Shown here: positions 1 through 64,000 of the stretch, in pieces
Layout of the letters: each line of letters begins with the position of its first letter
Position numbering within the stretch: position 1 is the stretch's first letter
NCBI RefSeq assembly: GCF_040183065.1
Contig: NC_091122.1
Span: forward strand, 156,429,955 to 156,493,954
Origin: Periplaneta americana
Lineage: Eukaryota > Arthropoda > Insecta > Blattodea > Blattidae
Length of the DNA: 64,000 nt
Reading direction: 5' to 3'
The notes under the pieces: model-generated
Database searches by the model: none
Told to the model about the DNA's origin: nothing
What the model saw: the letters and a program-made list of their open reading frames with translations, nothing else
Translations under genes and position numbers: made by a program

Positions 1-304
1 ATAATTATAAATTTTCCTAAAAATGTTTCCCTTGTTAAGGATTTTTGTTTTTGTTCATTAATTTTGCTAAGTTTTACAATAAAATTGAAGAGTGTGATTC
101 CAAAATGCGCTCAGTCCATTTGACCATTTTTATGATTTGTACATACAGTAGAATCCCGATTATCCGTCACCCTATTAACCAATTGGCGGATTATATTATC
201 CAACTATTCTTCTCTAGCTCCCTTTTTTTTTTTTTTTTGCAGAGAACAAATGAATTGCTGTACGTTATGTTAGTATATATTTGTCCTGCAGAGGGTTATT
301 AAGT

Positions 305-572
305 GGCAGCCGGGTAGCTTAGTTGGTAGAGTAGCTGGCTACGGACTGGAAGGTCCGGGGTTCGATCCCAAGTGGTGACGGGATTTTTCTAGTTGCCAAA
401 CTTCCAGAACGGCCCCGAGGTTCACTCAGCCTCCCGGGGGTAAAAGGTGGTCAGAGCGTGGTGCCGAACACACCACCTCATTCTAGTGCCAAGGTCATGG
501 AAAGCATGGGACTCTACCTCCATGCCCCCCAAGTGCCTTCATGGTGTGTGATGGGGATACCTTTACCTTTTT
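305..572 (+). mobile_element. tRNA-derived SINE with 15-bp target-site duplication
   Basis: The head resembles a tRNA with a pol III A box (TAGCTTAGTTGGTAGAG, near 314) and a B box (GGTTCGATCCC, near 360). The body ends in TACCTTTACC plus a T run. A perfect 15-bp direct repeat, AGAGGGTTATTAAGT, flanks it at 290-304 and 573-587, defining both borders and showing LINE-type target-primed insertion into the older Tigger-like element. The anticodon-loop position reads ACG, so an Arg-type tRNA ancestor is possible. Confidence 0.85.
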
Positions 573-811
573 AGAGGGTTATTAAGTAATTACAAGCCTT
601 TACCCTTATATAGTATGTAGACCTAGTAGGAATGCTTTCGTTACTGGCAACAGGAACAGTTACTTGTGGGAGGGGGTGTTTTTTCCCCTCCCAACTTGTA
701 AAATAGTCACTACATCCTTTCATAGAAATTACCGCAAGAACTTTCAAACCATATACTATTCAGACCTTATCCTTACTGTTCGAGTGGCCGTACTGTGTAC
801 TTCTATGCAAA

Positions 812-976
812 ATGTCTTCCACGGGTGTCAAAAGAAAACATGTTGTGCTAATTATCGAAAAAAATATATAAATAATTGAGAGGTTTGAGGAAGAAACTGT
901 GGCTCATTTCGCATCAGAATACGAGATTGGCGTTACAACTGTGCACTATTTATTAAAAAAAAAAATTCAAGAATAA
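812..976 (+). pseudogene. Tigger/pogo transposase N-terminus (CENP-B-like helix-turn-helix), broken
   Basis: The frame from ATG 812 reads MSSTGVKRKHVVLIIEKN, hits a stop at 869, then continues in frame with IIERFEEETVAHFASEYEIG and VTTVHYLLKKK before a second stop. In Tigger-type transposases this segment is the N-terminal helix-turn-helix that binds the element's ends. What is visible is a basic start, a helical EIIERFE-like segment and a second helix. The central DDE catalytic region is not present here. One internal stop and loss of the rest make it a pseudogene. It is assigned by resemblance to the family's N-terminus. Confidence 0.65.
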
Positions 977-1274
977 AATTGTACAAAGTACGAGTATAGG
1001 TAAATCTACAACATGAGACTTCTACTTTTCCTATCTTTCTGCAGACAACCATAACCCTTGGTCCTTAAAACCCGTCGTTGACGACGATACTTAAATCACT
1101 GAAGTTCTGATCCATTACCTAACATGCAGTGGCGGCTGATTGACTGAGGCAAGTGAGGCCGGGCCTCAGTCACTTGGCTTAAATGAAATCAAATTTTGTG
1201 TTTTTATACAATGTATTAGTTATTTGAATGAAGCATATATCGCTGTAGAAACATTTGAAAACTGTGATGTATAT

Positions 1275-1398
1275 AGACCTGTTTTGCAGTAAAATTTGTT
1301 CCTGAGGCCAGGATTGCTCGTGCCGGGTCTGGCTTGTGATGTTAGACCTGTTTTGCAGTAAAATTTGTTCCTGAGACCAGAATCGTTCGTGCCGGGTG
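1275..1398. repeat. Two tandem ~54-bp units (period 69 bp)
   Basis: A block starting AGACCTGTTTTGCAG and ending GTGCCGGGT occurs at 1275-1328 and again at 1344-1398 with few differences. Upstream (1141-1172) is a short hairpin, TGACTGAGGC with GCCTCAGTCA, next to a CAGTGGCGGCTG motif resembling a hAT terminal end. The region is probably part of an old non-autonomous element inside the Tigger relic. Confidence 0.6.
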
Positions 1399-2116
1399 CA
1401 ATTCATGTCCTTTCGCAGGCTTTGAGTTTACGCTTATAACATTGTAGCTGAGGCACAATTCGTCTGGCCTGGTCAGGTTTCACTTCTCCCATCCATGGGC
1501 CGGCCTCAAGGTTAGAGTGGGGTGGGAATAGCAGTGGTGACTTGTCTTCCTAACTAGGCCATAAATAACAAAATTCCAGCTCTTTGGCAGGCAGAGACCC
1601 ACACTATTCTCTCCCCTTATGTCTTAGTATGACTTAAGCGAGAGTGTTGTACTATTGTACTTCGTAGTACAGTAGTGAATCTGGGTCAATGTTGTTATGT
1701 ATTTCGGGAAAATATAAACAGAAACAAATGAGCGAAATAATGCTGGTGCAGTTAATTCATTGTTAGAGTGTCCTTTTTCGAGAAGAAATAATATTGAAAG
1801 AAAGGAAGTTTTAAATAAAGAGAGAGACTACCGAGATACCTACGACATCGCTGATAATTTTTCTGACACATAATCTTAAAATGCGAGTTTCTATTGCATC
1901 CTGGCATGGGCAACATAAATGGTTATGTGGTAATGTGATGCAAAATAAACTTCTCTTGGCCTTGTTTATTGCTGTCAAAGGAAAAAAATAAAAAGAAAAG
2001 AAAGAAAGGGGAATTTCAACACATAATATGGGATGCTTCATCGCACTGAAACAATCACTGAAACTCACAGCATAACAGCTTATTTGGTGAGTGAAATTAT
2101 TTTTCATTAATAGTAA

Positions 2117-2200
2117 TAAGAATAGAATAATAATAGTAATAATAATAATAATACAGTAATAATGATATTAATAATATAATAACAATAATAATTAATATCA
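2117..2200. repeat. AAT/ATA-rich low-complexity tract
   Basis: Degenerate AAT and ATA trinucleotide repeats lie within the right third of the Tigger-like element. No coding or regulatory signal is visible. Confidence 0.6.
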
Positions 2201-2690
2201 TAAACATTTCCTATCGGAGGCACTTAAACTAGTTGCATCTGGCCGTTACTGCTAACATGTTAAACACAACACCACGCAGGAAATTACGAAATTGTAGTTT
2301 AATTTTTGAAAATCTTTTATTTACGGATTATCAGATTTTTTCGATTAACCGTTTAGTCCATCCCCTTCATCAACACGGACGTTCTACTGTATGTATAAAA
2401 TTGTGTTTGAGCATTCTATTATTATATTTTAAGCATATTTTCTTCCAAAGCAACGTCTTCAATCGGCGTACCTCCGTCAGCTAAGGTGCTTGCCTGCCAA
2501 TCCAGAGTTGCACTCAGGTGCGGGTTCGATTCCTGCTTGGGCTGATTACCTGGTTGGGTTTTTTCCGAGATTTTCCCCAACCATAAGGCGAATGTCAGGT
2601 AATCTATGGCGAATCTTCGTCCACATCTTTGCCAAATAATATCTCCCTATCACCATTCCCATCAATGCTAAATAACCTAGTAGTTGATAC

Positions 2691-4205
2691 TTACTTACAA
2701 ATGGCTTTTAAGGAACCCAAAGGTTCATTGCCGCCCTCACATAAGCCTGCCATCGGTCCCTATCCTGTGCAAGATTAATCCAGTCTCTATCATCACACCC
2801 CACCTCCCTCAAATCCTTTTTAATATTATCCTCCCATCTACGTCTCGGCCTCCCTAAAGGTCTTTTTCCCTCCAGTCTCCCAACTAACACTCTATATGCA
2901 TTTCTGGATTCGCCCATACGTGCTACATGCCCTGCCCATCTCAAACGTCTGGATTTTAAGTTCCTAATTATGTTAGGTGAAGAATACAATGCGTGCAGTT
3001 CTGTGTTGTGTAACTTTCTCCATTCTCCTGTAGCTTCATCCCGCTTAGCCCCAAATATTTTCCTAAGCACCTTATTCTCAAACACCCTTAACTTATGTTC
3101 CTCTCTCAGAGTGAGAGTCCAAATTTCACAACCACACAGAACAACCGGTAATATAACTGTTTTATAAATTCTAACTTTCAGATTTTTGGACAGCAGACTA
3201 GATGATAAGAGCTTCTCAACCGAATAATAACACGCATTTCCCATATTTATTCTGCGTTTAATTTCCTCCCGAGTGTCATTTATATTTGTTACTGTTGCTC
3301 CAAGGTATCTGAATTTTTCAACCTCTTCGAAGGATAAATCTCCAATTTTTATATTTCCATTTCGTACAATATCCTGGTCACGAGACATAATCATATACTT
3401 CGTCTTTTCGGGATTTACTTCCAAACCGATCGCTTTACTTGCTTCAAGTAAAATTTCCGTGTTTTCCCTAATCGTTTGTGTATTTTCTCCTAACATATTC
3501 ACGTCATCTGCATAGACAAGAAGCTGATGTAACCCGTTCAATTCCAAACCCTGCCTGTTATCCTGAACTTTCCTAATGGCATATTCTAGAGCGAAGTTAA
3601 AAAGTAAAGGTGATAGTACATCTCCCTGCTTTAGCCCGCAGTGAATTGGAAAAGCATCAGATAGAAACTGACCTATACGGACTCTGCTGTATGTTTCACT
3701 GAGACACATTTTAATTAATCAAACTAGTTTCTTGGAAATACCAAATTCAATAAGAATATCATATAATACTTCCCTCTTAACCGAGTCATATGCCTTTTTG
3801 AAATCTATGAATAACTGATGTATTGTAGCCTTATACTCCCATTTTTTCTCCATTATCTGTCGAATACAAAAAATCTGATCAATAGTCGATCTATTACGCC
3901 GAAAACCGCACTGATGATCCCCAATAATTTCATCTACGTACGGAGTTAATCTTCTCAAAAGAATATTGGACAAAATTTTGTACGACGTCAACAAAAGTGA
4001 TATTCCTCGAAAGTTACCACAGTTGGTTTTGTCCCCCTTTTTAAAAATAGGTACAATTATGGACTCCTTCCATTGTTCTGGTACAATTTCCTTTTCCCAA
4101 ATAGCAAGTACAAGTTTATAAATTTCGCTATATAATGCACTTCCACCCTCTTGTATTAATTCTGCTGGAATTTGATCGATACCTGGAGACTTGTACTTTT
4201 TCAGA
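2691..4205 (-). mobile_element. 5'-truncated RTE-like non-LTR retrotransposon
   Basis: A minus-strand LINE ending 3' in GTAAGTAA, the tail seen in the other copies of this family here (29231, 30346). It begins inside the reverse transcriptase, so the 5' endonuclease half was lost at insertion. A perfect 13-bp target-site duplication flanks it. Family identity rests on palm and C-terminal motifs (see the coding relic). The RTE-clade assignment is from general resemblance of the RRLRWAGHV and GRPRRRW C-terminus. Confidence 0.85.
2708..4204 (-). pseudogene. Reverse transcriptase of RTE-like LINE (one nonsense codon)
   Basis: Minus-strand reading runs open from 4204 with no start codon (LKKYKSPGIDQIPAELIQEG, the RT fingers), through GFRRNRSTIDQ and LFIDFKKAYDSV (the first palm motif, catalytic D), to a single in-frame TGA at about 3719. 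It then resumes without a shift as [20 protein letters not shown] and YADDVNMLG (catalytic YADD box), and ends with the C-terminal [10 protein letters not shown] and GRPRRRW motifs. The TGA stands where an arginine CGA codon would fit, suggesting CpG decay. Apart from that stop about 495 codons are open, so the insertion is fairly young. It cannot act because its 5' part is missing. Confidence 0.85.
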
Positions 4206-4245
4206 TAGTAGTTGATACAGCGTCGTTAAATAACCAACTAAAAAA

Positions 4246-4992
4246 TAAAATAATGAAATAGTAAGATATGAAAAGACCATTTAAGTCTGCAGGCTAGACT
4301 TTGGCTCTCTCCTTCATACAAAGAAAAAATGAAATAATTTTAAAATGCATTATAGTCCCTACTGTTTTAATATGATGCATTATCTTCTTAAAATACCGTG
4401 ACAAGACTTTCAGGACTAATGTTAGGGTCTAACTATATAACTGTTTGTCACCTGTTCATAATAATTAGATTATATTGAACAAGTTCATAGACCTATGTCA
4501 CATTTAATTTTCAGTAAATGAGTGCTTTTTGAGTGACAGGTTTCAAGTATCTTTGGAGATGTTCTTTTAATCACAACAGATAAAACTTCCTGTCATCCAG
4601 CTATTACTAAGGAAAACTGGGTTTGGTCGGAGAATCACTGTATTCCTTTCATCAGTTAAATTTTTAAGTAATGTTATCTTATCTCTACATGTCAATATCA
4701 CTTGACTTCAATACAACTTACGATTTTAACTCACATTTAAAATATTTGTGATAAAAAAAAGTGTCAACAAATGTCATATTTGGGTGCCTTAAAGAACTAC
4801 TTTTCTTATGAATGTTAGGATATTTCAGACTTTCAAAACAACGTATTTCACACAAACTACTCAAATAAAATTGAAGTACACGAAATGTATTATACAGTAT
4901 TTATATTTGAAGCATATACAGATCTGAGGAAAATATCTACAAATAGATACTATATTCTAAATAGGATATGGTGATCATCTTTCCTATTAAAA

Positions 4993-5024
<32 letters not shown>

Positions 5025-5160
5025 GGCATTTATTTTGGTTAAAATAGGCAGGCATATAGGCACTAAAAATAGTAAAATCAGGCAGTGAAATAGGCATTTA
5101 TTATTCATGGAAACAGAGAAAAAAATAGACAAATACTTAATAAACTATCCCTTATGGTAC
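4246..5160. other. No recognised gene; contains ATT microsatellite
   Basis: AT-rich DNA with no convincing exon. The only clear structure is an (ATT)n run at about 4993-5024, followed by AGGCATATAGGCA-type short repeats that probably belong to the hAT relic next to it. Confidence 0.5.
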
Positions 5161-5345
5161 TCACTTTCCTTGGTTACATGTGACAACAAGATGCATTTTT
5201 AAGTTGTCAACTGTCATAGTGAGCCGCCTGTCAGAGAGAACGTTTTTCATGGTGGAAAAAGATCTTTCTATGTCTACTGAAGTGATTGGAGCAAACTTAA
5301 AACAAGTTATTTCAGAAGGACTGCCTCTACTTTCTTTCAGAGATC
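5161..5345 (-). pseudogene. hAT transposase C-terminal dimerisation domain, relic
   Basis: The minus strand reads EITCFKFAPITSVDIERSFS, then TMKNVLSDRRLTMTVDN and LKMHLVVTCN, and ends at a TGA at 5161-5163. The order APxTSVDxERSFS followed by NLKMHL is the signature of the hAT C-terminal dimerisation region, which lies far from the catalytic centre in sequence. An in-frame stop lies just upstream, near 5345, and no N-terminal part is visible, so this is a fragment. Repeated AGGCA-type motifs at 5025-5100 may be remains of the element's 3' end. Confidence 0.75.
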
Positions 5346-5399
5346 AGGAAAAATCAACTGTGTATTGCCTCAAAAAGAGGGGTGTGAGAAGGGTTTAGA

Positions 5400-6576
5400 G
5401 ACTTCAAAGTATGCGTGACTTGTGCGTGCAAGCGACAACAGTAACGGGACCTGGAGACTTGCTTTTAATACTTCCCTCATCTCCTTTCTTTCGCTAGTAA
5501 ACCCCGAAGTGACCTGAGCACTGAGGGTTATACTGTTCAAACATTTGTGAAGACAGTGTCATCATGAATAAAGACCACCTTCTAGCCTGCAGATATCAGA
5601 ATGCTGCCAACAGATGAAGAAGGACTTTGCAAGCCTCTAAAGGGAGGCAACAACATAGGCTAATAGATTATTAACGTCTGTACAATTATCTAGCATTGAT
5701 GGAACTGGTAATAGATGGTGAAATGAATCCGAGGACTCATCATGAGATAACCTGATATTCGCATTACAGTTCGGGAAAATCTCTGAAAAAATCCAACAGG
5801 GTAATAAAGCCCATGTGGCTTGGATTTATTTTTGTGAGGCTAAGTTAAGGACTGTGTATATGTGTTAAAGTGTCTGACTGCCAATTTTACAAACTCACAT
5901 CTGTGATGTGATAGCTACAGCAAAGATAGAGATAATATGTTGGAAAGAACATGACAAGAAATTTACTTCAGGTTGGATGTTGCCAGTTGTCTCTAGAGAG
6001 TCACATGCAGAGTTTAACTAATAAATGTTATACGGCAAGAAACATCCACCAAGTGGATTTAACTATTTGCAACCAAAATATCCTTTTTGCTCTTTCGTGT
6101 TTCATTCACCGGAAGGTGAAGATATAACCAACCTTCGAAATGTTGTGAAATCATATTCATCAGCAGCGATGAAAGAAGTACCAACTACACCTGTTCTGAA
6201 AAGTTCAGTTTCAGTTTCAGCTTTGATTTTTCAATAACAGGTCTACTACAAAAGATTATACTGTCACAACATCTGATAGAAATGAGAACTTGGGAATCCA
6301 TTTCCTCCTCAATTCTCTTCCCTGCTGAAATTGTATAATGTCGTACCAGAAGTCACCATATTTCTCACACATTTTATTGTCCAAGAAGGACCAAACACCA
6401 GCAATTGTGCATTTAACTTAATATCTATAATAAAATTAACAGAAACATTTCTACGACTATTTAATATCTTCAACTTAACAGTAAAATACACCCCTTACAA
6501 TTAATTGTATTATGAATACTTCATAATAAAATTATTGGTAATGCCATTTCAGATATAAAATTCAGATAGTATAGGC
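5400..6576. other. No recognised gene
   Basis: Several short ORFs (for example 6025-6237) have no family resemblance, no flanking splice pattern and biased AT codons. Nothing further can be supported here. Confidence 0.4.
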
Positions 6577-7355
6577 CAGCGTTTCTCAAACTTTTCTGAA
6601 GTGGGGACCACTTTTTAAAGTCAGAACAGTTCCGCGGACCACGTTACTCTTGTTCCGTTTGAAAGCAAATTTATCATTTATCTAGCATATTTTAATACCA
6701 GTATACTTACATTTTAATGTAGAAATAATTAATTAAAATTAATTTAATTCAATTAATTTTATATTAGTATTAACTAAATTAAGTTCATGTTAACAGAATA
6801 ACATTTTTATATCGTGATTTGCAAAAACAGGAATAAACAAAATTAATGCAGAAACATGCCCTTTTTTTCAACAACAAAGATGCAATTTTGCATGTTCTAT
6901 TATTGATGTACGACGTACAGCACGTGACCATTTGAATGTGCAGACTGGGTGTCAGCAAAACTATTAAAAAGTCATCAATATATGAAAAGGTTCGGTACTT
7001 TGGTCCTGTTATGAATTCGGGTGGTCCCTAGCTGGTAACAGGCACAGCGCCAGATTTGCACGGAAAAGATGGCGAGAAACATCACGTTCATAGTGCTTTA
7101 AATCCATCTTTTGTTGCTGAGAGTAGAGTGGGAAGGCGATAGATGGGTAGGGTAAATAAATTTCATGAAATGTTAGTACTGGGAGAAAAAGTGAAAGGCG
7201 ATTGCCATGTGTAATTTATAAACTCTGAGATTTTCTGCTATTGTGTGATACGCAATTCGTTTGAATTTTATTTCTTCTTCTGTCTTTTTTGAAGGACCAC
7301 AAGGACATACCTCGAGACCACAGGTAGTCCGCGGACCATAGTTTGAGAAACACTG
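6577..7355. mobile_element. hAT-type non-autonomous element
   Basis: The inverted ends CAGCGTTTCTCAAAC (6577) and GTTTGAGAAACACTG (to 7355) match with one mismatch. They are flanked by 8-bp direct repeats GTATAGGC and GTATAGTC (6569-6576, 7356-7363; one mismatch), the hAT target-site length. Sub-terminal GGGGACCAC and CCGCGGACCA motifs repeat inside. There is no transposase coding capacity. Confidence 0.85.
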
Positions 7356-7705
7356 GTATAGTCTTATTAGACCTATAATTAAAGTTAATTTTTTGTAATT
7401 GTTTCTAATTTAGAAAATTGGTACTTTAAATTGTACAATATTATTTACACAAGATTATTTCTCTTTTCATATGAACTTACTTAACATGCACAAACATTTA
7501 GGCTATACATGCAGAGAGCAACATGAAAATCTTGACACAAGAACTTAATGTTAAGAACAGTTCGCTGGTCATTCAGAAAAACACGAGTTATAATAACGGA
7601 AGTTATTACACTGTGGAACGGAACGCATATGAAATGCAAGGCAGACACTCATAAGTTGTACTTACCTGTATATTACAATGCACTGTTGTAGCACCCTGCC
7701 CCCAA

Positions 7706-8686
7706 TCTATACTACTAATAAATCTGTAGCCGAAATTTTTCTGGTAATTTTCGATTTTCCAAATGTAATTGGTCCTAACATATATAATTAACTACCCTGA
7801 AACCGAAAATCGCTTTTTTTTTATTTTTGTTTGTATGTCTGTCTGTCTGTCTGGATGTTTGTTACCTTTTCACGTGATAATGACTGAACCGATTTATATG
7901 AAAATTGGAATATAAATTAAGTTCGTTGTAACTTAGATTTTAGGCTATATGGCATTCAAAATACTTTATTTGAAAGGGGGGTTATAAGGGGGCCTGAATT
8001 AAATAAATCGAAACATCTCGCTTATTATTGATTTTTGTAAAAAATATTACATAACAAAAGTTTCTTTAAAAATGGGTTCCGATAAGTTTTATTCTCTGCA
8101 AAATTTTGATAGGACTGATATTTAATGAGATAAATGAGTTTTAAAATTAAAATAACGCCATCTACGGCGGTGCAATGAAATAAGAACAAATGACCTCGTC
8201 CATAAGGGGCCTTGGACAAAAACAATCGAATGTCTCTGTGTTTGCATGAAGTAATATCGGATGCTAAATTAACCGATTTGTATAATTAATTATTATTTCA
8301 CCATTGGAAAGTGTAGTTTCTCTAGATGGACATAATGCTATAATGTTATTACAGTAACTTCTGAGTGAATCGAGGATAGGTAAGATTAAAATTGCTTCTT
8401 ACGCACAGAAAACTTAATAGGCTATTTTGTACATTCATTAAACTATGGTTGCATGTAATAACAAATAAGAAACATGTTAAAGGAAGTTATCATTGCACCA
8501 AATGAGTGGTCTCTGGACCAAAAGATCGCATTTTAATTATTTAAATACAATTTAAATTAAGTAACATATTAAACGATTTATCCTCCTAACAAACACGAAT
8601 GTTCCCTGGATCAAACGTCCTATTTTAATTATGTAATTACTTTATATTTATTTCTAATAGGTGCAGCTAGGTGCAGGTACGGCTAG
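7706..8686 (+). mobile_element. Non-autonomous Helitron
   Basis: It starts TCTATACTACTAATAAATC and ends CTAG just after a GC-containing terminal stretch (GGTGCAGGTACGGCTAG). It is inserted between A (7705) and T (8687) without target duplication, the Helitron rule. It contains a (TGTC)n-like run near 7845. A second, opposite-strand copy (33718-34871) shares the start and most of the body. No Rep/helicase ORF is present. Confidence 0.8.
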
Positions 8687-8696
8687 TATACAACTT

Positions 8697-8765
8697 GAGA
8701 GGTCCAGGACGTAATACTAAGGAAACAGAGATTTCTCTAGTATGCTATTTCGCCCTGGACCTCTC
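8697..8765. repeat. Short hairpin with 12-bp arms
   Basis: GAGAGGTCCAGG (8697-8708) is perfectly inverted as CCTGGACCTCTC (8754-8765) around a 45-bp loop, directly beside the Helitron 3' end. Its role is unknown; it may be an old MITE core. Confidence 0.45.
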
Positions 8766-8769
8766 TCAC

Positions 8770-9750
8770 ATGTTATGTTGGTAATTAGTAACACATGGGA
8801 GTGGAGAACTACAACAGTGCGTTAGAAATACAGGCAAATATCAAACAATTGTTATGTTGAAAGTATTTGTGGCTACAAACTAAAACCACACATGTATCAC
8901 TAGGCCTATATAGTCTACAGCTCACAGACACCATTGACACAAAATAAAATTATGCCTTCTTCAGTGTAGCTTTTCTGGAGAAATACCGAAACTATATCTA
9001 AGCAGTGATGTGGGTTAATGTGTGAAATGGAAAGAAGTTACGATGCATTTCCTAACAGTGTAGACCAACCTGGAAAACAAAGTGCTGTGATACACTGTAG
9101 GCCTATCTATTGTATAAAGTGAACTTCCATCCATATATCTAATGAACGAGACAGTACCCTTTAATACACAAGAAAGTGAAATACAACAGGCCTATTTTGT
9201 ATGAATAGGCAGTAACGGTAATATATTGTAATACTTCTCCAATGAACTTGAAATTAATTACCAATTGCCCTCAACTATTTCATTATAATAGGCTAATTTA
9301 CCCATTTTAAATTAAAATTGCAGTATACGGATTCTCACTAACAATTATATCTTAAAATACTAAAAAGAGCAGATTTGTCTGCGTTTGTCGAATGCGTATC
9401 ATCATGCTTACGAAAATGCACTTTTCAGTGCCAATAATTTATTTTGTGGGCACAAGGTTGGAATTTTGAAGTAAGAGGGAAAGGAAGGAATCCGTGTTCT
9501 GAAATTTATCCAAAATATCTCTACTGACTTTACGTTAGTGAAGACAACATGTACATTTGACTACAACCACTTGTTTTGTAAAACACAATATAAGTGAATT
9601 TCTTACAAAAATATTCATGTGTTATTAACTTAGTTCAATTGTAGAAAATATAGGCCTATTCACATTCAGCTCAAATATCTCAACGTCACAATCAAAACAT
9701 TTTAAATGTGGAAAGCTCTATGGACTGTGATTTAATCAATCTCTCATAAG
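8770..9750. other. No recognised gene
   Basis: AT-rich sequence with scattered GGCCTA motifs, common across this genome segment. No repeat borders or exons could be defined. If the exon at 9757-9866 is real, this is the start of its first intron. Confidence 0.4.
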
Positions 9751-9756
9751 TCTTAC

Positions 9757-9866
9757 TTTGGCACAGTTTTCCTGCAGCATACACAAACAAGCAGGACAGC
9801 AACAAGAGGTACGGCCACTCCCACTGTCACTGCCCACAGCGACCACACGTCTTCAGTGATCAGCAT
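9757..9866 (-). CDS. Candidate first coding exon of a single-pass membrane protein
   Basis: The minus strand from ATG 9866 reads MLITEDVWSLWAVTVGVAV followed by PLVAVLLVCVCCRKTVP, then splits a codon (AA) at a strong donor GTAAGA (9756-9751). The product would have about seven luminal or extracellular residues, one hydrophobic helix of about 23 residues ending in cysteines, and a positively charged CRK stop-transfer segment, the layout of a type III or signal-anchor protein. An in-frame TGA three codons upstream supports this ATG. Local GC content is clearly higher than in the flanks, as expected of a conserved exon. No downstream exon was found in the remaining 9.7 kb on this strand, so the gene must continue outside the window or in exons I missed. 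Family unknown. Confidence 0.45.
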
Positions 9867-10193
9867 TCTGGTTCATTATAATCCATGAAACATATATTCC
9901 TCTCAGCTTTATTTTTCATTTGATTTACAGTAATCCGTCCTTGTTTGTTTTATGCCCATGTGTTTTGACAGCGCGTTAACCTCTTGGCCTACTTGCTCAG
10001 TAAGCTTAACTATACTTTAATTAACAGGTTTAAATCACTCAATTTTTCGTTTCATCCTGTCACACAGCTCTGCTGACGTAAAGTGTATTATTGTAAATCT
10101 TCGCACACACTTAACAAACTTAAGAAACCAAATATGCGTTTATATAATATGCAACACATTCACTTTACAACACTCCCTACTCATTATAGGCAG

Positions 10194-10202
10194 CCATTTA
10201 TA
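10194..10202 (-). promoter_or_regulatory. Possible TATA box upstream of the membrane-protein exon
   Basis: TATAAATGG on the minus strand follows a GC-containing CGCCGCAA stretch about 330 bp upstream of ATG 9866. It is placed plausibly for a core promoter of that gene, but chance TATA motifs are common in such AT-rich DNA. Confidence 0.25.
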
Positions 10203-10471
10203 TTGCGGCGATCTGACTGCTCTCTATTGAAGAATGTGTGTACCACAAAATGAATCCTCCTATCTCTGCCTTCGACATTACGAGATTATTATTGAGCGAG
10301 TGTTAAAAAACGTAAATTATTTATTTTCATGTGGTAAAAATACAAAAATATTTGCCAAAACATTACTAAAATATTGGGTTGATGCAGAAGTTCGTAGTGT
10401 TTTTTTTTTTCACTGTGACAAAAGTTTTTATTTGAGGTGAATTAATAGACGACAGAAATTAAACAGTAGGC

Positions 10472-10472
10472 C

Positions 10473-10517
<45 letters not shown>
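10472..10517. repeat. (ATT)n microsatellite
   Basis: About 15 ATT units directly adjoin the 3' end of a mariner transposase relic (10520-10880, minus strand). Confidence 0.9.
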
Positions 10518-10519
10518 CT

Positions 10520-10880
10520 ATGACCCTATGCCAATGCTGGGATAGTTTTTCGATTTCGTGTCTGAAGAAATGTGCTGGTTTGAAGCTAAAGAAGTCAAGC
10601 CAAGTTTGTAAAGCATCTTAGTTATCAAAGGCGTTGCCCTGAAGAGTACTGGATAGAGAACGGAAAAGGTGGAAATCTGAGGGCGCAAGATCGGGAAAAT
10701 GTGGAATCACCCTCTCAACCAAGCTCCTGGATAGCTACTTTCGTCATGTTAGCGGAGTAGAGGCGTGCATTTCCATGTTGCAGCAGCACTTGATGCTGTC
10801 TTCCCAGTCGTTTTACGTGAATTGCGGCCTCAAGGCATCTGAGTTGTTGACAGTAAAGTCGGCAGTTATGGTTACATTCC
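10520..10880 (-). pseudogene. Mariner transposase C-terminal half, degraded
   Basis: Minus-strand frames give IPHFPDLAPSDFHLFRSL, then DALQTWLDFFSFKPAHFFRH and EIEKLSQHWHRVIDNN, running to the ATT repeat. PDLAPSDFHLFRSL carries the last catalytic aspartate of the mariner D,D34D triad, and FRHxIEKLxxxWxxVIDNN is the usual end of these about 345-residue transposases. Upstream there are at least two stops (NNSDALRPQFT, stop, NDWEDSIK). The first catalytic aspartate region was not located. This is a dead copy. Confidence 0.8.
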
Positions 10881-10918
10881 TAGGAAGCAATTAATAGTAC
10901 ACGACGCTTTCTTTATTC

Positions 10919-10921
<3 letters not shown>

Positions 10922-10966
<45 letters not shown>
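10922..10966. repeat. (AT)n microsatellite
   Basis: An uninterrupted TA dinucleotide run of about 45 bp. Confidence 0.95.
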
Positions 10967-10969
<3 letters not shown>

Positions 10970-10972
<3 letters not shown>

Positions 10973-11585
10973 GATCATCTTCTGTGGATAGTGTACACTA
11001 ACTTTTGTATAGGGTGTTGTGTGTTGAAGCGATAGAACTATTTTCTTGCAGTGCTTCTCTCTTCTCCGATGGCATTCTCCCTGTACATGGCACATGTTTC
11101 GAGCCGCCTCCGACACCTTTGCTCCTTTATTATACTCAAAACAGAATACTATGTAGGAAGTGTCTTTTTTGTCCACTTGACACTCCATCTTCTTTAACCC
11201 ACAAATAACACAAACTTTCTCCAAATCCCCAGAATTCAAGGCGTATTTACAAGCACAACATTCCAAATGACAAATGGTAAACAATCTCCGAACGCAAAGT
11301 TGTGATGAACGAAAATGCCACGAAATTATGCATCAACCTAATATTATTTAGCCAAAATTTGACACAAGTACCTATATACTTATATAGGGCTTTTTTTTTT
11401 CTGGAAAAAAAAAGGTGGTAGAACTGTGTGTAAAATAGGGTCTATTATAATGGACTGGGAGATGATTACTACCTACTGTACGGGAATTTTGTCGTTTTTA
11501 ACTCCTTTTCAACCAGCTTCAAGACTTTCAAGGCCTAAGCAGAATTCAAAGAAAAATTAATTATTCACACACTTCATGGTTTAAT
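10970..11585. other. No recognised gene
   Basis: ORFs here (for example 10913-11284 minus) are dominated by the adjacent AT repeat or lack family resemblance. No exon borders or repeat ends could be set. Confidence 0.35.
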
Positions 11586-11772
11586 CACAGTCTAGTATAT
11601 ACAGTCATGAAGCTTGAGTTGTGAGGGTACCGGCACTAGGAACAATAAACTGTGCTGGTACTATTTCACATTGTCTGTGATGAGGTGATAGTAGCAATCT
11701 TAGTGGTTAGCAACTATCTATGGATGCACATTCCCCACGTATTGAGCTTCGTGACTGTATATACTAGACTGT
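11586..11772. mobile_element. P-superfamily MITE with 8-bp target duplication
   Basis: A 187-bp element with ~31-bp inverted ends (CACAGTCTAGTATATACAGT at the left, mirrored ACTGTATATACTAGACTGT at the right). It is flanked by a perfect 8-bp duplication, GGTTTAAT (11578-11585, 11773-11780). The same ends (CACAGTCTA, ACAGTCGCGAAGCT) bound the larger element at 54160-55489, which encodes a THAP-like finger. Together with the 8-bp duplication this points to the P superfamily. Confidence 0.75.
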
Positions 11773-11780
11773 GGTTTAAT

Positions 11781-13065
11781 GATGAAACATTCAATAAAAA
11801 GGTGCCGGAACTCTGGCACATTCCACCAGAAAAAAAAGCTGATATAAGGTATCTTGTAGTACTCCCCAATAACAGCCAAACATAGTTGCTGGTAGTTTCA
11901 TTAAGAGTTTCGGTATATAAAAAAAAAAATGTCACCTAGAAATTCTCGAATTTAAATGCATGTCCATAGTTTCTGGATAGTGTGTGAAAATGTTCGTTCC
12001 ATAGCACAGAATGCTAGCCTTGCATGTACCATATTTAAAGAGCACTCACATCGTAACTTTCACTTACAGTTGCACACTCCAAAACTTGGTATTCACTTTT
12101 TTTTAACCTGGTACCAAGCTCAATTTTTCTTCAATATATCTGCATCTCTCTGACCATTTCGGAAAGGAGATTTGTGGATGTTTCTGGTTTTTTATTATGT
12201 CGCACAAAAAGCCTAGATATGAGTATATGAATGCCAAATATTTTTTTTAAATAATCGTCTTTCAGTAAATCTTTAAGTATCTCAATCAACGATGCATTGT
12301 TTCTGTCCAAATTATTCACAATAGACACAAAACTTTAAAATACTGGCAATTAGCTATATACTCCAGCATGTTACCAGTGTTACTATGGGCAGAAGAGAAG
12401 AAAAAGAACATCGGGATATTCCTGTTTAAAGAGATTAATTCTTGAAGCAACTTTAATTAACACTTTTTTCCCATTTGATGTTAACCTAGCCACGTTAGGA
12501 AAAAGAGTCGCATATTTTCACATAAGCCTAGCCTGTATAGAGTATTAACCGCATGGTCTATGTAACTTTTATAACTTTTGGAAAGCTTACTGAGAGACTT
12601 TCGGCTGCTCTTTTCATATATGCGTACATATTTATATTCTCTCACATTATGTACAATTTTATACACTCACACTTTAGATAATAAATTATTATATAGCATT
12701 GTTAATTAAAAAACAATTACATTGAAATAAAGTTGCACAGGACTTAGCTTTTTATTTCAAATTTACATAATATTTTTAAAAATATATAAAAACCAATACA
12801 TTTGTGGTGTGATACATTTATTTAAATAAAAGAAATTGGAAAATATGTTTTTATGTGAAATAAAATTCGGTTTAAACAGTCAGGAAGGTAAGGTCCGGAA
12901 TTTTGAACCAATGTATGAGTGCCTATGTTCGTTCGTACAAAAAATATTTGTTCACATAAGAATTCGCTCCCTAATTATATATTCCAAAAGCTTGAATGCT
13001 ATTCTGCTTCTATCTATAAAAAAAGTTTATTCATTATACTATATAAAACTTATTTTGTTTTATAG
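11781..13065. other. No recognised gene; possible 5' region of the 305-residue gene
   Basis: Only short ORFs without resemblance are seen. The sequence just before 13066 (ATTTTGTTTTATAG) looks like a splice acceptor, so a 5' untranslated exon of the gene may lie somewhere upstream. I could not place it. Confidence 0.35.
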
Positions 13066-13067
13066 AA

Positions 13068-16000
13068 ATGGATACTGAAGACAATGAGCAGCAGCAAATA
13101 AATCAAGCTAATGTGGTAAGTTTACAAGTAAGTTATATAAATGTACGAAAGTTCGTAAATTTCTTCATTTATAAAATATTCTTGAGTTTTCTTAATAGGT
13201 ATTTCATAGGTGTTAATATGAGGTATGAAAAATGTATCAGTATGTAACGTGAAGTTAAACTCTCCAATGTCATAACATTTGGGAATTAGGAAGATGGAGG
13301 TCCCATGTTTATAAATCTACACATAAGAGATAACCACTTTTCTTCAGAAAAAAAGAATTCATCCAATTATAATCCAGAGTCATTTTAAAAGCTTTAAAGA
13401 AATGTCAACCAACAGCATATCCTATCCTGGTTTTGAAGTATAGGTGTAGCCAAATGCTTAAAAAAAAAACTCGCATAAGAATATGAAACTGTAAAATTTG
13501 TGTGTAAAACTCTTTTTTTTTATTCAATGTTTTTTTTTTTCTAATGGCAGATATTTGACTTTTCGTTATTCACCCATATGAAGCCAGTTGTGTAGACCAA
13601 TTTATAGTCAGGCAACATTCAAAACATAGCACTTCTATTCTCGACTCACACATGACATCATTGTTCTACATGACTTAATCTCTACTCCAGTCTGACTGGT
13701 AGGAGAATTTGGTTTCTGCGCACTTTGAAATGTATGTTGCTGGGCTATACATATAGAGTCGTTCCTGAGGGTGTGCCATAAGATGGTGGTCTATGCTACA
13801 CCAGCTATGAGATGAGATGATGATAGAGATTTGTTGGGATGACACAGGGGAACCGGAGCTCCTGGAGAAAACCCATGTGACTTGAACCAGGGGCTTGCTC
13901 AACACAAGCTATAAATCGGAAGCACACCTGGGATCGAACCTGGGTCCACAGGATTATAAGTCCAGTGCTCTAGCCACTAGAACACCGTGATGGCATTCAG
14001 CTCAAATTTATTTACAGTGTTTATTTCGGAAGTCAGATTTGAATAAATTATTTTTAATCTTGTATTATAATTTGAGAGTTGGAAGGCAAATTTTCCTAAC
14101 TACAGTAAAACCCCGATAAGACGCTGTTCAAGGGACCGGGTGTAAACCGCGTATTAACTGGGACCACGTATTAGGCGGGTATACTAATTTTAACTTTTAT
14201 ACAGTATCTATTAGAATTTATCTTTATTGAAATACATGATCCATGAAAGGTAATATAGTATTACTCCATTATGTAATTACTGTACTGTACCGGTACGTCA
14301 AAGACATTTACAATATGTACTGTACTTAATTCTTTCGGAAAAAAAGTCATTTATAGTTGTTTGCCGTGTGCATGTTCTCCAAGTCCTCATGTTTACCACA
14401 CTTCAGTTTCCTGCGATTATATCCTCCCGACAACGTCACAACTGTAGTGATTGAGTCGCGATTTTTTATTATCATTCTTAATATCGATGATGGGATTCCT
14501 AATGAATCAGAGAGTTGTTTCTGAGTAAGAGTACTGTTCTCATCGTACTTTCGTAAGATATCCAATTTTTCCGACATAGAAAGCGCTTTTCATTTAACAC
14601 TCAATGTAATGACATTCACAGACACTTCAATACACTAAAGGACAACAAACTGCCCTGCAAAAATTTCCAGAATTTTATTACGGCCAAATGAGGAATGCTG
14701 TTTGAGAGAGAGGGTTAGCAAGAGGGTGAGGTATTGTCACTATATGTAGGCTTTAACCGCGCAGGTAAAGAGTCGATTAAGAGAGCGTGACAAGAGGGTG
14801 GGGTATAATAAGGTATGAAGTATGAAGGTTTAAATGTGCAGGTAAAGGGTCGAATACCAATACTTTTCAGGTTAATGGCACCAGTGAGTTCAGTGACCAA
14901 GATGTTTCATTGCTGTTGCAGTACATTGCTGAAAATTACATCGAAAATATTCCACAAAAACAGCGTATTATGCGGGACTTGAGCGCAACAAACGGGGTAT
15001 TTTATAAAGGCGTTATATATGAAATGTGCAGGGACCGGACAAAAAAAAGTGTATTCACGGGATAGCATAATAAGCGGGCGCGTCTTATCGAGGTTTTACT
15101 GTACCAAGAGAGAGAGAGACTTTATTTTTTACTTGCTTACAAATTGTTATTTTTCAGAGTGAAATCCGAAAAATGGTGAAAAATTTGGATCAGCATCATG
15201 GTTTGCAACTTGTTGATGCTGTACCCGTTCTTTTGAAATTATTCTGTACGGACAGTATGAACCTCAAGTCTCTTCATCTTAAGTCACTTATACAAGTTGG
15301 GTTCCATGTTCTGGAAGTAAGCTATATCAAGGACAATGAGAGCAATGAATTTTCAGCACGACTGCTTACCCTACTATTGAATTCATCAGAAAATGAAGAC
15401 AGAGAAGTGGAAAGGAGCAAGAAAATATATATTTTTGCAGCATGGTGCAACTCAGGTACGTCCACATCTCAACATGAATATCAAAATATCCTCAGTTTAC
15501 AATTGAAATTATATAAGATAACTAATGCGCAAAGCTTGCCAATAGTCATTAAATACATGCAGCATAATTTGATGATTCTTCAACAATACTTACTGGTCAT
15601 AATCCATTAACAAACACAGGGTCCTTCATATAATGATACTTCTATCGCACCCCGCCATTTCTACAGTAGTAACTTCAGCTTCTAAAATTTGTTTAGGAGT
15701 GAAAATGTTTATAAACAACAAAAATGAATACAGATGCATCTTACTTATGTCACAAGAGATATTCAAAGTGTCCTTCTTCTGTTTCAGTACATTTTTAACA
15801 TCTCTCAAAATTGAATAATTTTGAGGGAAAAATTGTTCCGGAGCCGGGTATCGAACCCGGGACCTTTGGTTTAACGTACCAACACTCTACCACTGAGCTA
15901 CTCGGGAACTCTAACCGTCACCGATCCAATTTTTCCCTCTATATCCACAGACCTCAAAGTGGGCCGACAACCGTCAAGCAACCAACTTCGAGTGCACACT

Positions 16001-19000
16001 AACTCCGTGTGACTTAAATTGTGGTTTTCTGTTAACGAACAGTGACAAAGTTCCCGAGTAGCTCAGTGGTAGAGCGTTGGTACGTTAAACCAAAGGTCCC
16101 GGGTTCGATACCCGGCTCCGGAACAATTTTTCCCTCAAAATTATTCAAATCAACTTTACAGGGAGTTATACCTTAAATCTTGATTTGCATCTCTCAAAAT
16201 TGTTCTGATATACTTATATATATATATTATTTTAATGTACTGAAGTACATATGATATTTCCATGCAGATATTCTGCGTCATCATACGATGAAAGAGTAAT
16301 AGAACGGAGAAAAATTCCCTCCGGCACCGGGATTTGAACCCGGGTTTTCAGCACGTAGAGCTGAAAACCCGGGTTCAAATCCGGCGCCGGAGGGAATTTT
16401 TCTCCGTTCCATTACTCTTTCATCACTCAAATACTTGGCTGATCTCTTCTTGCAGAATGTTCCTTTAACTTGTCAGATATTTTTTTCCACTTTTTCTATA
16501 ACTTATAACTGCAAAAACTTTCATATTTTGTTAGCTTCATTTTATTACAAGGTCGGTACTAGGCGATAGGTCTCTCTATAATAAAGATAGTATTGTTATA
16601 ATTCGAACATGCCGCATTACCAAACACAGGGATTATATGTTGTTGTTGTTTTCTAATGCCAGGTGTTTGACAGAGTCATTTGATCTCTTGCACTCCAATA
16701 TTTTTCAAAGATATTATGGTCGGCCACTGAAGCACAGATTTTGAGGTGTTCTGAATCCATTGAAAATGGCAAGTTGTAGCCAATTTAAGTAAACACCATA
16801 TTTTAACGTTTTGGTGGCTACTTCATTCACACACAACCCCCAGAATGTCTGGAGGACCACACCTGCTGTTGGTCGACGGGTCCATTGGACCTAGCTGGGA
16901 GATCTTGTTGATCACCAGCTTTCCCTCCTTAAGCCACAGAAGGACGATTTTAGTGCCATAGCAGGTCAACACTAGGAACAGAAAAGTAGAAAGAGGAGGA
17001 AGGAAAGTGAAATGAATGCTCTAATGCCGTTGGGGTCGAAGAAAGTAAGAGTTCAGTCAGAGGACTGGATAGGAAAGGGTAAAGAGGGAATTAGGTATTG
17101 AATAGAGGAAAATTATACCAAATTCAGTCATTAACTCATCATTATATTGAAGGAGGGGTAGGAAGAAGGAAGACTATACCTTATGTCGATGTAGATTTTG
17201 TTACTCTGACAGTTAAAAATTAGAGAAGGGAAAGCGATTATGGATAAAAAAGTACTCAAATCTAAATATGTCATTTTTTGAAAAAGCTCAAAGGTGTGGG
17301 TTTCAAACCCAGTAAACCTCCCCCCTTCCTTTGCATACGTACCTGCTTGAATTGCAGAGAAAATTTTATCATTCATAATAGCAGTACAAACACACGGCAA
17401 ACAAAAATAACAAATTTTTTTCATATGAAATTAGCTCCTAAGTATTTGCATTTTGTTCTGTAACTAGGCCTAATGCACAATATAATATGTTTCCTATGAA
17501 GTGGTGTCTGAATTGTTTTCCCCATTTCATAAATAATTTCCCATGTATAGCGCTGTCCTGCTTATAACACTTTAAGGTCACAGTCTCTTGACGAGCATAT
17601 TAATGGGGTTATACTGTATGCAGTCAATAAGAGCACATGAACACCTTGTTTCCATTAATGCACGACTAGTTTTATTATTTAATACCGTATTGGCATAGTG
17701 GGGATGTATAATATCAGAATCGAGTATTTTAAACTTCCCGCATCTTGCATAAACTTCTTATGTAATATATTATTTCAATGTACCGAAGTACATATGATAT
17801 TTCCATGCAGATATTCTGCATCATCATACGATGAAAGAGTAATGGAAATATCATATGTACTTCGGTACATTGAAATAATATATGATATGCGTAAATCACG
17901 AAGTGATTTAAGACGGCGCCTATTCCGTCGGATCCCGGCCAACTAGTCACTCATAACGAGTGCACCTCAGCACATGTGTGGACTTCGGTCCTATGTTCAG
18001 TTCCATTACTCTTTCATCATATGATGACGCAGAATATCTGCATGGAAATATCATATGTACTTCGGTACATTGAAATGATATATGATATGCGTAAATCACG
18101 AAGTGATTTAAGACGGCGCCTATTCCGTCGGATCCCGGCCAACTAGTCACTCATAACAAGTGCACCTCAGCACATGTGTGGACTTCGGTCCTATGTTCAT
18201 AGACATCTATGACGTAGTGCAGAGGGCGGCCACTAGAGGGAACCCAAGAGTTGGAACTCAATCAGAGACAATTCTGTCCGACGTCGGGGTTGTATCCAGT
18301 GTGGCTTAGTGGATAAAGCATCAGCACATAGAGCTGAAAACCCGAGTTCAAATCCCGGCGCCGGAGAGAATTTTTCTCCGTTCCATTACTCTTCTTATGT
18401 AAACTAGGCAACATCCGTTCACGTACAAGCCGTGCTCTTTCCAAGAAGGTTACAGGAATTTCACGCATGCGCGGGAGAAAATTGTCTCCCGCTGGCCGCT
18501 TATGACTCATCAAGAGCACAAAGCGTTAAGTGAACAGTGAATCTATCCTACAGATGTCAGGTGCATCGATGCTATCGTTCACGTGCTATATCTCAAGGAA
18601 GAAATTTAATAGTCTGTATTTTAGCCTGTAGGTGTCCGCATGTCACTGTCGGAACGTTTACTTTATGTGGATGTGTGTACAGTGCTGCTACGAGAGTGTA
18701 GTTTGTGAATTACTATACTTCAGTGTCAGCATAATAGCATAGTTTGGCTTTCAAATGTGTTGGCTGAATGTAGTGGTGGTATGAATTTAAGTATCTGTAT
18801 GGTAGTGTATAATATTTAAGAATAATATTTACTGGCATGTATTTATAGTAATCAATCTGTGAATAGGATTACTGTACAGTACTGGTATAGGCTATAGTGT
18901 ATCAGTGTGTTGTGAACCAAAATATACAATATTACTGAACATACGCTTTTGTAAATAATGGCATTGTGGTATGTATTAATACCTCTGAGGTGATAAAAGA

Positions 19001-19664
19001 GAGATTGAAAGAAGGGAATAGATGTTATTGGGCACTTCTCCAATTAATGAGATCTAGACACCTTTTGAAGGCAGGAAAAATAAAGATATACAGAACTGTG
19101 TTGAGACCAATTGTCACCTATGCATCGGAAACCTGGTCTATGCTTAAGGAAGACGAAAATAGAATTGCTATTTGGGAAAGAAAAATTTTAAGGAGAATAT
19201 ATGGACCAAAATTAGTAAACGGAGAATGGAGATTGCGATACAATAGCGAGTTGTACGAGTTGTATGGTAAACCTTCAATATTGGGGGAAATAAAAAGCTC
19301 AAGATTAAAATGGCTGGGCCATGTGGAAAGAAGAGAAGAGGACTCATTACTACACAGGATATATAGAGGAAATCCAGGAGGAAGAAGACGCACAGGGAGA
19401 CCTAGAAAGACATGGATGAAAGATGTGGAGGAGGATATGAAGGAGCTGGGGATCCGAACATGGAGGAGGCGTGCCCGGGACAGGAATGATTGGGCTTCAC
19501 TTTTTAGGCAGGCTTTAGTCCTACAAGGGCTGTAATGCCACAGATGATGGTATGTATTAATTTTTAGCAAATGTAAACAATGAACTCTGTTCAAGTAATT
19601 TAGAACAGTAAAGAACTGGGTAAACTGGCTTACCAGGAAAAATTGGAAATAAAAAGACTGGGTT

Positions 19665-19697
<33 letters not shown>

Positions 19698-20796
19698 GTT
19701 CTTTTGAATTTATATACGGTTTTTTCGATAGTGAAACATTGGAATCATGACATTTTATATTAGGCTAAACGTACGATTTCAAATTCTCTTCGATTTTGGA
19801 ACACAAAATTGTGAACACATATAATATTTTATCACGAGCCGCCACTGACTGTATGTCAACCTGAAAATCAGACTCTCAAATACAATAAAATCCCTCTGTT
19901 GTGACTCAAACTTAACCCTGACCTTAACCCAATCGAGTACATGTGGGGTATCTTAATTATTTTTTCTTCTGTTCTTCCTAATAACAGACTGCAGGACAAT
20001 TATCCTATTTGTTGCCTAGGGACCCAGGATAGTGCTTAAAAATGATGACAGCATTAAAGCATATTAATTTTTCTAACAGTAAAGAACTTTGGAATTAAAA
20101 ATAAACAAAAAGATAACTTTTTTAAGAACGGCTGGAATACAGTAATTATATCACGTGAAGGTGAAGAATTTGAGTGTATGTACTGCTGATTTTGAAATGT
20201 TACAAATTATCTTTATCTTTACAGAAACCATTTCAATGCCACTTCACCTGCATGAGAGAATAGCACCAATATGGAAAAATTATCTTCAAGAAATTCTCTT
20301 CAATCTGGTAGCTGAATTTCATTCAACATGTCATAACGAACATCAGCAACAGTTAGACAAGATATTCACTTCACCAGATGTAATCATTTTTTTGAATATT
20401 TGTCGCCATTCACCGCTGATATTTCAAGCTACTGTTACAACATTCACTAATTTTCTTATAAACATGAATGGTTGTTCAATAATCGTATCTCTTATGAGTG
20501 AATTTATTAAACTAGTGGAGTATCACTGTAAAGAAAGTTTACCATCACTATTTCCAAAGAAATATAAAGAACTCGTTTCATACTTACGGTTAAATCCAGA
20601 TATCAACAATAGTTTTGATGAATATGGTGGTGATTTTAAGAAGCAACATGTACTGGAGCTCTTGGTTACAGCTTTTAGAGAAGAAAAATATAATGGTCTG
20701 ACTTTAGTGAGTTGTTTTCCAGCTTGGCTTTTCCATCTAGTTAAGTATTATTCTGAAGAATATGACAGAAAATTCTTCAGTGACTTCTGCTTCTAA
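13068..20796 (+). CDS. Unrecognised 305-residue protein, three coding exons
   Basis: Coding exons are 13068-13115, 15158-15455 and 20225-20796. Exon 1 (MDTEDNEQQQINQANV) follows a TTTTATAG acceptor-like site and ends at GTAAGT in phase 0. Exon 2 starts after TTTTTCAG in phase 0 and ends CAG/GTACGT in phase 1. Exon 3 starts after CTTTACAG and supplies the two missing codon bases. The joined frame is open for 305 codons to TAA, which is hard to obtain by chance. The protein has an acidic, Gln-rich start and then leucine-rich amphipathic helices (HHGLQLVDAVPVLLKLF, LLTLLL, FQATVTTFTNFLI). Near the end come KKQHVLELLVTAFREE and a tryptophan-containing hydrophobic helix. There is no signal peptide or zinc motif. 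An alpha-helical scaffold is plausible; the family is unknown. The introns (2.0 and 4.8 kb) are packed with transposons and fold-back repeats. Confidence 0.75.
13690..13990 (-). mobile_element. tRNA-derived SINE in intron 1
   Basis: On the minus strand a tRNA-like head (A box TCTAGTGGCTAGAGC near 13980, B box GGTTCGATCCC near 13935) is followed by a body of about 220 bp running to about 13690. The anticodon position reads TAT. Target duplications could not be fixed, so the low-coordinate border is approximate. Confidence 0.6.
14103..15101 (-). mobile_element. Pogo/Tigger-like element in intron 1
   Basis: Inverted ends CAGTAAAACCCCGATAAGAC (14103) and the mirror GTCTTATCGAGGTTTTACTG (to 15101) match with one mismatch. 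TA flanks both sides (14101-14102, 15102-15103). It holds one short HTH-encoding ORF on the minus strand and no DDE domain, so it is internally deleted. It ends 56 bp before exon 2. Confidence 0.85.
14347..14577 (-). pseudogene. Pogo-type transposase N-terminal HTH fragment
   Basis: 76 codons starting MSEKLDILRKYDENSTLTQKQ followed by SLGIPSSILRMIIKNRDSI: the Pipsqueak/CENP-B-like helix-turn-helix that pogo and Tigger transposases use to bind their own ends. The reading continues through GGYNRRKLKCGKHEDLEN, a typical linker, then runs out. The second DNA-binding domain and the DDE nuclease are missing, so it cannot transpose. The reading frame itself is undamaged. Confidence 0.75.
15158..15455 (+). 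CDS. Exon 2 of the unrecognised 305-residue gene
   Basis: It encodes SEIRKMVKNLDQHHGLQLVD through IFAAWCNS and the first base of the next codon. The open frame reads past the donor to 15610, but CAG/GTACGT at 15455-15461 gives the only phase that joins exon 3 correctly. Codon use is less AT-skewed than the intron around it, and charged and hydrophobic residues alternate as in helices. Confidence 0.75.
15814..16187. mobile_element. tRNA-like snap-back element (copy A), intron 2
   Basis: Two near-identical 98-bp arms (15812-15909 and 16050-16147, one mismatch seen) face each other around about 140 bp. Each arm contains a full tRNA-like module: D arm GCTCAGTGGTAGAGC, anticodon arm TTGGT/ACCAA with loop ACGTTAA, T arm CCGGG/CCCGG with TTCGATA, and an acceptor stem with one C-C clash. 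A unique 3' tail follows the right arm (to GATTTGCAT). A perfect 15-bp direct repeat CATCTCTCAAAATTG flanks the unit (15799-15813, 16188-16202). No protein is encoded. Confidence 0.8.
16216..16430. mobile_element. tRNA-half palindrome (copy C), intron 2
   Basis: From about 16286 to 16415 the sequence folds into a hairpin with arms of roughly 55 bp and a 9-base loop (CACGTAGAG). The arms run from the anticodon stem through the T arm (GGGTTCAAATCC) to GAATTTTTCTCCGTTCC. The left flank (16216-16285) matches the inverted left part of the related unit at 17765-17841. It is a snap-back version of the element at 18000-18395. Confidence 0.75.
16640..17080. mobile_element. LINE 3' fragment with inverted 5' part (twin priming)
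   Basis: 16640-16757 matches the minus-strand 3' terminus of the LINE at 25389-25530. From 16758 the sequence switches strand and matches, in the opposite orientation, a more 5' part of the same LINE (25770-26070). About 240 bp between the two matched parts is missing. This 3' piece plus inverted 5' piece is the classic outcome of twin priming during LINE insertion. Confidence 0.7.
17081..17760. other. Intron sequence, nothing recognised
   Basis: Part of intron 2 of the 305-residue gene. Short ORFs here show no resemblance and no usable splice sites. Confidence 0.4.
17765..17883. repeat. Perfect 42-bp inverted repeat
   Basis: The arms at 17765-17806 and 17842-17883 are exact mirror images around a 35-bp loop. 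They contain the smaller palindrome GTACCGAAGTAC (or GTACTTCGGTAC). The structure forms the left border of the duplicated unit described next. Confidence 0.85.
17842..18199 (+). repeat. Two direct 158-bp copies, exact 200-bp period
   Basis: 17842-17999 and 18042-18199 differ at only two positions (A/G near 17879, G/A near 17977). Each contains GATATGCGTAAATCACGAAG and a GGCGCC/GGATCC-rich segment and ends CCTATGTTCA. The 42 bp between the copies is the start of the tRNA-bearing element that continues to 18395. Confidence 0.9.
18000..18395 (+). mobile_element. Element with 3'-terminal tRNA-like module (copy D)
   Basis: It starts GTTCCATTACTCTTTCATC and ends with the same GTTCCATTACTCTT. Just before the end lies a tRNA-like module (18300-18365) with D-arm-like GGCTTAGTGGATAAAGC, anticodon stem CAGC/GCTG and T-arm GAGTTCAAATCC. 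Having the module at the 3' end, not the 5' head, sets it apart from ordinary tRNA SINEs. The shared termini would fit head-to-tail multimers or a circular intermediate. Confidence 0.65.
18396..18966. other. Intron sequence, nothing recognised
   Basis: No repeat ends or exons found between the tRNA-bearing element and the LINE fragment at 18981. Confidence 0.4.
18981..19547 (+). mobile_element. 5'-truncated LINE (GAT-tail RTE-like family), intron 2
   Basis: 567 bp flanked by a perfect 14-bp target duplication TGGTATGTATTAAT (18967-18980, 19548-19561). The frame open through 19535 ends RDRNDWASLFRQALVLQGL. It carries the C-terminal RT thumb and the LKWLGHVERR and GRPRKTW motifs typical of RTE-like elements. 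The 3' end is a short GATGATGG. The same family, with a longer GAT tail, occupies 62136-64000 on the other strand. The open frame is a truncated fragment without the YADD palm, so it is inactive. Confidence 0.85.
19667..19694. repeat. (ATT)n microsatellite
   Basis: Short ATT run in intron 2 of the 305-residue gene. Confidence 0.9.
19897..19951 (+). repeat. 55-bp Tc1-derived repeat, upstream copy
   Basis: Identical over 55 bp to 20963-21017. One frame reads LKLNPDLNPIEYMWGI, the region around the last catalytic residue of Tc1 transposases (PDLNPIExxW). It lies in intron 2, 274 bp before the terminal exon. Confidence 0.85.
20225..20796 (+). CDS. Terminal exon of the unrecognised 305-residue gene
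   Basis: It begins after the pyrimidine-rich acceptor TTATCTTTATCTTTACAG and reads ETISMPLHLHERIAPIWKN onward for 190 residues to TAA at 20794-20796. No AATAAA signal lies in the following 160 bp; a Tc1-like relic begins near 20963, so the 3' untranslated region is short or runs into transposon DNA. This exon sits between two copies of an identical 55-bp Tc1-derived sequence (19897-19951 and 20963-21017). Confidence 0.8.
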
Positions 20797-20962
20797 TACT
20801 CTCAGAGAGAATTAACGTTACTGTTGTATAGTTCAAGTGATTTATGCAAATTCTCGAAATATTAATTTAATTTTGTAACTGTTAACAAGTGGGTGCAATC
20901 TTTCTCTCGTAATATACACTGCAGCTGTAACAAAATAGTTCTTGAGGGACAAATCAATCGTT

Positions 20963-21220
20963 TGTTGTGACTCAAACTTAACCCTGACCTTAACCCAATC
21001 GAGTACATGTGGGGTATGCAGGACTGAAGCATTAGAAAGCATCTTGCTGTTTCACAAAAAAAAAGGAGCAACTACTGGAAGCACAACTATAGAATGGGAG
21101 ATCACCATTCAAGAACAAATGCAAAAATTTATTGATAGCATCGGAGGAAGTATGAAGAAGCAACTCCTAAGAACCATGGAGGCCACACACACTATGAAAG
21201 AAATGCTTCAGTTGCTCTGA
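20963..21220 (+). pseudogene. Tc1-like transposase C-terminus, frameshifted
   Basis: The first part (20963-21017, one frame) reads LKLNPDLNPIEYMWG with the final glutamate of the DDE triad. After frame loss near 21018 the frame ending at 21220 reads WEITIQEQMQKFIDSIGGSM and MKKQLLRTMEATHTM. This matches the usual Tc1 ending (IPQEQIQKLIDSMPRR-like). Length and catalytic N-terminus are missing. It starts 166 bp after the stop codon of the 305-residue gene. Confidence 0.75.
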
Positions 21221-21263
21221 ATCAATTATAGGAAGAAAGAAGGAATGAAGTTTTGGCAGTTAT

Positions 21264-21313
<50 letters not shown>

Positions 21314-21493
21314 GGGGTTTAAAAGGGTGCATCAGTTACTTTGGCCAAATGCAAAAACTTATTGATAGCATTGGAGGAAGTATGAGGAGGTAATTCCTAA
21401 GAACTATGGAGGCCACACACACTATGAAAGAAATGCTTCAGTTGCTCTGAATCAATTATAGGAAGAAAGAAGGAATGAAGTTTTGGCAGTTAT

Positions 21494-21527
<34 letters not shown>

Positions 21528-21561
21528 GGGGTTTAAAAGGGTGCATCAGTTACTTTGGCCA
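21118..21561 (+). repeat. Tandem duplication (~229 and ~215 bp units) with (TTAG)n cores
   Basis: Unit 1 (about 21118-21346) and unit 2 (about 21347-21561) both run from AATGCAAAAA through the Tc1 C-terminus, a TTAG tetranucleotide run (21265-21313 and 21497-21528) and GGGGTTTAAAAGGGTGCATC. Because the unit includes both the Tc1 end and the start of the LINE fragment that follows, the duplication happened after the two became joined. Confidence 0.8.
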
Positions 21562-21933
21562 TTTGGGCCCTTATCTAAAATTCTTCAAAACTATGGGTTC
21601 AGTTACGAGAGAAATTTTTTTCTTAGGGTCGACACCCACTTAAATAGAAACAAAATTATACCGGATTTTATACTAATGCAATTTTTATCGGGTCATGGGA
21701 AATTTGGGTCTTATTTAGAACGATTTAAATTACGTAAGGAAAATGGCTACTTATGTGTCTGTGAGGAACAGCAAACTGTGGATCACCTTTTGTTTCATTG
21801 TCCAGTATTCGAAAATGGAAGATTTATTTTGTTCGGACATTTACAGTTTTGTAATGTAATATATGACAAACCATTATTCAATGTGTTTAGAAAAATTTGT
21901 AATTTTATATGTAATGTATTTAAGGATTTGTAA
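21526..21933 (+). pseudogene. LINE ORF2 C-terminal fragment with zinc-knuckle-like motif
   Basis: One open frame of about 135 codons (FKRVHQLLWPFG onward) contains FLSGHGKFGSYLERFKLRK and CVCEEQQTVDHLLFHCPVF. The GHGxFxxYLxRF block followed by CxCxxxQTxDHxxxxCP is the C-terminal module of Jockey- and I-type LINE polyproteins, with cysteine and histidine spacing suited to a zinc knuckle. RT and endonuclease are absent. The frame closes at TAA 21931-21933. The exact clade is uncertain. Confidence 0.7.
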
Positions 21934-22339
21934 TTAATTCAAATTAATGTAGTAGATATGTGTTAATTTCAAGTAGCAAGACTGGGTTACCCACGTCAAA
22001 TGAATTCTCCTTGTAATAATATAAACTATCAGTCTATAACTATAACCCTAATGTACTTTCAGATAAAATAGGGCTCTAGAAATTGTATGTTCAAACAAAC
22101 TAAAAAACATAAACAATACAATAGGCTGAATGCTAACAAGAAACTAGAACACGTTATCACAGTAAAAACGAAGTACACAAATGCAGTATCTACAAGGTGA
22201 TTTGTAAAAAATCGTAAAAGTGAGCAGTTCTCAGACCCTACAATAAAATAATAAAACAAATACCACCAGAGATGAATTGTATGGTGCATTTCAAAAGAAT
22301 AAAATTTTATAAAGTATTCGGATGTAGGCAGTTATGCTG
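21934..22339. other. No recognised gene
   Basis: AT-rich spacer between two oppositely oriented LINE fragments. Some of it may be the 3' end of the + strand fragment. Confidence 0.35.
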
Positions 22340-23460
22340 CAGCTATTTATTTATTTTTTATTTATCTATTTATTTATTTATTATTTTGCTAATAATTGTA
22401 ACATAAAATATAATATATACAGAAAAACTTTAGCTCACCCCTGAAAGAGTGGAACTCGTGCTCAGGGGCGGATTCCTGAATTGAAATTAATAATTATACA
22501 ATACAATTTGTCTTATGTCTACTATGCAATTATAGTATATAAATTTAAATTCACAATTTTTTCAATTTTTATAAAATCCATACATAACTTTTTAAATTTA
22601 ATACTAGAACTATTAGAATTGACAAGATTAGGATATTTAAGTATAAATTTGTTATATATTCTTGGGCCTAAATTACTACTATGATTAAATACTATAACAG
22701 TGTTGCATTTTGGTTCAAACAATCTTAAAGAATTCTTATCTTTTGTTTCATAACTATGAGAATACAATTCAAAATTATTTCGATTTTTATGTATGAATTT
22801 TATTAATACAATATAAATGTTAAGTACATTAAAGTCTAGAAACAAATTTTGAGATGGAAAATCAATAGGTTTATGAAGACATATTTTAATTATTTTCTTC
22901 TGTAATAAATAAAGTGGATTAAAATTAGATTTAAATGAGCTACCCCATCCTATAATTCCATACATAATTACCGATTGAAATAAAGTTAAATATATTGTAC
23001 GTAATAAACTTATGGACAAGTAATTCCTCAATAAAACAAAATAATATACTATTTTACGTAATTTATTACAAAGGTAATTAATGTGTTGGTTCCATTTTAA
23101 ATGATTATCGAAAATTATGCCTAAATACTTAACTTCAGAGGATTCTTTAATAATCGGACATTTACACTGTATAAGACAGCAATCAGAATTATGTAATTCA
23201 ATATTTAATATAGATGTAGGAGGTTCGTTACATTTTTCAGATAATGAGAATGGAATAATTATGGTTTTATTTTCGTTGATAGAAAGATAATTTATGTCAA
23301 ACCATTTTTTTTTATTAATTTAAGTCCATTATTTGAATTATTATATGCATCATACCAGGTTTTTCCACCAAAAAGTAAAACTGTGTCATCTGCATAAGTA
23401 TAATGAACACCATTGTATTGTTGTAAGTCAATTTTTAATAAAACAGTATATACAGTGAAA
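22340..23460 (-). pseudogene. CR1/Daphne-type LINE: RT C-terminal half and 3' UTR
   Basis: The minus strand reads YADDTVLLFGGKTWYDA (palm box), then after a frameshift in an A-run near 23310 SEVKYLGIIFDNHLKWN. It continues through IMYGIIGWGSSFKSN to HSSNLGPRIYNKF, ending at 22522. A GGATTCCGCCCCTGAGCACG segment follows, with CAGGGGTGAGC about 20 bases further on, then a (TAAA)n tail reaching about 22340. Lack of a zinc knuckle and the GPRIYNKF-type ending fit CR1/Daphne-like LINEs. The 5' break near 23460 falls just before the palm. Confidence 0.75.
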
Positions 23461-23589
23461 GCTTGGTATATATGTTTTATGTTGTGACGCACCATTGAAG
23501 GTTTGAATATGTTTATTTCGCCCAATATTACGTTAAGCATCGAAAGTGACCATAATTTTGTTGAGTTTTGATCATCATATCTTTAAATT

Positions 23590-23785
23590 ACGTGATTTAC
23601 GTGTTGGCGAATCCTCGGCCCCATCTCATCTCACTACACCTCGCCAAAAAATTGTAAAAAATTGAAATTGTAAAAAAAATTGTAAAAATTGTAATTGTAA
23701 TCTTGTAAAAATATGACTTGTTCCACATCTTAAACCATCATTGCTAATGTAAGATCTATGGAATATAATAAATGAAATGAAATTT
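23590..23785 (+). mobile_element. Probable LINE 3' tail
   Basis: The segment runs from GGCGAATCCTCGGCCCCATC through repeated TTGTAAAAATTG to GATCTATGGAATATAATAAA and a short AATGAAATGAAA tail. It resembles Jockey-like 3' ends that I know from other insects. No coding part is left. Confidence 0.35.
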
Positions 23786-24246
23786 ACATACTATATTGTG
23801 TGTTCTATCTTTCTATTAACATAGCAGAAAGATCCTCATTCAATTTGTCTCAGTTTCCTTATTCTGCACAGCTGCGACACATATACATCCATACATAAGC
23901 CTACATAATACACATTATAGAACATATAATTTTGTAATAATTGGTACGGTATATTATTAGGTTTTAGGAATGGAAAATTATATTAACATACATTACTGAT
24001 GCATTTAGATCACAGTATAAAAATAATGTGGAAAAATATGATAGCCAAATATAGCCAATTTAAATTACATTTATGAGTCATTTCTTAATTATTAAAGGAA
24101 ATGTTATCCATTTAAAAAAATACCTAATGTAAGTAATGGAGAACATGAAGACCCGAAACTTGAACTTAAATCATCTTATGCAAAACGCAAACGTGAGACT
24201 CTTCTGTCCCACGCTGAAGTTGATAAACAATGTTGATGAATAATTT

Positions 24247-24709
24247 CAAGGGAAAAATTGTTCCGGTGCCGGGTATCGATCCCGGGACCTCTGGTTGAAC
24301 GTACCAGCGCTCTACCACTGAGCTACCCGGGAACTCCACCCGACACCATCTCAACTTTTCCCTTTATATCCACACAACTCGCGTGGGCTGATGAAACGCC
24401 AGAAACCGACGAGTGCACACAATCTCTGTGTGACTTGTAATTATGGTTTTCTGTTAACGTACAAGTCACACAGAGATTGTGTGCACTCGTTGTGGGTCTC
24501 TGGCGTTTTGTCAGCCCACGCGAGTTGTGTGGATATAAAGGGAAAAGTTGAGACGGTGTCGGGTGGAGTTCCCGGGTAGCTCAGTGGTAAAGCGCTGGTA
24601 CGTTCAACCAGAGGTCCCGGGATCGATACCCGGCCCCGGAACAATTTTTCCCTTGAAATTATTCAAATCTGCTTTATAGGGAGCTTCACCTGAAAGACTA
24701 GATTTGCAT
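24247..24709. mobile_element. tRNA-like snap-back element (copy B)
   Basis: Long facing arms: 24249-24345 carries the tRNA-like module inverted and 24565-24653 carries it forward (D arm GCTCAGTGGTAAAGC, anticodon arm CTGGT/ACCAG with loop ACGTTCA, T arm CCGGG/CCCGG). The palindrome continues inward through the ACTCGCGTGGGCTGA and CACACAATCTCTGTGTGACTT segments, so most of the element folds on itself. The 3' tail to GATTTGCAT matches copy A. An 18-bp direct repeat AATGTTGATGAATAATTT flanks it (24229-24246, 24710-24727). Confidence 0.8.
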
Positions 24710-24746
24710 AATGTTGATGAATAATTTTTATTAATAATGTTAATAA

Positions 24747-24815
24747 GGATAGGGACCAATGGCGGGCTTATGTGAGGACGGCAATGAACCTCTGGGTTCC
24801 TTACAAGCCAGTTAG
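24747..24815 (+). mobile_element. 69-bp RTE-like fragment with 12-bp target duplication
   Basis: Only the last 69 bp of the RTE-like family seen at 2691 and 28424 (GGATAGGGACCAATGGCGGG to CAAGCCAGTTAG). It is bounded by TAATGTTAATAA at 24735-24746 and 24816-24827. It shows that even a minimal reverse transcript was integrated by the normal target-primed route. Confidence 0.85.
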
Positions 24816-25388
24816 TAATGTTAATAACATTAATTAATAAAACATCTTTAAGACACTGTTCACATCAGAATCACATGTTTAAGAAGTTAAAATATGGATG
24901 AGAAAGAAGAAAATACTTACTGTTGCTGCATTTATGATTTTAGTTATTCTAGTCATGTCAGTGAAATGCATAGACGAAAAGTGTAGCAAAGAGACATTCT
25001 GAAACGGTGTGCAGAATTAAGGGGAGGGTAGGGTGAAATATGTAAATTCTAAACTAATAAATGTTAAAGCCTTGTTTTTTGTACACTTATTACTCACATG
25101 TGTTGTAATAAGCTGTATTAATTTCAGATTGATATCTCTTCAGGTTTTCCCCTAACAATATTTTAAATGTTAATTTTTTGGTTAGAGTACAAAGTGTATT
25201 AAACAGGGTTAAAATTTAACATTTTTTGTTAAATTTTTTACATCAGGCTCCACATATTGTCCGCAATCAACCTTGCTATTTTCTTCCCTGAATCTTTGTT
25301 TGTTTGTTTTTTTTTTTTAATATTTTCTACTGAAAGCCAAGTGTTCATTGAAAAAAATAGTATTTACAAATTTAAATTTTTTTTCTCA

Positions 25389-26075
25389 AATATGATGATG
25401 TTCTCTAATGCCAGGCGTTTGACAATAAAGTCATTTGACCTCTTGCACTCCAATATTTTTCAAAGATATTATCATGGCCAGCCACTGAAGCACAGATTTT
25501 GAGGTGTTCCGAATCCATTTTTTGGTTTGAGTTGCACAATGGGCAGTTAGGGGACTGATATATTCCAATTCTATGCAGGTGTTTGGCCAAACAATCATGG
25601 CCTGTTGCCAATCTAAATGCAGCTACAGACGATTTTCGTGGTAAATCGGCAATTAACTGTGGATTATGATGCAGAGAGTTCCATTTTTTCCCTTGTGATT
25701 GTGTTATCAAATTTAGTTTGTTGAAGTCTTAAGTATGTAGATTTAATAAATCTTTTCCTATCCAGTCCTGACTGAATTCTTACTTTCTTCGACCCCGATG
25801 GCATTAGAGCATTCGAGGCCTAGGGGTTCATTTCCCTTTCCTTCCTCCTCTTTCTACTTTTCTGTTCCTAGTGCTGACCTGCTACAGCACTAAAATCGTC
25901 CTTCAGTGGCTTAAGGAGGGAAAGCTGGTGATCAACAAGATCTCCCAACTAGGTCCAGTGGACCCGTCGACCAACAGCAGGTGTGGTCCTCCAGACATTC
26001 TGGGGGTTGTGTGTGAATGAAGTAGCCATCAAAATGTTATCGGCTACAATTTGCCATTTTCACTCCATTTTCTCA
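25389..26075 (-). mobile_element. LINE 3' fragment (GHD-type), minus strand
   Basis: Minus-strand fragment whose 3' end (25389) is shared with 16640 and 52161. It includes the C-terminal ORF at 25405-25710 and an upstream segment (25770-26070) that recurs inverted at 16758-17080. The 5' end is approximate. Confidence 0.7.
25405..25710 (-). pseudogene. LINE ORF2 C-terminus with TGHDCL and CPLC motifs
   Basis: The frame runs from MITQSQGKKWNSLHHNPQL through SSVAAFRLATGHDCLAKHL and RIGIYQSPNCPLCN to MDSEHLKICASVAGHD, ending LLSNAWH. The RLxTGHDCLxxHLxRIG block followed by CPLCN and EHLxxC is the terminal zinc-knuckle-type domain of a Jockey/I-like LINE polyprotein. The frame is intact, but the RT region is absent and the piece is 101 codons, so it is a relic. 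Two other copies of its last residues occur in the window. Confidence 0.75.
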
Positions 26076-26998
26076 AATATTTGAAGTCATACCAACATTA
26101 AAATAGCAAGTTATGTGACACATATATTAGACAAGATCCACAGAAAAAAATCTGCTTCCTAGATTTATTTTTGTAGGAGTTGATACATTTTTTACATGAC
26201 AAAAAGTAAGAAAAATGAAAAGTTGAGAAATGGTGGTTAATTTTTACTTACAGTTTTGCTGAAAACAGAAACCCTGATCACTTCTGAAATATTAGAAATG
26301 GCCAGCCTTGTATGTTACTCCTTCCCTTGCTTTGTAACTTCTTCCAGTCTCAACCTAGCAAGTTTCACAGCACGACAGATCCTCTGGAGTATCATTGACT
26401 GCCTTTTCTTCAGTCAGGGAATGTTGACAGTCTCGTTGTCTTGCCAGTTTGATACCCTTAGTACTAGTTGACACAACAGTAGCAGAATGTGTATCGATAG
26501 TTTGTGGTCCCCATATTGTATCCATAAACTGCCTGTGCTACAGCCACTTCTACTCGTCGCCTCGATTCGAAACTTTCCTTCGGGTATACAGCCCTGAAAA
26601 TTCGTGGAGTGATAAACCAAGCACGTTATTATAAAGCAAAAATGTAAAAAACCGTGTATTTTGACCAAAATGACCATTTTTTCATCTTACTTCCCCTTAA
26701 GTCCGGAAAAATCATTGTCTGAACTCTTAATGTACAATACAGGCTTTCGCAACTTTCTGAGAACGTTTCAAGAGGATCTTCAATTCTTATAGAGTCTTTG
26801 TGGTAAGATAACTAAAAAATGCTTACCTCATTGTTACTGGCGACCTTCTGCGTTCAAGCATCTTCACTTCACTTCTCTTTAGTATATTCTGACACTTTCT
26901 GTAGTTCAGCCTGTCTCATTAAAATTTTTAACGAGTCTATACTACACTGTGTTTAATTAAGATTTGAGGAGATACAAAACTTTATTGCAAGTAAACTA
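26076..26998. other. No recognised gene
   Basis: Several overlapping short ORFs (26256-26677) but no coherent family or splice structure. Nothing supportable. Confidence 0.35.
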
Positions 26999-27688
26999 TT
27001 GAACTTATGTTAAAAAAACCAGTCCAGAATATTCCTGCTGTTAGGCCGTTTGTTCAGCTGCAGCTGAAGCTCGTATTCTGCTGCACTGCCACTAGACTGT
27101 TAGTGTTTTGTTCAGCTGCAATTAAAGCTCGTATTCCTTATTGTTGTGCAATGGCTGCTACACATGTGGAGTAATCGTTCTGAGTTTTGGATTTTCACAC
27201 TAATAGGACAGTTATTATTATCCAACGTGCATTTCGTACAAAATTAGAGAAGAACCCACCTAGTGAAAATTCAAATCGTGCATATTGCAAACAATTTAAA
27301 GAAATAGGATTTCTGTGCAAAGGAAAAATCACCTGGTCGCCCATCAGCCTACTTGGACACAGTGCTGCTAAGACGTTGTTGGGTAGGGCGTGCTTTTGAA
27401 AATTATGGCCCCCAAGATCACCGGACCTCACACCGTGTGAATTCTTTTTGTAGGGTTAGATCAAAGACAGGGTATTCGTCCTACCAAAGCTGCGTGATAC
27501 CTAAGGGAGCATATCATTGTAGGGGTTGAAACTTTGAAGGTCATGTTGATGCGAGCGTGGCAAGAACTAGACTATCGTGTTGATGTGTGTTGTGTCAGCC
27601 ATAGTATACACATAGAACATTTGTAGGTTTCAAAAAACGGTTTGTATTCCTAGTTCGTTCTGGACTGGTTTCATTAACATAAGTTTAT
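26999..27688 (+). mobile_element. Internally deleted mariner-like transposon
   Basis: The inverted ends contain AAACTTATGTTAA...ACCAGTCCAGAA and lie next to TA dinucleotides (26997-26998, 27689-27690). Inside, the transposase start is joined to its end with the catalytic middle missing. The short ~690-bp size agrees with internal deletion of a ~1.3-kb parent. Confidence 0.7.
27150..27640 (+). pseudogene. Mariner-like transposase, N- and C-termini only
   Basis: The start MAATHVE is followed by stops, then HTNRTVIIIQRAFRTKLEKN and PPSENSNRAYCKQFKEIGFL, the helix-turn-helix that binds the terminal repeats. After CKGK the frame jumps to the C-terminal region: WPPRSPDLTPCEF (last catalytic aspartate region, near 27405) and WQELDYRVDVCCVSH (near 27570). 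The two central catalytic residues and about 150 codons are missing. The same family is present at 45288 and 58692. Confidence 0.7.
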
Positions 27689-27689
27689 T

Positions 27690-28075
27690 AGTTTATTCTT
27701 CATTTTTCTATAAAACACTTATAATATCACGATTAAATTTCTAACTTCTTTACTGTGTTAATATTTAGAATTTATCTTAGCTGACTAGTCCTTCAATGAA
27801 GGACAAGACTTCGAAACTATCAGCTAATGTATCTGGCACAAGAAAATTGGGAAATTGATGACGGAATTTTCGGAGATACACTTTTTATGAAGACTTTTCG
27901 TGAAAGTATTGCAAATGAAAATGTGTTGTTCTTCAGCCGAGCAGTGGAAACGGGATTTATTATGAGGGTAAACAGAACCATAAAACCCGAGTACATATAA
28001 GACGTTACCAGCCGACTGGTTTCCTTGAACAGCAGTGGCATTTTGTTTCGTCCAGTCTGCGCATGTGACGGACAC
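27690..28075. other. No recognised gene
   Basis: ORFs on the minus strand (27820-28086) lack family resemblance. No repeat borders found. Confidence 0.3.
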
Positions 28076-28423
28076 AGGGTTGTCAAATGTCCTGGATTTC
28101 CCAGGATTGTTCTGGATTTTAATGGTGTGTCTTGTGTCCTGGATTCAGTTATATTTGTCCCGGAATGTTAAAAAGTTTGGAAAATACAATTCTTTGCTCA
28201 TTTCTGTAAAATTATTAAAAAAATTCCTTAGTCATTTTTTCAAGACCCTGTTCACCATATGTTCAATGAAGTCGTCAATGCTGCCTGGTGCCTCAGGTTG
28301 TATTGAAATAAAAACGATAATACTATAATATGTATTAGGTATTATACAGTATTTTTATTCTTTACTCTGTTTGGGAGTTGATTTATTATTGATAGAATTT
28401 AAACAATATATCAATACTTTTTT

Positions 28424-29221
28424 GACGTGAATATGTTAGGAGAAAATATACAAACGATTAGGGAAAACACGGAAATTTTACTTGAAGCAAGTAAAGCGAT
28501 CGGTTTGGAAGTAAATCCCGAAAAGACAAAGTATATGATTATGTCTCGTGACCAGAATATTGTACGAAATGAAAATATAAAAATTGGAGATTTATCCTTC
28601 GAAGAGATGGAAAAATTCAAATATCTTGGAGCAACAGTAACAAATATAAATGACACTCGGGAGAAAATTAAACGCAGAATAAATATGGGAAATGTGTGTT
28701 ATTATTCGGTTGAGAAGCTCTTATCATCCAGTCTGCTGTCCAAAAATCTGAAAGTTAGAATTTATAAAACAGTTATATTACCGGTTGTTCTGTATGGTTG
28801 TGAAACTTGGACTCTCACTCTGAGAGAGGAACATAGGTTAAGGGTGTTTGAGAATAAGGTGCTTAGGAAAATATTTGGGGCTAAGAGGGATGAAGTTACA
28901 GGAGAATGGAGAAAGTTACACAACACAGAACTGCATGGATTGTATTCTTCACCTAACATAATTAGGAACTTAAAATCCAGACGTTTGAGATGGGCAGGGC
29001 ATGTAGCACGTATGGGCGAATCCAGAAATGCATATAGAGTGTTAGTTGGGAGACCGGAGGGAAAAAGACCTTTAGGGATGCCGAGACGTAGATGGGAGGA
29101 TAATATTAAAATGGATTTGAGAGAGGTGGGGTATGATGATAGAGACTGGATTAATCTTGCACAGGATAGGGACCGATGGCGGGCTTATGTGAGGGCAGGA
29201 ATGAACCTTCGGGTTCCTTAA
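28424..29221 (+). CDS. Open RT C-terminal fragment of RTE-like LINE
   Basis: An uninterrupted frame of about 265 codons from [20 protein letters not shown] through [16 protein letters not shown] (RT motif after the palm), [40 protein letters not shown] and GRPEGKRPLGMPRRRW to AGMNLRVP and TAA. It is nearly identical in wording to the minus-strand copy at 2708-3709. It lacks the palm catalytic triad, fingers and endonuclease, and has no promoter of its own, so although open it is a dead 5'-truncated insertion and not a host gene. Confidence 0.85.
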   Translation, partial: DVNMLGENIQTIRENTEILLEASKAIGLEVNPEKTKYMIMSRDQNIVRNENIKIGDLSFEEMEKFKYLGATVTNINDTREKIKRRINMGNVCYYSVEKLLSSSLLSKNLKVRIYKTVILPVVLYGCETWTLTLREEHRLRVFENKVLRKIFGAKRDEVTGEWRKLHNTELHGLYSSPNIIRNLKSRRLRWAGHVARMGESRNAYRVLVGRPEGKRPLGMPRRRWEDNIKMDLREVGYDDRDWINLAQDRDRWRAYVRAGMNLRVP

Positions 29222-29239
29222 AAGCCATTTGTAAGTAAG
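28424..29239 (+). mobile_element. 5'-truncated RTE-like LINE with 17-bp target duplication
   Basis: Flanked by a perfect 17-bp repeat TATATCAATACTTTTTT (28407-28423, 29240-29256) and ending GTAAGTAAG. Truncation fell inside the YADD box codons, so the copy begins at the second aspartate. It is the youngest-looking copy of the family in the window. Confidence 0.95.
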
Positions 29240-29505
29240 TATATCAATACTTTTTTCTGTATAGACAGGCTGTAATGTAACATAATTTTTTCAGATTTGA
29301 TCAATAATTCAAAGGAAATTTCATAATCCAGAAAAAATGTAACAAGATTAAAAAATTTAGGCTCTATAAAATTAGTTGAACTACATAAAACAAATAAAAT
29401 AGTTGCATTACAAATTGAATTAATTGAAATATGTAGTTACATTAAGGTATGCAGTATCATCGTTTGTCCTGGTTTCCTGACTAGAAAATCTGGCAACCCT
29501 GTATA

Positions 29506-30110
29506 CATAAGAGAGAAGAGGAAGACATATACAATTTTATTCCCTCCATTTCAATATGCTTTCTTAAAGGTTAAAATAAAAATAAAGTTCTTATATTCAA
29601 TACAGTTTTACCGAATTTTTTATTTGTATTACGAAAAAAATCCTCATACAATTGTCACTATTATGGAGTTTCATATCTGCAATAAAATTACATAATGCAA
29701 GCATATTGCACAGTCCCTTTTAAAAAAATAAATGAAATCCTCTTTTTACGTACTTTCCTTTCATCAGATAATATTTTCAGGCAAGGAAAAGAACCAATCA
29801 TAGCTTTATAGAACAAATATGAATTATTGAAACATTCAGATTTTCGTGACCTTAACACAGTACTGTTTAACAATCTTCTATTATAAGTCCAATTATAAAT
29901 AAAAAAAACCATTATACAAGACGCTGCAAAACAACATAGGACATAGTCATAAGTCTTGCAGCTTACAGTTAGATTCTAAAAGCATAAAAATGTAATGTTT
30001 CTGCCTCACATTAGCGTCCAAATTATTAAAAATATAAATTTGAGACGTTCTGTAATTATTATATGTAAAGATTAATTTTTAGTCCTACAGAATTGATCTA
30101 TTATGGTAAC
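29506..30110. other. No recognised gene
   Basis: AT-rich sequence with no exon signals or identifiable repeat ends. Confidence 0.35.
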
Positions 30111-30121
30111 AATGGTTATTA

Positions 30122-30240
30122 GATGAGAAAAATTTGCTCCGGTGCCAGGGATCGAACCTGGGTCCTTGGTTCTACGTACCAAGCACTCTGATCACTGAGC
30201 TATGTCGAAGTTCAAGCCACAGCACCGGATCGAATCCCTC
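30122..30240 (-). mobile_element. tRNA-like 3' module, single copy (relative of the snap-back family)
   Basis: On the minus strand: TGACATAGCTCAGTGATCAG (D arm), anticodon arm TTGGT/ACCAA, T arm CCAGG/CCTGG with GTTCGATC, then GGAGCAAATTTTTCTCATC. The order of upstream GGTGCTGTGGCTTGAACTTC, the tRNA-like module and the downstream AATTTTTCTC matches the right-hand side of copies A and B, but here it is not palindromic. Confidence 0.65.
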
Positions 30241-30242
30241 TA

Positions 30243-30366
30243 GAGGAGGGATGATGATAGAGACTGGATTAATCTTGCTCAGGATAGGAACCAATGGCGG
30301 GCTTATGTGAGGGCGACAATGAACCTTCGGGTTCGTTAAAAGAGCCAGTAAGTAAGTAAGTAAGTA
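30243..30366 (+). mobile_element. RTE-like LINE 3' end with (GTAA)n tail
   Basis: It begins GATGATGATAGAGACTGG, passes CAATGGCGGGCTTATGTGAG, and ends in five GTAA repeats. It is directly joined to the tRNA-like module on its left. No clear target duplication. Confidence 0.75.
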
Positions 30367-30374
30367 ACCCCACT

Positions 30375-30620
30375 CATCCCTAGGCTATCCCTCTCTGTGC
30401 ATCTTTAGCTGACATTCAGGGGAAGCTATTGAATGATGATGGAATGGAGAAATGTTGACAGAACGATATGGGAAAACGGGAGAATCTCGAGGAAACCCCA
30501 ATTGCGACTTTGTCTGCCAGAAGTACCACTATGGATTTTTCAGGCCTGACTGGGACTCGAACCCAAACCGCCTGTGTGACAGGCTGAAGGTCTGATCACT
30601 CAGCCACCGCAGAAGACATA
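30375..30620 (-). mobile_element. tRNA-derived SINE
   Basis: The minus-strand head at 30610-30540 has A box GTGGCTGAGTGATCAGA and B box GGTTCGAGTCC. The wide arm between them suggests a Ser- or Leu-like tRNA ancestor. The body runs to about 30375, ending in ATGAGTGGGG. Confidence 0.6.
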
Positions 30621-30789
30621 TTTCACATTATATTCTACATTTTACTCCCACTTTAGGTCATGGGACAGCATTAAAGTAATGTGAGAAAAAGGGCAGCTTC
30701 ATCAAAAAGGTTGCAAAGCTCTGATGCAGGCAACCAGCGTGGTCTGGGGTTAGTAAGTTGGATTCAGGCCACTGAAATACTCTGGGGAT

Positions 30790-31010
30790 TAGTGGGAGGC
30801 GTTCGTATTCAGAGACTGTGCTGTGCTCAGGTGAGGCTTCGAATCCTGGTTGGATTTTTTCAGAGTTTTTCCAACTGTAAAGTGAATATCAAGTAATCTC
30901 ATGATGAATTCTTGGACTAATCTCGCCAAATACCATCTCAGTGCCACTAATTTTACCAGTGCTAAATAACCATTGTCACAGCATTGTTAAATAACCAATA
31001 ACACTGCAGT
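30790..31010 (+). mobile_element. Diverged SINE of the family at 2465
   Basis: It shares TTCGAATCCTGGTTGGATTT (B box), AGTTTTTCCAACTGTAAAGT and the 3' end GCATTGTTAAATAACC with the SINE at 2465-4245. The head is poorly preserved, so the left edge is approximate. Confidence 0.6.
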
Positions 31011-31363
31011 ACGGTATCGATTTTCGGTTTATGTGGGTTTCAGTGTTTTAGACATTTTTATGTAGATTTGCAGCGTCCTGTATATTAAACACATTATCTT
31101 TTATCTGTTGTGCAAAATAAGATTGTCCAAATTCCTTAGTACTTCCACTGATGCTTATCTACATTAGTAACGTAACTTTCTATCTAATGTCTCAGCTGTT
31201 CTTCTTGTTAGTATCAAAGTTTCTGATAGTAAATAGGTTAAGAACATAACAGTCTGTTAGCAGAAGTGGTGGATGGATGATTGGAAATTGTTGTCTGTAT
31301 TTTCTCTTCAGTTTTTTTTGTCACTCACCAATGAAGGGCATTTCTCCGGAACTATTTACCATA

Positions 31364-31578
31364 AACTGGGGTAAAGAGGATCACATGTGGTAAAGTGGAT
31401 CATATGTGTATTGTTAGATAAGTCAGCGCCACATGGATCACACATGCAAAGAAAACTATTTTTAGTGGCATTTATAGAAGAAAGGTTTTCTTTTCATGTG
31501 TGATCCATGTGGCGCTGCCTTATCTAGGCAATACACATATGATCCACTTTACCACATGTGATCCTCTTTACCCCAGTT
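31364..31578. mobile_element. Fold-back MITE (Tc1/mariner-type)
   Basis: Almost the whole 215 bp is one inverted repeat: AACTGGGGTAAAGAGGATCA at the left and its mirror at the right. The arms extend about 87 bp each (through CACATGGATCACACATG) around a ~40-bp centre. TA flanks both ends (31362-31363, 31579-31580). It would fold into a near-perfect hairpin. Confidence 0.8.
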
Positions 31579-31580
31579 TA

Positions 31581-32579
31581 CGGTACTTTCCTGTTCACTG
31601 TTGTCTTATCGTCATTTTTCACACAACAATCACATAGGCAAAATGTTTATAAAAAAATTGCTAAGACGGAAAGCACCTTGAACTCCATGTCATCATGGCA
31701 ACATCTAACTAGATGCCTGGGAATATATTTCACCACCCTCAAATGCAATGTTTCATATTTGGAAGTGACAAGGTATGTGGAATTCAAGAAAGGCAATAGG
31801 AGAAAAAAAAACATAATGGGGATAACCATCCATTTCTGGCTAGCTCTACTATAAATGCAGAATCTATTGTATAAGTTACAAGAAAAGAGTAATATATACA
31901 GTACTGTGGAAATTAAAGTATTACATATAGGGACTTAACATGGGAAATCAGTTTTTCTCAAACATTCTCTCCACTGTTCATTTTAGGGAAATTTTAAGAT
32001 TAAAATGTGAGTCAGAATATAACAATAACAATCCCCAAGGCCGGGCAATCTGATCGATGTTTTTCATAGTTTCCATCAGTCACAAAGGCAAAAGTCGAAT
32101 TGGAAATTTACCATTGCCATTTTAAACCAGTGTGCTACGAATGCTCTGCTGGTGTGCCGCATGAAAATGAAAATAATAACGGTTGTCATAGCAAAAATTG
32201 AAAAAGTAAAAGAGAAAGAATTTTTGGCCTAAGCAAAGCAAATTAACTCTGAAATAATATTTGCACATTGTTACCTCCATAGAGAAGTGTTTCAAAGTCA
32301 CTACTTTTTGAGTTTGCAGTATTGCAATAAACACCTTTAAAAACAGCTTAAAAGATAACCTTATTAGCATTTCACTCCAATCATACTGATTTAAACTATC
32401 ACTGACTACATTGTTACTTTTTTCTTTAGACATCATCCTGATTGTGCTGTATTTTAATTGTCTCGTAATAATATCTTTCTATTATCTAATATTATTTGAA
32501 ATATATTAACATTCTATGTATTTTAGTTTAATTCTGCTACACAGTTTATTTCAGTGTTTAATTAATAGTTCATAGTATT
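31581..32579. other. No recognised gene
   Basis: Short ORFs (31558-31854, 32122-32436) without resemblance. Possibly upstream, non-coding parts of the LINE tail that follows. Confidence 0.35.
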
Positions 32580-32735
32580 TTGTTGTTTAATTTGTAAATA
32601 ACTTTTGTATACATGTAACTCTCATCTAAATCAAATTGTTGAATTCTTTGTAAGTTCATGCATATGTATATACACTTTTTGCTGGTTGAGTGGAAGAGAA
32701 GGCCTTACGGCCTTAACTCTGCCAGCTAAAATAAA

Positions 32736-32785
<50 letters not shown>

Positions 32786-32786
32786 G
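32580..32786 (+). mobile_element. LINE 3' UTR with (ATT)n tail
   Basis: The segment GCTGGTTGAGTGGAAGAGAA, then GGCCTTACGGCCTTAACTC and GCCAGCTAAAATAAATC, is followed by about 14 ATT units. It has the appearance of a CR1/Daphne-type 3' end with a microsatellite tail. The self-complementary AAGGCCTTACGGCCTT can form a hairpin. Confidence 0.55.
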
Positions 32787-33056
32787 CAGCAAGTGATGAA
32801 AATGGTTAATTACATAAAAAGGGCATTAAAAACAACATTAATTTCATATCTTCGCTCTGCAATTGATTCTAAATATACATTCAACTGCTTATTTACACAG
32901 AAGTTAGGTGGTTATCACTTGATCTGAATATCCCGATTTTCTTAGTGATGATAGATTTATCTGATTTATTTGTATTTTATGTCCTCATTTCCAGGGCGCG
33001 AATTAAGATTTCTGATGGGGATAAATTCTAGATTGAGAATACCATACATAAATTTA

Positions 33057-33057
33057 C

Positions 33058-33112
<55 letters not shown>

Positions 33113-33113
33113 G
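33057..33113. repeat. (ATT)n microsatellite
   Basis: About 19 ATT units. No LINE sequence was recognised next to it. Confidence 0.95.
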
Positions 33114-33717
33114 CTATTGTTGACAGTACTGTAATGAAATGTAAACACTGTAAGTAAGAATGAAGAAGTACTGGTAATGAATAACTCACCTCTATATCAC
33201 GACTGGATCACACTTTTAAAAATAGTTGACAAGATGTGTAATTCCTAAGTTATTGATTGTTGTCAGCTTACCGGTGATGATAATACATCAATATTATTTT
33301 CTGTGCTTACTTTATATTTTATAAAGTAGGGCTATACTCGTATTAAAACAATTATATTTTGTGAGGGTGATAGAAGTTATGCCTGGCAGGGTGTTAATAT
33401 GAATTTATGAGAGGAGGATAACTTTCCAACAGGGGGGAAATCCCCCCATCCTCCATTAATTCGCACCCTGCATTCATTTCAATAAACGAAAAGAATAACA
33501 AACAGTCAAACCCGTAGAAAAAAAAAACAAAACAAAAAACAAAGATATTTATCCTAAAAACCATAAAAAAAATCCCTCCTAGGGGGGAATTCACCCCTAC
33601 TTTGGAATTATTGGTTTAGATTATATGAGTGTGCCGCGGGATTTTAAATTATACCTTTAGTGTCATAACCATTGAAAAATTAAAATCAGTTAAATTAATA
33701 AAAGCTATATATTATAA
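33114..33717. other. No recognised gene
   Basis: Includes an inverted-looking pair of CCCCCC/GGGGGG-rich segments near 33430 and 33590 (AGGGGGGAAATCCCCCC, TAGGGGGGAATTCACCCC) but no definable element. Confidence 0.35.
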
Positions 33718-34871
33718 CTAGCCATACCCGTGTGCTCCGCTGCACCCGTTAGAAATAAATATAAAGTAATTACATAATTAAAATAGGATATTTGATCCAG
33801 GGAAGATTCGTGTTTGATAGAAGGATAAATCGTTTAATATGTTACTTAATTTAAATTGCATCCAAATAATTAAAATGCGATCATTTTGGTCCAGAGACCA
33901 CTCATTTGGTGCAATGACAATTCCTTTAACACGTTTCTAATTTTTATTACATGCAACCATAGTTTAATGAACATTGACATATCATTTAGTTTTAATGTGT
34001 ATACTTTATTTTACTTGTTATAGGTTTCCATTGAATTATGGTAATAACTTAATTTTAACCATTGTTTTCTACGTATTCAGTAAATGGCGTTTGGCCCACT
34101 ATGGTTCTGAACCCTTCAAATAACTTAAATTATATAATATAATATAATATTATATTATTATTATTATTATTACATTATATTATATCAGAAGTTACTGTAA
34201 GAACATTATAGCATTATGTCCATCTAGAGAAACTACACTTCCCAATGGTGAAATAATAATTAATTATACAAATCGGTTAATTTAGCTTCCGATATTACTT
34301 CATACAAACACAGAAACATTCTCTGTAGGCTATCTTTCATAGCTTTCGATTGTTGCTGTCCAAGGCCCCTTATAGACGAAGTCATTTGTTTTTTATTTCA
34401 TTATACGGCCTTAAATGGCAGTTATTTTAATTTTAAAACTCATTTATCTCATTAAATATCAGTCCTATCAAAATTTTTCAAGGAATAAAACTTATCGATC
34501 ATTATTTTTAAAGAAACTTTTGTTATGTAACATTTTCCACAAAAATCAATAATAAGCGAGATATTTCGATTTATTTAATTCAGGCCCCCTTATAACCCCC
34601 CTTTTAAATAATGTATTTTGAATGCCATATAGCCTAAAATCTAAGTTACAACGAACTTAATTTATATTCCAATTTTCATCGAAATCTGTTCATCCATTAT
34701 CGCGTGAAAAGGTAACAAACATACAGACAGACAGACAGACATACAAACAAAAATTTCAAAAAAGCGATTTTCGGTTTCAGGGTGGTTAATTATATATGTT
34801 AGGACCAATTATTTTTGGAAAATCGAAAATTACCAGAAAAATTTCGGCTACAGATTTATTATTAGTATAGA
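33718..34871 (-). mobile_element. Non-autonomous Helitron, second copy
   Basis: On the minus strand it starts TCTATACTAATAATAAATC (from 34871) and ends CACGGGTATGGCTAG (at 33718). The 3' end has a hairpin-forming GGGTGCAGCGGAGCACACGG. It sits between A and T with no duplication. The body matches 7706-8686 in most segments (CTGTCTGTCTG run, TTGGTCCTAACATATATAAT). Confidence 0.8.
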
Positions 34872-36723
34872 TATGACAATAGAACACGGCCTACTGATAT
34901 ATCCTAAGGTCCCACACACGTGATATGACCTAGATGTTAAGATGTGTTTAAATAAACCTATTTAAATAAAAAAATAGTTTTTACTGTCAGAGTAAAACAG
35001 TAATATTACTACCAACATTAAATTTTTATATTAGCAATTCTGTTTCAATGATATGGGCCATGATTCGAAACAATGTTACATAATTAACTTTACTGATTTC
35101 AAGTAGCGCTGTGTTAGTTCTACCAGTTCCATATAACAGTGTGAAACTCGATGTTAAATACAGCAGAAATAAAAGACACGACTGTAAAATGTTAAATAAA
35201 GCAAATGAAGTTACATTTTAGAATTTTATTTAATTCATTCCTCTGAACTTAAGAAAATAAAATAGCTGGTAGTCATTTTCGATATATTTTTAGTCCTTTA
35301 ATATTTTTCCTTATAAAATTTTGCTGTGAAACATACAGTGAAAATAGTTTTTACAAATAAAAGATTTCCCATGTTAAGTCCCTATGTCCAGTACTTCGAT
35401 TCCCACAGTGTGTACTTTTTTGTATAATTATTAAATAGCAATAGGCTAAACATAATAAACAAAATTTGTAATGAATATACATTATAGATTCTTGAAGACA
35501 ACATGAAAAGTATATTTTTAGTGTTCGAAAATTCTTCTGATGGAGCTGTGGTAAAGCTTTCTGAAGACTAGCACTACTTGGTGTAACAATGTATGAAATA
35601 TGCCCAGCTAATTAATTTGTTATTTAAAACGAGTTACACAGCGGAAGTGACTGTAATATTACATGAAAATTTAAACAACATATTTGTTGTTATACACAGC
35701 AGTTGTAGAAAACTTACAATGAAATATTGGACCCATATTACATTTCCAGATTTATATGGAATACACTACTGATACGTAATTTCTAACGTTCATTTAGGGC
35801 ATATACATTATAAGAAATGTATCTTTCTTCTTGATATATTCTGAAAGTATCTTGTTTTACAACATTAATAATTTTAGCAGGAAAGTGCTCAATTTTCAGT
35901 ATGCATAGTATTTTAGTATCGTGAGAATACCAAGGTAAATCTCTTATAACACAATCTCTTTCATGCTGCATATATTATTTAAGTAAAAATAGCTTTTATC
36001 TAATCCTAAATACTAACACTAGAGAAATTCCTATTTCTGATTAAAGAATTCACTCAGACTAAATGGTTTTATTCTTGCAGGCTGAAGATTACGTCAGATT
36101 GTGCTTTACCTACCAGGCAGTATTGGACAACCTCTATATTGCAAAACATTTTACATAATACATATAAAACATATCATAGTAAAGCACCTACTATAATGTA
36201 CATCAAATAGGGAGTACCGATATCACAAGAAGTAAAACATTTATCATGTACTACATATTAGTCATATATAATACTTCATTACATCTAAGTAGAACTGTAT
36301 CATTTTTACCATTTATGTACGTTTAGTTACTTTGTATGCCATCATAATTGCCCCTTTCATACGCAGTTAACATTTTTATTTTTCTTTATCTTACAAGGGA
36401 GGTGCTCAAACTGTCATTGTGGATTTTGGTGAAAATGCGTCTTAAGCTAATTTAGGGTCGCTGACTAACCTGGTAATAGTCACTCGTTTTGCATTAGAGC
36501 CCTTCAGCTGCTCCAGAATCTTGAAGAATGCAATATTATACATCGTTTTTTCGCATAAGCAGCTACTGTTGCTGCACTTCGCAACTTTTGCCCCATTCTT
36601 ACTGGTCGTGATATGCTACACAGACAGTGGTACACGAAGCTTGCAAGCAGCAGATTCTCTTGTGTTCTCATCAATCATAGTCAACGAATTTCAATGGTAG
36701 TGATAATGCCATTACCAAGACAT
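34872..36723. other. No recognised gene
   Basis: A long AT-rich stretch. One acceptor-like site (TTCTTGCAG at about 36072-36080) precedes a 33-codon frame, AEDYVRLCFTYQAVLDN..., but no matching donor, partner exon or family was found. Confidence 0.35.
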
Positions 36724-36738
36724 TTAAACAAAAATGTG

Positions 36739-37261
36739 TGTGTGTGTCTAATGCCTACCCACTTCACTTAACGTGATTCGGGTTCCACATACTGCGGATA
36801 GATGGCAGAACTGTGACCCATTTTCAAGTTGCACACCACTTTGGCGGGCAACATAATGCATGATGTGAATCTGTGAAGAGTTATGTCGTGTACTAGTGAG
36901 TGTATGTGTAAGTGTTCGTGTAGATGTATTGTAGGGAATGGGTGAAGATGATGGTGAAGGTGAGGAAGGGAGAAGAGGAAACCCGGAGCGGGCACATAGC
37001 CTACTCCTGTCGAATAGCACCAAGGGAGCCGCCAGGTTTAATGTCCCCATCCGACAGACGAATCACTAACAACAGTGACATATGCCTTCTCTTCATATGC
37101 ACTGCAGAAAAATTTGGGATTTAACCCAGGCATATTGGTGCACAATCTAGTGATTAGAAGTTGTGCACCGCCATCTCTTCTAGTCCCGAGGTAGAAATGT
37201 TACATTAAAATTTCTGACCGCACCGGGAATGGAACCCAGGCCGGCTAGTCTGGAGACAGAC
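36739..37261 (-). mobile_element. Long (523-bp) SINE with 15-bp target duplication and CA tail
   Basis: Bounded by TTAAACAAAAATGTG at 36724-36738 and 37262-37276. The minus strand starts near TAGCCGGCCTGGGTTCCATT, a tRNA-like B-box region. It runs through GACATTAAACCTGGCGGCTC and TGCTATTCGACAGGAGTAGG, and ends in a (CA)n tail. The minus-strand ORF of 100 codons inside is incidental. Confidence 0.75.
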
Positions 37262-37463
37262 TTAAACAAAAATGTGGTACAAGAATTTCAAACATTTCAT
37301 TCAAATGCCAAGATACTGTTCAGTTTGTAATTTTAATATAACTAACTTTTTATGATAAAGTTTTCGAACATCTTAGAATGACCAGGAAAACGATTTCTTG
37401 AAAGTATTATCATAGCATTATGGGAACCAATGAATAGCGTCCAATATAATTCATTTTCAGTTA

Positions 37464-37467
<4 letters not shown>

Positions 37468-37494
<27 letters not shown>
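37468..37494. repeat. (GT)n microsatellite
   Basis: About 13 GT units. Confidence 0.9.
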
Positions 37495-37495
<1 letters not shown>

Positions 37496-37509
37496 ATTCC
37501 CTTATACTT

Positions 37510-37980
37510 ATCATATTTACCCCTGTATAGCCGCACTTTTTTTACCCAAAATCTAAGTAAAAAAAATTGAGTGCGGCTTATACTTGAGACATTCTAAAGT
37601 ATAACAAATTTCTTATAAAATACAGTAACATACGGTATCTTATTATGTATAAAAAACGTACTTCAACCAGTCATCTCCATCTGTGTATTCACAAAAATTC
37701 AAGTGCATTGTTTGCTTTCATCTATCGTCGCACATTTTTCGTCTATATCAGACTTCCTCTCTGCTGCTCTGTTTCCATTTCTCGTGCATATCGCACTACT
37801 TGCAATTTAAATTTTGACGAGTAGCCTGTTCTCACTCGACCCATGATTTCACACACTGAACTCCCACCGTAACGAATAACGAGCAGTGACCAACCCTCCA
37901 GCACCTTCGTTACACGTGGTACTGTTAGGCGGCCAAAGAACAACAATGCAGAAAGGATATGTGAAACAGGAACAGGCAAA
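37510..37980 (-). mobile_element. Pogo-like transposon fragment with N-terminal HTH relic
   Basis: The minus strand contains a short frame MGRVRTGYSSKFKLQVVRYA followed by REMETEQQRG. The FKLxVVxYA block is the start of a Brinker/pogo-type DNA-binding helix. It then stops and, after about 200 bp, ends in AAAGTGCGGCTATACAGGGG. A second AGTGCGGCTTATACTTGAG lies 50 bp inside. The catalytic region is deleted, and the SINE at 38001 may have interrupted the 5' side. Confidence 0.5.
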
Positions 37981-38000
37981 ATGTGCCTAACCCTTGAATT

Positions 38001-38256
38001 TTTTTTATTTTAGTAGGTTATTTTACGATGCTTTATCATCTTAGGTTTTTTTAGCGCCTGAATGAGATAAAGGTGATAATGCCGGTGAAATGAGTCCAGG
38101 TTCCAGCACCGAAAGTTACCCAGCATTTGCTCATATTGGGTTGAGGGAAAGCCCTGGAAAAAACCTCAACCAGGTAACTTGCCCCGACTGAGATGCGAAT
38201 CCGGGCCACCTGGTTTCGCGGCCAGATGCGCTGACCATTTCTCTACAGGTGTGGAC
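38001..38256 (-). mobile_element. SINE with 11-bp target duplication
   Basis: A minus-strand SINE flanked by ACCCTTGAATT (37990-38000, 38257-38267). The head near 38250-38180 has a tRNA-like A box (AATGGTCAGCGCATCTGGCC) and a B-box-like GGATTCGCATC. The body contains GGTTGAGGTTTTTTCCAGGG. Confidence 0.75.
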
Positions 38257-38267
38257 ACCCTTGAATT

Positions 38268-39125
38268 GGAGGAGGAGAAGAAATGTTTTCTACTACTCAA
38301 GAAGTATGCAACTAGTAGTGTTTTAAATAGTACTTAGCACGAAGAGATATAAAAATGTTCACTTTGAAAAAGTTCAGAATTGTAAAAAAACGCTACAATG
38401 TTCGTTATCTGCTACCGCAAACGTGCTGCACAACTATATTCGTGCACACGTGGCTCTTTCTCCCATAATAAATGTCAGGAGTCACCTCCCGCACTCATGG
38501 ATTTGCATGCAAAAATGAAACAATCAGCTAGTATCATATTAATCAACGATCCTAAATTAGTTTATAACAGCATTATCACGAAAATCCACCAATAAAAATT
38601 TAGCACTGCTCTTGTTAGTAAATATGCATACACAATCCTATATTGGCTCGGTGCAATACAAATACCGTTTCTTGTCACTTGTGTAGAATTTTAAGCATTG
38701 GGTATATATATTAGTAACTAGTGTGATATAAAAGATTTATAAAGCAGATGATAATTTTAGTAATAGATTTGATAACAGCAAAGGCACAAGATTAGGCTTT
38801 GAATACTTAACAACATTCCTAATGTATTGGCATCATATGACTGTATATATATAATCTCACATCATCAGAAGTAAAAATAAATCAATCATATAATATATGG
38901 AACACTTCTGCAAAAAACCACGCAGATATATTACACTTAATTTTTATACAAGTCTTACATCATATTCAATCGTAATTCTTTGCTTATTTCAAGATTCTTT
39001 TAGAACATCTCTCAACCCAGTGTATACAGCATCATCAAAGCAGAATAAAGAAGGGCAAAAGAGAAATAAGAAGCAGAATCGAGTATTACGAAAAATATCT
39101 CTGGGCTAAAGTACATTATAAAATA
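38268..39125. other. No recognised gene
   Basis: AT-rich, no repeat ends or exon signals beyond short chance ORFs. Confidence 0.35.
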
Positions 39126-40102
39126 CACTGGTCTACAAAAAAAGACTTTTTGGTCTGCTAATGAGGAAATTTCAAGTGTTTTATACTGAAATTGATGCCC
39201 TGATTCCAGATCTGTAATCCGATTTATCATAGCAAGTCAGGTTTTTGAGTTGTGGGACTGTAACATTAATTCTAAATCTTACTATTCGAGATATACCTGT
39301 GCTATAAAGTCAATGTTATAAATTGAGCTTAGTTTATATATTCTTTGTAAATTGTTATACTATTTTAAATAAATTTATAAGAAGATACACACTTACAATA
39401 TGTAGTAAGCACTAAAAAACTCTGTTAAAAGTGCTTGAGACCTTTGCTTTTCCGCTTATGTTGGCATGTGGTTGATCGCTGTAGGAACCAGCAGAAATCA
39501 CCCATTGTGCTCGGACCATATTGACTTTGGTACCTGGATTCCATCGTTGATATGTCCTGATGGAACCTCTCACCATGTTCGCCGAGATTTTATAGAAAAA
39601 AAAAGTCGAGGTGTGAATGAAGAAAGTGCATTTTTGAAGACCTGTGATAACCTAGATTCTGAAATGCTCTAAGCATGTTATAAACTAGCTCAGTATAATT
39701 ATCAGCTCGATAATTTCCTAAAAACCTAGCTGACACTAGTACAAATGTGTCCCAAGCTTCCAGTTCAAGAGCACTCAATTTTGACCTGAATGTAGTGTCA
39801 CACATCATAATTAAAAATTAAAAATGTTATTACTTGTGATGTGATAGAAAAAAACGGACTTCAGAGCTGTAATCAGCACACTCAAATTAAGGTTAGTACA
39901 CTTGTTTTTGTTCGGTAGCAAAATCACAAATAAAATTAATAAAATGAATCTAAATGTATTAAAAATGCACAAATTAAAAATGTTATTATTTTAAAATTAT
40001 GACGTGACAGAAAAATATGAACTTCAGATCTGTAATTAGCACACTCAAATTAGGATTGGTACACTTATTTTTGTTCAGTAGCAAAATCACTGTAGACCAG
40101 TG
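39126..40102. mobile_element. Unclassified TIR transposon
   Basis: A perfect 12-bp inverted end CACTGGTCTACA (39126-39137) and TGTAGACCAGTG (40091-40102) encloses a minus-strand protein relic (39440-39808) and a tandem duplication (39820-39938 and 39972-40090, each ending GTAGCAAAATCAC). Target duplications are not clear. I cannot place it in a named superfamily. Confidence 0.5.
39440..39808 (-). pseudogene. Repeat-associated protein with HGERFHQDIS motif, broken
   Basis: The minus strand reads MMCDTTFRSKLSALELEAWD, then LGYHRSSKMHFLHSHLDFF, then a stop, then NLGEHGERFHQDISTMESRY and MGDFCWFLQRSTTCQHKRKSK. I recall proteins ending HLDFFPENLGxxSDEHGERFHQDIS...DYCW as a common multi-copy family in arthropod and cnidarian genomes of unsettled function; that is memory, not a search. 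The histidine- and aspartate-rich block could be catalytic. The stop and a short deletion at the DFF/NLG junction show it is dead. Confidence 0.5.
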
Positions 40103-41090
40103 ATATAGGGGAGGAAAAAGAAGGAAACTGGAACTTCATAGTGTCATTAATGCCAAAAGTTCAGAGAAATATTAGTTGACCATATCTGGAAAGGAACCAA
40201 TCGTAATAATTTGTTAGACTTTAGAACGCAAATAATGAATTACTTATTAGTTATTACCTAGGTTGAGAAATATTGCACATTTTACAGACGCTAGTCACAG
40301 CACAATAAATTCATCCATCAAATAAAAATTTAGTTTACCTTCAGAACAAATGCAAAAATCACACAACAGTTGAGGAATCCAGTGACATAGTATGATTACA
40401 AACACTAAATATACCGAAATTTTCACAATGATTCTCAGAAAGATATAAAAGCACATATTATTAACATCTACTTAATATAGGTGTAGACATACATAATTGA
40501 AAACATTAGTATAATCTAGTTTCAAATTCGATAACTAGCAACAGATAGAAATCTCATTAGAAATTAAAATGTATTTATTATCATTACTCGAACCCACTAC
40601 CAGGGACACGAGTCTAGATGATGAAGAAGATTATTTTAGCCTATACAAAAACATGATTTATGAAAAGATTATGCCAGTGTCTCCTAACATATCACGTTAT
40701 AAGCTACCACAATTATAACTATCATAATATCTTGAGCAATAAGTCAAACGTAAATCAATTCAGCAAAGATAAAATGCCCATTTAACTCGTATTATATGAA
40801 AAGGATTGGAAGCTTAAGATGATAATTGACCAGAAAAATCTGCTGAATACAATAAGTGGAAAGACGATTATGAAGTAATCCTCCAAGATCACTTGATTTG
40901 ATTAGGATAATCCACGTAACATTATTTATTAGAAATAATCTCGATATTCCTGAGTCACACGCATGTTTAGCACCAGATACTATGTTCGTAAATAATAAAT
41001 CTGTTCTGGTCTGGTAATTTCTTTCTATAAGGAAGACATTTTTTTTTAATTCCTTTAGCTATGGTCAACTAGTCTTTTCGCAATTCTAAT
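40103..41090. other. No recognised gene
   Basis: AT-rich, no structure found. Confidence 0.35.
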
Positions 41091-42250
41091 ACAGTATAAC
41101 CTTGTTAATACGTTCATCAAAGGACTGCCATAGGAAACATTTTATATTGTGTATTATTTACAGCGAAAAATGCAAATAAGAGGTTATTTCATACGAAAAA
41201 ATCTTTCATTGTTGTTTGCCGTATGTTTGTACCAGTGGCGTAGCGTCAATATAAGCTAAAAAGCTTAGCTTCCCCAGTTAATAATAATTTCATAATAAAC
41301 CTGCAGTTTATGGACAAAATTATTTATTAATTTTAATAGAATTTATATTTACGCGTTAAATATTGTGATGCGGCAGCTCAGGATGATTTGTGATGCAGAA
41401 GTAAACAAGAAGCCTGCACACACCAGCTTCCAAGCAGACTGGTTTCTTCTGTGTAATCCACCCCGCAGATTTTCCATCCCTTTCTAACTAAACTACCCTA
41501 GTCGCAAGGCTCGCAAGAAGCTAGCTTTAACATTTAAAATAAGTAGTTTCCGAGTTATCCCTTTTCGTCAGTTGTGTTCAGTTGAAGTGTTAGTGTGCAT
41601 TGTGGCTGATATAATAAATAATGAGCGAAATAACAATTCCTGACACTAATTTACTTGAATTTTTTAGAACAATTGTATTATCAAACTGACTTACGAACAA
41701 AAGTGTGATTTAAAAAAGAAATGACCGACTCCCTTGCTGCCAATGAAGGACACAATCAAAAGACAGACGCATACTTACGTAATGATACTAATATTGTGAT
41801 TTATCTAAGTATGACAGGGAGTTAGCTAATGTTATACTTATACGTGTCTATTTGTTAAGAGATAGGCCTATGTGTAAATCGTGAAATCATATTTTACTAT
41901 GTATCATTTGAGATCATGCCTTATTGGTGTTACTTACGATGTTCCAACCAATCTTCGACTGCTGACTTGAAATTGACTACTATTTATTTTAAGACTGTAT
42001 TTTTGTAATACGTTTTCTCATATTGCATGAAAGACAACTTGAGTTAGCTTCCCCTGCTCAAAATTTCATGCTACGCCACTGGTTTGTACTACTATTATGA
42101 ATGGTAACATTTTCTCTGCAGTTCAAGTAACTACAGATAATTTCACTTGATACACCACTAGGAGCAACACAAATGTAATTTTTCACTTATAGATAGAGAT
42201 TTCTGCTTTGTCTTTTTGCACTAACAAACTAACTGCACACTCACAGAATT
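41091..42250. mobile_element. Pogo-like end, split by a hAT element
   Basis: ACAGTATAACCTTGTTAATA at 41091, followed by CATCAAAGGACTG, parallels the left end of the pogo-like element at 14103. The segment TTGTTTGCCGTATGTTTGTA just before the hAT insertion parallels the sequence coding the end of the HTH ORF there. The right-hand end could not be fixed. Confidence 0.4.
41233..42081. mobile_element. hAT element with perfect 8-bp duplication
   Basis: Ends CAGTGGCGTAGC (41233) and GCTACGCCACTG (to 42081) are exact inverted repeats, flanked by GTTTGTAC on both sides (41225-41232, 42082-42089). The CAGTGGCGTAGC end is typical of one hAT branch. The interior (849 bp) lacks a transposase frame. Confidence 0.9.
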
Positions 42251-42524
42251 CAAAGGATGACTAAATTTTACAGAAAGAACAGGAATATATTGATAGGGAG
42301 ACTTTTGAGTGTTAAAATCATTTCATACAAAGGAAAGTACAGGTAAATACATTTTTGGGCCGGTCCATGATTGCCGAGGCCTTGAGGAAGAAAGGTCTCA
42401 CTGTACACAAAGAAGTCCATGGCATCTCTCAAGAATGGATCCTGTCGGCGAATTGACATGCTTGCCATTCCACCAGGTTCTACATCCGCCTACATTATAG
42501 ACCCGAGGAGCAACAGCCCGCTTA

Positions 42525-43537
42525 TGGTCTGTCCAAAACTACTTCTGACCTGACAAATGGCGCCTTTAGCATGTTACCATGGCAACCATTCAAACCAACC
42601 AATCACGAGAGACACGTAACCATGGTAACGGGACAGTGTTGCCGTGTCTATGTTTACAAGTTGCACGTGAATACCACGACCTAGTGGCGAATACAGTGCC
42701 CGGAATGACTTTGAGTTGGATGGTTAGCACGTGCTTTGTGTGAATTAAAAATATTATTTACTTGTATTATTGTTTTAGTATATCGATAAATATTGTGTTT
42801 AAATTATATTACACGTATTATCTTCGTTGTCATTAGTGGAGGGTGTAACTAGTGTGTGTTTTCTAGTTTTTGCGAGAGTTTCTAAACAGGTGACTTGTGC
42901 AATGTCGGAAGGAAGGAAATGCAGGCAGAGAACAAAGAATATTGTACAATGTGCCCCGTTAAAGAGTCAAGCGCGAGAGATGGTGCGTCACGTAAGAGGG
43001 TATTTTGAGAGGGAAAAAGATAATGGTGGGCCTTGGGTCTCTTTTATCTTTGGCGCAAGTCGTAATGAGAACTGCTGCTTGTGTTAAAATTAATAAGAGC
43101 ACTGTTATCGATATTGGAAAAGAAAAAGGCCGTGTAGATTTTTCATTATAAATATTTTTACAGTTTACAATTTTTTCAAAGCTTTTCTAACAATATTAAA
43201 TTGAAGAATACCGGCACTCCTAAAAGTAAAGGCTTCGTATTAAATTTAAATCTGTTTTTACAGTTTACAGTCCTTTCGACGCTTTTCTAACGGTATTACA
43301 TTGAAGACTACTACTACCACTAATACTACTTATAATAATAGACTAATAAATATAATAATGTACACCAATTTTAATGCCTAATGTTCAACAAATTGGTTAG
43401 AAATATGAGTTCATGTCTGCCGTTCATTACTGCACTCTATCGGCAGCGTGCTCGCTTACACGAAAGATGGGCAACATGACAACACTGCTCCCCCTTCTGT
43501 GTATGCTGTCAAGTCGGAAGTAGTTTTGGTCAAGGTA
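42525..43537 (+). mobile_element. Tc1/mariner-superfamily element with transposase start
   Basis: Inverted ends share CCAAAACTACTTCyGACyTGAC, inset from TA dinucleotides at 42523-42524 and 43538-43539. The element holds a transposase N-terminus (42902-43160) and no catalytic region. The GC-rich left part (42560-42700, with CATGGTTAC/GTAACCATG repeats) is sub-terminal sequence. Confidence 0.65.
42902..43160 (+). pseudogene. Transposase N-terminal HTH, frameshifted
   Basis: From ATG 42902: MSEGRKCRQRTKNIVQCAPL, AREMVRHVRGYFEREKDNGG, PWVSF, then the frame is lost near 43050. The other frame continues LAQVVMRTAACVKINKSTV and IDIGKEKGR. The FEREKxNGGP...V..RTAxxxxIxxxTVxxIxKE layout is the N-terminal helix-turn-helix of a common arthropod IS630/mariner-type transposase. 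The DDE domain is not present. Confidence 0.65.
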
Positions 43538-43544
43538 TAAGTCC

Positions 43545-43769
43545 ACGCAGAATTTACGAGACCACAGTTCCATATTATTTCGAGAAATATCACCTCACCT
43601 CCACTGAAGTTGTAGGCCAATGGTTGGAGCTAGGGGCACAATATCTCGCCTCTTTGTCAGTTTCTGCAAGAAGTTTCAGCTAAACAATGACTTCATTCGT
43701 GATGTTTCCCTTACTGCTATCAGAGGATCACTTGCCATTTTAAAATACCACCTGTACTTTGCTTCCTAA
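43545..43769 (+). pseudogene. C-terminal end of an R2-like LINE, frameshifted
   Basis: The first frame reads YETTVPYYFEKYHLTSTEVV, shifts near 43618, then MVGARGTISRLFVSFCKKFQ, NNDFIRDVSLTAIRGSLAIL and KYHLYFAS to TAA. It parallels the end of the fragment at 52703-53190 (GARGTIPRETLNQLKQYKIS...ILSSLAIISNHLY-type). It directly follows the DNA transposon at 42525-43537. Confidence 0.55.
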
Positions 43770-44186
43770 CAAGGAAGAACTTTTGTTTGAATGTCTAATC
43801 TGTTTGTTTACTATGTCTAGTTTCAATTTTGTTTTCACTCTGTGTGTTAGTTGCTTTGTCCAATGAGGCAGTCTTGTTATTGGGAAAGCTGAAAGAATGT
43901 CTTTCTAAATATAATTGGTAGAAATTGTGTTAATGTACGAGTTATTTGTAACCAAAACTTTAAATGTAATCATCTCAAAAAATAAATTTTCTACGTTTTC
44001 AACCACAAGTATTCATTTTATTTCTCAGCAGTTAAAGCTAGAGTGATGAAACTTGACATACTTATTTATTAATATCTCTGGTGTGAAACGGAGCATTTGA
44101 TTGGCTGTATTCAGCATAATTATATTGCTAGAGAATTATACGTAAAGCAGTATTATTTATTTTTATTAATGTTTGAACATTAAAGG

Positions 44187-44253
<67 letters not shown>

Positions 44254-45287
44254 TTTATACAAATGAACAAATTAGAGTAGGGGATTACTAATGCTCCATT
44301 GCACGATATACAGTGTTACCTTTAAGAAAAAAATCAGATTAAAATAATAATAATTCTTTTAGAACAGGATTTTCACTAAGAAAAAAAAAAAACAAAAATA
44401 AAAAAGTTAAAAATTTTTTAAAAAGTGTTTATGAGAAAAGATTGAAATTTATAATGTGTGATTATGATATTAATATGCATATTCAGTAAAAATTGCAACT
44501 CTCAGCTCAAAAATTGTGGATTTTAGACATTTTAGTAGCACGTCACCTTATTGGCGTAGAGGTAGCACATGAACTGCATTCTTCACATACCCCCAAAAAA
44601 GGAGTTACATAGTGATAGTAGTTAAATATATTGTTAATTAATGTGATTTATTATAACATATGAGCTTAAATTCCATGACTAATGCACATGAGAACACTAA
44701 TACATACTCTTGTTTGCCATGTGAGTCCTTTCACTATAAAATGGCCCATAAAATTAAGAGTAATGCGTAACAGTTTGTAATAACAACGCAACAATGGGAA
44801 ATTATGTGGTATTCAAAGTTAGGAAACACTGGCTACATCAACTTAAAAACAATTTCGAATCTCACGAAAATAAATACAGAACGATTAAATTCTAAATTAC
44901 TGGCATTCTTACCAAGTCACGAGGCTGCTTTTGACAGGAGATGCATTGAGTCCTCAGCCAACTTCAAGCTAAGCAAAGCACACAATGCATGGAGTTTCCT
45001 AGTCAGTTGTTGCACTAAGCTAGAAACACAGATGGCATTTTACATTATCAATCTTACTCAGGTGTCTGAACTATATTGAGAAATACAGTATGTTCACAGA
45101 AGCTCTCTGTGATTATTACAAATAGGTATAATTTCGTAATGGTGTACATTACGAACTTTATACTAGTGTCATAAGAAATAAAGACTCAAAGAATTCCTGT
45201 TTTGAATATTGCGGTATGTGTAATTGCCGCCAAAAACAATAGATGGCAGCAGAAGCGAAAAAAAAAATCTGTTAATATGGGTTTCGT
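43770..45287. other. No recognised gene; contains (AT)n run
   Basis: A ~61-bp AT dinucleotide run lies at 44190-44250. The frame at 44804-45079 (91 codons) has no family resemblance and no splice context. Confidence 0.4.
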
Positions 45288-45763
45288 TTGTTCGAGTTTG
45301 CTAGTCTTTTATTATTTTTGCATTATTGCATAGTAGCAAATGTTTGTAACCATCTTAACAAACAACTAGCGGGAAAGTGGACTGGATGCACTGGAAACCA
45401 AGACATTTTCTGCAAGTGGCCACCGAGGTCCCCCGACTTGAATGTCTGTAACTTCCTCGTATGCGGTTACATAAAAGATATCTATGTACCTCCATTGCCT
45501 CAGAATCTTCAAGAGCTGCGACATCATATCTCCAGTGCCACTGAGTCCATTCTAGTAGATATTTTGGAGCACTAGTGGCATGAGTGGGAATATAACTTTG
45601 ATGTCTGCTGTGTGACACACTGAGTGTCTGTGAGATATGCACTACAAAATTTTTGAGTTGCTTTTTTGGTGTCACCATTTTCATGTACATACATACATAT
45701 GACTACCAACAGCAACAATACATCTTATTATAATCACAGAGGTTTTCTGTGGACACCCTGTAC
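45288..45763 (+). pseudogene. Mariner-like transposase C-terminus
   Basis: FCKWPPRSPDLNVCNFLVCG, then YIKDIYVPPLPQNLQELRHH and ISSATESILVDILEH, then a stop and DVCCVTH. WPPRSPDL contains the last catalytic residue region of this transposase branch; the YVPPLPxxLxELRxxI and DxCxVT blocks are its usual ending. GTGGACACCCTGTA near 45750-45763 is probably the right terminal repeat. The upstream catalytic parts are missing. Confidence 0.8.
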
Positions 45764-47103
45764 GTATTTTAATTATGGTTAGATACATAGTACAGCATAG
45801 CCGAGCTTAAAGCAAACAGAAGGCGAGAATATGAAATGTGCCATTTATAAAAAGCAACATTGTGGTTAGGTTACAATGCCAGTAACTTAGGTTTGACTTG
45901 CTCTGTAAAAAAACAATTCCAACAAGCATTAATGACAAATACAATTTTATGGGTATATTAATAATATATTTATCATAACAGCAACATGGAAATATCACAT
46001 CATTTGTTCTGTGATTCATCATGCAACTCTTTGGTACCTAAAGGAACTATAATAACATAGTAATGTAAAATTGATAAACACTATGGAAGATATCACACAT
46101 AAGTATTTGTACCCTGAGCAGGATTATCTTCAACTCAAGGAATAAAAATTTCCAGTCATTCTAACCTCACTATACATAAAAGACACTTCGCTGTTCAATC
46201 TCAGTCACGAGAAATCTATAGTTTCTCAAATGTTCAACATTACAATTATTCTTTACTCCAGACCTACAAATCAAACTCTGGTTTATGATGGCGCCACTTT
46301 ATGCCAGTATACTGAGTCCTATGGGAGGCAGTTTATTAAAGGAACATTTAAATTAAATTTAAACAAATTAAAGTCCATTTGTAAACAGTGAAAATATGGA
46401 TACTTTTTTCTAATTAATCTGACATGTTCAAAATCACAAGTTTAAATATATATACCGTATATAATACAGAAATATGACACAATTTCTGCTTCATGGATAT
46501 AAAATTTACAATCTACAAAATAATGAACTGCTAACAAGCAATTAGAAGCAATTTGTAAATCACTTCACTTATTAGTTAGATTATAAAAGCAGTTCCATAA
46601 CCTTACATATCTTTGGCCTTGATTGTCCATTCTACACAAAATATATCAGACGATCATTACATTTGCACCATAACTTTATGTTTATACAGCACTGACAGTT
46701 ATTGTAACAGAATTAATTTTTAAGTAGAAATAAAAATGTACGACATGAAAACCAATCACATTCGATCCATTGGTAACTAGATCCATGTGATTTCCATATG
46801 CTGCAAACTGCAGTGAATATATTAAAAGCACCTTTGATATTCTCTGTTTATTAAAAAAAGAAGATATTTCAATTAATAAAGGATAATAAACAAATGGATA
46901 GGAGGTTGTATACATTATACACTCGTATACACATGTTCACCATACAAGAATTGAAATGCTCAGTGCAACAAAATAGTACAAGTCACTGACAATTTTACAG
47001 AATAGCATTTCAAATATTTCAAACAATGCCATAAATAAAATTTCTCTTGTTATTTCTTAACCTTTAGAAATTTATAAGGCTCTATATCATTATAATACAT
47101 ATC
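45764..47103. other. No recognised gene
   Basis: AT-rich with short chance ORFs on both strands; no exon borders or repeat ends. Confidence 0.35.
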
Positions 47104-47352
47104 GTCGTTGTTCCTGCAATAACTTCTATGTGCAAAATATAAAATTTTTCAGTAGGAAGAAAAAACACATTAGTTCATCTTATGGCAGCCGTATATAGGA
47201 GACTGTGAATTCTTATATTTTCGAAACAAAGAAATATAATTACATATAGGAGATTTTATGATTTGCTGTATCACTATTTTAAGTTATTTAAGAGAACAAA
47301 AAACTGAAAATCAATAAATATGTCACATAGGAGTTATTGCAGGAACAACGAC
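47104..47352. mobile_element. MITE with ~29-bp inverted ends
   Basis: GTCGTTGTTCCTGCAATAAC at 47104 continues TTCTATGTG; the right end mirrors it with one difference (CACATAGGAGTTATTGCAGG to AACGAC at 47352). The target duplication is unclear. No coding capacity. Confidence 0.7.
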
Positions 47353-47656
47353 AATATACTCAATATGGAATTGAGCATTAATGTCAATATATGTCAATAA
47401 ACAAATGTCAAATGCAATGGAGCTAATTTTTTACATGTAAAATAAAATCTTTACAGACATTTGTCGTGCTCTTTCTATATCAAGTTACAGTGAAATCTTG
47501 ATTACGACAAAAATATTTGGTTTATGAATATGTTGCAATGAACCCTTCAATTGAAAATTTATAATTTAATTACGTTTATATCACACTCAATACAATGTGA
47601 TGTAAATGTAATGATAATACAAAATAACCTTAAATACAGATGTATACCGTAATTGT

Positions 47657-47657
47657 A

Positions 47658-47737
<80 letters not shown>
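47657..47737. repeat. Long (ATT)n microsatellite
   Basis: About 27 uninterrupted ATT units, the longest in the window. Confidence 0.95.
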
Positions 47738-47739
47738 GG

Positions 47740-49073
47740 GTATAAAATCACTTTTTAAGGGAGACATAAGATAATTTTAATTTATTAAATAAAATATTTA
47801 ATAAAAGGATAACTCTAGGCCTATATGCATCAACATAATGAGGAAATTAATTGTAATATAGGCCTAATGTACTTGATATATGATAATGAACAGTAAGGAA
47901 TGGACGAGAGTTCTTAGCAATATGAAATTTCCTGTCTCACAAAGATAAAGAATTTAAACAAATAAATTTTGAATTAACTAAACTTTTTTCTCTGTAGCTT
48001 GAAACAAATATTGGCGGCTATTTTAATTACAGAAAGAGCACCCCTTGATTGTTGGCTGCCTAAGAATCCATGGGCTAGTTGGTCTACCATGACACAATCT
48101 GTAAAATTGATCATGGGACTTTAATTTCAGATCTTCCAGTCAATATTATATTAATCTTTCGTTCGCAGCATGCTTGTTAGCTTCATGTATGGTGTTAGTA
48201 GGTGATATTGTTATCATGTGGCAATTTGCACTGATCGCTTCCTTCATAAGTATTTAAAAATTCTTCTTGTGAATGTTACAAAGTTCAACTGAAAACTTTA
48301 CATTACAATTTAGAATAGTAAACAAAAATTGTCTGTTAAACCAATTATGTTAAAATGAAGTTGTTCGTGAGAATTTATTGGATTTTGGCTTCTGGAATTT
48401 TGATCAAGATCTAACAAATTTTCGTTGCACTGGCTCTTGTGACCCATTGGATATTAACACATTTACACAATATGAAACTAAAGAAATGACTGGATGCCTT
48501 TCATCATTGCTTCACAAGATGATCATAGAGTATTTATGTTTAATTTTTCAATATATATATATAATATTTTAAAAATTATCATGTACGATACATTATTACA
48601 ACACCATGATTTCAAGGATATAGTTCACATAAAACCAAATCACCTTTTAAGTTAACAGAAAAAGTATATTGGTGACATTCTTAAACAAAAATAGGCCTAT
48701 ATTTAAAAAATACCGGTACGTATTTCTTAAACTAAAATGCGTATTACAAATTATAGGTACGCATTATATTTCTATGAATGGAAAGAAGCAATCAATAAGA
48801 TCAATTTTTCATACATAATTAACACAGAAGGAAATTCTAAAAGAACAAAATACATAAAAAGAGAAGATCATATTGTTCTTCGGAAAAACAGTAAATGAGG
48901 TTAAAATGGACAAAATGTTAATAAACATCACACTATTACTTCTGAAAACACCCATAACCTGCTTAACACTGAAAAATCTGACTCAAATGTGTACAAGCAA
49001 TCATAATCAGAATTCGGCAAACTACAATTCATGGTTGAATGAGGCGTTTCTTTGTTCGAGCCACATTACTGTT
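47740..49073. other. No recognised gene
   Basis: No supportable exon, RNA gene or repeat border. Confidence 0.35.
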
Positions 49074-49087
49074 CTCTTTAAATAAAA

Positions 49088-49319
49088 AAAAGTTAAAGTT
49101 ATGATATATTTAATGACGCTCATAACTGCCGAGGTTATATCAGCATCACCAGTGTGCCGGAATTTTGTCCCGCAGGAGTTCTTTTACATGCCAGTAAATC
49201 TACTAACATGAGCCTGTCGCATTTAAGCACACTTAAATGCCATCGATCTGGGCTGGGATCGAACCCGCAACGTTGAGCACAGAAGGCCAGCACTATACCG
49301 ACTACGTTACCCAGGCCGA
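49088..49319 (-). mobile_element. tRNA-derived SINE with 14-bp target duplication
   Basis: Flanked by CTCTTTAAATAAAA at 49074-49087 and 49320-49333. The minus-strand head GGCCTGGGTAACGTAGTCGG has A-box features and GGGTTCGATCCC is the B box. The body contains CATTTAAGTGTGCTTAAATG and ends ATAACCTCGGCAGTTATGAG, CGTCATTAAATA. The ending resembles SINEs I associate with termites and cockroaches. Confidence 0.85.
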
Positions 49320-49905
49320 CTCTTTAAATAAAAGAAAATGTATAATTGACAATATAAACTCGAAGTAACCAGGGAGTTATCATACTGTATAAAGTTTGCC
49401 GATTCCTAACTTATTGTAGAACCTTCATAAATAATATGCACACCTAGATTTAATGCACTGACGTGATTAGTACCGTATGAACTAAAAAAAATGTTTTTTG
49501 AAAATCATGAGCAACATTGCCTCAAAAATTGTCTGTAGTTACAGATTATGGAGTACTATATATTTAAAAACACGTGTAAGTACAACCTAACCTCAAAAAT
49601 ACAGAGGGAGAAAAAATTATTCTTTAAGTACATTGCTAATGGTGGATTATCTGGTTTGATGTAACAGAAACAAAAGTTTTCTTGCTGCTGCAGTGCATTT
49701 ATACTTTTCTTTTTATACATAAAAGCCCCTAGCAGAGGAAATTTTCTTCAAACAATCTTTTCGATGAAAATGTTGTTCCTTTGCCTTAATAGAATGACAC
49801 TGCAATATTAAATATTTACATACATTAGCAAAGAACACAAAAGCAGAATCATAAGATATATAACCAAATAATCTGCTTATGCATATCTGAATATTACAAA
49901 CAAAC

Positions 49906-50392
49906 AGGGTGTATCCGAAATGAGTATAGATTTTTTGATGAATGTAAGGTGGTGTCCATATGAATATTTTGACATAAGGAACAATGGACCTCAGATGTAC
50001 GCTTACAGCACTAAACAATAAAAAATTAAATTAAAATCGTTCAAAGAAAGTTGTTAATTGTTACAAAAATTAGTCCAAAGCAATTTGTTATTCAATGCTA
50101 ACAATGGAAGACAAAGGGATGTCTAAAGCTACCCAGCATTTTTATCTTTTAGGGCCATAACAGAAACAATGCATCAGCAGAGACTCAACATTCATCATAT
50201 CAAAATACTCGTATGGACACCCCATCACATTCACCAAAAAATCTGTATTCATTTTGGGGATACACCCCCGCCAGGGCCATAAGAATGTATCAGTAGAGAC
50301 CCAACGTTCATCATATTAAAATATTCGTATGGACATCCCTTTAGGCCTAAACAACAAAAAAATCTGCACTCATTTTGGGAACATACTGTATA
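49906..50392. mobile_element. MITE with ~68-bp inverted ends and duplicated right end
   Basis: The left end CAGGGTGTATCCGAAATGAG, through GGTGTCCATATGAATATTTT, is mirrored at 50206-50273. The right ~120 bp (about 50150-50273) is then repeated with decay at 50274-50392 (GGGCCATAA...ATTTTGGGAACATA). An end duplication of this sort could arise from aberrant transposition or slippage. Confidence 0.65.
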
Positions 50393-52048
50393 AAATAAAA
50401 CGAGTACAGTATCAAGAAATTCACACACACTTTCTCATTATATATTTTGTGTGTTTCACAATAATTCAGTTCCTTTATCAGGTTGCAAATGATACTATTT
50501 TCTTGACTCATGATTCGAAATACATACTTAAACGAAACCATTTAATATGCACCCAAAAAAGATTAATTTTCGTTTTCTACATTGCACATTAAAAAGGCAG
50601 TCCAAAAGTAAGACATCTAACTTCATTTTTACACTGTACAGTTTAAGTAGATTAGATGTAATTTATCCTGCACAAATTTGCGTAAAACAGCTATTTGTAT
50701 ATTGTAATCATTTCTAATAATATTTTTATATTTATGAAATTCGCCATTTATCTACTTATTTACTTATTTATAATTTATGTCTTTTTTATTTATTCATTAA
50801 TTGACTGATTTATTATTTATTTATTCATCTATAAAAAGGCACTGCCCCCATTATAACAGACAGTACAAAAATATGGTCACTTATGTCATGAAAAAAAAAG
50901 AAAAAAAAAAAAAAAAAAGAGACGAGAGAGGGGTATATAAATATACAGACTGAAACGTAAATAATGTCATTAATTTCAAGGGGTTACTCTTTGAGATATT
51001 TGAAACAAAAGAGTTAATACAATTTTGCTCTTTTTACTTTCTTTTCGAGAAAAAATTATTTTACATGAAACATTTCACAGTGTATTTTGGGTAAACTATT
51101 GAATTAATTCCCGATATGCTCAGTCAATTTAAGAGAGCAGTGTATTATGATGATAATGAATGGAAAGAATTTTAGTATTGTCCTTTAAATGTGCAGAAAT
51201 CTAATCCCAACAAATGTAAGTTTTTGTTCTGCAAGGGAATTTTAAAACTTAATGCACTCTGACAACCCTGTAAAGGTTATTGCCTGAAGAGATGCAGCTC
51301 GCGTAATGCAAGAAATGGATGAGACAATGAGGAACATAAATATAAAACACACAATTGCTTTTAAGGGAAATTTGATTCCTTATATGTAAGTTTACTGGTT
51401 ACTACTTAAAAAATTAAAGTGGGCAGGAACTATTTCTAATTGGCTGAAGAAAATGTTTGAAGTACGACAAACAGAGATTTTTTTAAATCATTAATTAGAT
51501 TTGTATAACGTAAAATAAGCTTTTCTTGTTGTCTGTGTTCACCGAATATTTAATTGAAATCAAATCAAAGAGTTTAAAATTAATATTTTTAATTTAGTTT
51601 AACGTAAAATAAGCATATTGTATTTTTATTTTTTCCCTTTACAGTTTTAAATGTTTTAAAATGTTGTTTTTATAACGTGACATAAGCATCATTATTGTTT
51701 ATTGATAATATTATTAAAAGAGGTTGACTCACACGTAACAAATGTGTTTATGACAAGAGATCTCGTTCACGAGGAATAATGAGACTTTCATGAATTCTAA
51801 CAAATTTCGCAACGAAAAGTAGGTGTAATTCAGCAAATAATAATTATTTTCTCCGAAACTTTGGGGTCTGGGAACATACTGCTTAGTTCATTCAATTATT
51901 TCATCTCATTTAAGAAGAAATTGTTAGGCTAGATTTCGAGTTCGCCATTTTGTGTTATCGATTTCAAATAAAGATCCATTAATCTTCTACTGAAAATTAG
52001 ATTCCATGTGCATAATTTTCTGTTAGAATGTCCAAAACTACATTTTTT
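50393..52048. other. No recognised gene; TTTA- and A-rich tracts
   Basis: (TTTA)n-like sequence near 50745-50835 and an A/G-rich tract near 50891-50925. Otherwise unstructured AT-rich DNA. Confidence 0.35.
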
Positions 52049-52063
52049 TTTACTATGAATGCT

Positions 52064-52161
52064 GACCATGACAATATCTTTGAAAAATATTGGAGTGCAA
52101 GAGGTCGAATGACTTTATTGTCAAATGCCTGGCATTAGAAAACAAAAACAACAACATTTTC
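52064..52161 (+). mobile_element. 98-bp LINE terminal fragment with 15-bp target duplication
   Basis: It encodes the last residues of the GHD-type LINE (GHDNIFEKYWSARG... LLSNAWH) and ends in AAACAAAAACAACAAC. Flanked by TTTACTATGAATGCT (52049-52063) and TTTACCATGAATGCT (52162-52176), one mismatch. Confidence 0.75.
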
Positions 52162-52454
52162 TTTACCATGAATGCTCTGAAAACGTGCATTTTCGCGCAA
52201 AATCGTTTTTCTAAAAACATGCATTTCCACGCATTTTTTTTTTCAGGTTTAACATTTGATATTTCAGAGATATACCGCTTTGCTAGTTCAACATTGATTT
52301 AAATCAACATACAAATCTACAATGGCGCAAGAAAGAACTTCTTGCACTATGGAGCACTGCACATCAAATTTCATGCTATGATGAAAATTAAAGGATTAGT
52401 AAATAAATAATTTAAAGTTAAGGACATATTTATGATAATTTACTTGGTAATTGT

Positions 52455-52560
52455 ATCCTGCGATGTGGTGTCGTGGTCTAAAGTATCCTGCCTAGGATTT
52501 GCATTACAAAATGTGCACTGGTTCGAGTCCTCATGGAGGAAGAAATTTTCTCATGAAATT
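52455..52560 (+). mobile_element. tRNA-like SINE head
   Basis: GTGGTGTCGTGGTCTAAAG (A-box region) and CTGGTTCGAGTCCTCATGG (B box) are followed by GGAAGAAATTTTCTCATG. Short and joined directly to the LINE fragment at 52566; no duplication was found. Confidence 0.5.
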
Positions 52561-52565
52561 TTGGT

Positions 52566-53570
52566 CATTGTATGGGACCGGTAAGGATTTTAAGTACAGA
52601 AATGGATGTCCTAAGAAGATCAGCTGGGAAATCTAAAATGGAAAAAATAAGAAATAGACGAATAAAAAACATTATGGAAGTGCAAGATGAGCCAGACACG
52701 TCTTGGGTTTCTGCCATCATGGAGAATTGCTCCGAATCAACAGACATAATACGGTTCGTTCTCTCATCGCAGCCTCAATCCATCAGAATGCTTCCTATGA
52801 GGTTTATGAGGAGGTTGGTTGCGTCTCTTCTGATGGCTCTACTAGACGGGCTGATATCATCATAATTGATCGGCAGAAGGATAAGGGTGTCATTCTTGAT
52901 CCCACAATCCGTTTTGAGATGCATGAGCAACAGCCACAAGAGGTGTCGTGAAAAACAAGTCATACATGAGCCTTGTTGTCAGCATCTTGGAGCACAATAC
53001 CACATTACACATTGGACAGTTTTTGGGCTCATGTTCGGTGCCCGTGGCACGATCCCACGTGAAACTTTAAATCAACTTAAACAATATAAAATTTCTGATG
53101 CAACGATTGATGCCATAGGATCTCACGTGTTAAAATCATCCTTAGCTATAATTAGTAATCATTTGTACCCAACAAAATTTTTATTGTAAATGATTTCCTA
53201 CATTTTCTTATCTTAATGTTTTTTCTTTTTCTTTCCAAGTGTCACAAAATTGTTTTGTTTACTTATTATTCTTTATGAATTGATTAGTAGACCGATCTAT
53301 CAAACCCTTATTTAGGGCGGCTTTTGTTTCTACAAATTATCTAGAAAGGAAAAGGTTACAGTGATATGGTCATATCAGAAGAATGCCAGAACTACGATTA
53401 CCAAAAATAATTATGGAATGGATGCCACCAGATAGAAGGAAAAAAGGACGACCAAAGAAGACTTGGATGGAGGGTGTACTAGCAGCTATGGATGCTAGAG
53501 GATTAGAGCCAGGCTAATGGATGAACAGAGAGGAGTGGCATTTGATTTCTGGAAGATGCCGACAGCTGTT
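52566..53570 (+). pseudogene. RTE-like LINE C-terminus split by an R2-like fragment
   Basis: The left part (52566-52702) reads LSTEMDVLRRSAGKSKMEKI, then NRRIKNIMEVQDEPD. The right part (53320-53570) resumes YLERKRLQ, stop, YGHIRRMPELRLPKIIMEW, PPDRRKKGRPKKTWMEGV and LEPG...GRCRQLL. Together they give the usual order of this LINE's C-terminus (thumb, YGHIxRM, GRPxxTW). The interruption at 52703-53320 is another LINE fragment in the same orientation. Stops in the right part show decay after insertion. Confidence 0.7.
52703..53190 (+). pseudogene. R2-like LINE C-terminal region (possible PD-(D/E)XK nuclease)
   Basis: The first frame reads RHNTVRSLIAASIHQNASYE, VYEEVGCVSSDGSTRRADII and IDRQKDKGVILDPTIRFEM. 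After a shift near 52950 it continues EKQVIHEPCCQHLGAQYHIT and GLMFGARGTIPRETLNQLKQ, ending near IISNHLY. RRADIIII followed by ILDPTxRxE resembles the restriction-enzyme-like nuclease of R2-type LINEs, where the aspartate and glutamate bind metal. The RT is missing. Clade assignment is tentative. Confidence 0.55.
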
Positions 53571-54159
53571 ATGACACCGGAATGATTGATATGGGACCAG
53601 TGCCCACCCAGCATCGTGATGCACTTGGGGAGCTGCAATAGGTAGCGAAATCCGGTTTCGAAAGTAAGGTTAGTTGAATGACTTGGCAAATAGATTATTA
53701 CGAGGTTTTGTCATTAATCATCATTTCTTAGGGCCGAATTCATAGTCAACACTTATCGTAAGGAAATCCTTACGCAGTTGCTTATAGATCATTTCCAATT
53801 CATAAATCCCACTGAAGTGAACACTTATTCAAATAAGGTAGCTTGTCAGCTTACTCAAGCGTTTCCTCATATGCATTATAATCAGCTGATTCGGTATACA
53901 ATGGATGATAACTATGATTTTGATGAATTTATTGAGATCTATAAAGTAAATGAAAATTTGTTTCGCCAAAACAAAAGATATATCAGAGATATGGAAAACC
54001 TTTTACAGATGTACAATGAGCAACAATTTAAGAGGAGATACTGTTTCAACAAGAACGCTCTTGTGGATATTCTGGTGTCTCTCATTGAAATTCACAATGC
54101 AGCCATGAGGCTTACCGATTTCACCACTGCTGAAAATACTGGTTGCTTTGAGATTCTAT

Positions 54160-55489
54160 CACAGTCTACAATATACAGTCGCGAAGCTTGAGGTGTTTTT
54201 TTGCAAATCTCGTGATAAAGCGCTCCAAGCGGTTAGCAACTAGAAACAATAGACTGTCCATGGTCGACTTTGGACTGTGTCATATTTCTATCGAGTGCTA
54301 GCTCGTTGCGTGTTTCACATTGATGCGTATGAAATGTTCGTTATTGGTTGTAATGAAAATGTTAATGGCTAAAATATAATAATTGGAATAATAATATGGG
54401 ACAAGGAGGAGACGTTTGTAGTGCTATAAACTGTAGCAACAGTAAGCGAAAGAGGCCAGAGTTATCCTTTTTCCTATTTCCGAAACATTCAAAAAGGTTC
54501 CTGGGTTTCCACAAGAATGCTGTGCAGAAACAAAACTGTTAATTTGAAGTTCTTTGTGACTGTTAGAATACATTATATCCTTAAATTTCACAATGAAATG
54601 TTTCAGTCTAACCGAAAGGACATTAGATACCGGTTAAAGTTCTGTCACTTAGACTGCTAAATTTCCAGAGAAATAAAGGTTAGGTCTACTTTTTTTTTTC
54701 AGAGGATATATTTTTAATTGTAGCTATTAATTTTGTTATTATTTTTATGTGTTATTTTACTAAATACGTAGAAAAATTAAGTTTGTTTTAATGAAATTTA
54801 TTGATCACGTTTTATTTTCACTTCTGGTGGGATTATTATTGCTTAGGCCTACTTTTTTCTTCAAAGGATATGCTTTTAATTATAGCTGTTAATTTTGTTG
54901 TTATTTTTATTTGTTGCTTTACTAGAGACGTAGAAAAAGTCTGTTACAATAAAATTTATTGATCACGTTTTATTTCCAATTCTGGTGTGATTATTATTGC
55001 TTAACCTCATCCCACTTTGTTAACTACGTAAGCCTACACTACAAGTACCGGTACACGTAAGTTACTCCATTAATTCATATTTCCATTATTATTGTTGTAA
55101 AGAGAAATGCAAATTAATATTTATTGGTTTCATAGTTAATTATCGCTATAATCCTGAATGAGTGAAGCTATTATAGTAAATTTCAGTTCGTTTTGCACAA
55201 ACAAAAATTATATTAACTTATTTCTCGCAGGTATCTTCGAGTTTATGGTGGAATTTAATATACTTCATTAAAATAATAAATTAACTTTATGCATTTAATA
55301 TTTCAATAATGGAAGGAAGGTGTTAATTTTTCCAAAAGATTACGACAACGAAAGTGTAACATATTTTGTTGGCTGCTAGGAGAGAGATCTGCGATGATGA
55401 GGCGATAGTAGCAATCCTAGTGGTGGACAACTACCCATGTTTGCATTTTTACTACATATTGAGCTTCGCGACTGTATATAGTAGACTGT
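54160..55489 (+). mobile_element. P-superfamily element nested in Harbinger
   Basis: Ends CACAGTCTACAATATACAGT and the mirror ACTGTATATAGTAGACTGT (to 55489) are flanked by 8-bp repeats GATTCTAT and AATTCTAT (54152-54159, 55490-55497; one mismatch). The termini match the MITE at 11586-11772. It encodes one THAP-like exon and is otherwise non-coding (1330 bp). Confidence 0.75.
54396..54542 (+). pseudogene. THAP-type zinc finger start of P-element transposase
   Basis: 48 codons beginning MGQGGDVCSAINCSNSKRKR, then PELSFFLFPKHSKR. The C-x4-C pair near the N-terminus followed by a basic stretch and SFFxFPK is the start of a THAP (C2CH) DNA-binding domain, which P-element transposases carry at their N-terminus. 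The distal Cys-His pair and AVPTIF-type end are not seen, and the frame closes at 54540. Either the remainder was deleted or a splice site truncates the exon. Confidence 0.6.
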
Positions 55490-55682
55490 AATTCTATGCT
55501 ACAGCATCATTTCAGGTAGGTTTAAGCAGTATTTTTTCGAAAAGTATTCAGGTCCCAAAAAAGTGTTAATTGTATTTTCGTTTGTATTCTATCCAAGGAA
55601 TAAGCTGTTAAAATTTGCGTAATTATACCACTTCCACTTTGTTTACCATAAAATAACTGAAAAATAAGTTAAAATGACTTAC

Positions 55683-55890
55683 TGATAGGAATATTTCCGG
55701 AGTTTGCATTAAACTGAACTGCAATTTTGTCCCATGTCAATTTCTTCTTTTGGAGAGAACAATTGTCAGATTTTTTTACTTTTGACGATATCTCTATATT
55801 TCATAACTACTATATTTCTTTAGCTCATTTCTTTCTTCTTCCGTAAAATGTTTTCTCGATATTTTGTATAATTTTTAGCTCTATAATATT
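55683..55890 (-). pseudogene. Myb/SANT-like Harbinger accessory protein exon
   Basis: The minus strand reads KHFTEEERNELKK, shifts one base, then VMKYRDIVKSKKSDNCSLQK, KKLTWDKIAVQFNANSGNIP, and ends at donor GTAAGT (55682-55677). FTEEERNxL...KYxxIxExKKxD...W..I...FN is the first part of the trihelix Myb/SANT domain that Harbinger elements encode to bring their nuclease to DNA. The single frameshift and missing rest make it defunct. Confidence 0.7.
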
Positions 55891-56123
55891 TACTTTTATA
55901 TTTGTGTACGATATTAATGTCGAATTTGAAGGCGCTGGAAAACAAATGAATGTAAGAAAGCGTTGACATCTAGCCACGTTGCCATATTTCTTTCGATGTC
56001 AAGGGAATGCTCAGTGCATATGAAAGAGTAGCGTCTCTGCAATACGACCTAAAACAAGTGCTAAGGAAACGCTCATTACTTGTTTCCTCATTTTATAAAT
56101 GACGACTATGAATTCGACCCTTA

Positions 56124-56639
56124 ATAATTTTACTGATTTTTCAGTTCGTTAAATGACTTGATAAATATGAAATGATTATGTTTTGTCATTAATTTACAAG
56201 ATTCTTCTATTTTCTCCAAGGAAATATTTCACACACGTTCAGGATACCTTCCACAAGAATTGTGAGGTCTACTAGCACTTAACTGATTTAATCTGGCCCT
56301 CTGTACTCTTCCAGAATTCTATGACTAATGCTTGCAAAAAATAAATGTATTTTTCCCTTTTTATGCTTATATGCCAATAATTGCAATGAAGTCATACTAA
56401 AGGCCACACTTACTTTCATGTAACCAGCATTGTTTTTTAATATTTCTGTGTACAGTACAAATTTTAAAAATTACTTTTAAATCTTCAAAAAAAATTCAGT
56501 CTTCATTTTTCACATATATTGGCCTGTACAAATGTCTAACTAAACCTAGAAAGCTTACAGAAGAATAAAATGCTTAGCAGTATCACTGAATAAAAATGGA
56601 CATAGCACCAAACGTTATTCTTGACGATGCGATGTGTGA
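56124..56639. other. No recognised gene
   Basis: AT-rich spacer between the Harbinger element and a decayed LINE. Confidence 0.35.
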
Positions 56640-57160
56640 TACAAAATTCTTAAAGGGAAAGTGCATTGCAACTATTCAAATATTCAAGGAATATTTTGTG
56701 GAGACAGAAGTGTTCATAATACGAAAATACATTTGCAGATGACCAGGTAATTTTAGCAAGAAGAAACAGTTATTTGCAGGCAACCATTTGCAAATTAAGC
56801 AAAGTATCCAGTGAACTACAATTTAAAAATTTCAATAGAAAACGCGAAAATGGTCTATTATGGAAAGTATCCTTTATGCGCAAAAATAATTTTGAATGAC
56901 GAAACTCGTACAATTGAACAGCTTACGAATTTCAAGTATTTACGCATTTATCTGGGATGTAGTAGAAGTTAAGATGTAGGAGAAAATTTCCATGATTTTC
57001 ATTATATCTATGGCACAATTACAAGAGCCGCTGTTGAAGAGAGTGAGAAAGGACACCATGATTAAGTTCGATAAGGTTTTAGCTATTCCTGCTCTTTTAC
57101 ATGGATTAAAAAGTCGGACACTGAATAGAGCAGACCTGGGCACTAATACCTCAATCGAGT
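56640..57160 (+). pseudogene. Highly decayed LINE reverse transcriptase
   Basis: Scattered frames give FADDQVILARRNSYLQATIC (palm box), YGKYPLCAKIILNDETRTIE and FKYLRIYLGC, then TRAAVEESEKGHHD-like noise and IKFDKVLAIPALLHGLKSRT. The order FADD, KYLG-like and KVxAIPxLLxG fits the RT palm-to-thumb region of an RTE-like LINE. Multiple stops and shifts; the borders are approximate. Confidence 0.6.
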
Positions 57161-58689
57161 CACTTTATATTTCTCCTTAACTCTCCACTCCACCTTCCCA
57201 GGCTGAGACGAGTAGACAGGAAGGTAAGCACTGCTCAGTGACGGATTGTATAAGGCATGCATCATAGCTCTCGCCGGTCGCCTGAAATCTATCACTGATG
57301 CACTGTGCGTATATTTATAAGGCAGTGTAAGCGAAAAGTACAACAAGTCTGTTGCATTAGTAGATCACACAACCAATGAAATAGCACAAGGAAGATAAAC
57401 TAGTAACATACAACATTTATAAAATGTAATGTTCATAAAAATTATTTAACTGTGTTTGTCTATAATTTGTACACGTCACTTAGCTTACTAGGTCAATAGA
57501 CACTTACGTACTTTGGATTTCTATAACAATTTCAGACATGCAAGGCTATAGAACTATCTTTAAATGTACTACAGGTATCAAATTCTGAGACACAGTGAAA
57601 ATAACGTATGTTAAAAAATACTGTTATATATAAGTACGATGTTTATTTCAGTTCATCATTCAGTATAATATTTTGCAATTCTTTTGTTACATAGACGGCC
57701 CTATTTTCTTCTGTTGCTTAACTTATTTGTATTGAGAGAACTCTGTTATAAAAACTAGACACAGAAGTTTACTGTTCACAGTCTCTACAATTATGTAATT
57801 TACTATGAACAGGGCAAATTACATGATCTATGCAATGGATATAAAGCTGACATCATATCTAATCAATTCTACGTTTAACATTTAAATTCTGAGGTTCTGT
57901 GAAAGTTAAAATGTAATTTTTTTTTGTATAAATTAAAAACTATGTTATGACAATTATTTGTTATATAATTGCTACCGAGGTATAAATTTTAAATGGTATT
58001 AAATACAGGTTTTATTTGTCTACGTATTAGTTTGCTTTCAGTATGAAAATGTCTCTTTAGTTCATTTATCAAAAATGGAACCTATAAATTGGTTATTAAA
58101 GGGATACAATAACTTATCAACACAAACTAATTAGCTTCACTCTTAGAACTTATTAAAAGAAAGACAATAAAATGTATCACATATTTTATACTGTTTAAAG
58201 ATGTAACATTTCATTTATTTTTATTTTATTTTGGACAGTAAAATCATGGATGGAAAAGTATCAATAGCATCAAATTAATAACAAATTACATTTTAAAATA
58301 CAGTCTTTTCACGTTGTATTACCAAGGTTTAAAACTGTAAAACAGCTTACTAAAGTTTGTCTTGTTGTGTAGATTATTCAAGATTTAAATATGGCACGTT
58401 CTTAATTCAAGTACCGGTAACATTTGATTTTGTTACCGGTACTTTAACTTGAAACATATCAACAATGACTAGTATTTCGTAGACTTCTTTCCCTTTTTGC
58501 CATTGTGGGACGACTGTTCTATTTGTGACCAGAAAGGCAGTGGTTGAAGTTTTCATAATAGTGAAAAATGACTACATGTCAAGACTAAAAACACATGCCT
58601 ACATGTAAAATGACTGAATATGTAATAACAAATACAATCAATCATAGTGACTAGACTTCATAGTCTTCAATATGATAGCAGCTGAGATA
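57161..58689. other. No recognised gene
   Basis: Includes a GC-richer 57140-57345 segment that may be part of an unidentified SINE or MITE (starts AGACCTGGGCAC), but no ends could be matched. Confidence 0.35.
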
Positions 58690-58691
58690 TA

Positions 58692-59903
58692 TAGAGTGGC
58701 CTTCTCGAACTTCCCCGATTTTGACTGTCTATGAAAGGAAGACAATAAGTGCAGGGAATGTTTTTACCATTTTTATTAGGAAGTTCAACTCAAATATTTT
58801 CATCATTGATGTGAATGGCACTGGTGATTGTTGTTGATGCGGGTATTACACAACATAATTATTATCCTTATAAGGTAGAATTTTCAAGAAATCAAGCCAA
58901 ACTGACAAACTCCAGTGACAAGAATTTGCAATTGAGATTGCAGAGAGCATTACCAAAAATCAAGTTTTTTTAGTCATGTTAGTTTTCTGATGATGCAATT
59001 TTTCATTTGTGTGGAAAAGTTAATCAGCACAATGTTAGAATATCGATGGCTCAGTTCAAAAGAGAAACAATTGAAAATTTAAAGCTTTGAGAAACCTGTA
59101 TTTATGTTCCTGTGAAAAATTAAAGGATCATTGAAATTACTCCAGATTCTATTAATAATGTTTTATATGTAAGTTTCAATTATAGTGATCTTAATCTGGG
59201 TTTTTCACAGCAACATGAAGCTTTAAAATACAGTTTTCACAAAACTTTAAATTTTGAGCTATTTCCCTTTTGAAATAATACATCGATATGGAGCTCTCAA
59301 AACTTCCGTAGATTCATGTAGCATATTGGAGACAGCCCTAAACTAAATGTATGATAATTGGACCTATCTTTTTTATTGAGCCTCCTGTCACAGCAGCTCT
59401 GTACTTAGACATGGTACAAGAATACGTTTTTTCAGAGATTGCACACAAACAACCTGGCATAATCTGCCAAAAAGATAGAGCACCATCTGTTGTATACCGG
59501 TATACAACACTGGACAACACTTTCCTGAACCGTGGATTGAACATGGCGGTACAATAGTATGAACTCCTTGCTCTCCCCGATTTTACTCCATTACATTTTT
59601 CTCTGGGGTTATGTTGAGGACACTGTATTCCACCAAGCTGACGGACCTCAACTACTTACGACATTGCATTGTGGAAGCAGCAGCAACTATCACACCAAAT
59701 ATGCTTAGAGAACCTGGATTGAAACTGAGTATCATTTCAATATAGTTTGTGCTATCGAAGCGGCTCATGTAGAACCTACTACTGATTGTTTTTGTGAAAC
59801 TGTTTGAGTTCTACTTCCTAATACAGATGACAAAAATGTATCGCATTTTTCTTTCCTTTGAAAGGCAGTAGAAATCAGGGAAGTTCTAGAGGGTCACCAG
59901 GTA
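58692..59903 (+). mobile_element. Full-length decayed mariner-like transposon (1.2 kb)
   Basis: Diverged ~45-bp inverted ends (GAACTTCCCyGATTT and CTnTnAAAGGAA shared) lie next to TA at 58690-58691 and 59904-59905. Length and ends fit mariner. The transposase inside is riddled with stops; one clear block is described separately. Confidence 0.7.
59351..59770 (+). pseudogene. Mariner-like transposase relic
   Basis: MIIGPIFFIEPPVTAALYLD and MVQEYVFSEIAHKQPGIICQ, then KDRAPSVVY (where the family has a QQDGAPxH catalytic segment). Further on, LPDFTPLHFSLGLC corresponds to the SPDLTPxDFFLWG block. Same branch as the relics at 27150 and 45288. Many stops and no intact catalytic aspartate could be confirmed. 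Confidence 0.65.
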
Positions 59904-59905
59904 TA

Positions 59906-60707
59906 TGAACGATATTGATATCAGATTAGTATTCTGACATTTAAGTCTTGGTAATATAACTGAAAAATATCTATAGAAGCACAGACTTTAACAGAGTTTC
60001 GAAGTAAATGCTGCACTCATGCTTTTCACTTACGTTATCTTGACCATTTCTCGACTTCTATAATCTGATGGAGAGAATGAATTTAGTTGCGTGTTAGTAC
60101 AAATAATAACACACAAATCCACTAAGATGGTGGTATGAAAAAAGAACGTTTTCATGTCGAGAGTACTTTCCATTTGTTATAGAAAGGTTTGAATTTATTA
60201 GTTTCTTATATTTTATTTGAGATTAGGTCAAATAGTCAAATAGTAGTGAAGTTGATACAAAAGTAAATCTGTAGAAATCCCTGAGAGTTATCAGACCTGA
60301 CCAGGGCTCTTGCCTTCGCAGTGATGAAAAAAAAAGTCGATACTAACCCACACAACTTTAAAAACCATCCGTTTGCACACCTCAATAAATCTGCATCTCA
60401 AATAATATGGCCAAAAGTTATTAAAAATTCATTAAAAAACAATATAGTATGTTGAATATATTATTACACTAAAGTAGGCTAAAACAAATTATTAAAATAT
60501 AAAATGCTTGCAAGAATTATTATTACTAACAGAAAACTATGGAAGCCAAACAGAGCCTCTTTACCACTCTAAAAACATTTTGATATAAATTACAAACTTC
60601 AATAGTCAATCTTAAAACAAACTAGGCTTGGATTACATATTTCCTTGCAAGCATTAACACCTACCAAGGCAGCAATTCCTCATGATTTTCATAAAAACAT
60701 TAATGTT
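59906..60707. other. Probable 3' flank or 3' UTR of the anoctamin gene
   Basis: No other gene recognised. On the minus strand this follows the anoctamin stop codon, so part may be its 3' UTR; no convincing AATAAA within the first few hundred bases. Confidence 0.35.
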
Positions 60708-61025
60708 TCATACCATGACAGGACGATCAGATGACAGTGATTCCCCTGCTATTCTCCTCCTTACAGCTCTGTCTGTCTCTAATTCATGTTGAGCCATCAT
60801 TGCAAGATCCAATTCGGAGCCTGAAAGATGTCCCCACTGAACGCAAGGACTTCTGTCTCCATCTTGACAAACCTTCCCATCTGCTCTATACCTAGCCCTC
60901 AGTGTCTCCTGATGAATGATGATCTCGTTGGTGATGTAAGCTTCACGACGGATCTGGTCTCGCAGCTGACTTGACATATCGGGAATGCACCAGCGTACTA
61001 TTATCATCACCATTGCTACCACGTT
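60708..61025 (-). CDS. Anoctamin (TMEM16) family, last coding exon
   Basis: The minus strand after acceptor TGTGTGCAG (61026-61034) reads NVVAMVMIIVRWCIPDMSSQ, LRDQIRREAYITNEIIIHQE, TLRARYRADG..., ending SSDRPVMV and TGA (105 codons). The hydrophobic segment followed by WCIPDxxxxLxxQIxREAYITNEIIIxxE matches the end of the last transmembrane helix and the cytosolic C-terminal helix of anoctamins, a membrane family of calcium-activated chloride channels and lipid scramblases. The charged tail (MAQHELETDRAVRRRIAG) is lineage-specific. Codons are GC-richer than the surroundings, as expected of a conserved exon. Upstream exons must lie beyond the right edge, since 61.1-64 kb is transposon DNA. The final GTATGA could also act as a donor, giving an alternative end. 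Confidence 0.75.
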   Translation of the reverse strand, partial: NVVAMVMIIVRWCIPDMSSQLRDQIRREAYITNEIIIHQETLRARYRADGKVCQDGDRSPCVQWGHLSGSELDLAMMAQHELETDRAVRRRIAGESLSSDRPVMV

Positions 61026-61140
61026 CTGCACACATTTCATCATACAATAATTTAATTAATATTCAGAAGTGAGCCATATGGCACACTATGAGATAAGTGT
61101 AGTCTGTGAAAGAAAGGTATCTGGTTCTAATCAGTAGTGA

Positions 61141-61402
61141 ATAATTGAGAACTGTTTTTGCAAAATTTGCTAACTGCAAAATTTGCAAAATTGAGATTTT
61201 GATGGATTCGTTAACATAAGGCAGGCCTCTACATGATGTTAAAGGCGTCTTAGTAAAACTGGATTATCTCTCTTCATTGTAGTGTGTCAAAGTGTGATCG
61301 TTTTTTCAAAACTTGCTTTCTGCTATAAGTAAGAGTTACTGTCTCTCCTGTAAAATTTAGTTTTTTCAGTTAGCAAGTTTTGCAAAAACGGTCCTCAATT
61401 AT
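61141..61402. mobile_element. MITE with ~35-bp inverted ends
   Basis: ATAATTGAGAACTGTTTTTG at 61141, continuing CAAAATTTGCTAAC, is mirrored at the right end (GTTAGCAAGTTTTGC to CAATTAT at 61402) with three differences. No coding. It lies in the intron before the last anoctamin exon. Confidence 0.7.
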
Positions 61403-61559
61403 ATAGCAATTTGTTTACCATTTAGACCTCCAAGTAACAGTAACATTAACCAGAATCACAAAGAGGGCAAAGAAAATATTTAAACAGACATAAAACAAAT
61501 ATATAGGAATATTTTACTTAACGTATTTTATCGCATAATCATCGCATTTTTTATACCTT

Positions 61560-61579
61560 CCCCCCCCCCCCCCCCCCCC
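61560..61579. repeat. Poly-C tract
   Basis: About 19 consecutive C, unusual in this AT-rich context; its length may be unreliable in the assembly. Confidence 0.9.
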
Positions 61580-61609
61580 GAGTGAAAATGTAAGGTGCGA
61601 TCATTAAGT

Positions 61610-62135
61610 GAAGAATAAGATTTGCTGATGCTATGACGAGAGGAGATGATACTAAGGGATATGCTACTGGAGTTAAATGACAGCTGTGAACAGTATAGAA
61701 TGAAGATAAATGCAAATAAGACGAAGACCATGGTCACAGGAAGAAAAATAGACAGTAAACTTGCGAATTCTAAATGAGACAGTAGAGCAAGTGGACAGCT
61801 TGAAATACTTGGGGTGTACTATAAGCAGTAACATGAGTTGCTGCCAGAAAGTCAAAAGGAGGATAGCAATGGCAGAGGAAGCTTTTAGTAGGAAAAAAAA
61901 TGCATCTTATGCGGATCTCTGGAAAAAAGAATTAAGAAAGAGACTATTAAAGCGCTTTGTATGAAGTGCGGTATTGTATGGGGTAGAAACATGGACATTA
62001 CGACGAAGTGAAGAGAAGCAAATGGAAACATTTTAAATGTGCATATGGAGAATGGAATGTGTGAAGTGGACAGACAGAATAAGAAACGAAGCTGTGTTGA
62101 AAAGAGTGGGTGAAGAAAGAATGGTGCTGAAACTG
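61610..62135 (+). pseudogene. Decayed LINE RT C-terminus
   Basis: Frames give RFADAMTRGD (palm), NANKTKTMVTGRK, VEQVDSLKYLGCTISS, VKRRIAMAEEAFSRKK, LYGVETWTLRRSEEKQM and VKWTDRIRNEAVLKRVGEER, in the order seen in an RTE-like LINE C-terminus. Several shifts and stops. It ends at the GAT-repeat tail of the opposite-strand LINE. Confidence 0.7.
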
Positions 62136-64000
62136 ATCATCATCATCATCATCATCATTGGCGCTACAGCCCTTGGTGGGCCTGGGCCTCCCTTAGTAAT
62201 TGTCGCCATCCGTCTCTATCTTGTGTAGCAGCCTTCCAATTCTTGCACCCCAACTTTCTGGCATCCTCTTCCACTCCATCAATCCATCGCAAGTGCGGTC
62301 GACCTCGTCTTCTCTGACCTCCCGGATTTGTTATTACAATTTTTTTGCAAGGTTCACTTGGGTCCATGCGTATTACATGTCCTGCCCACCTCAATCTGCT
62401 AGTTTTAACTGTATTGATTATATTTGGCTCTCCTAGAAGTCTATATAATTCATAGTTGCATCTCCTCCTCCAGAGACCTTCCTCAAATGTTGGGCCATAG
62501 ATCCTTCGCAGAATCTTTCTTTCGAAAATCTCCAATCTTTTTTCATCGTTTTTGGAGATTGACCACATTTCTGCCGTATATGTCAAAACTGGTCTCACTA
62601 ATGTTTTGTAAAGAATAACTTTTACTTTCCTGGATAGAGCATGCGAACTAAAGTGATATTTCAAGCCGAAATATGCTCTGTTTGCTTTCATTAATCGATT
62701 AGAGATTTCTTTGGACATGTTATTATCGCTAGTGACCACTGATCCTAAATATGTAAAGTTGTCAACTTTCTCAAAATTATAATCTAATATCTGCAGGCTG
62801 TCTATTTTGTCAACTATCTTTCCATTATCTGCCAACATATATTTTGTTTTCCTCTCGTTGATGATGAGGCCTATTTCTTTTCCAGCCTGTTCCAAGGAAA
62901 GGAACACTTCCTTTACATATTTCATGGATCTGCCAATAATGACAATGTCATCTGCAAATGCCAATATTTGTGTGGATTTATAAAAAATGTTGCTCCGTGT
63001 TTGCACTTCAGACTTCCTGACGACACTTTCCAATGCAATATTGAATAGGAGGCATGCTAATGCATCTCCTTGACGAACTCCATTGTGTATTTGGAATGGT
63101 TTGGATGTTAAGTTCTGTATTTTAACTTGATTGTATGTGTTACTCATTAGCAATTTAACCATTCTAATTAATTTAGTTGGGATATTCAATTCTTCCATTG
63201 CCACGTAGAGCCTTTCCCTGTTAATACTATCATAGGCACACTTAAAATCGATAAAAAGCAGATGAATTGGGATACAAAATTCCTTCATTTTTTCTAAAAT
63301 TTGTCGTAAAATAAAAATCTGGTTAATTGTAGATTTTCCGGTGCGAAACCCTGTTTGATAGTCCCCCAATAAGTTCTCTACGTAAGGACGAAGCCTGTAG
63401 TATAGGATATTAGACAACGTTTTGTACACTGTGTTTAACAAAGTAATGCCTCTAAAATTTGCACATACTAATTGATCTCCACTTTTATGTAGTGGGCATA
63501 TAATTCCTATGAGCCAGTCTTTTGGGATTATTTCAGTATTCCATACTAAGTTGAAAATGTGCTCCAGATATTGATTTAGTCCTCTTCCACCATTCTTTAA
63601 CAATTCAGCTGCTAGATTATCTGATCCACATGCTTTATTATTGTTAAGTTTGTTTAATGCTGTCTCAATTTCTTCCATTGTTATTGGTTCTATTTCATCA
63701 TTTACTACATTCAAAGCAGATTGGTTTGTTACTGTGGTTGTGCTTGCTTGACCGACACTGCCCCTGTTTAATAAACAGTCAAAATGTCTTACCCAGCGCT
63801 CAAGAATATCATTGTTGTTACTAATGAGAGATCCATCCTCATGCCTGCATAAGGTTAATCTTGGTTTGAACTGTTTCCTAGCCATGTTAATGCCTTTGTA
63901 GAAATTTCTGGTCTCGTAAAAGTTCTAATTTCTCTAATTCAGCATTCATCCATTCTTTCTTTTTCCTCTTATGAATTGTCTTTTCTACTCTCCTTTTATT
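62136..64000 (-). mobile_element. RTE-like LINE (GAT-tail family), runs off right edge
   Basis: The 3' end is a (GAT)n tail at 62136-62159. Coding is nearly intact up to the edge (see ORF). Same family as 18981-19547. It adjoins the + strand LINE relic tail to tail. Confidence 0.85.
62164..63885 (-). CDS. LINE reverse transcriptase, 573 open codons
   Basis: Reads MARKQFKPRLTLCRHEDGSL, IEPITMEEIETALNKLNNNK and GIICPLHKSGD (fingers), LLFIDFKCAYDSINRERLYV (catalytic D), GVRQGDALACLLFNIALES, ILAFADDIVIIGR (catalytic DD), [43 protein letters not shown] and GRPHLRWIDGV, ending EAQAHQGL. All RT palm motifs are present, so the domain could fold. The chosen ATG is internal: the frame also covers NFYETRNFYKGIN upstream, and a one-base shift near 63930 connects it to KKKEWMNAELEKLE. 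The endonuclease half lies beyond the window. Retrotransposon gene, not a host gene. Confidence 0.85.
   Translation of the reverse strand: MARKQFKPRLTLCRHEDGSLISNNNDILERWVRHFDCLLNRGSVGQASTTTVTNQSALNVVNDEIEPITMEEIETALNKLNNNKACGSDNLAAELLKNGGRGLNQYLEHIFNLVWNTEIIPKDWLIGIICPLHKSGDQLVCANFRGITLLNTVYKTLSNILYYRLRPYVENLLGDYQTGFRTGKSTINQIFILRQILEKMKEFCIPIHLLFIDFKCAYDSINRERLYVAMEELNIPTKLIRMVKLLMSNTYNQVKIQNLTSKPFQIHNGVRQGDALACLLFNIALESVVRKSEVQTRSNIFYKSTQILAFADDIVIIGRSMKYVKEVFLSLEQAGKEIGLIINERKTKYMLADNGKIVDKIDSLQILDYNFEKVDNFTYLGSVVTSDNNMSKEISNRLMKANRAYFGLKYHFSSHALSRKVKVILYKTLVRPVLTYTAEMWSISKNDEKRLEIFERKILRRIYGPTFEEGLWRRRCNYELYRLLGEPNIINTVKTSRLRWAGHVIRMDPSEPCKKIVITNPGGQRRRGRPHLRWIDGVEEDARKLGCKNWKAATQDRDGWRQLLREAQAHQGL

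What the first reader, a model, noticed from the sequence alone, without database searches (positions are those of the whole stretch)
15799..16202. Palindromic element with a tRNA-like module in each arm and LINE-type target duplication (copy A)
Two 98-bp arms, each a complete tRNA-like cloverleaf, face each other, followed by a unique 3' tail; the whole unit has a perfect 15-bp direct repeat at its borders. Ordinary tRNA SINEs have one 5' tRNA head and no palindrome; MITEs have palindromes but short fixed duplications. This combines both. The anticodon loop carries C instead of T at position 33, so it is unlikely to be a working tRNA gene.
Basis: partly seen in the sequence, partly recalled or inferred. 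Interest (0 to 1): 0.8.

Follow-up and report, generated by a model that had tools for sequence, protein, structure and literature searches.

The report
tRNA-bearing element using Penelope-type insertion
The palindrome is one insertion of a very abundant 285-base, tRNA-carrying parasitic repeat that appears to be copied into the genome by Penelope-type enzymes rather than by the LINE machinery that normally moves tRNA-derived repeats.

Summary
In detail: two ~98-bp arms, each with a tRNA cloverleaf with C33, a 3' tail, and a perfect 15-bp target duplication. The palindrome is not the element itself. The element is a 285-bp unit, found in tandem (up to 7.25 units per insertion), that inserts head-to-head with varying junctions. 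Its outer ends are fixed: one at unit ~98 ("tail-less"), the other at ~140 ("tailed"), flanking a ~42-nt hairpin tail. All 21 resolved two-ended insertions (of 28 examined, similarity-picked) pair one of each. In a chromosome stretch taken without choosing loci, 23 of 31 do (p=0.005). This is the anatomy of Penelope-like elements (PLEs), whose enzyme starts reverse transcription at two internal RNA sites (PMC11167929). PLEs in this genome show it too: 18 of 18 with both ends located, duplications 11-16 bp in 16. Copy A is best explained as a tRNA-bearing, non-autonomous, PLE-mobilised, retrozyme-like repeat. No hammerhead was found, and a T5 run follows the tRNA, so it is not an ordinary SINE head. 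The tail has 13,094 genomic matches. The autonomous partner was not found; one PLE subfamily has a suggestively similar tail.

The parts
15799..15813 (.). left target-site duplication CATCTCTCAAAATTG (its last 3 nt, TTG, are also compatible with unit nt 98-100)
15811..16046 (-). first cDNA segment, unit read from ~100 back through 1/285 to 150; outer end is the tail-less type
15836..15907 (-). tRNA module (anticodon GTT, C33)
15828..15832 (-). T5 run directly downstream of the tRNA module (pol III terminator-like)
16049..16190 (+). second cDNA segment, unit 1 to 142; outer end is the tailed type (last 3 nt shared with the target duplication); 2 nt of filler 16047-16048 at the head-to-head junction
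16052..16123 (+). tRNA module (anticodon GTT, C33) with sequences resembling pol III A and B boxes
   Evidence: box motifs recalled
16127..16131 (+). T5 run directly downstream of the tRNA module (unit 79-83)
16146..16190 (+). tail between the two inferred reverse-transcription start sites (unit 98 to ~139-142); hairpin
16188..16202 (.). right target-site duplication
24229..24246 (.). copy B left target duplication (18 nt maximal match, partly shared with the unit end)
24237..24463 (-). copy B minus segment, tail-less outer end (unit 99)
24463..24712 (+). copy B plus segment, tailed outer end (unit 145); segments 82-84% identical to the unit
24710..24727 (.). copy B right target duplication

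Best explanation
A non-autonomous, tRNA-bearing retroelement of 285 nt that uses Penelope-like element (PLE) machinery. An RNA carrying the unit once or several times (a read-through transcript of an array, or a circle) is bound by a PLE reverse transcriptase/GIY-YIG endonuclease. The enzyme cuts both target strands ~13 bp apart. cDNA synthesis starts on one strand at unit ~98 and on the other at unit ~140, the two sites flanking the hairpin tail. The two antisense cDNAs are joined at their inner ends. The result is a head-to-head inverted insertion with one tail-less and one tailed end and a ~13-bp duplication. Shown here: unit, tandem copies, inversion, fixed paired ends, duplications, and the same anatomy in PLE loci of this genome. 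Inferred: the enzyme, the RNA form, the order of events, joining at microhomology, and the role of the tRNA module.
For: 285-nt unit in tandem and/or head-to-head at the 27 distinct places of L001-L028 plus copy B. Outer ends fixed and mixed in 21 of 21 resolved two-ended insertions out of these 28; two of the 21 (L002, L027) have a tail-less end of only 7-8 nt. C1 stretch without choice of loci: 65 clusters, 31 two-ended, 23 mixed, p=0.005 against independent ends. Duplications in 18 of the 21: ten of 13 nt, 15 of 12-14 nt (L002, L016, L024 left out as unclear). PLE loci fetched around GIY-YIG matches: in 18 of 35 distinct loci both ends were located, all 18 mixed, 16 with a duplication of 11-16 nt. 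Frames of five of these 18 were scanned and all five have RVT_1, four also GIY-YIG. Published PLE biochemistry: both strands cut, two adjacent internal RT start sites, the tail being the stretch between them (PMC11167929). pLTRs move an unrelated gene in trans (PMC3846280 passages). The tail aligns with the tail of PLE L055: 6 of 1000 shuffles and 8 of 14212 random k-mers score as high.
Against: No PLE with the same tail was found. Tail resemblance to L055 (and more weakly to P2: 12 of 1000, 57 of 14212) is modest, out of 15 comparisons; copy B resembles L055 (4 of 1000) but not P2 (304 of 1000), and the second tRNA family resembles none clearly. PLE tails tested are not significant hairpins, whereas this element's is. 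8 of 31 unselected clusters are not mixed; one of these is a demonstrable misclassification, the rest are not explained. No transcript or enzyme data. Partner LINEs were not searched for.
Confidence: 0.83

Rival explanations
1. tRNA-derived SINE mobilised by a LINE, the inversion being ordinary twin priming.
For: tRNA module with pol III box-like sequences, variable duplications mostly of 12-15 bp, head-to-head inversion; LINE-like reading frames occur in the window (judged by eye).
Against: The second end is at a fixed unit position, insertions hold up to 7.25 tandem units, and T5 after the tRNA should end a pol III transcript before the tail. PLE loci of this genome have the same paired ends; LINEs were not examined for this.
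Confidence: 0.09
2. Animal retrozyme proper: hammerhead-bearing tandem repeat whose circular RNA is the template.
For: Unit size, tandem copies and suspected PLE partner match the published description of non-LTR retrozymes (PMC7761336 passages). Copy B has CTGATGA and GAAA 7 nt apart on the antisense strand (24388-24405).
Against: No hammerhead by Rfam at E up to 10 in four unit-bearing loci or in copy B, nor at E up to 1 in seven PLE loci. No CTGA[TCA][GA]A or CGAAA on either strand of the consensus unit. The copy B letters leave no room for stem II. Minimal PLE-type hammerheads could still escape Rfam models.
Confidence: 0.05
3. Foldback/MITE-like DNA element moving as a palindrome.
For: Inverted arms and flanking duplication.
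Against: Arm lengths and junctions differ between copies, the two ends are not each other's inverted repeat (one has a ~42-nt extension), duplication length varies, and tandem multimers occur.
Confidence: 0.02
4. Tandem arrays are assembly or recombination products and only the short copies are genuine insertions.
For: Arrays can grow by unequal exchange; in L018 the two units differ more from each other (11) than from other loci (9.0), and L012 and L013 are nearly as diverse within as between.
Against: Multi-unit copies have the same fixed paired ends and target duplications as short ones (e.g. L004, L010). Over all pairs, units within a locus differ less (mean 3.5) than between loci (7.7; 40 units).
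Confidence: 0.05

Closest known systems
Penelope-like elements (PAc of Anolis, Pen2a of Adineta vaga)
   Same: Tandem or partial-tandem copies, inverted partial copy, ~30-40 nt tail at one end, short target duplications, two internal RT start sites (PMC11167929, parts 1-2 of 4 read; PMC3846280, passages).
   Different: No reading frame seen; a tRNA module instead; much shorter unit; tail is a strong hairpin.
Metazoan non-LTR retrozymes
   Same: Non-coding, ~150-300 bp tandem units, PLEs suspected as the autonomous partner (PMC7761336 passages).
   Different: No hammerhead found here; carries a tRNA module; end structure ties it to PLE-type integration.
tRNA-derived SINEs
   Same: Short, non-coding, tRNA-related module with pol III box-like sequences (general knowledge for the class).
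   Different: tRNA is not at a 5' head, a T5 run follows it, ends and multimers are PLE-like.

Membership tests
Penelope-like element (non-autonomous member) | tandem/partial-tandem and inverted copies in one insertion | tested here: met
Penelope-like element (non-autonomous member) | 30-40 nt tail present at one of two outward ends | tested here: met
   21 of 21 resolved, of 28 examined; 23 of 31 unselected
Penelope-like element (non-autonomous member) | short target duplications like those of PLEs in the same genome | tested here: met
   12-14 nt in 15 of 18 versus 12-13 nt in 13 of 16 PLE loci, range 11-16
Penelope-like element (non-autonomous member) | shared sequence with an autonomous PLE of the genome | tested here: inconclusive
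   tail resembles L055 tail; no PLE with an identical tail found
Penelope-like element (non-autonomous member) | hammerhead motif (frequent in PLEs) | tested here: inconclusive
   none found, but none was found in seven PLE loci either, and minimal forms may be missed
Retrozyme (animal, non-LTR) | type I hammerhead ribozyme in each unit | tested here: not met
   limited to what Rfam models detect
Retrozyme (animal, non-LTR) | circular RNA intermediate | not testable with these tools
   no transcript data
tRNA-derived SINE | 5' tRNA head driving a pol III transcript that includes the 3' end | tested here: not met
   T5 at unit 79-83 lies between tRNA and both ends; read-through not excluded
tRNA-derived SINE | 3' end shared with a partner LINE | not tested
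   no search for a LINE with this 3' end was made

The most novel reading that the evidence does not exclude
A class of PLE-mobilised 'tRNA-zymes': retrozyme-like tandem repeats in which a tRNA module, sitting just upstream of the tail, has taken the place of the hammerhead. It would recruit host tRNA-processing enzymes (or fold the template) so that the two start sites on the tail hairpin are presented one to each target strand by a dimeric PLE enzyme. At least one more family in this genome (L053:285-1650) has the same plan.
Probability: 0.2. Interest if true: 0.82.

Novelty: new variant of a known kind. Interest (0 to 1): 0.62.

Why it matters
Which autonomous element moves small tandem non-coding repeats in animals is open: PMC7761336 (passages) says metazoan retrozyme repeats show no motif that would tell. 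Here a family with over 13,000 tail matches carries the integration anatomy of PLEs. The end-pairing rule (one start site per target strand) also gives a directly testable statement about PLE integration: the 2024 in vitro work found two start sites but no difference between strands.

Tried and rejected
Hammerhead search: Rfam scans found none; a genome search with RF00008 says nothing, as its control rang nowhere. Partner PLE by the tail with a non-family upstream context: 165 sites, only part of them listed. Of the listed ones, the repeated contexts match, by eye, the reverse strand of the unit, i.e. inversion junctions with short microhomology; none could be read in full. BLAST of the unit against 40 PLE loci: strong hits are inserted copies of this or related tRNA families; weak ones include tRNA-like stretches (E down to 5e-5) and a 23-nt match within L055 (E 7.5). 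Idea that the tail hairpin is a general PLE feature: rejected, PLE tails not significant. Covariation on five sequences: most pairs kept in four with a few compensatory changes, F2 badly aligned, too few sequences to claim more. Literature: ten searches; judged by titles and abstract starts, none of the listed papers described a tRNA-bearing PLE-mobilised element. Subscription papers and preprints are mostly not in that library.

Rows dropped and bias: L001-L028 were chosen by similarity to copy A, so 21 of 21 is not a random sample; some searches were made to check it. Many PLE loci were chosen because GIY-YIG matches lie head-to-head, which selects for inversion but not for end type. L019 (same place as L007) was dropped. 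In one search L035-L037, L046 and L047 were dropped as lying inside larger loci, and L033 by oversight; one search put L033 back (one end only). L058 and L068 (PLE part) could not be resolved.

Full report
What was checked. The palindrome, the two tRNA cloverleaves and the 15-bp perfect target duplication are all as described. C33 is present. The window lies in a 3.23-Gb genome of 91 contigs; the large contigs seen are about 138-229 Mb. This and the insect-like LINE frames suggest a cockroach, possibly the American cockroach; that name is recall, not a result.

The element is a tandem unit. The whole-genome search returned 193 matches from 40 scored of 1246 candidates, a lower bound. Several are arrays with a 285-nt period. 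A consensus was taken from six units of L009 (0-3 differences each), and every locus was decomposed into unit coordinates. Copy A is unit ~100 back to 1 and 285 back to 150 on the minus strand, then unit 1 to 142 on the plus strand. Other insertions have other junctions and up to 2066 nt of tandem unit (L009). The tail has 13,094 genomic matches at up to 3 mismatches, and none for the reversed control. The exact 19-nt body end has 18,978, of which 9,439 run on into the first 8 nt of the tail. The exact 19-nt tail end has 7,267, of which 4,137 run on into the next unit.

The ends obey a rule. There are 28 distinct insertions (27 from L001-L028, L001 being copy A and L019 the same place as L007, plus copy B). 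In 21 both outward ends are resolved, and all 21 pair one end at unit ~98-100 with one at ~140-142. The tail begins at unit 98. In L002 and L027 the tail-less end rests on 7-8 nt. L005 fits but has no clean duplication. L009, L014 and L022 are one-ended. L008, L012 and L020 are cut by the fetched stretch. A further copy in L058 is also mixed, with only a 7-nt duplication; one in L049 was not resolved. These loci were not a random sample, so the rule was tested without choosing loci. Exact positions of body ends and tails on C1 from 1.27 to 15.3 Mb form 65 clusters (gap under 2.5 kb): 34 one-ended and 31 two-ended. Of the 31, 23 are mixed, 5 have no tail at either end and 3 have a tail at both (p=0.005 against independent ends). 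One of the 3 is not a true end, because the tail runs on into the next unit. Mutated tails would inflate the no-tail class; this was not checked by reading.

Target duplications. For 18 of the 21 insertions the maximal exact duplications are 9 to 18 nt, ten of them 13 nt and 15 of them 12-14 nt. The two nucleotides before the cuts are TG in 15 of 36 strand ends against 6.2% in the flanks. Part of this is overlap with CA in the unit at both start sites, so duplication length is slightly overestimated in those.

Penelope-like elements in the same genome. The GIY-YIG search listed 150 matches from 150 scored of 7669 candidates. Six frames were scanned: all six have RVT_1 and five also GIY-YIG. 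Of 35 distinct PLE loci fetched, both outward ends were located in 18: L051, L057, L060-L063, L065, L066 (family P1), L031, L042, L044, L049, L053, L054, L056 (P2), L055, L059, L067. All 18 pair a tail-less with a tailed end. The other 17 showed one end or none with the queries used. A duplication was found in 16 of the 18 (12 nt in nine, 13 nt in four, and 11, 15 and 16 nt once each) and not in L051 and L065. The published PAc enzyme cuts both strands and starts cDNA at two adjacent internal sites whose interval is the tail (PMC11167929, parts 1-2 of 4 read). [quoted passage not shown] The correspondence is close enough to call the insertion mechanism PLE-type.

What is particular here. The unit carries a tRNA module whose A and B boxes look intact (motifs recalled), followed directly by T5 at unit 79-83. 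A pol III transcript from that promoter should stop before the tail, so the mobilised RNA is either a read-through or made otherwise. The tails of the family, of copy B and of a second tRNA family fold better than shuffles (p 0.002, 0.004, 0.006), and in the main family the two start sites face each other on the stem. The five PLE tails tested do not (p 0.12-0.70). No hammerhead was found.

Partner. The family's tail aligns best with the tail of PLE L055 (6 of 1000 shuffles and 8 of 14212 random k-mers score as high), then with P2 (12 and 57). Copy B gives 4 and 36 with L055, 304 and 2568 with P2, and 23 and 318 with P1. The second tRNA family matches none clearly (best 54 of 1000). These are 15 comparisons, so the result is suggestive only. 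A search for the tail outside its usual context gave 165 sites; the repeated contexts among those listed look like inversion junctions.

A second family with the same plan. L053:285-1650 carries two tRNA modules, one tail-less and one tailed end, and a 13-nt duplication TAAATAACAACAT (end types judged by eye). The kind therefore recurs in this genome.

RNA form. Among 40 near-complete units, those within a locus differ by a mean of 3.5 nt and those between loci by 7.7 nt, with some non-consensus letters shared throughout an array. This fits one source per insertion, circular or multimeric. L012 and L013 are weak and L018 contrary cases, and exchange after insertion could contribute.

Verdict. 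Real, mobile, abundant. Insertion mechanism Penelope-type with good confidence. Classification as a non-autonomous PLE relative is likely but lacks the matching autonomous partner. New variant of a known kind.

Noticed in passing
16285-16424: A 140-bp near-perfect palindrome built from two facing tRNA 3' halves (ARAGORN calls tRNA-Val across it; below the Rfam gathering score). Dispersed full-length copies match on both strands (80 matches from 40 scored of 1742 candidates). Its mode of spread is not worked out.
   Followed up: partly
L053:285-1650: Second tRNA-bearing family with tail-less and tailed ends and a 13-nt target duplication, C33 in the anticodon loop too (by eye).
   Followed up: partly
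24388-24405: Copy B carries CTGATGA followed by GAAA on the strand antisense to the unit, hammerhead-like letters without room for stem II; Rfam finds no hammerhead there. Taken as chance.
   Followed up: partly
L032:2264-2817: 277-nt exact tandem duplication ending in the start of another tRNA-like repeat, in a locus fetched for a GIY-YIG match.
   Followed up: no
window 2708-4225, 18939-19535, 22522-23319, 28403-29221, 62164-63924: Several LINE-like reverse transcriptase reading frames or fragments, judged by eye from the translations only.
   Followed up: no
13918-13992 and 18295-18366: Further ARAGORN tRNA predictions (Ile, Tyr); only the second passes the Rfam tRNA threshold. Possibly tRNA-derived repeats.
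   Followed up: no
target sites of 18 insertions: Both strands prefer TG before the cut (15 of 36, background 6.2%), complementary to CA at both RNA start sites, i.e. possible primer-template pairing, unlike the published PAc in vitro result (PMC11167929).
   Followed up: partly
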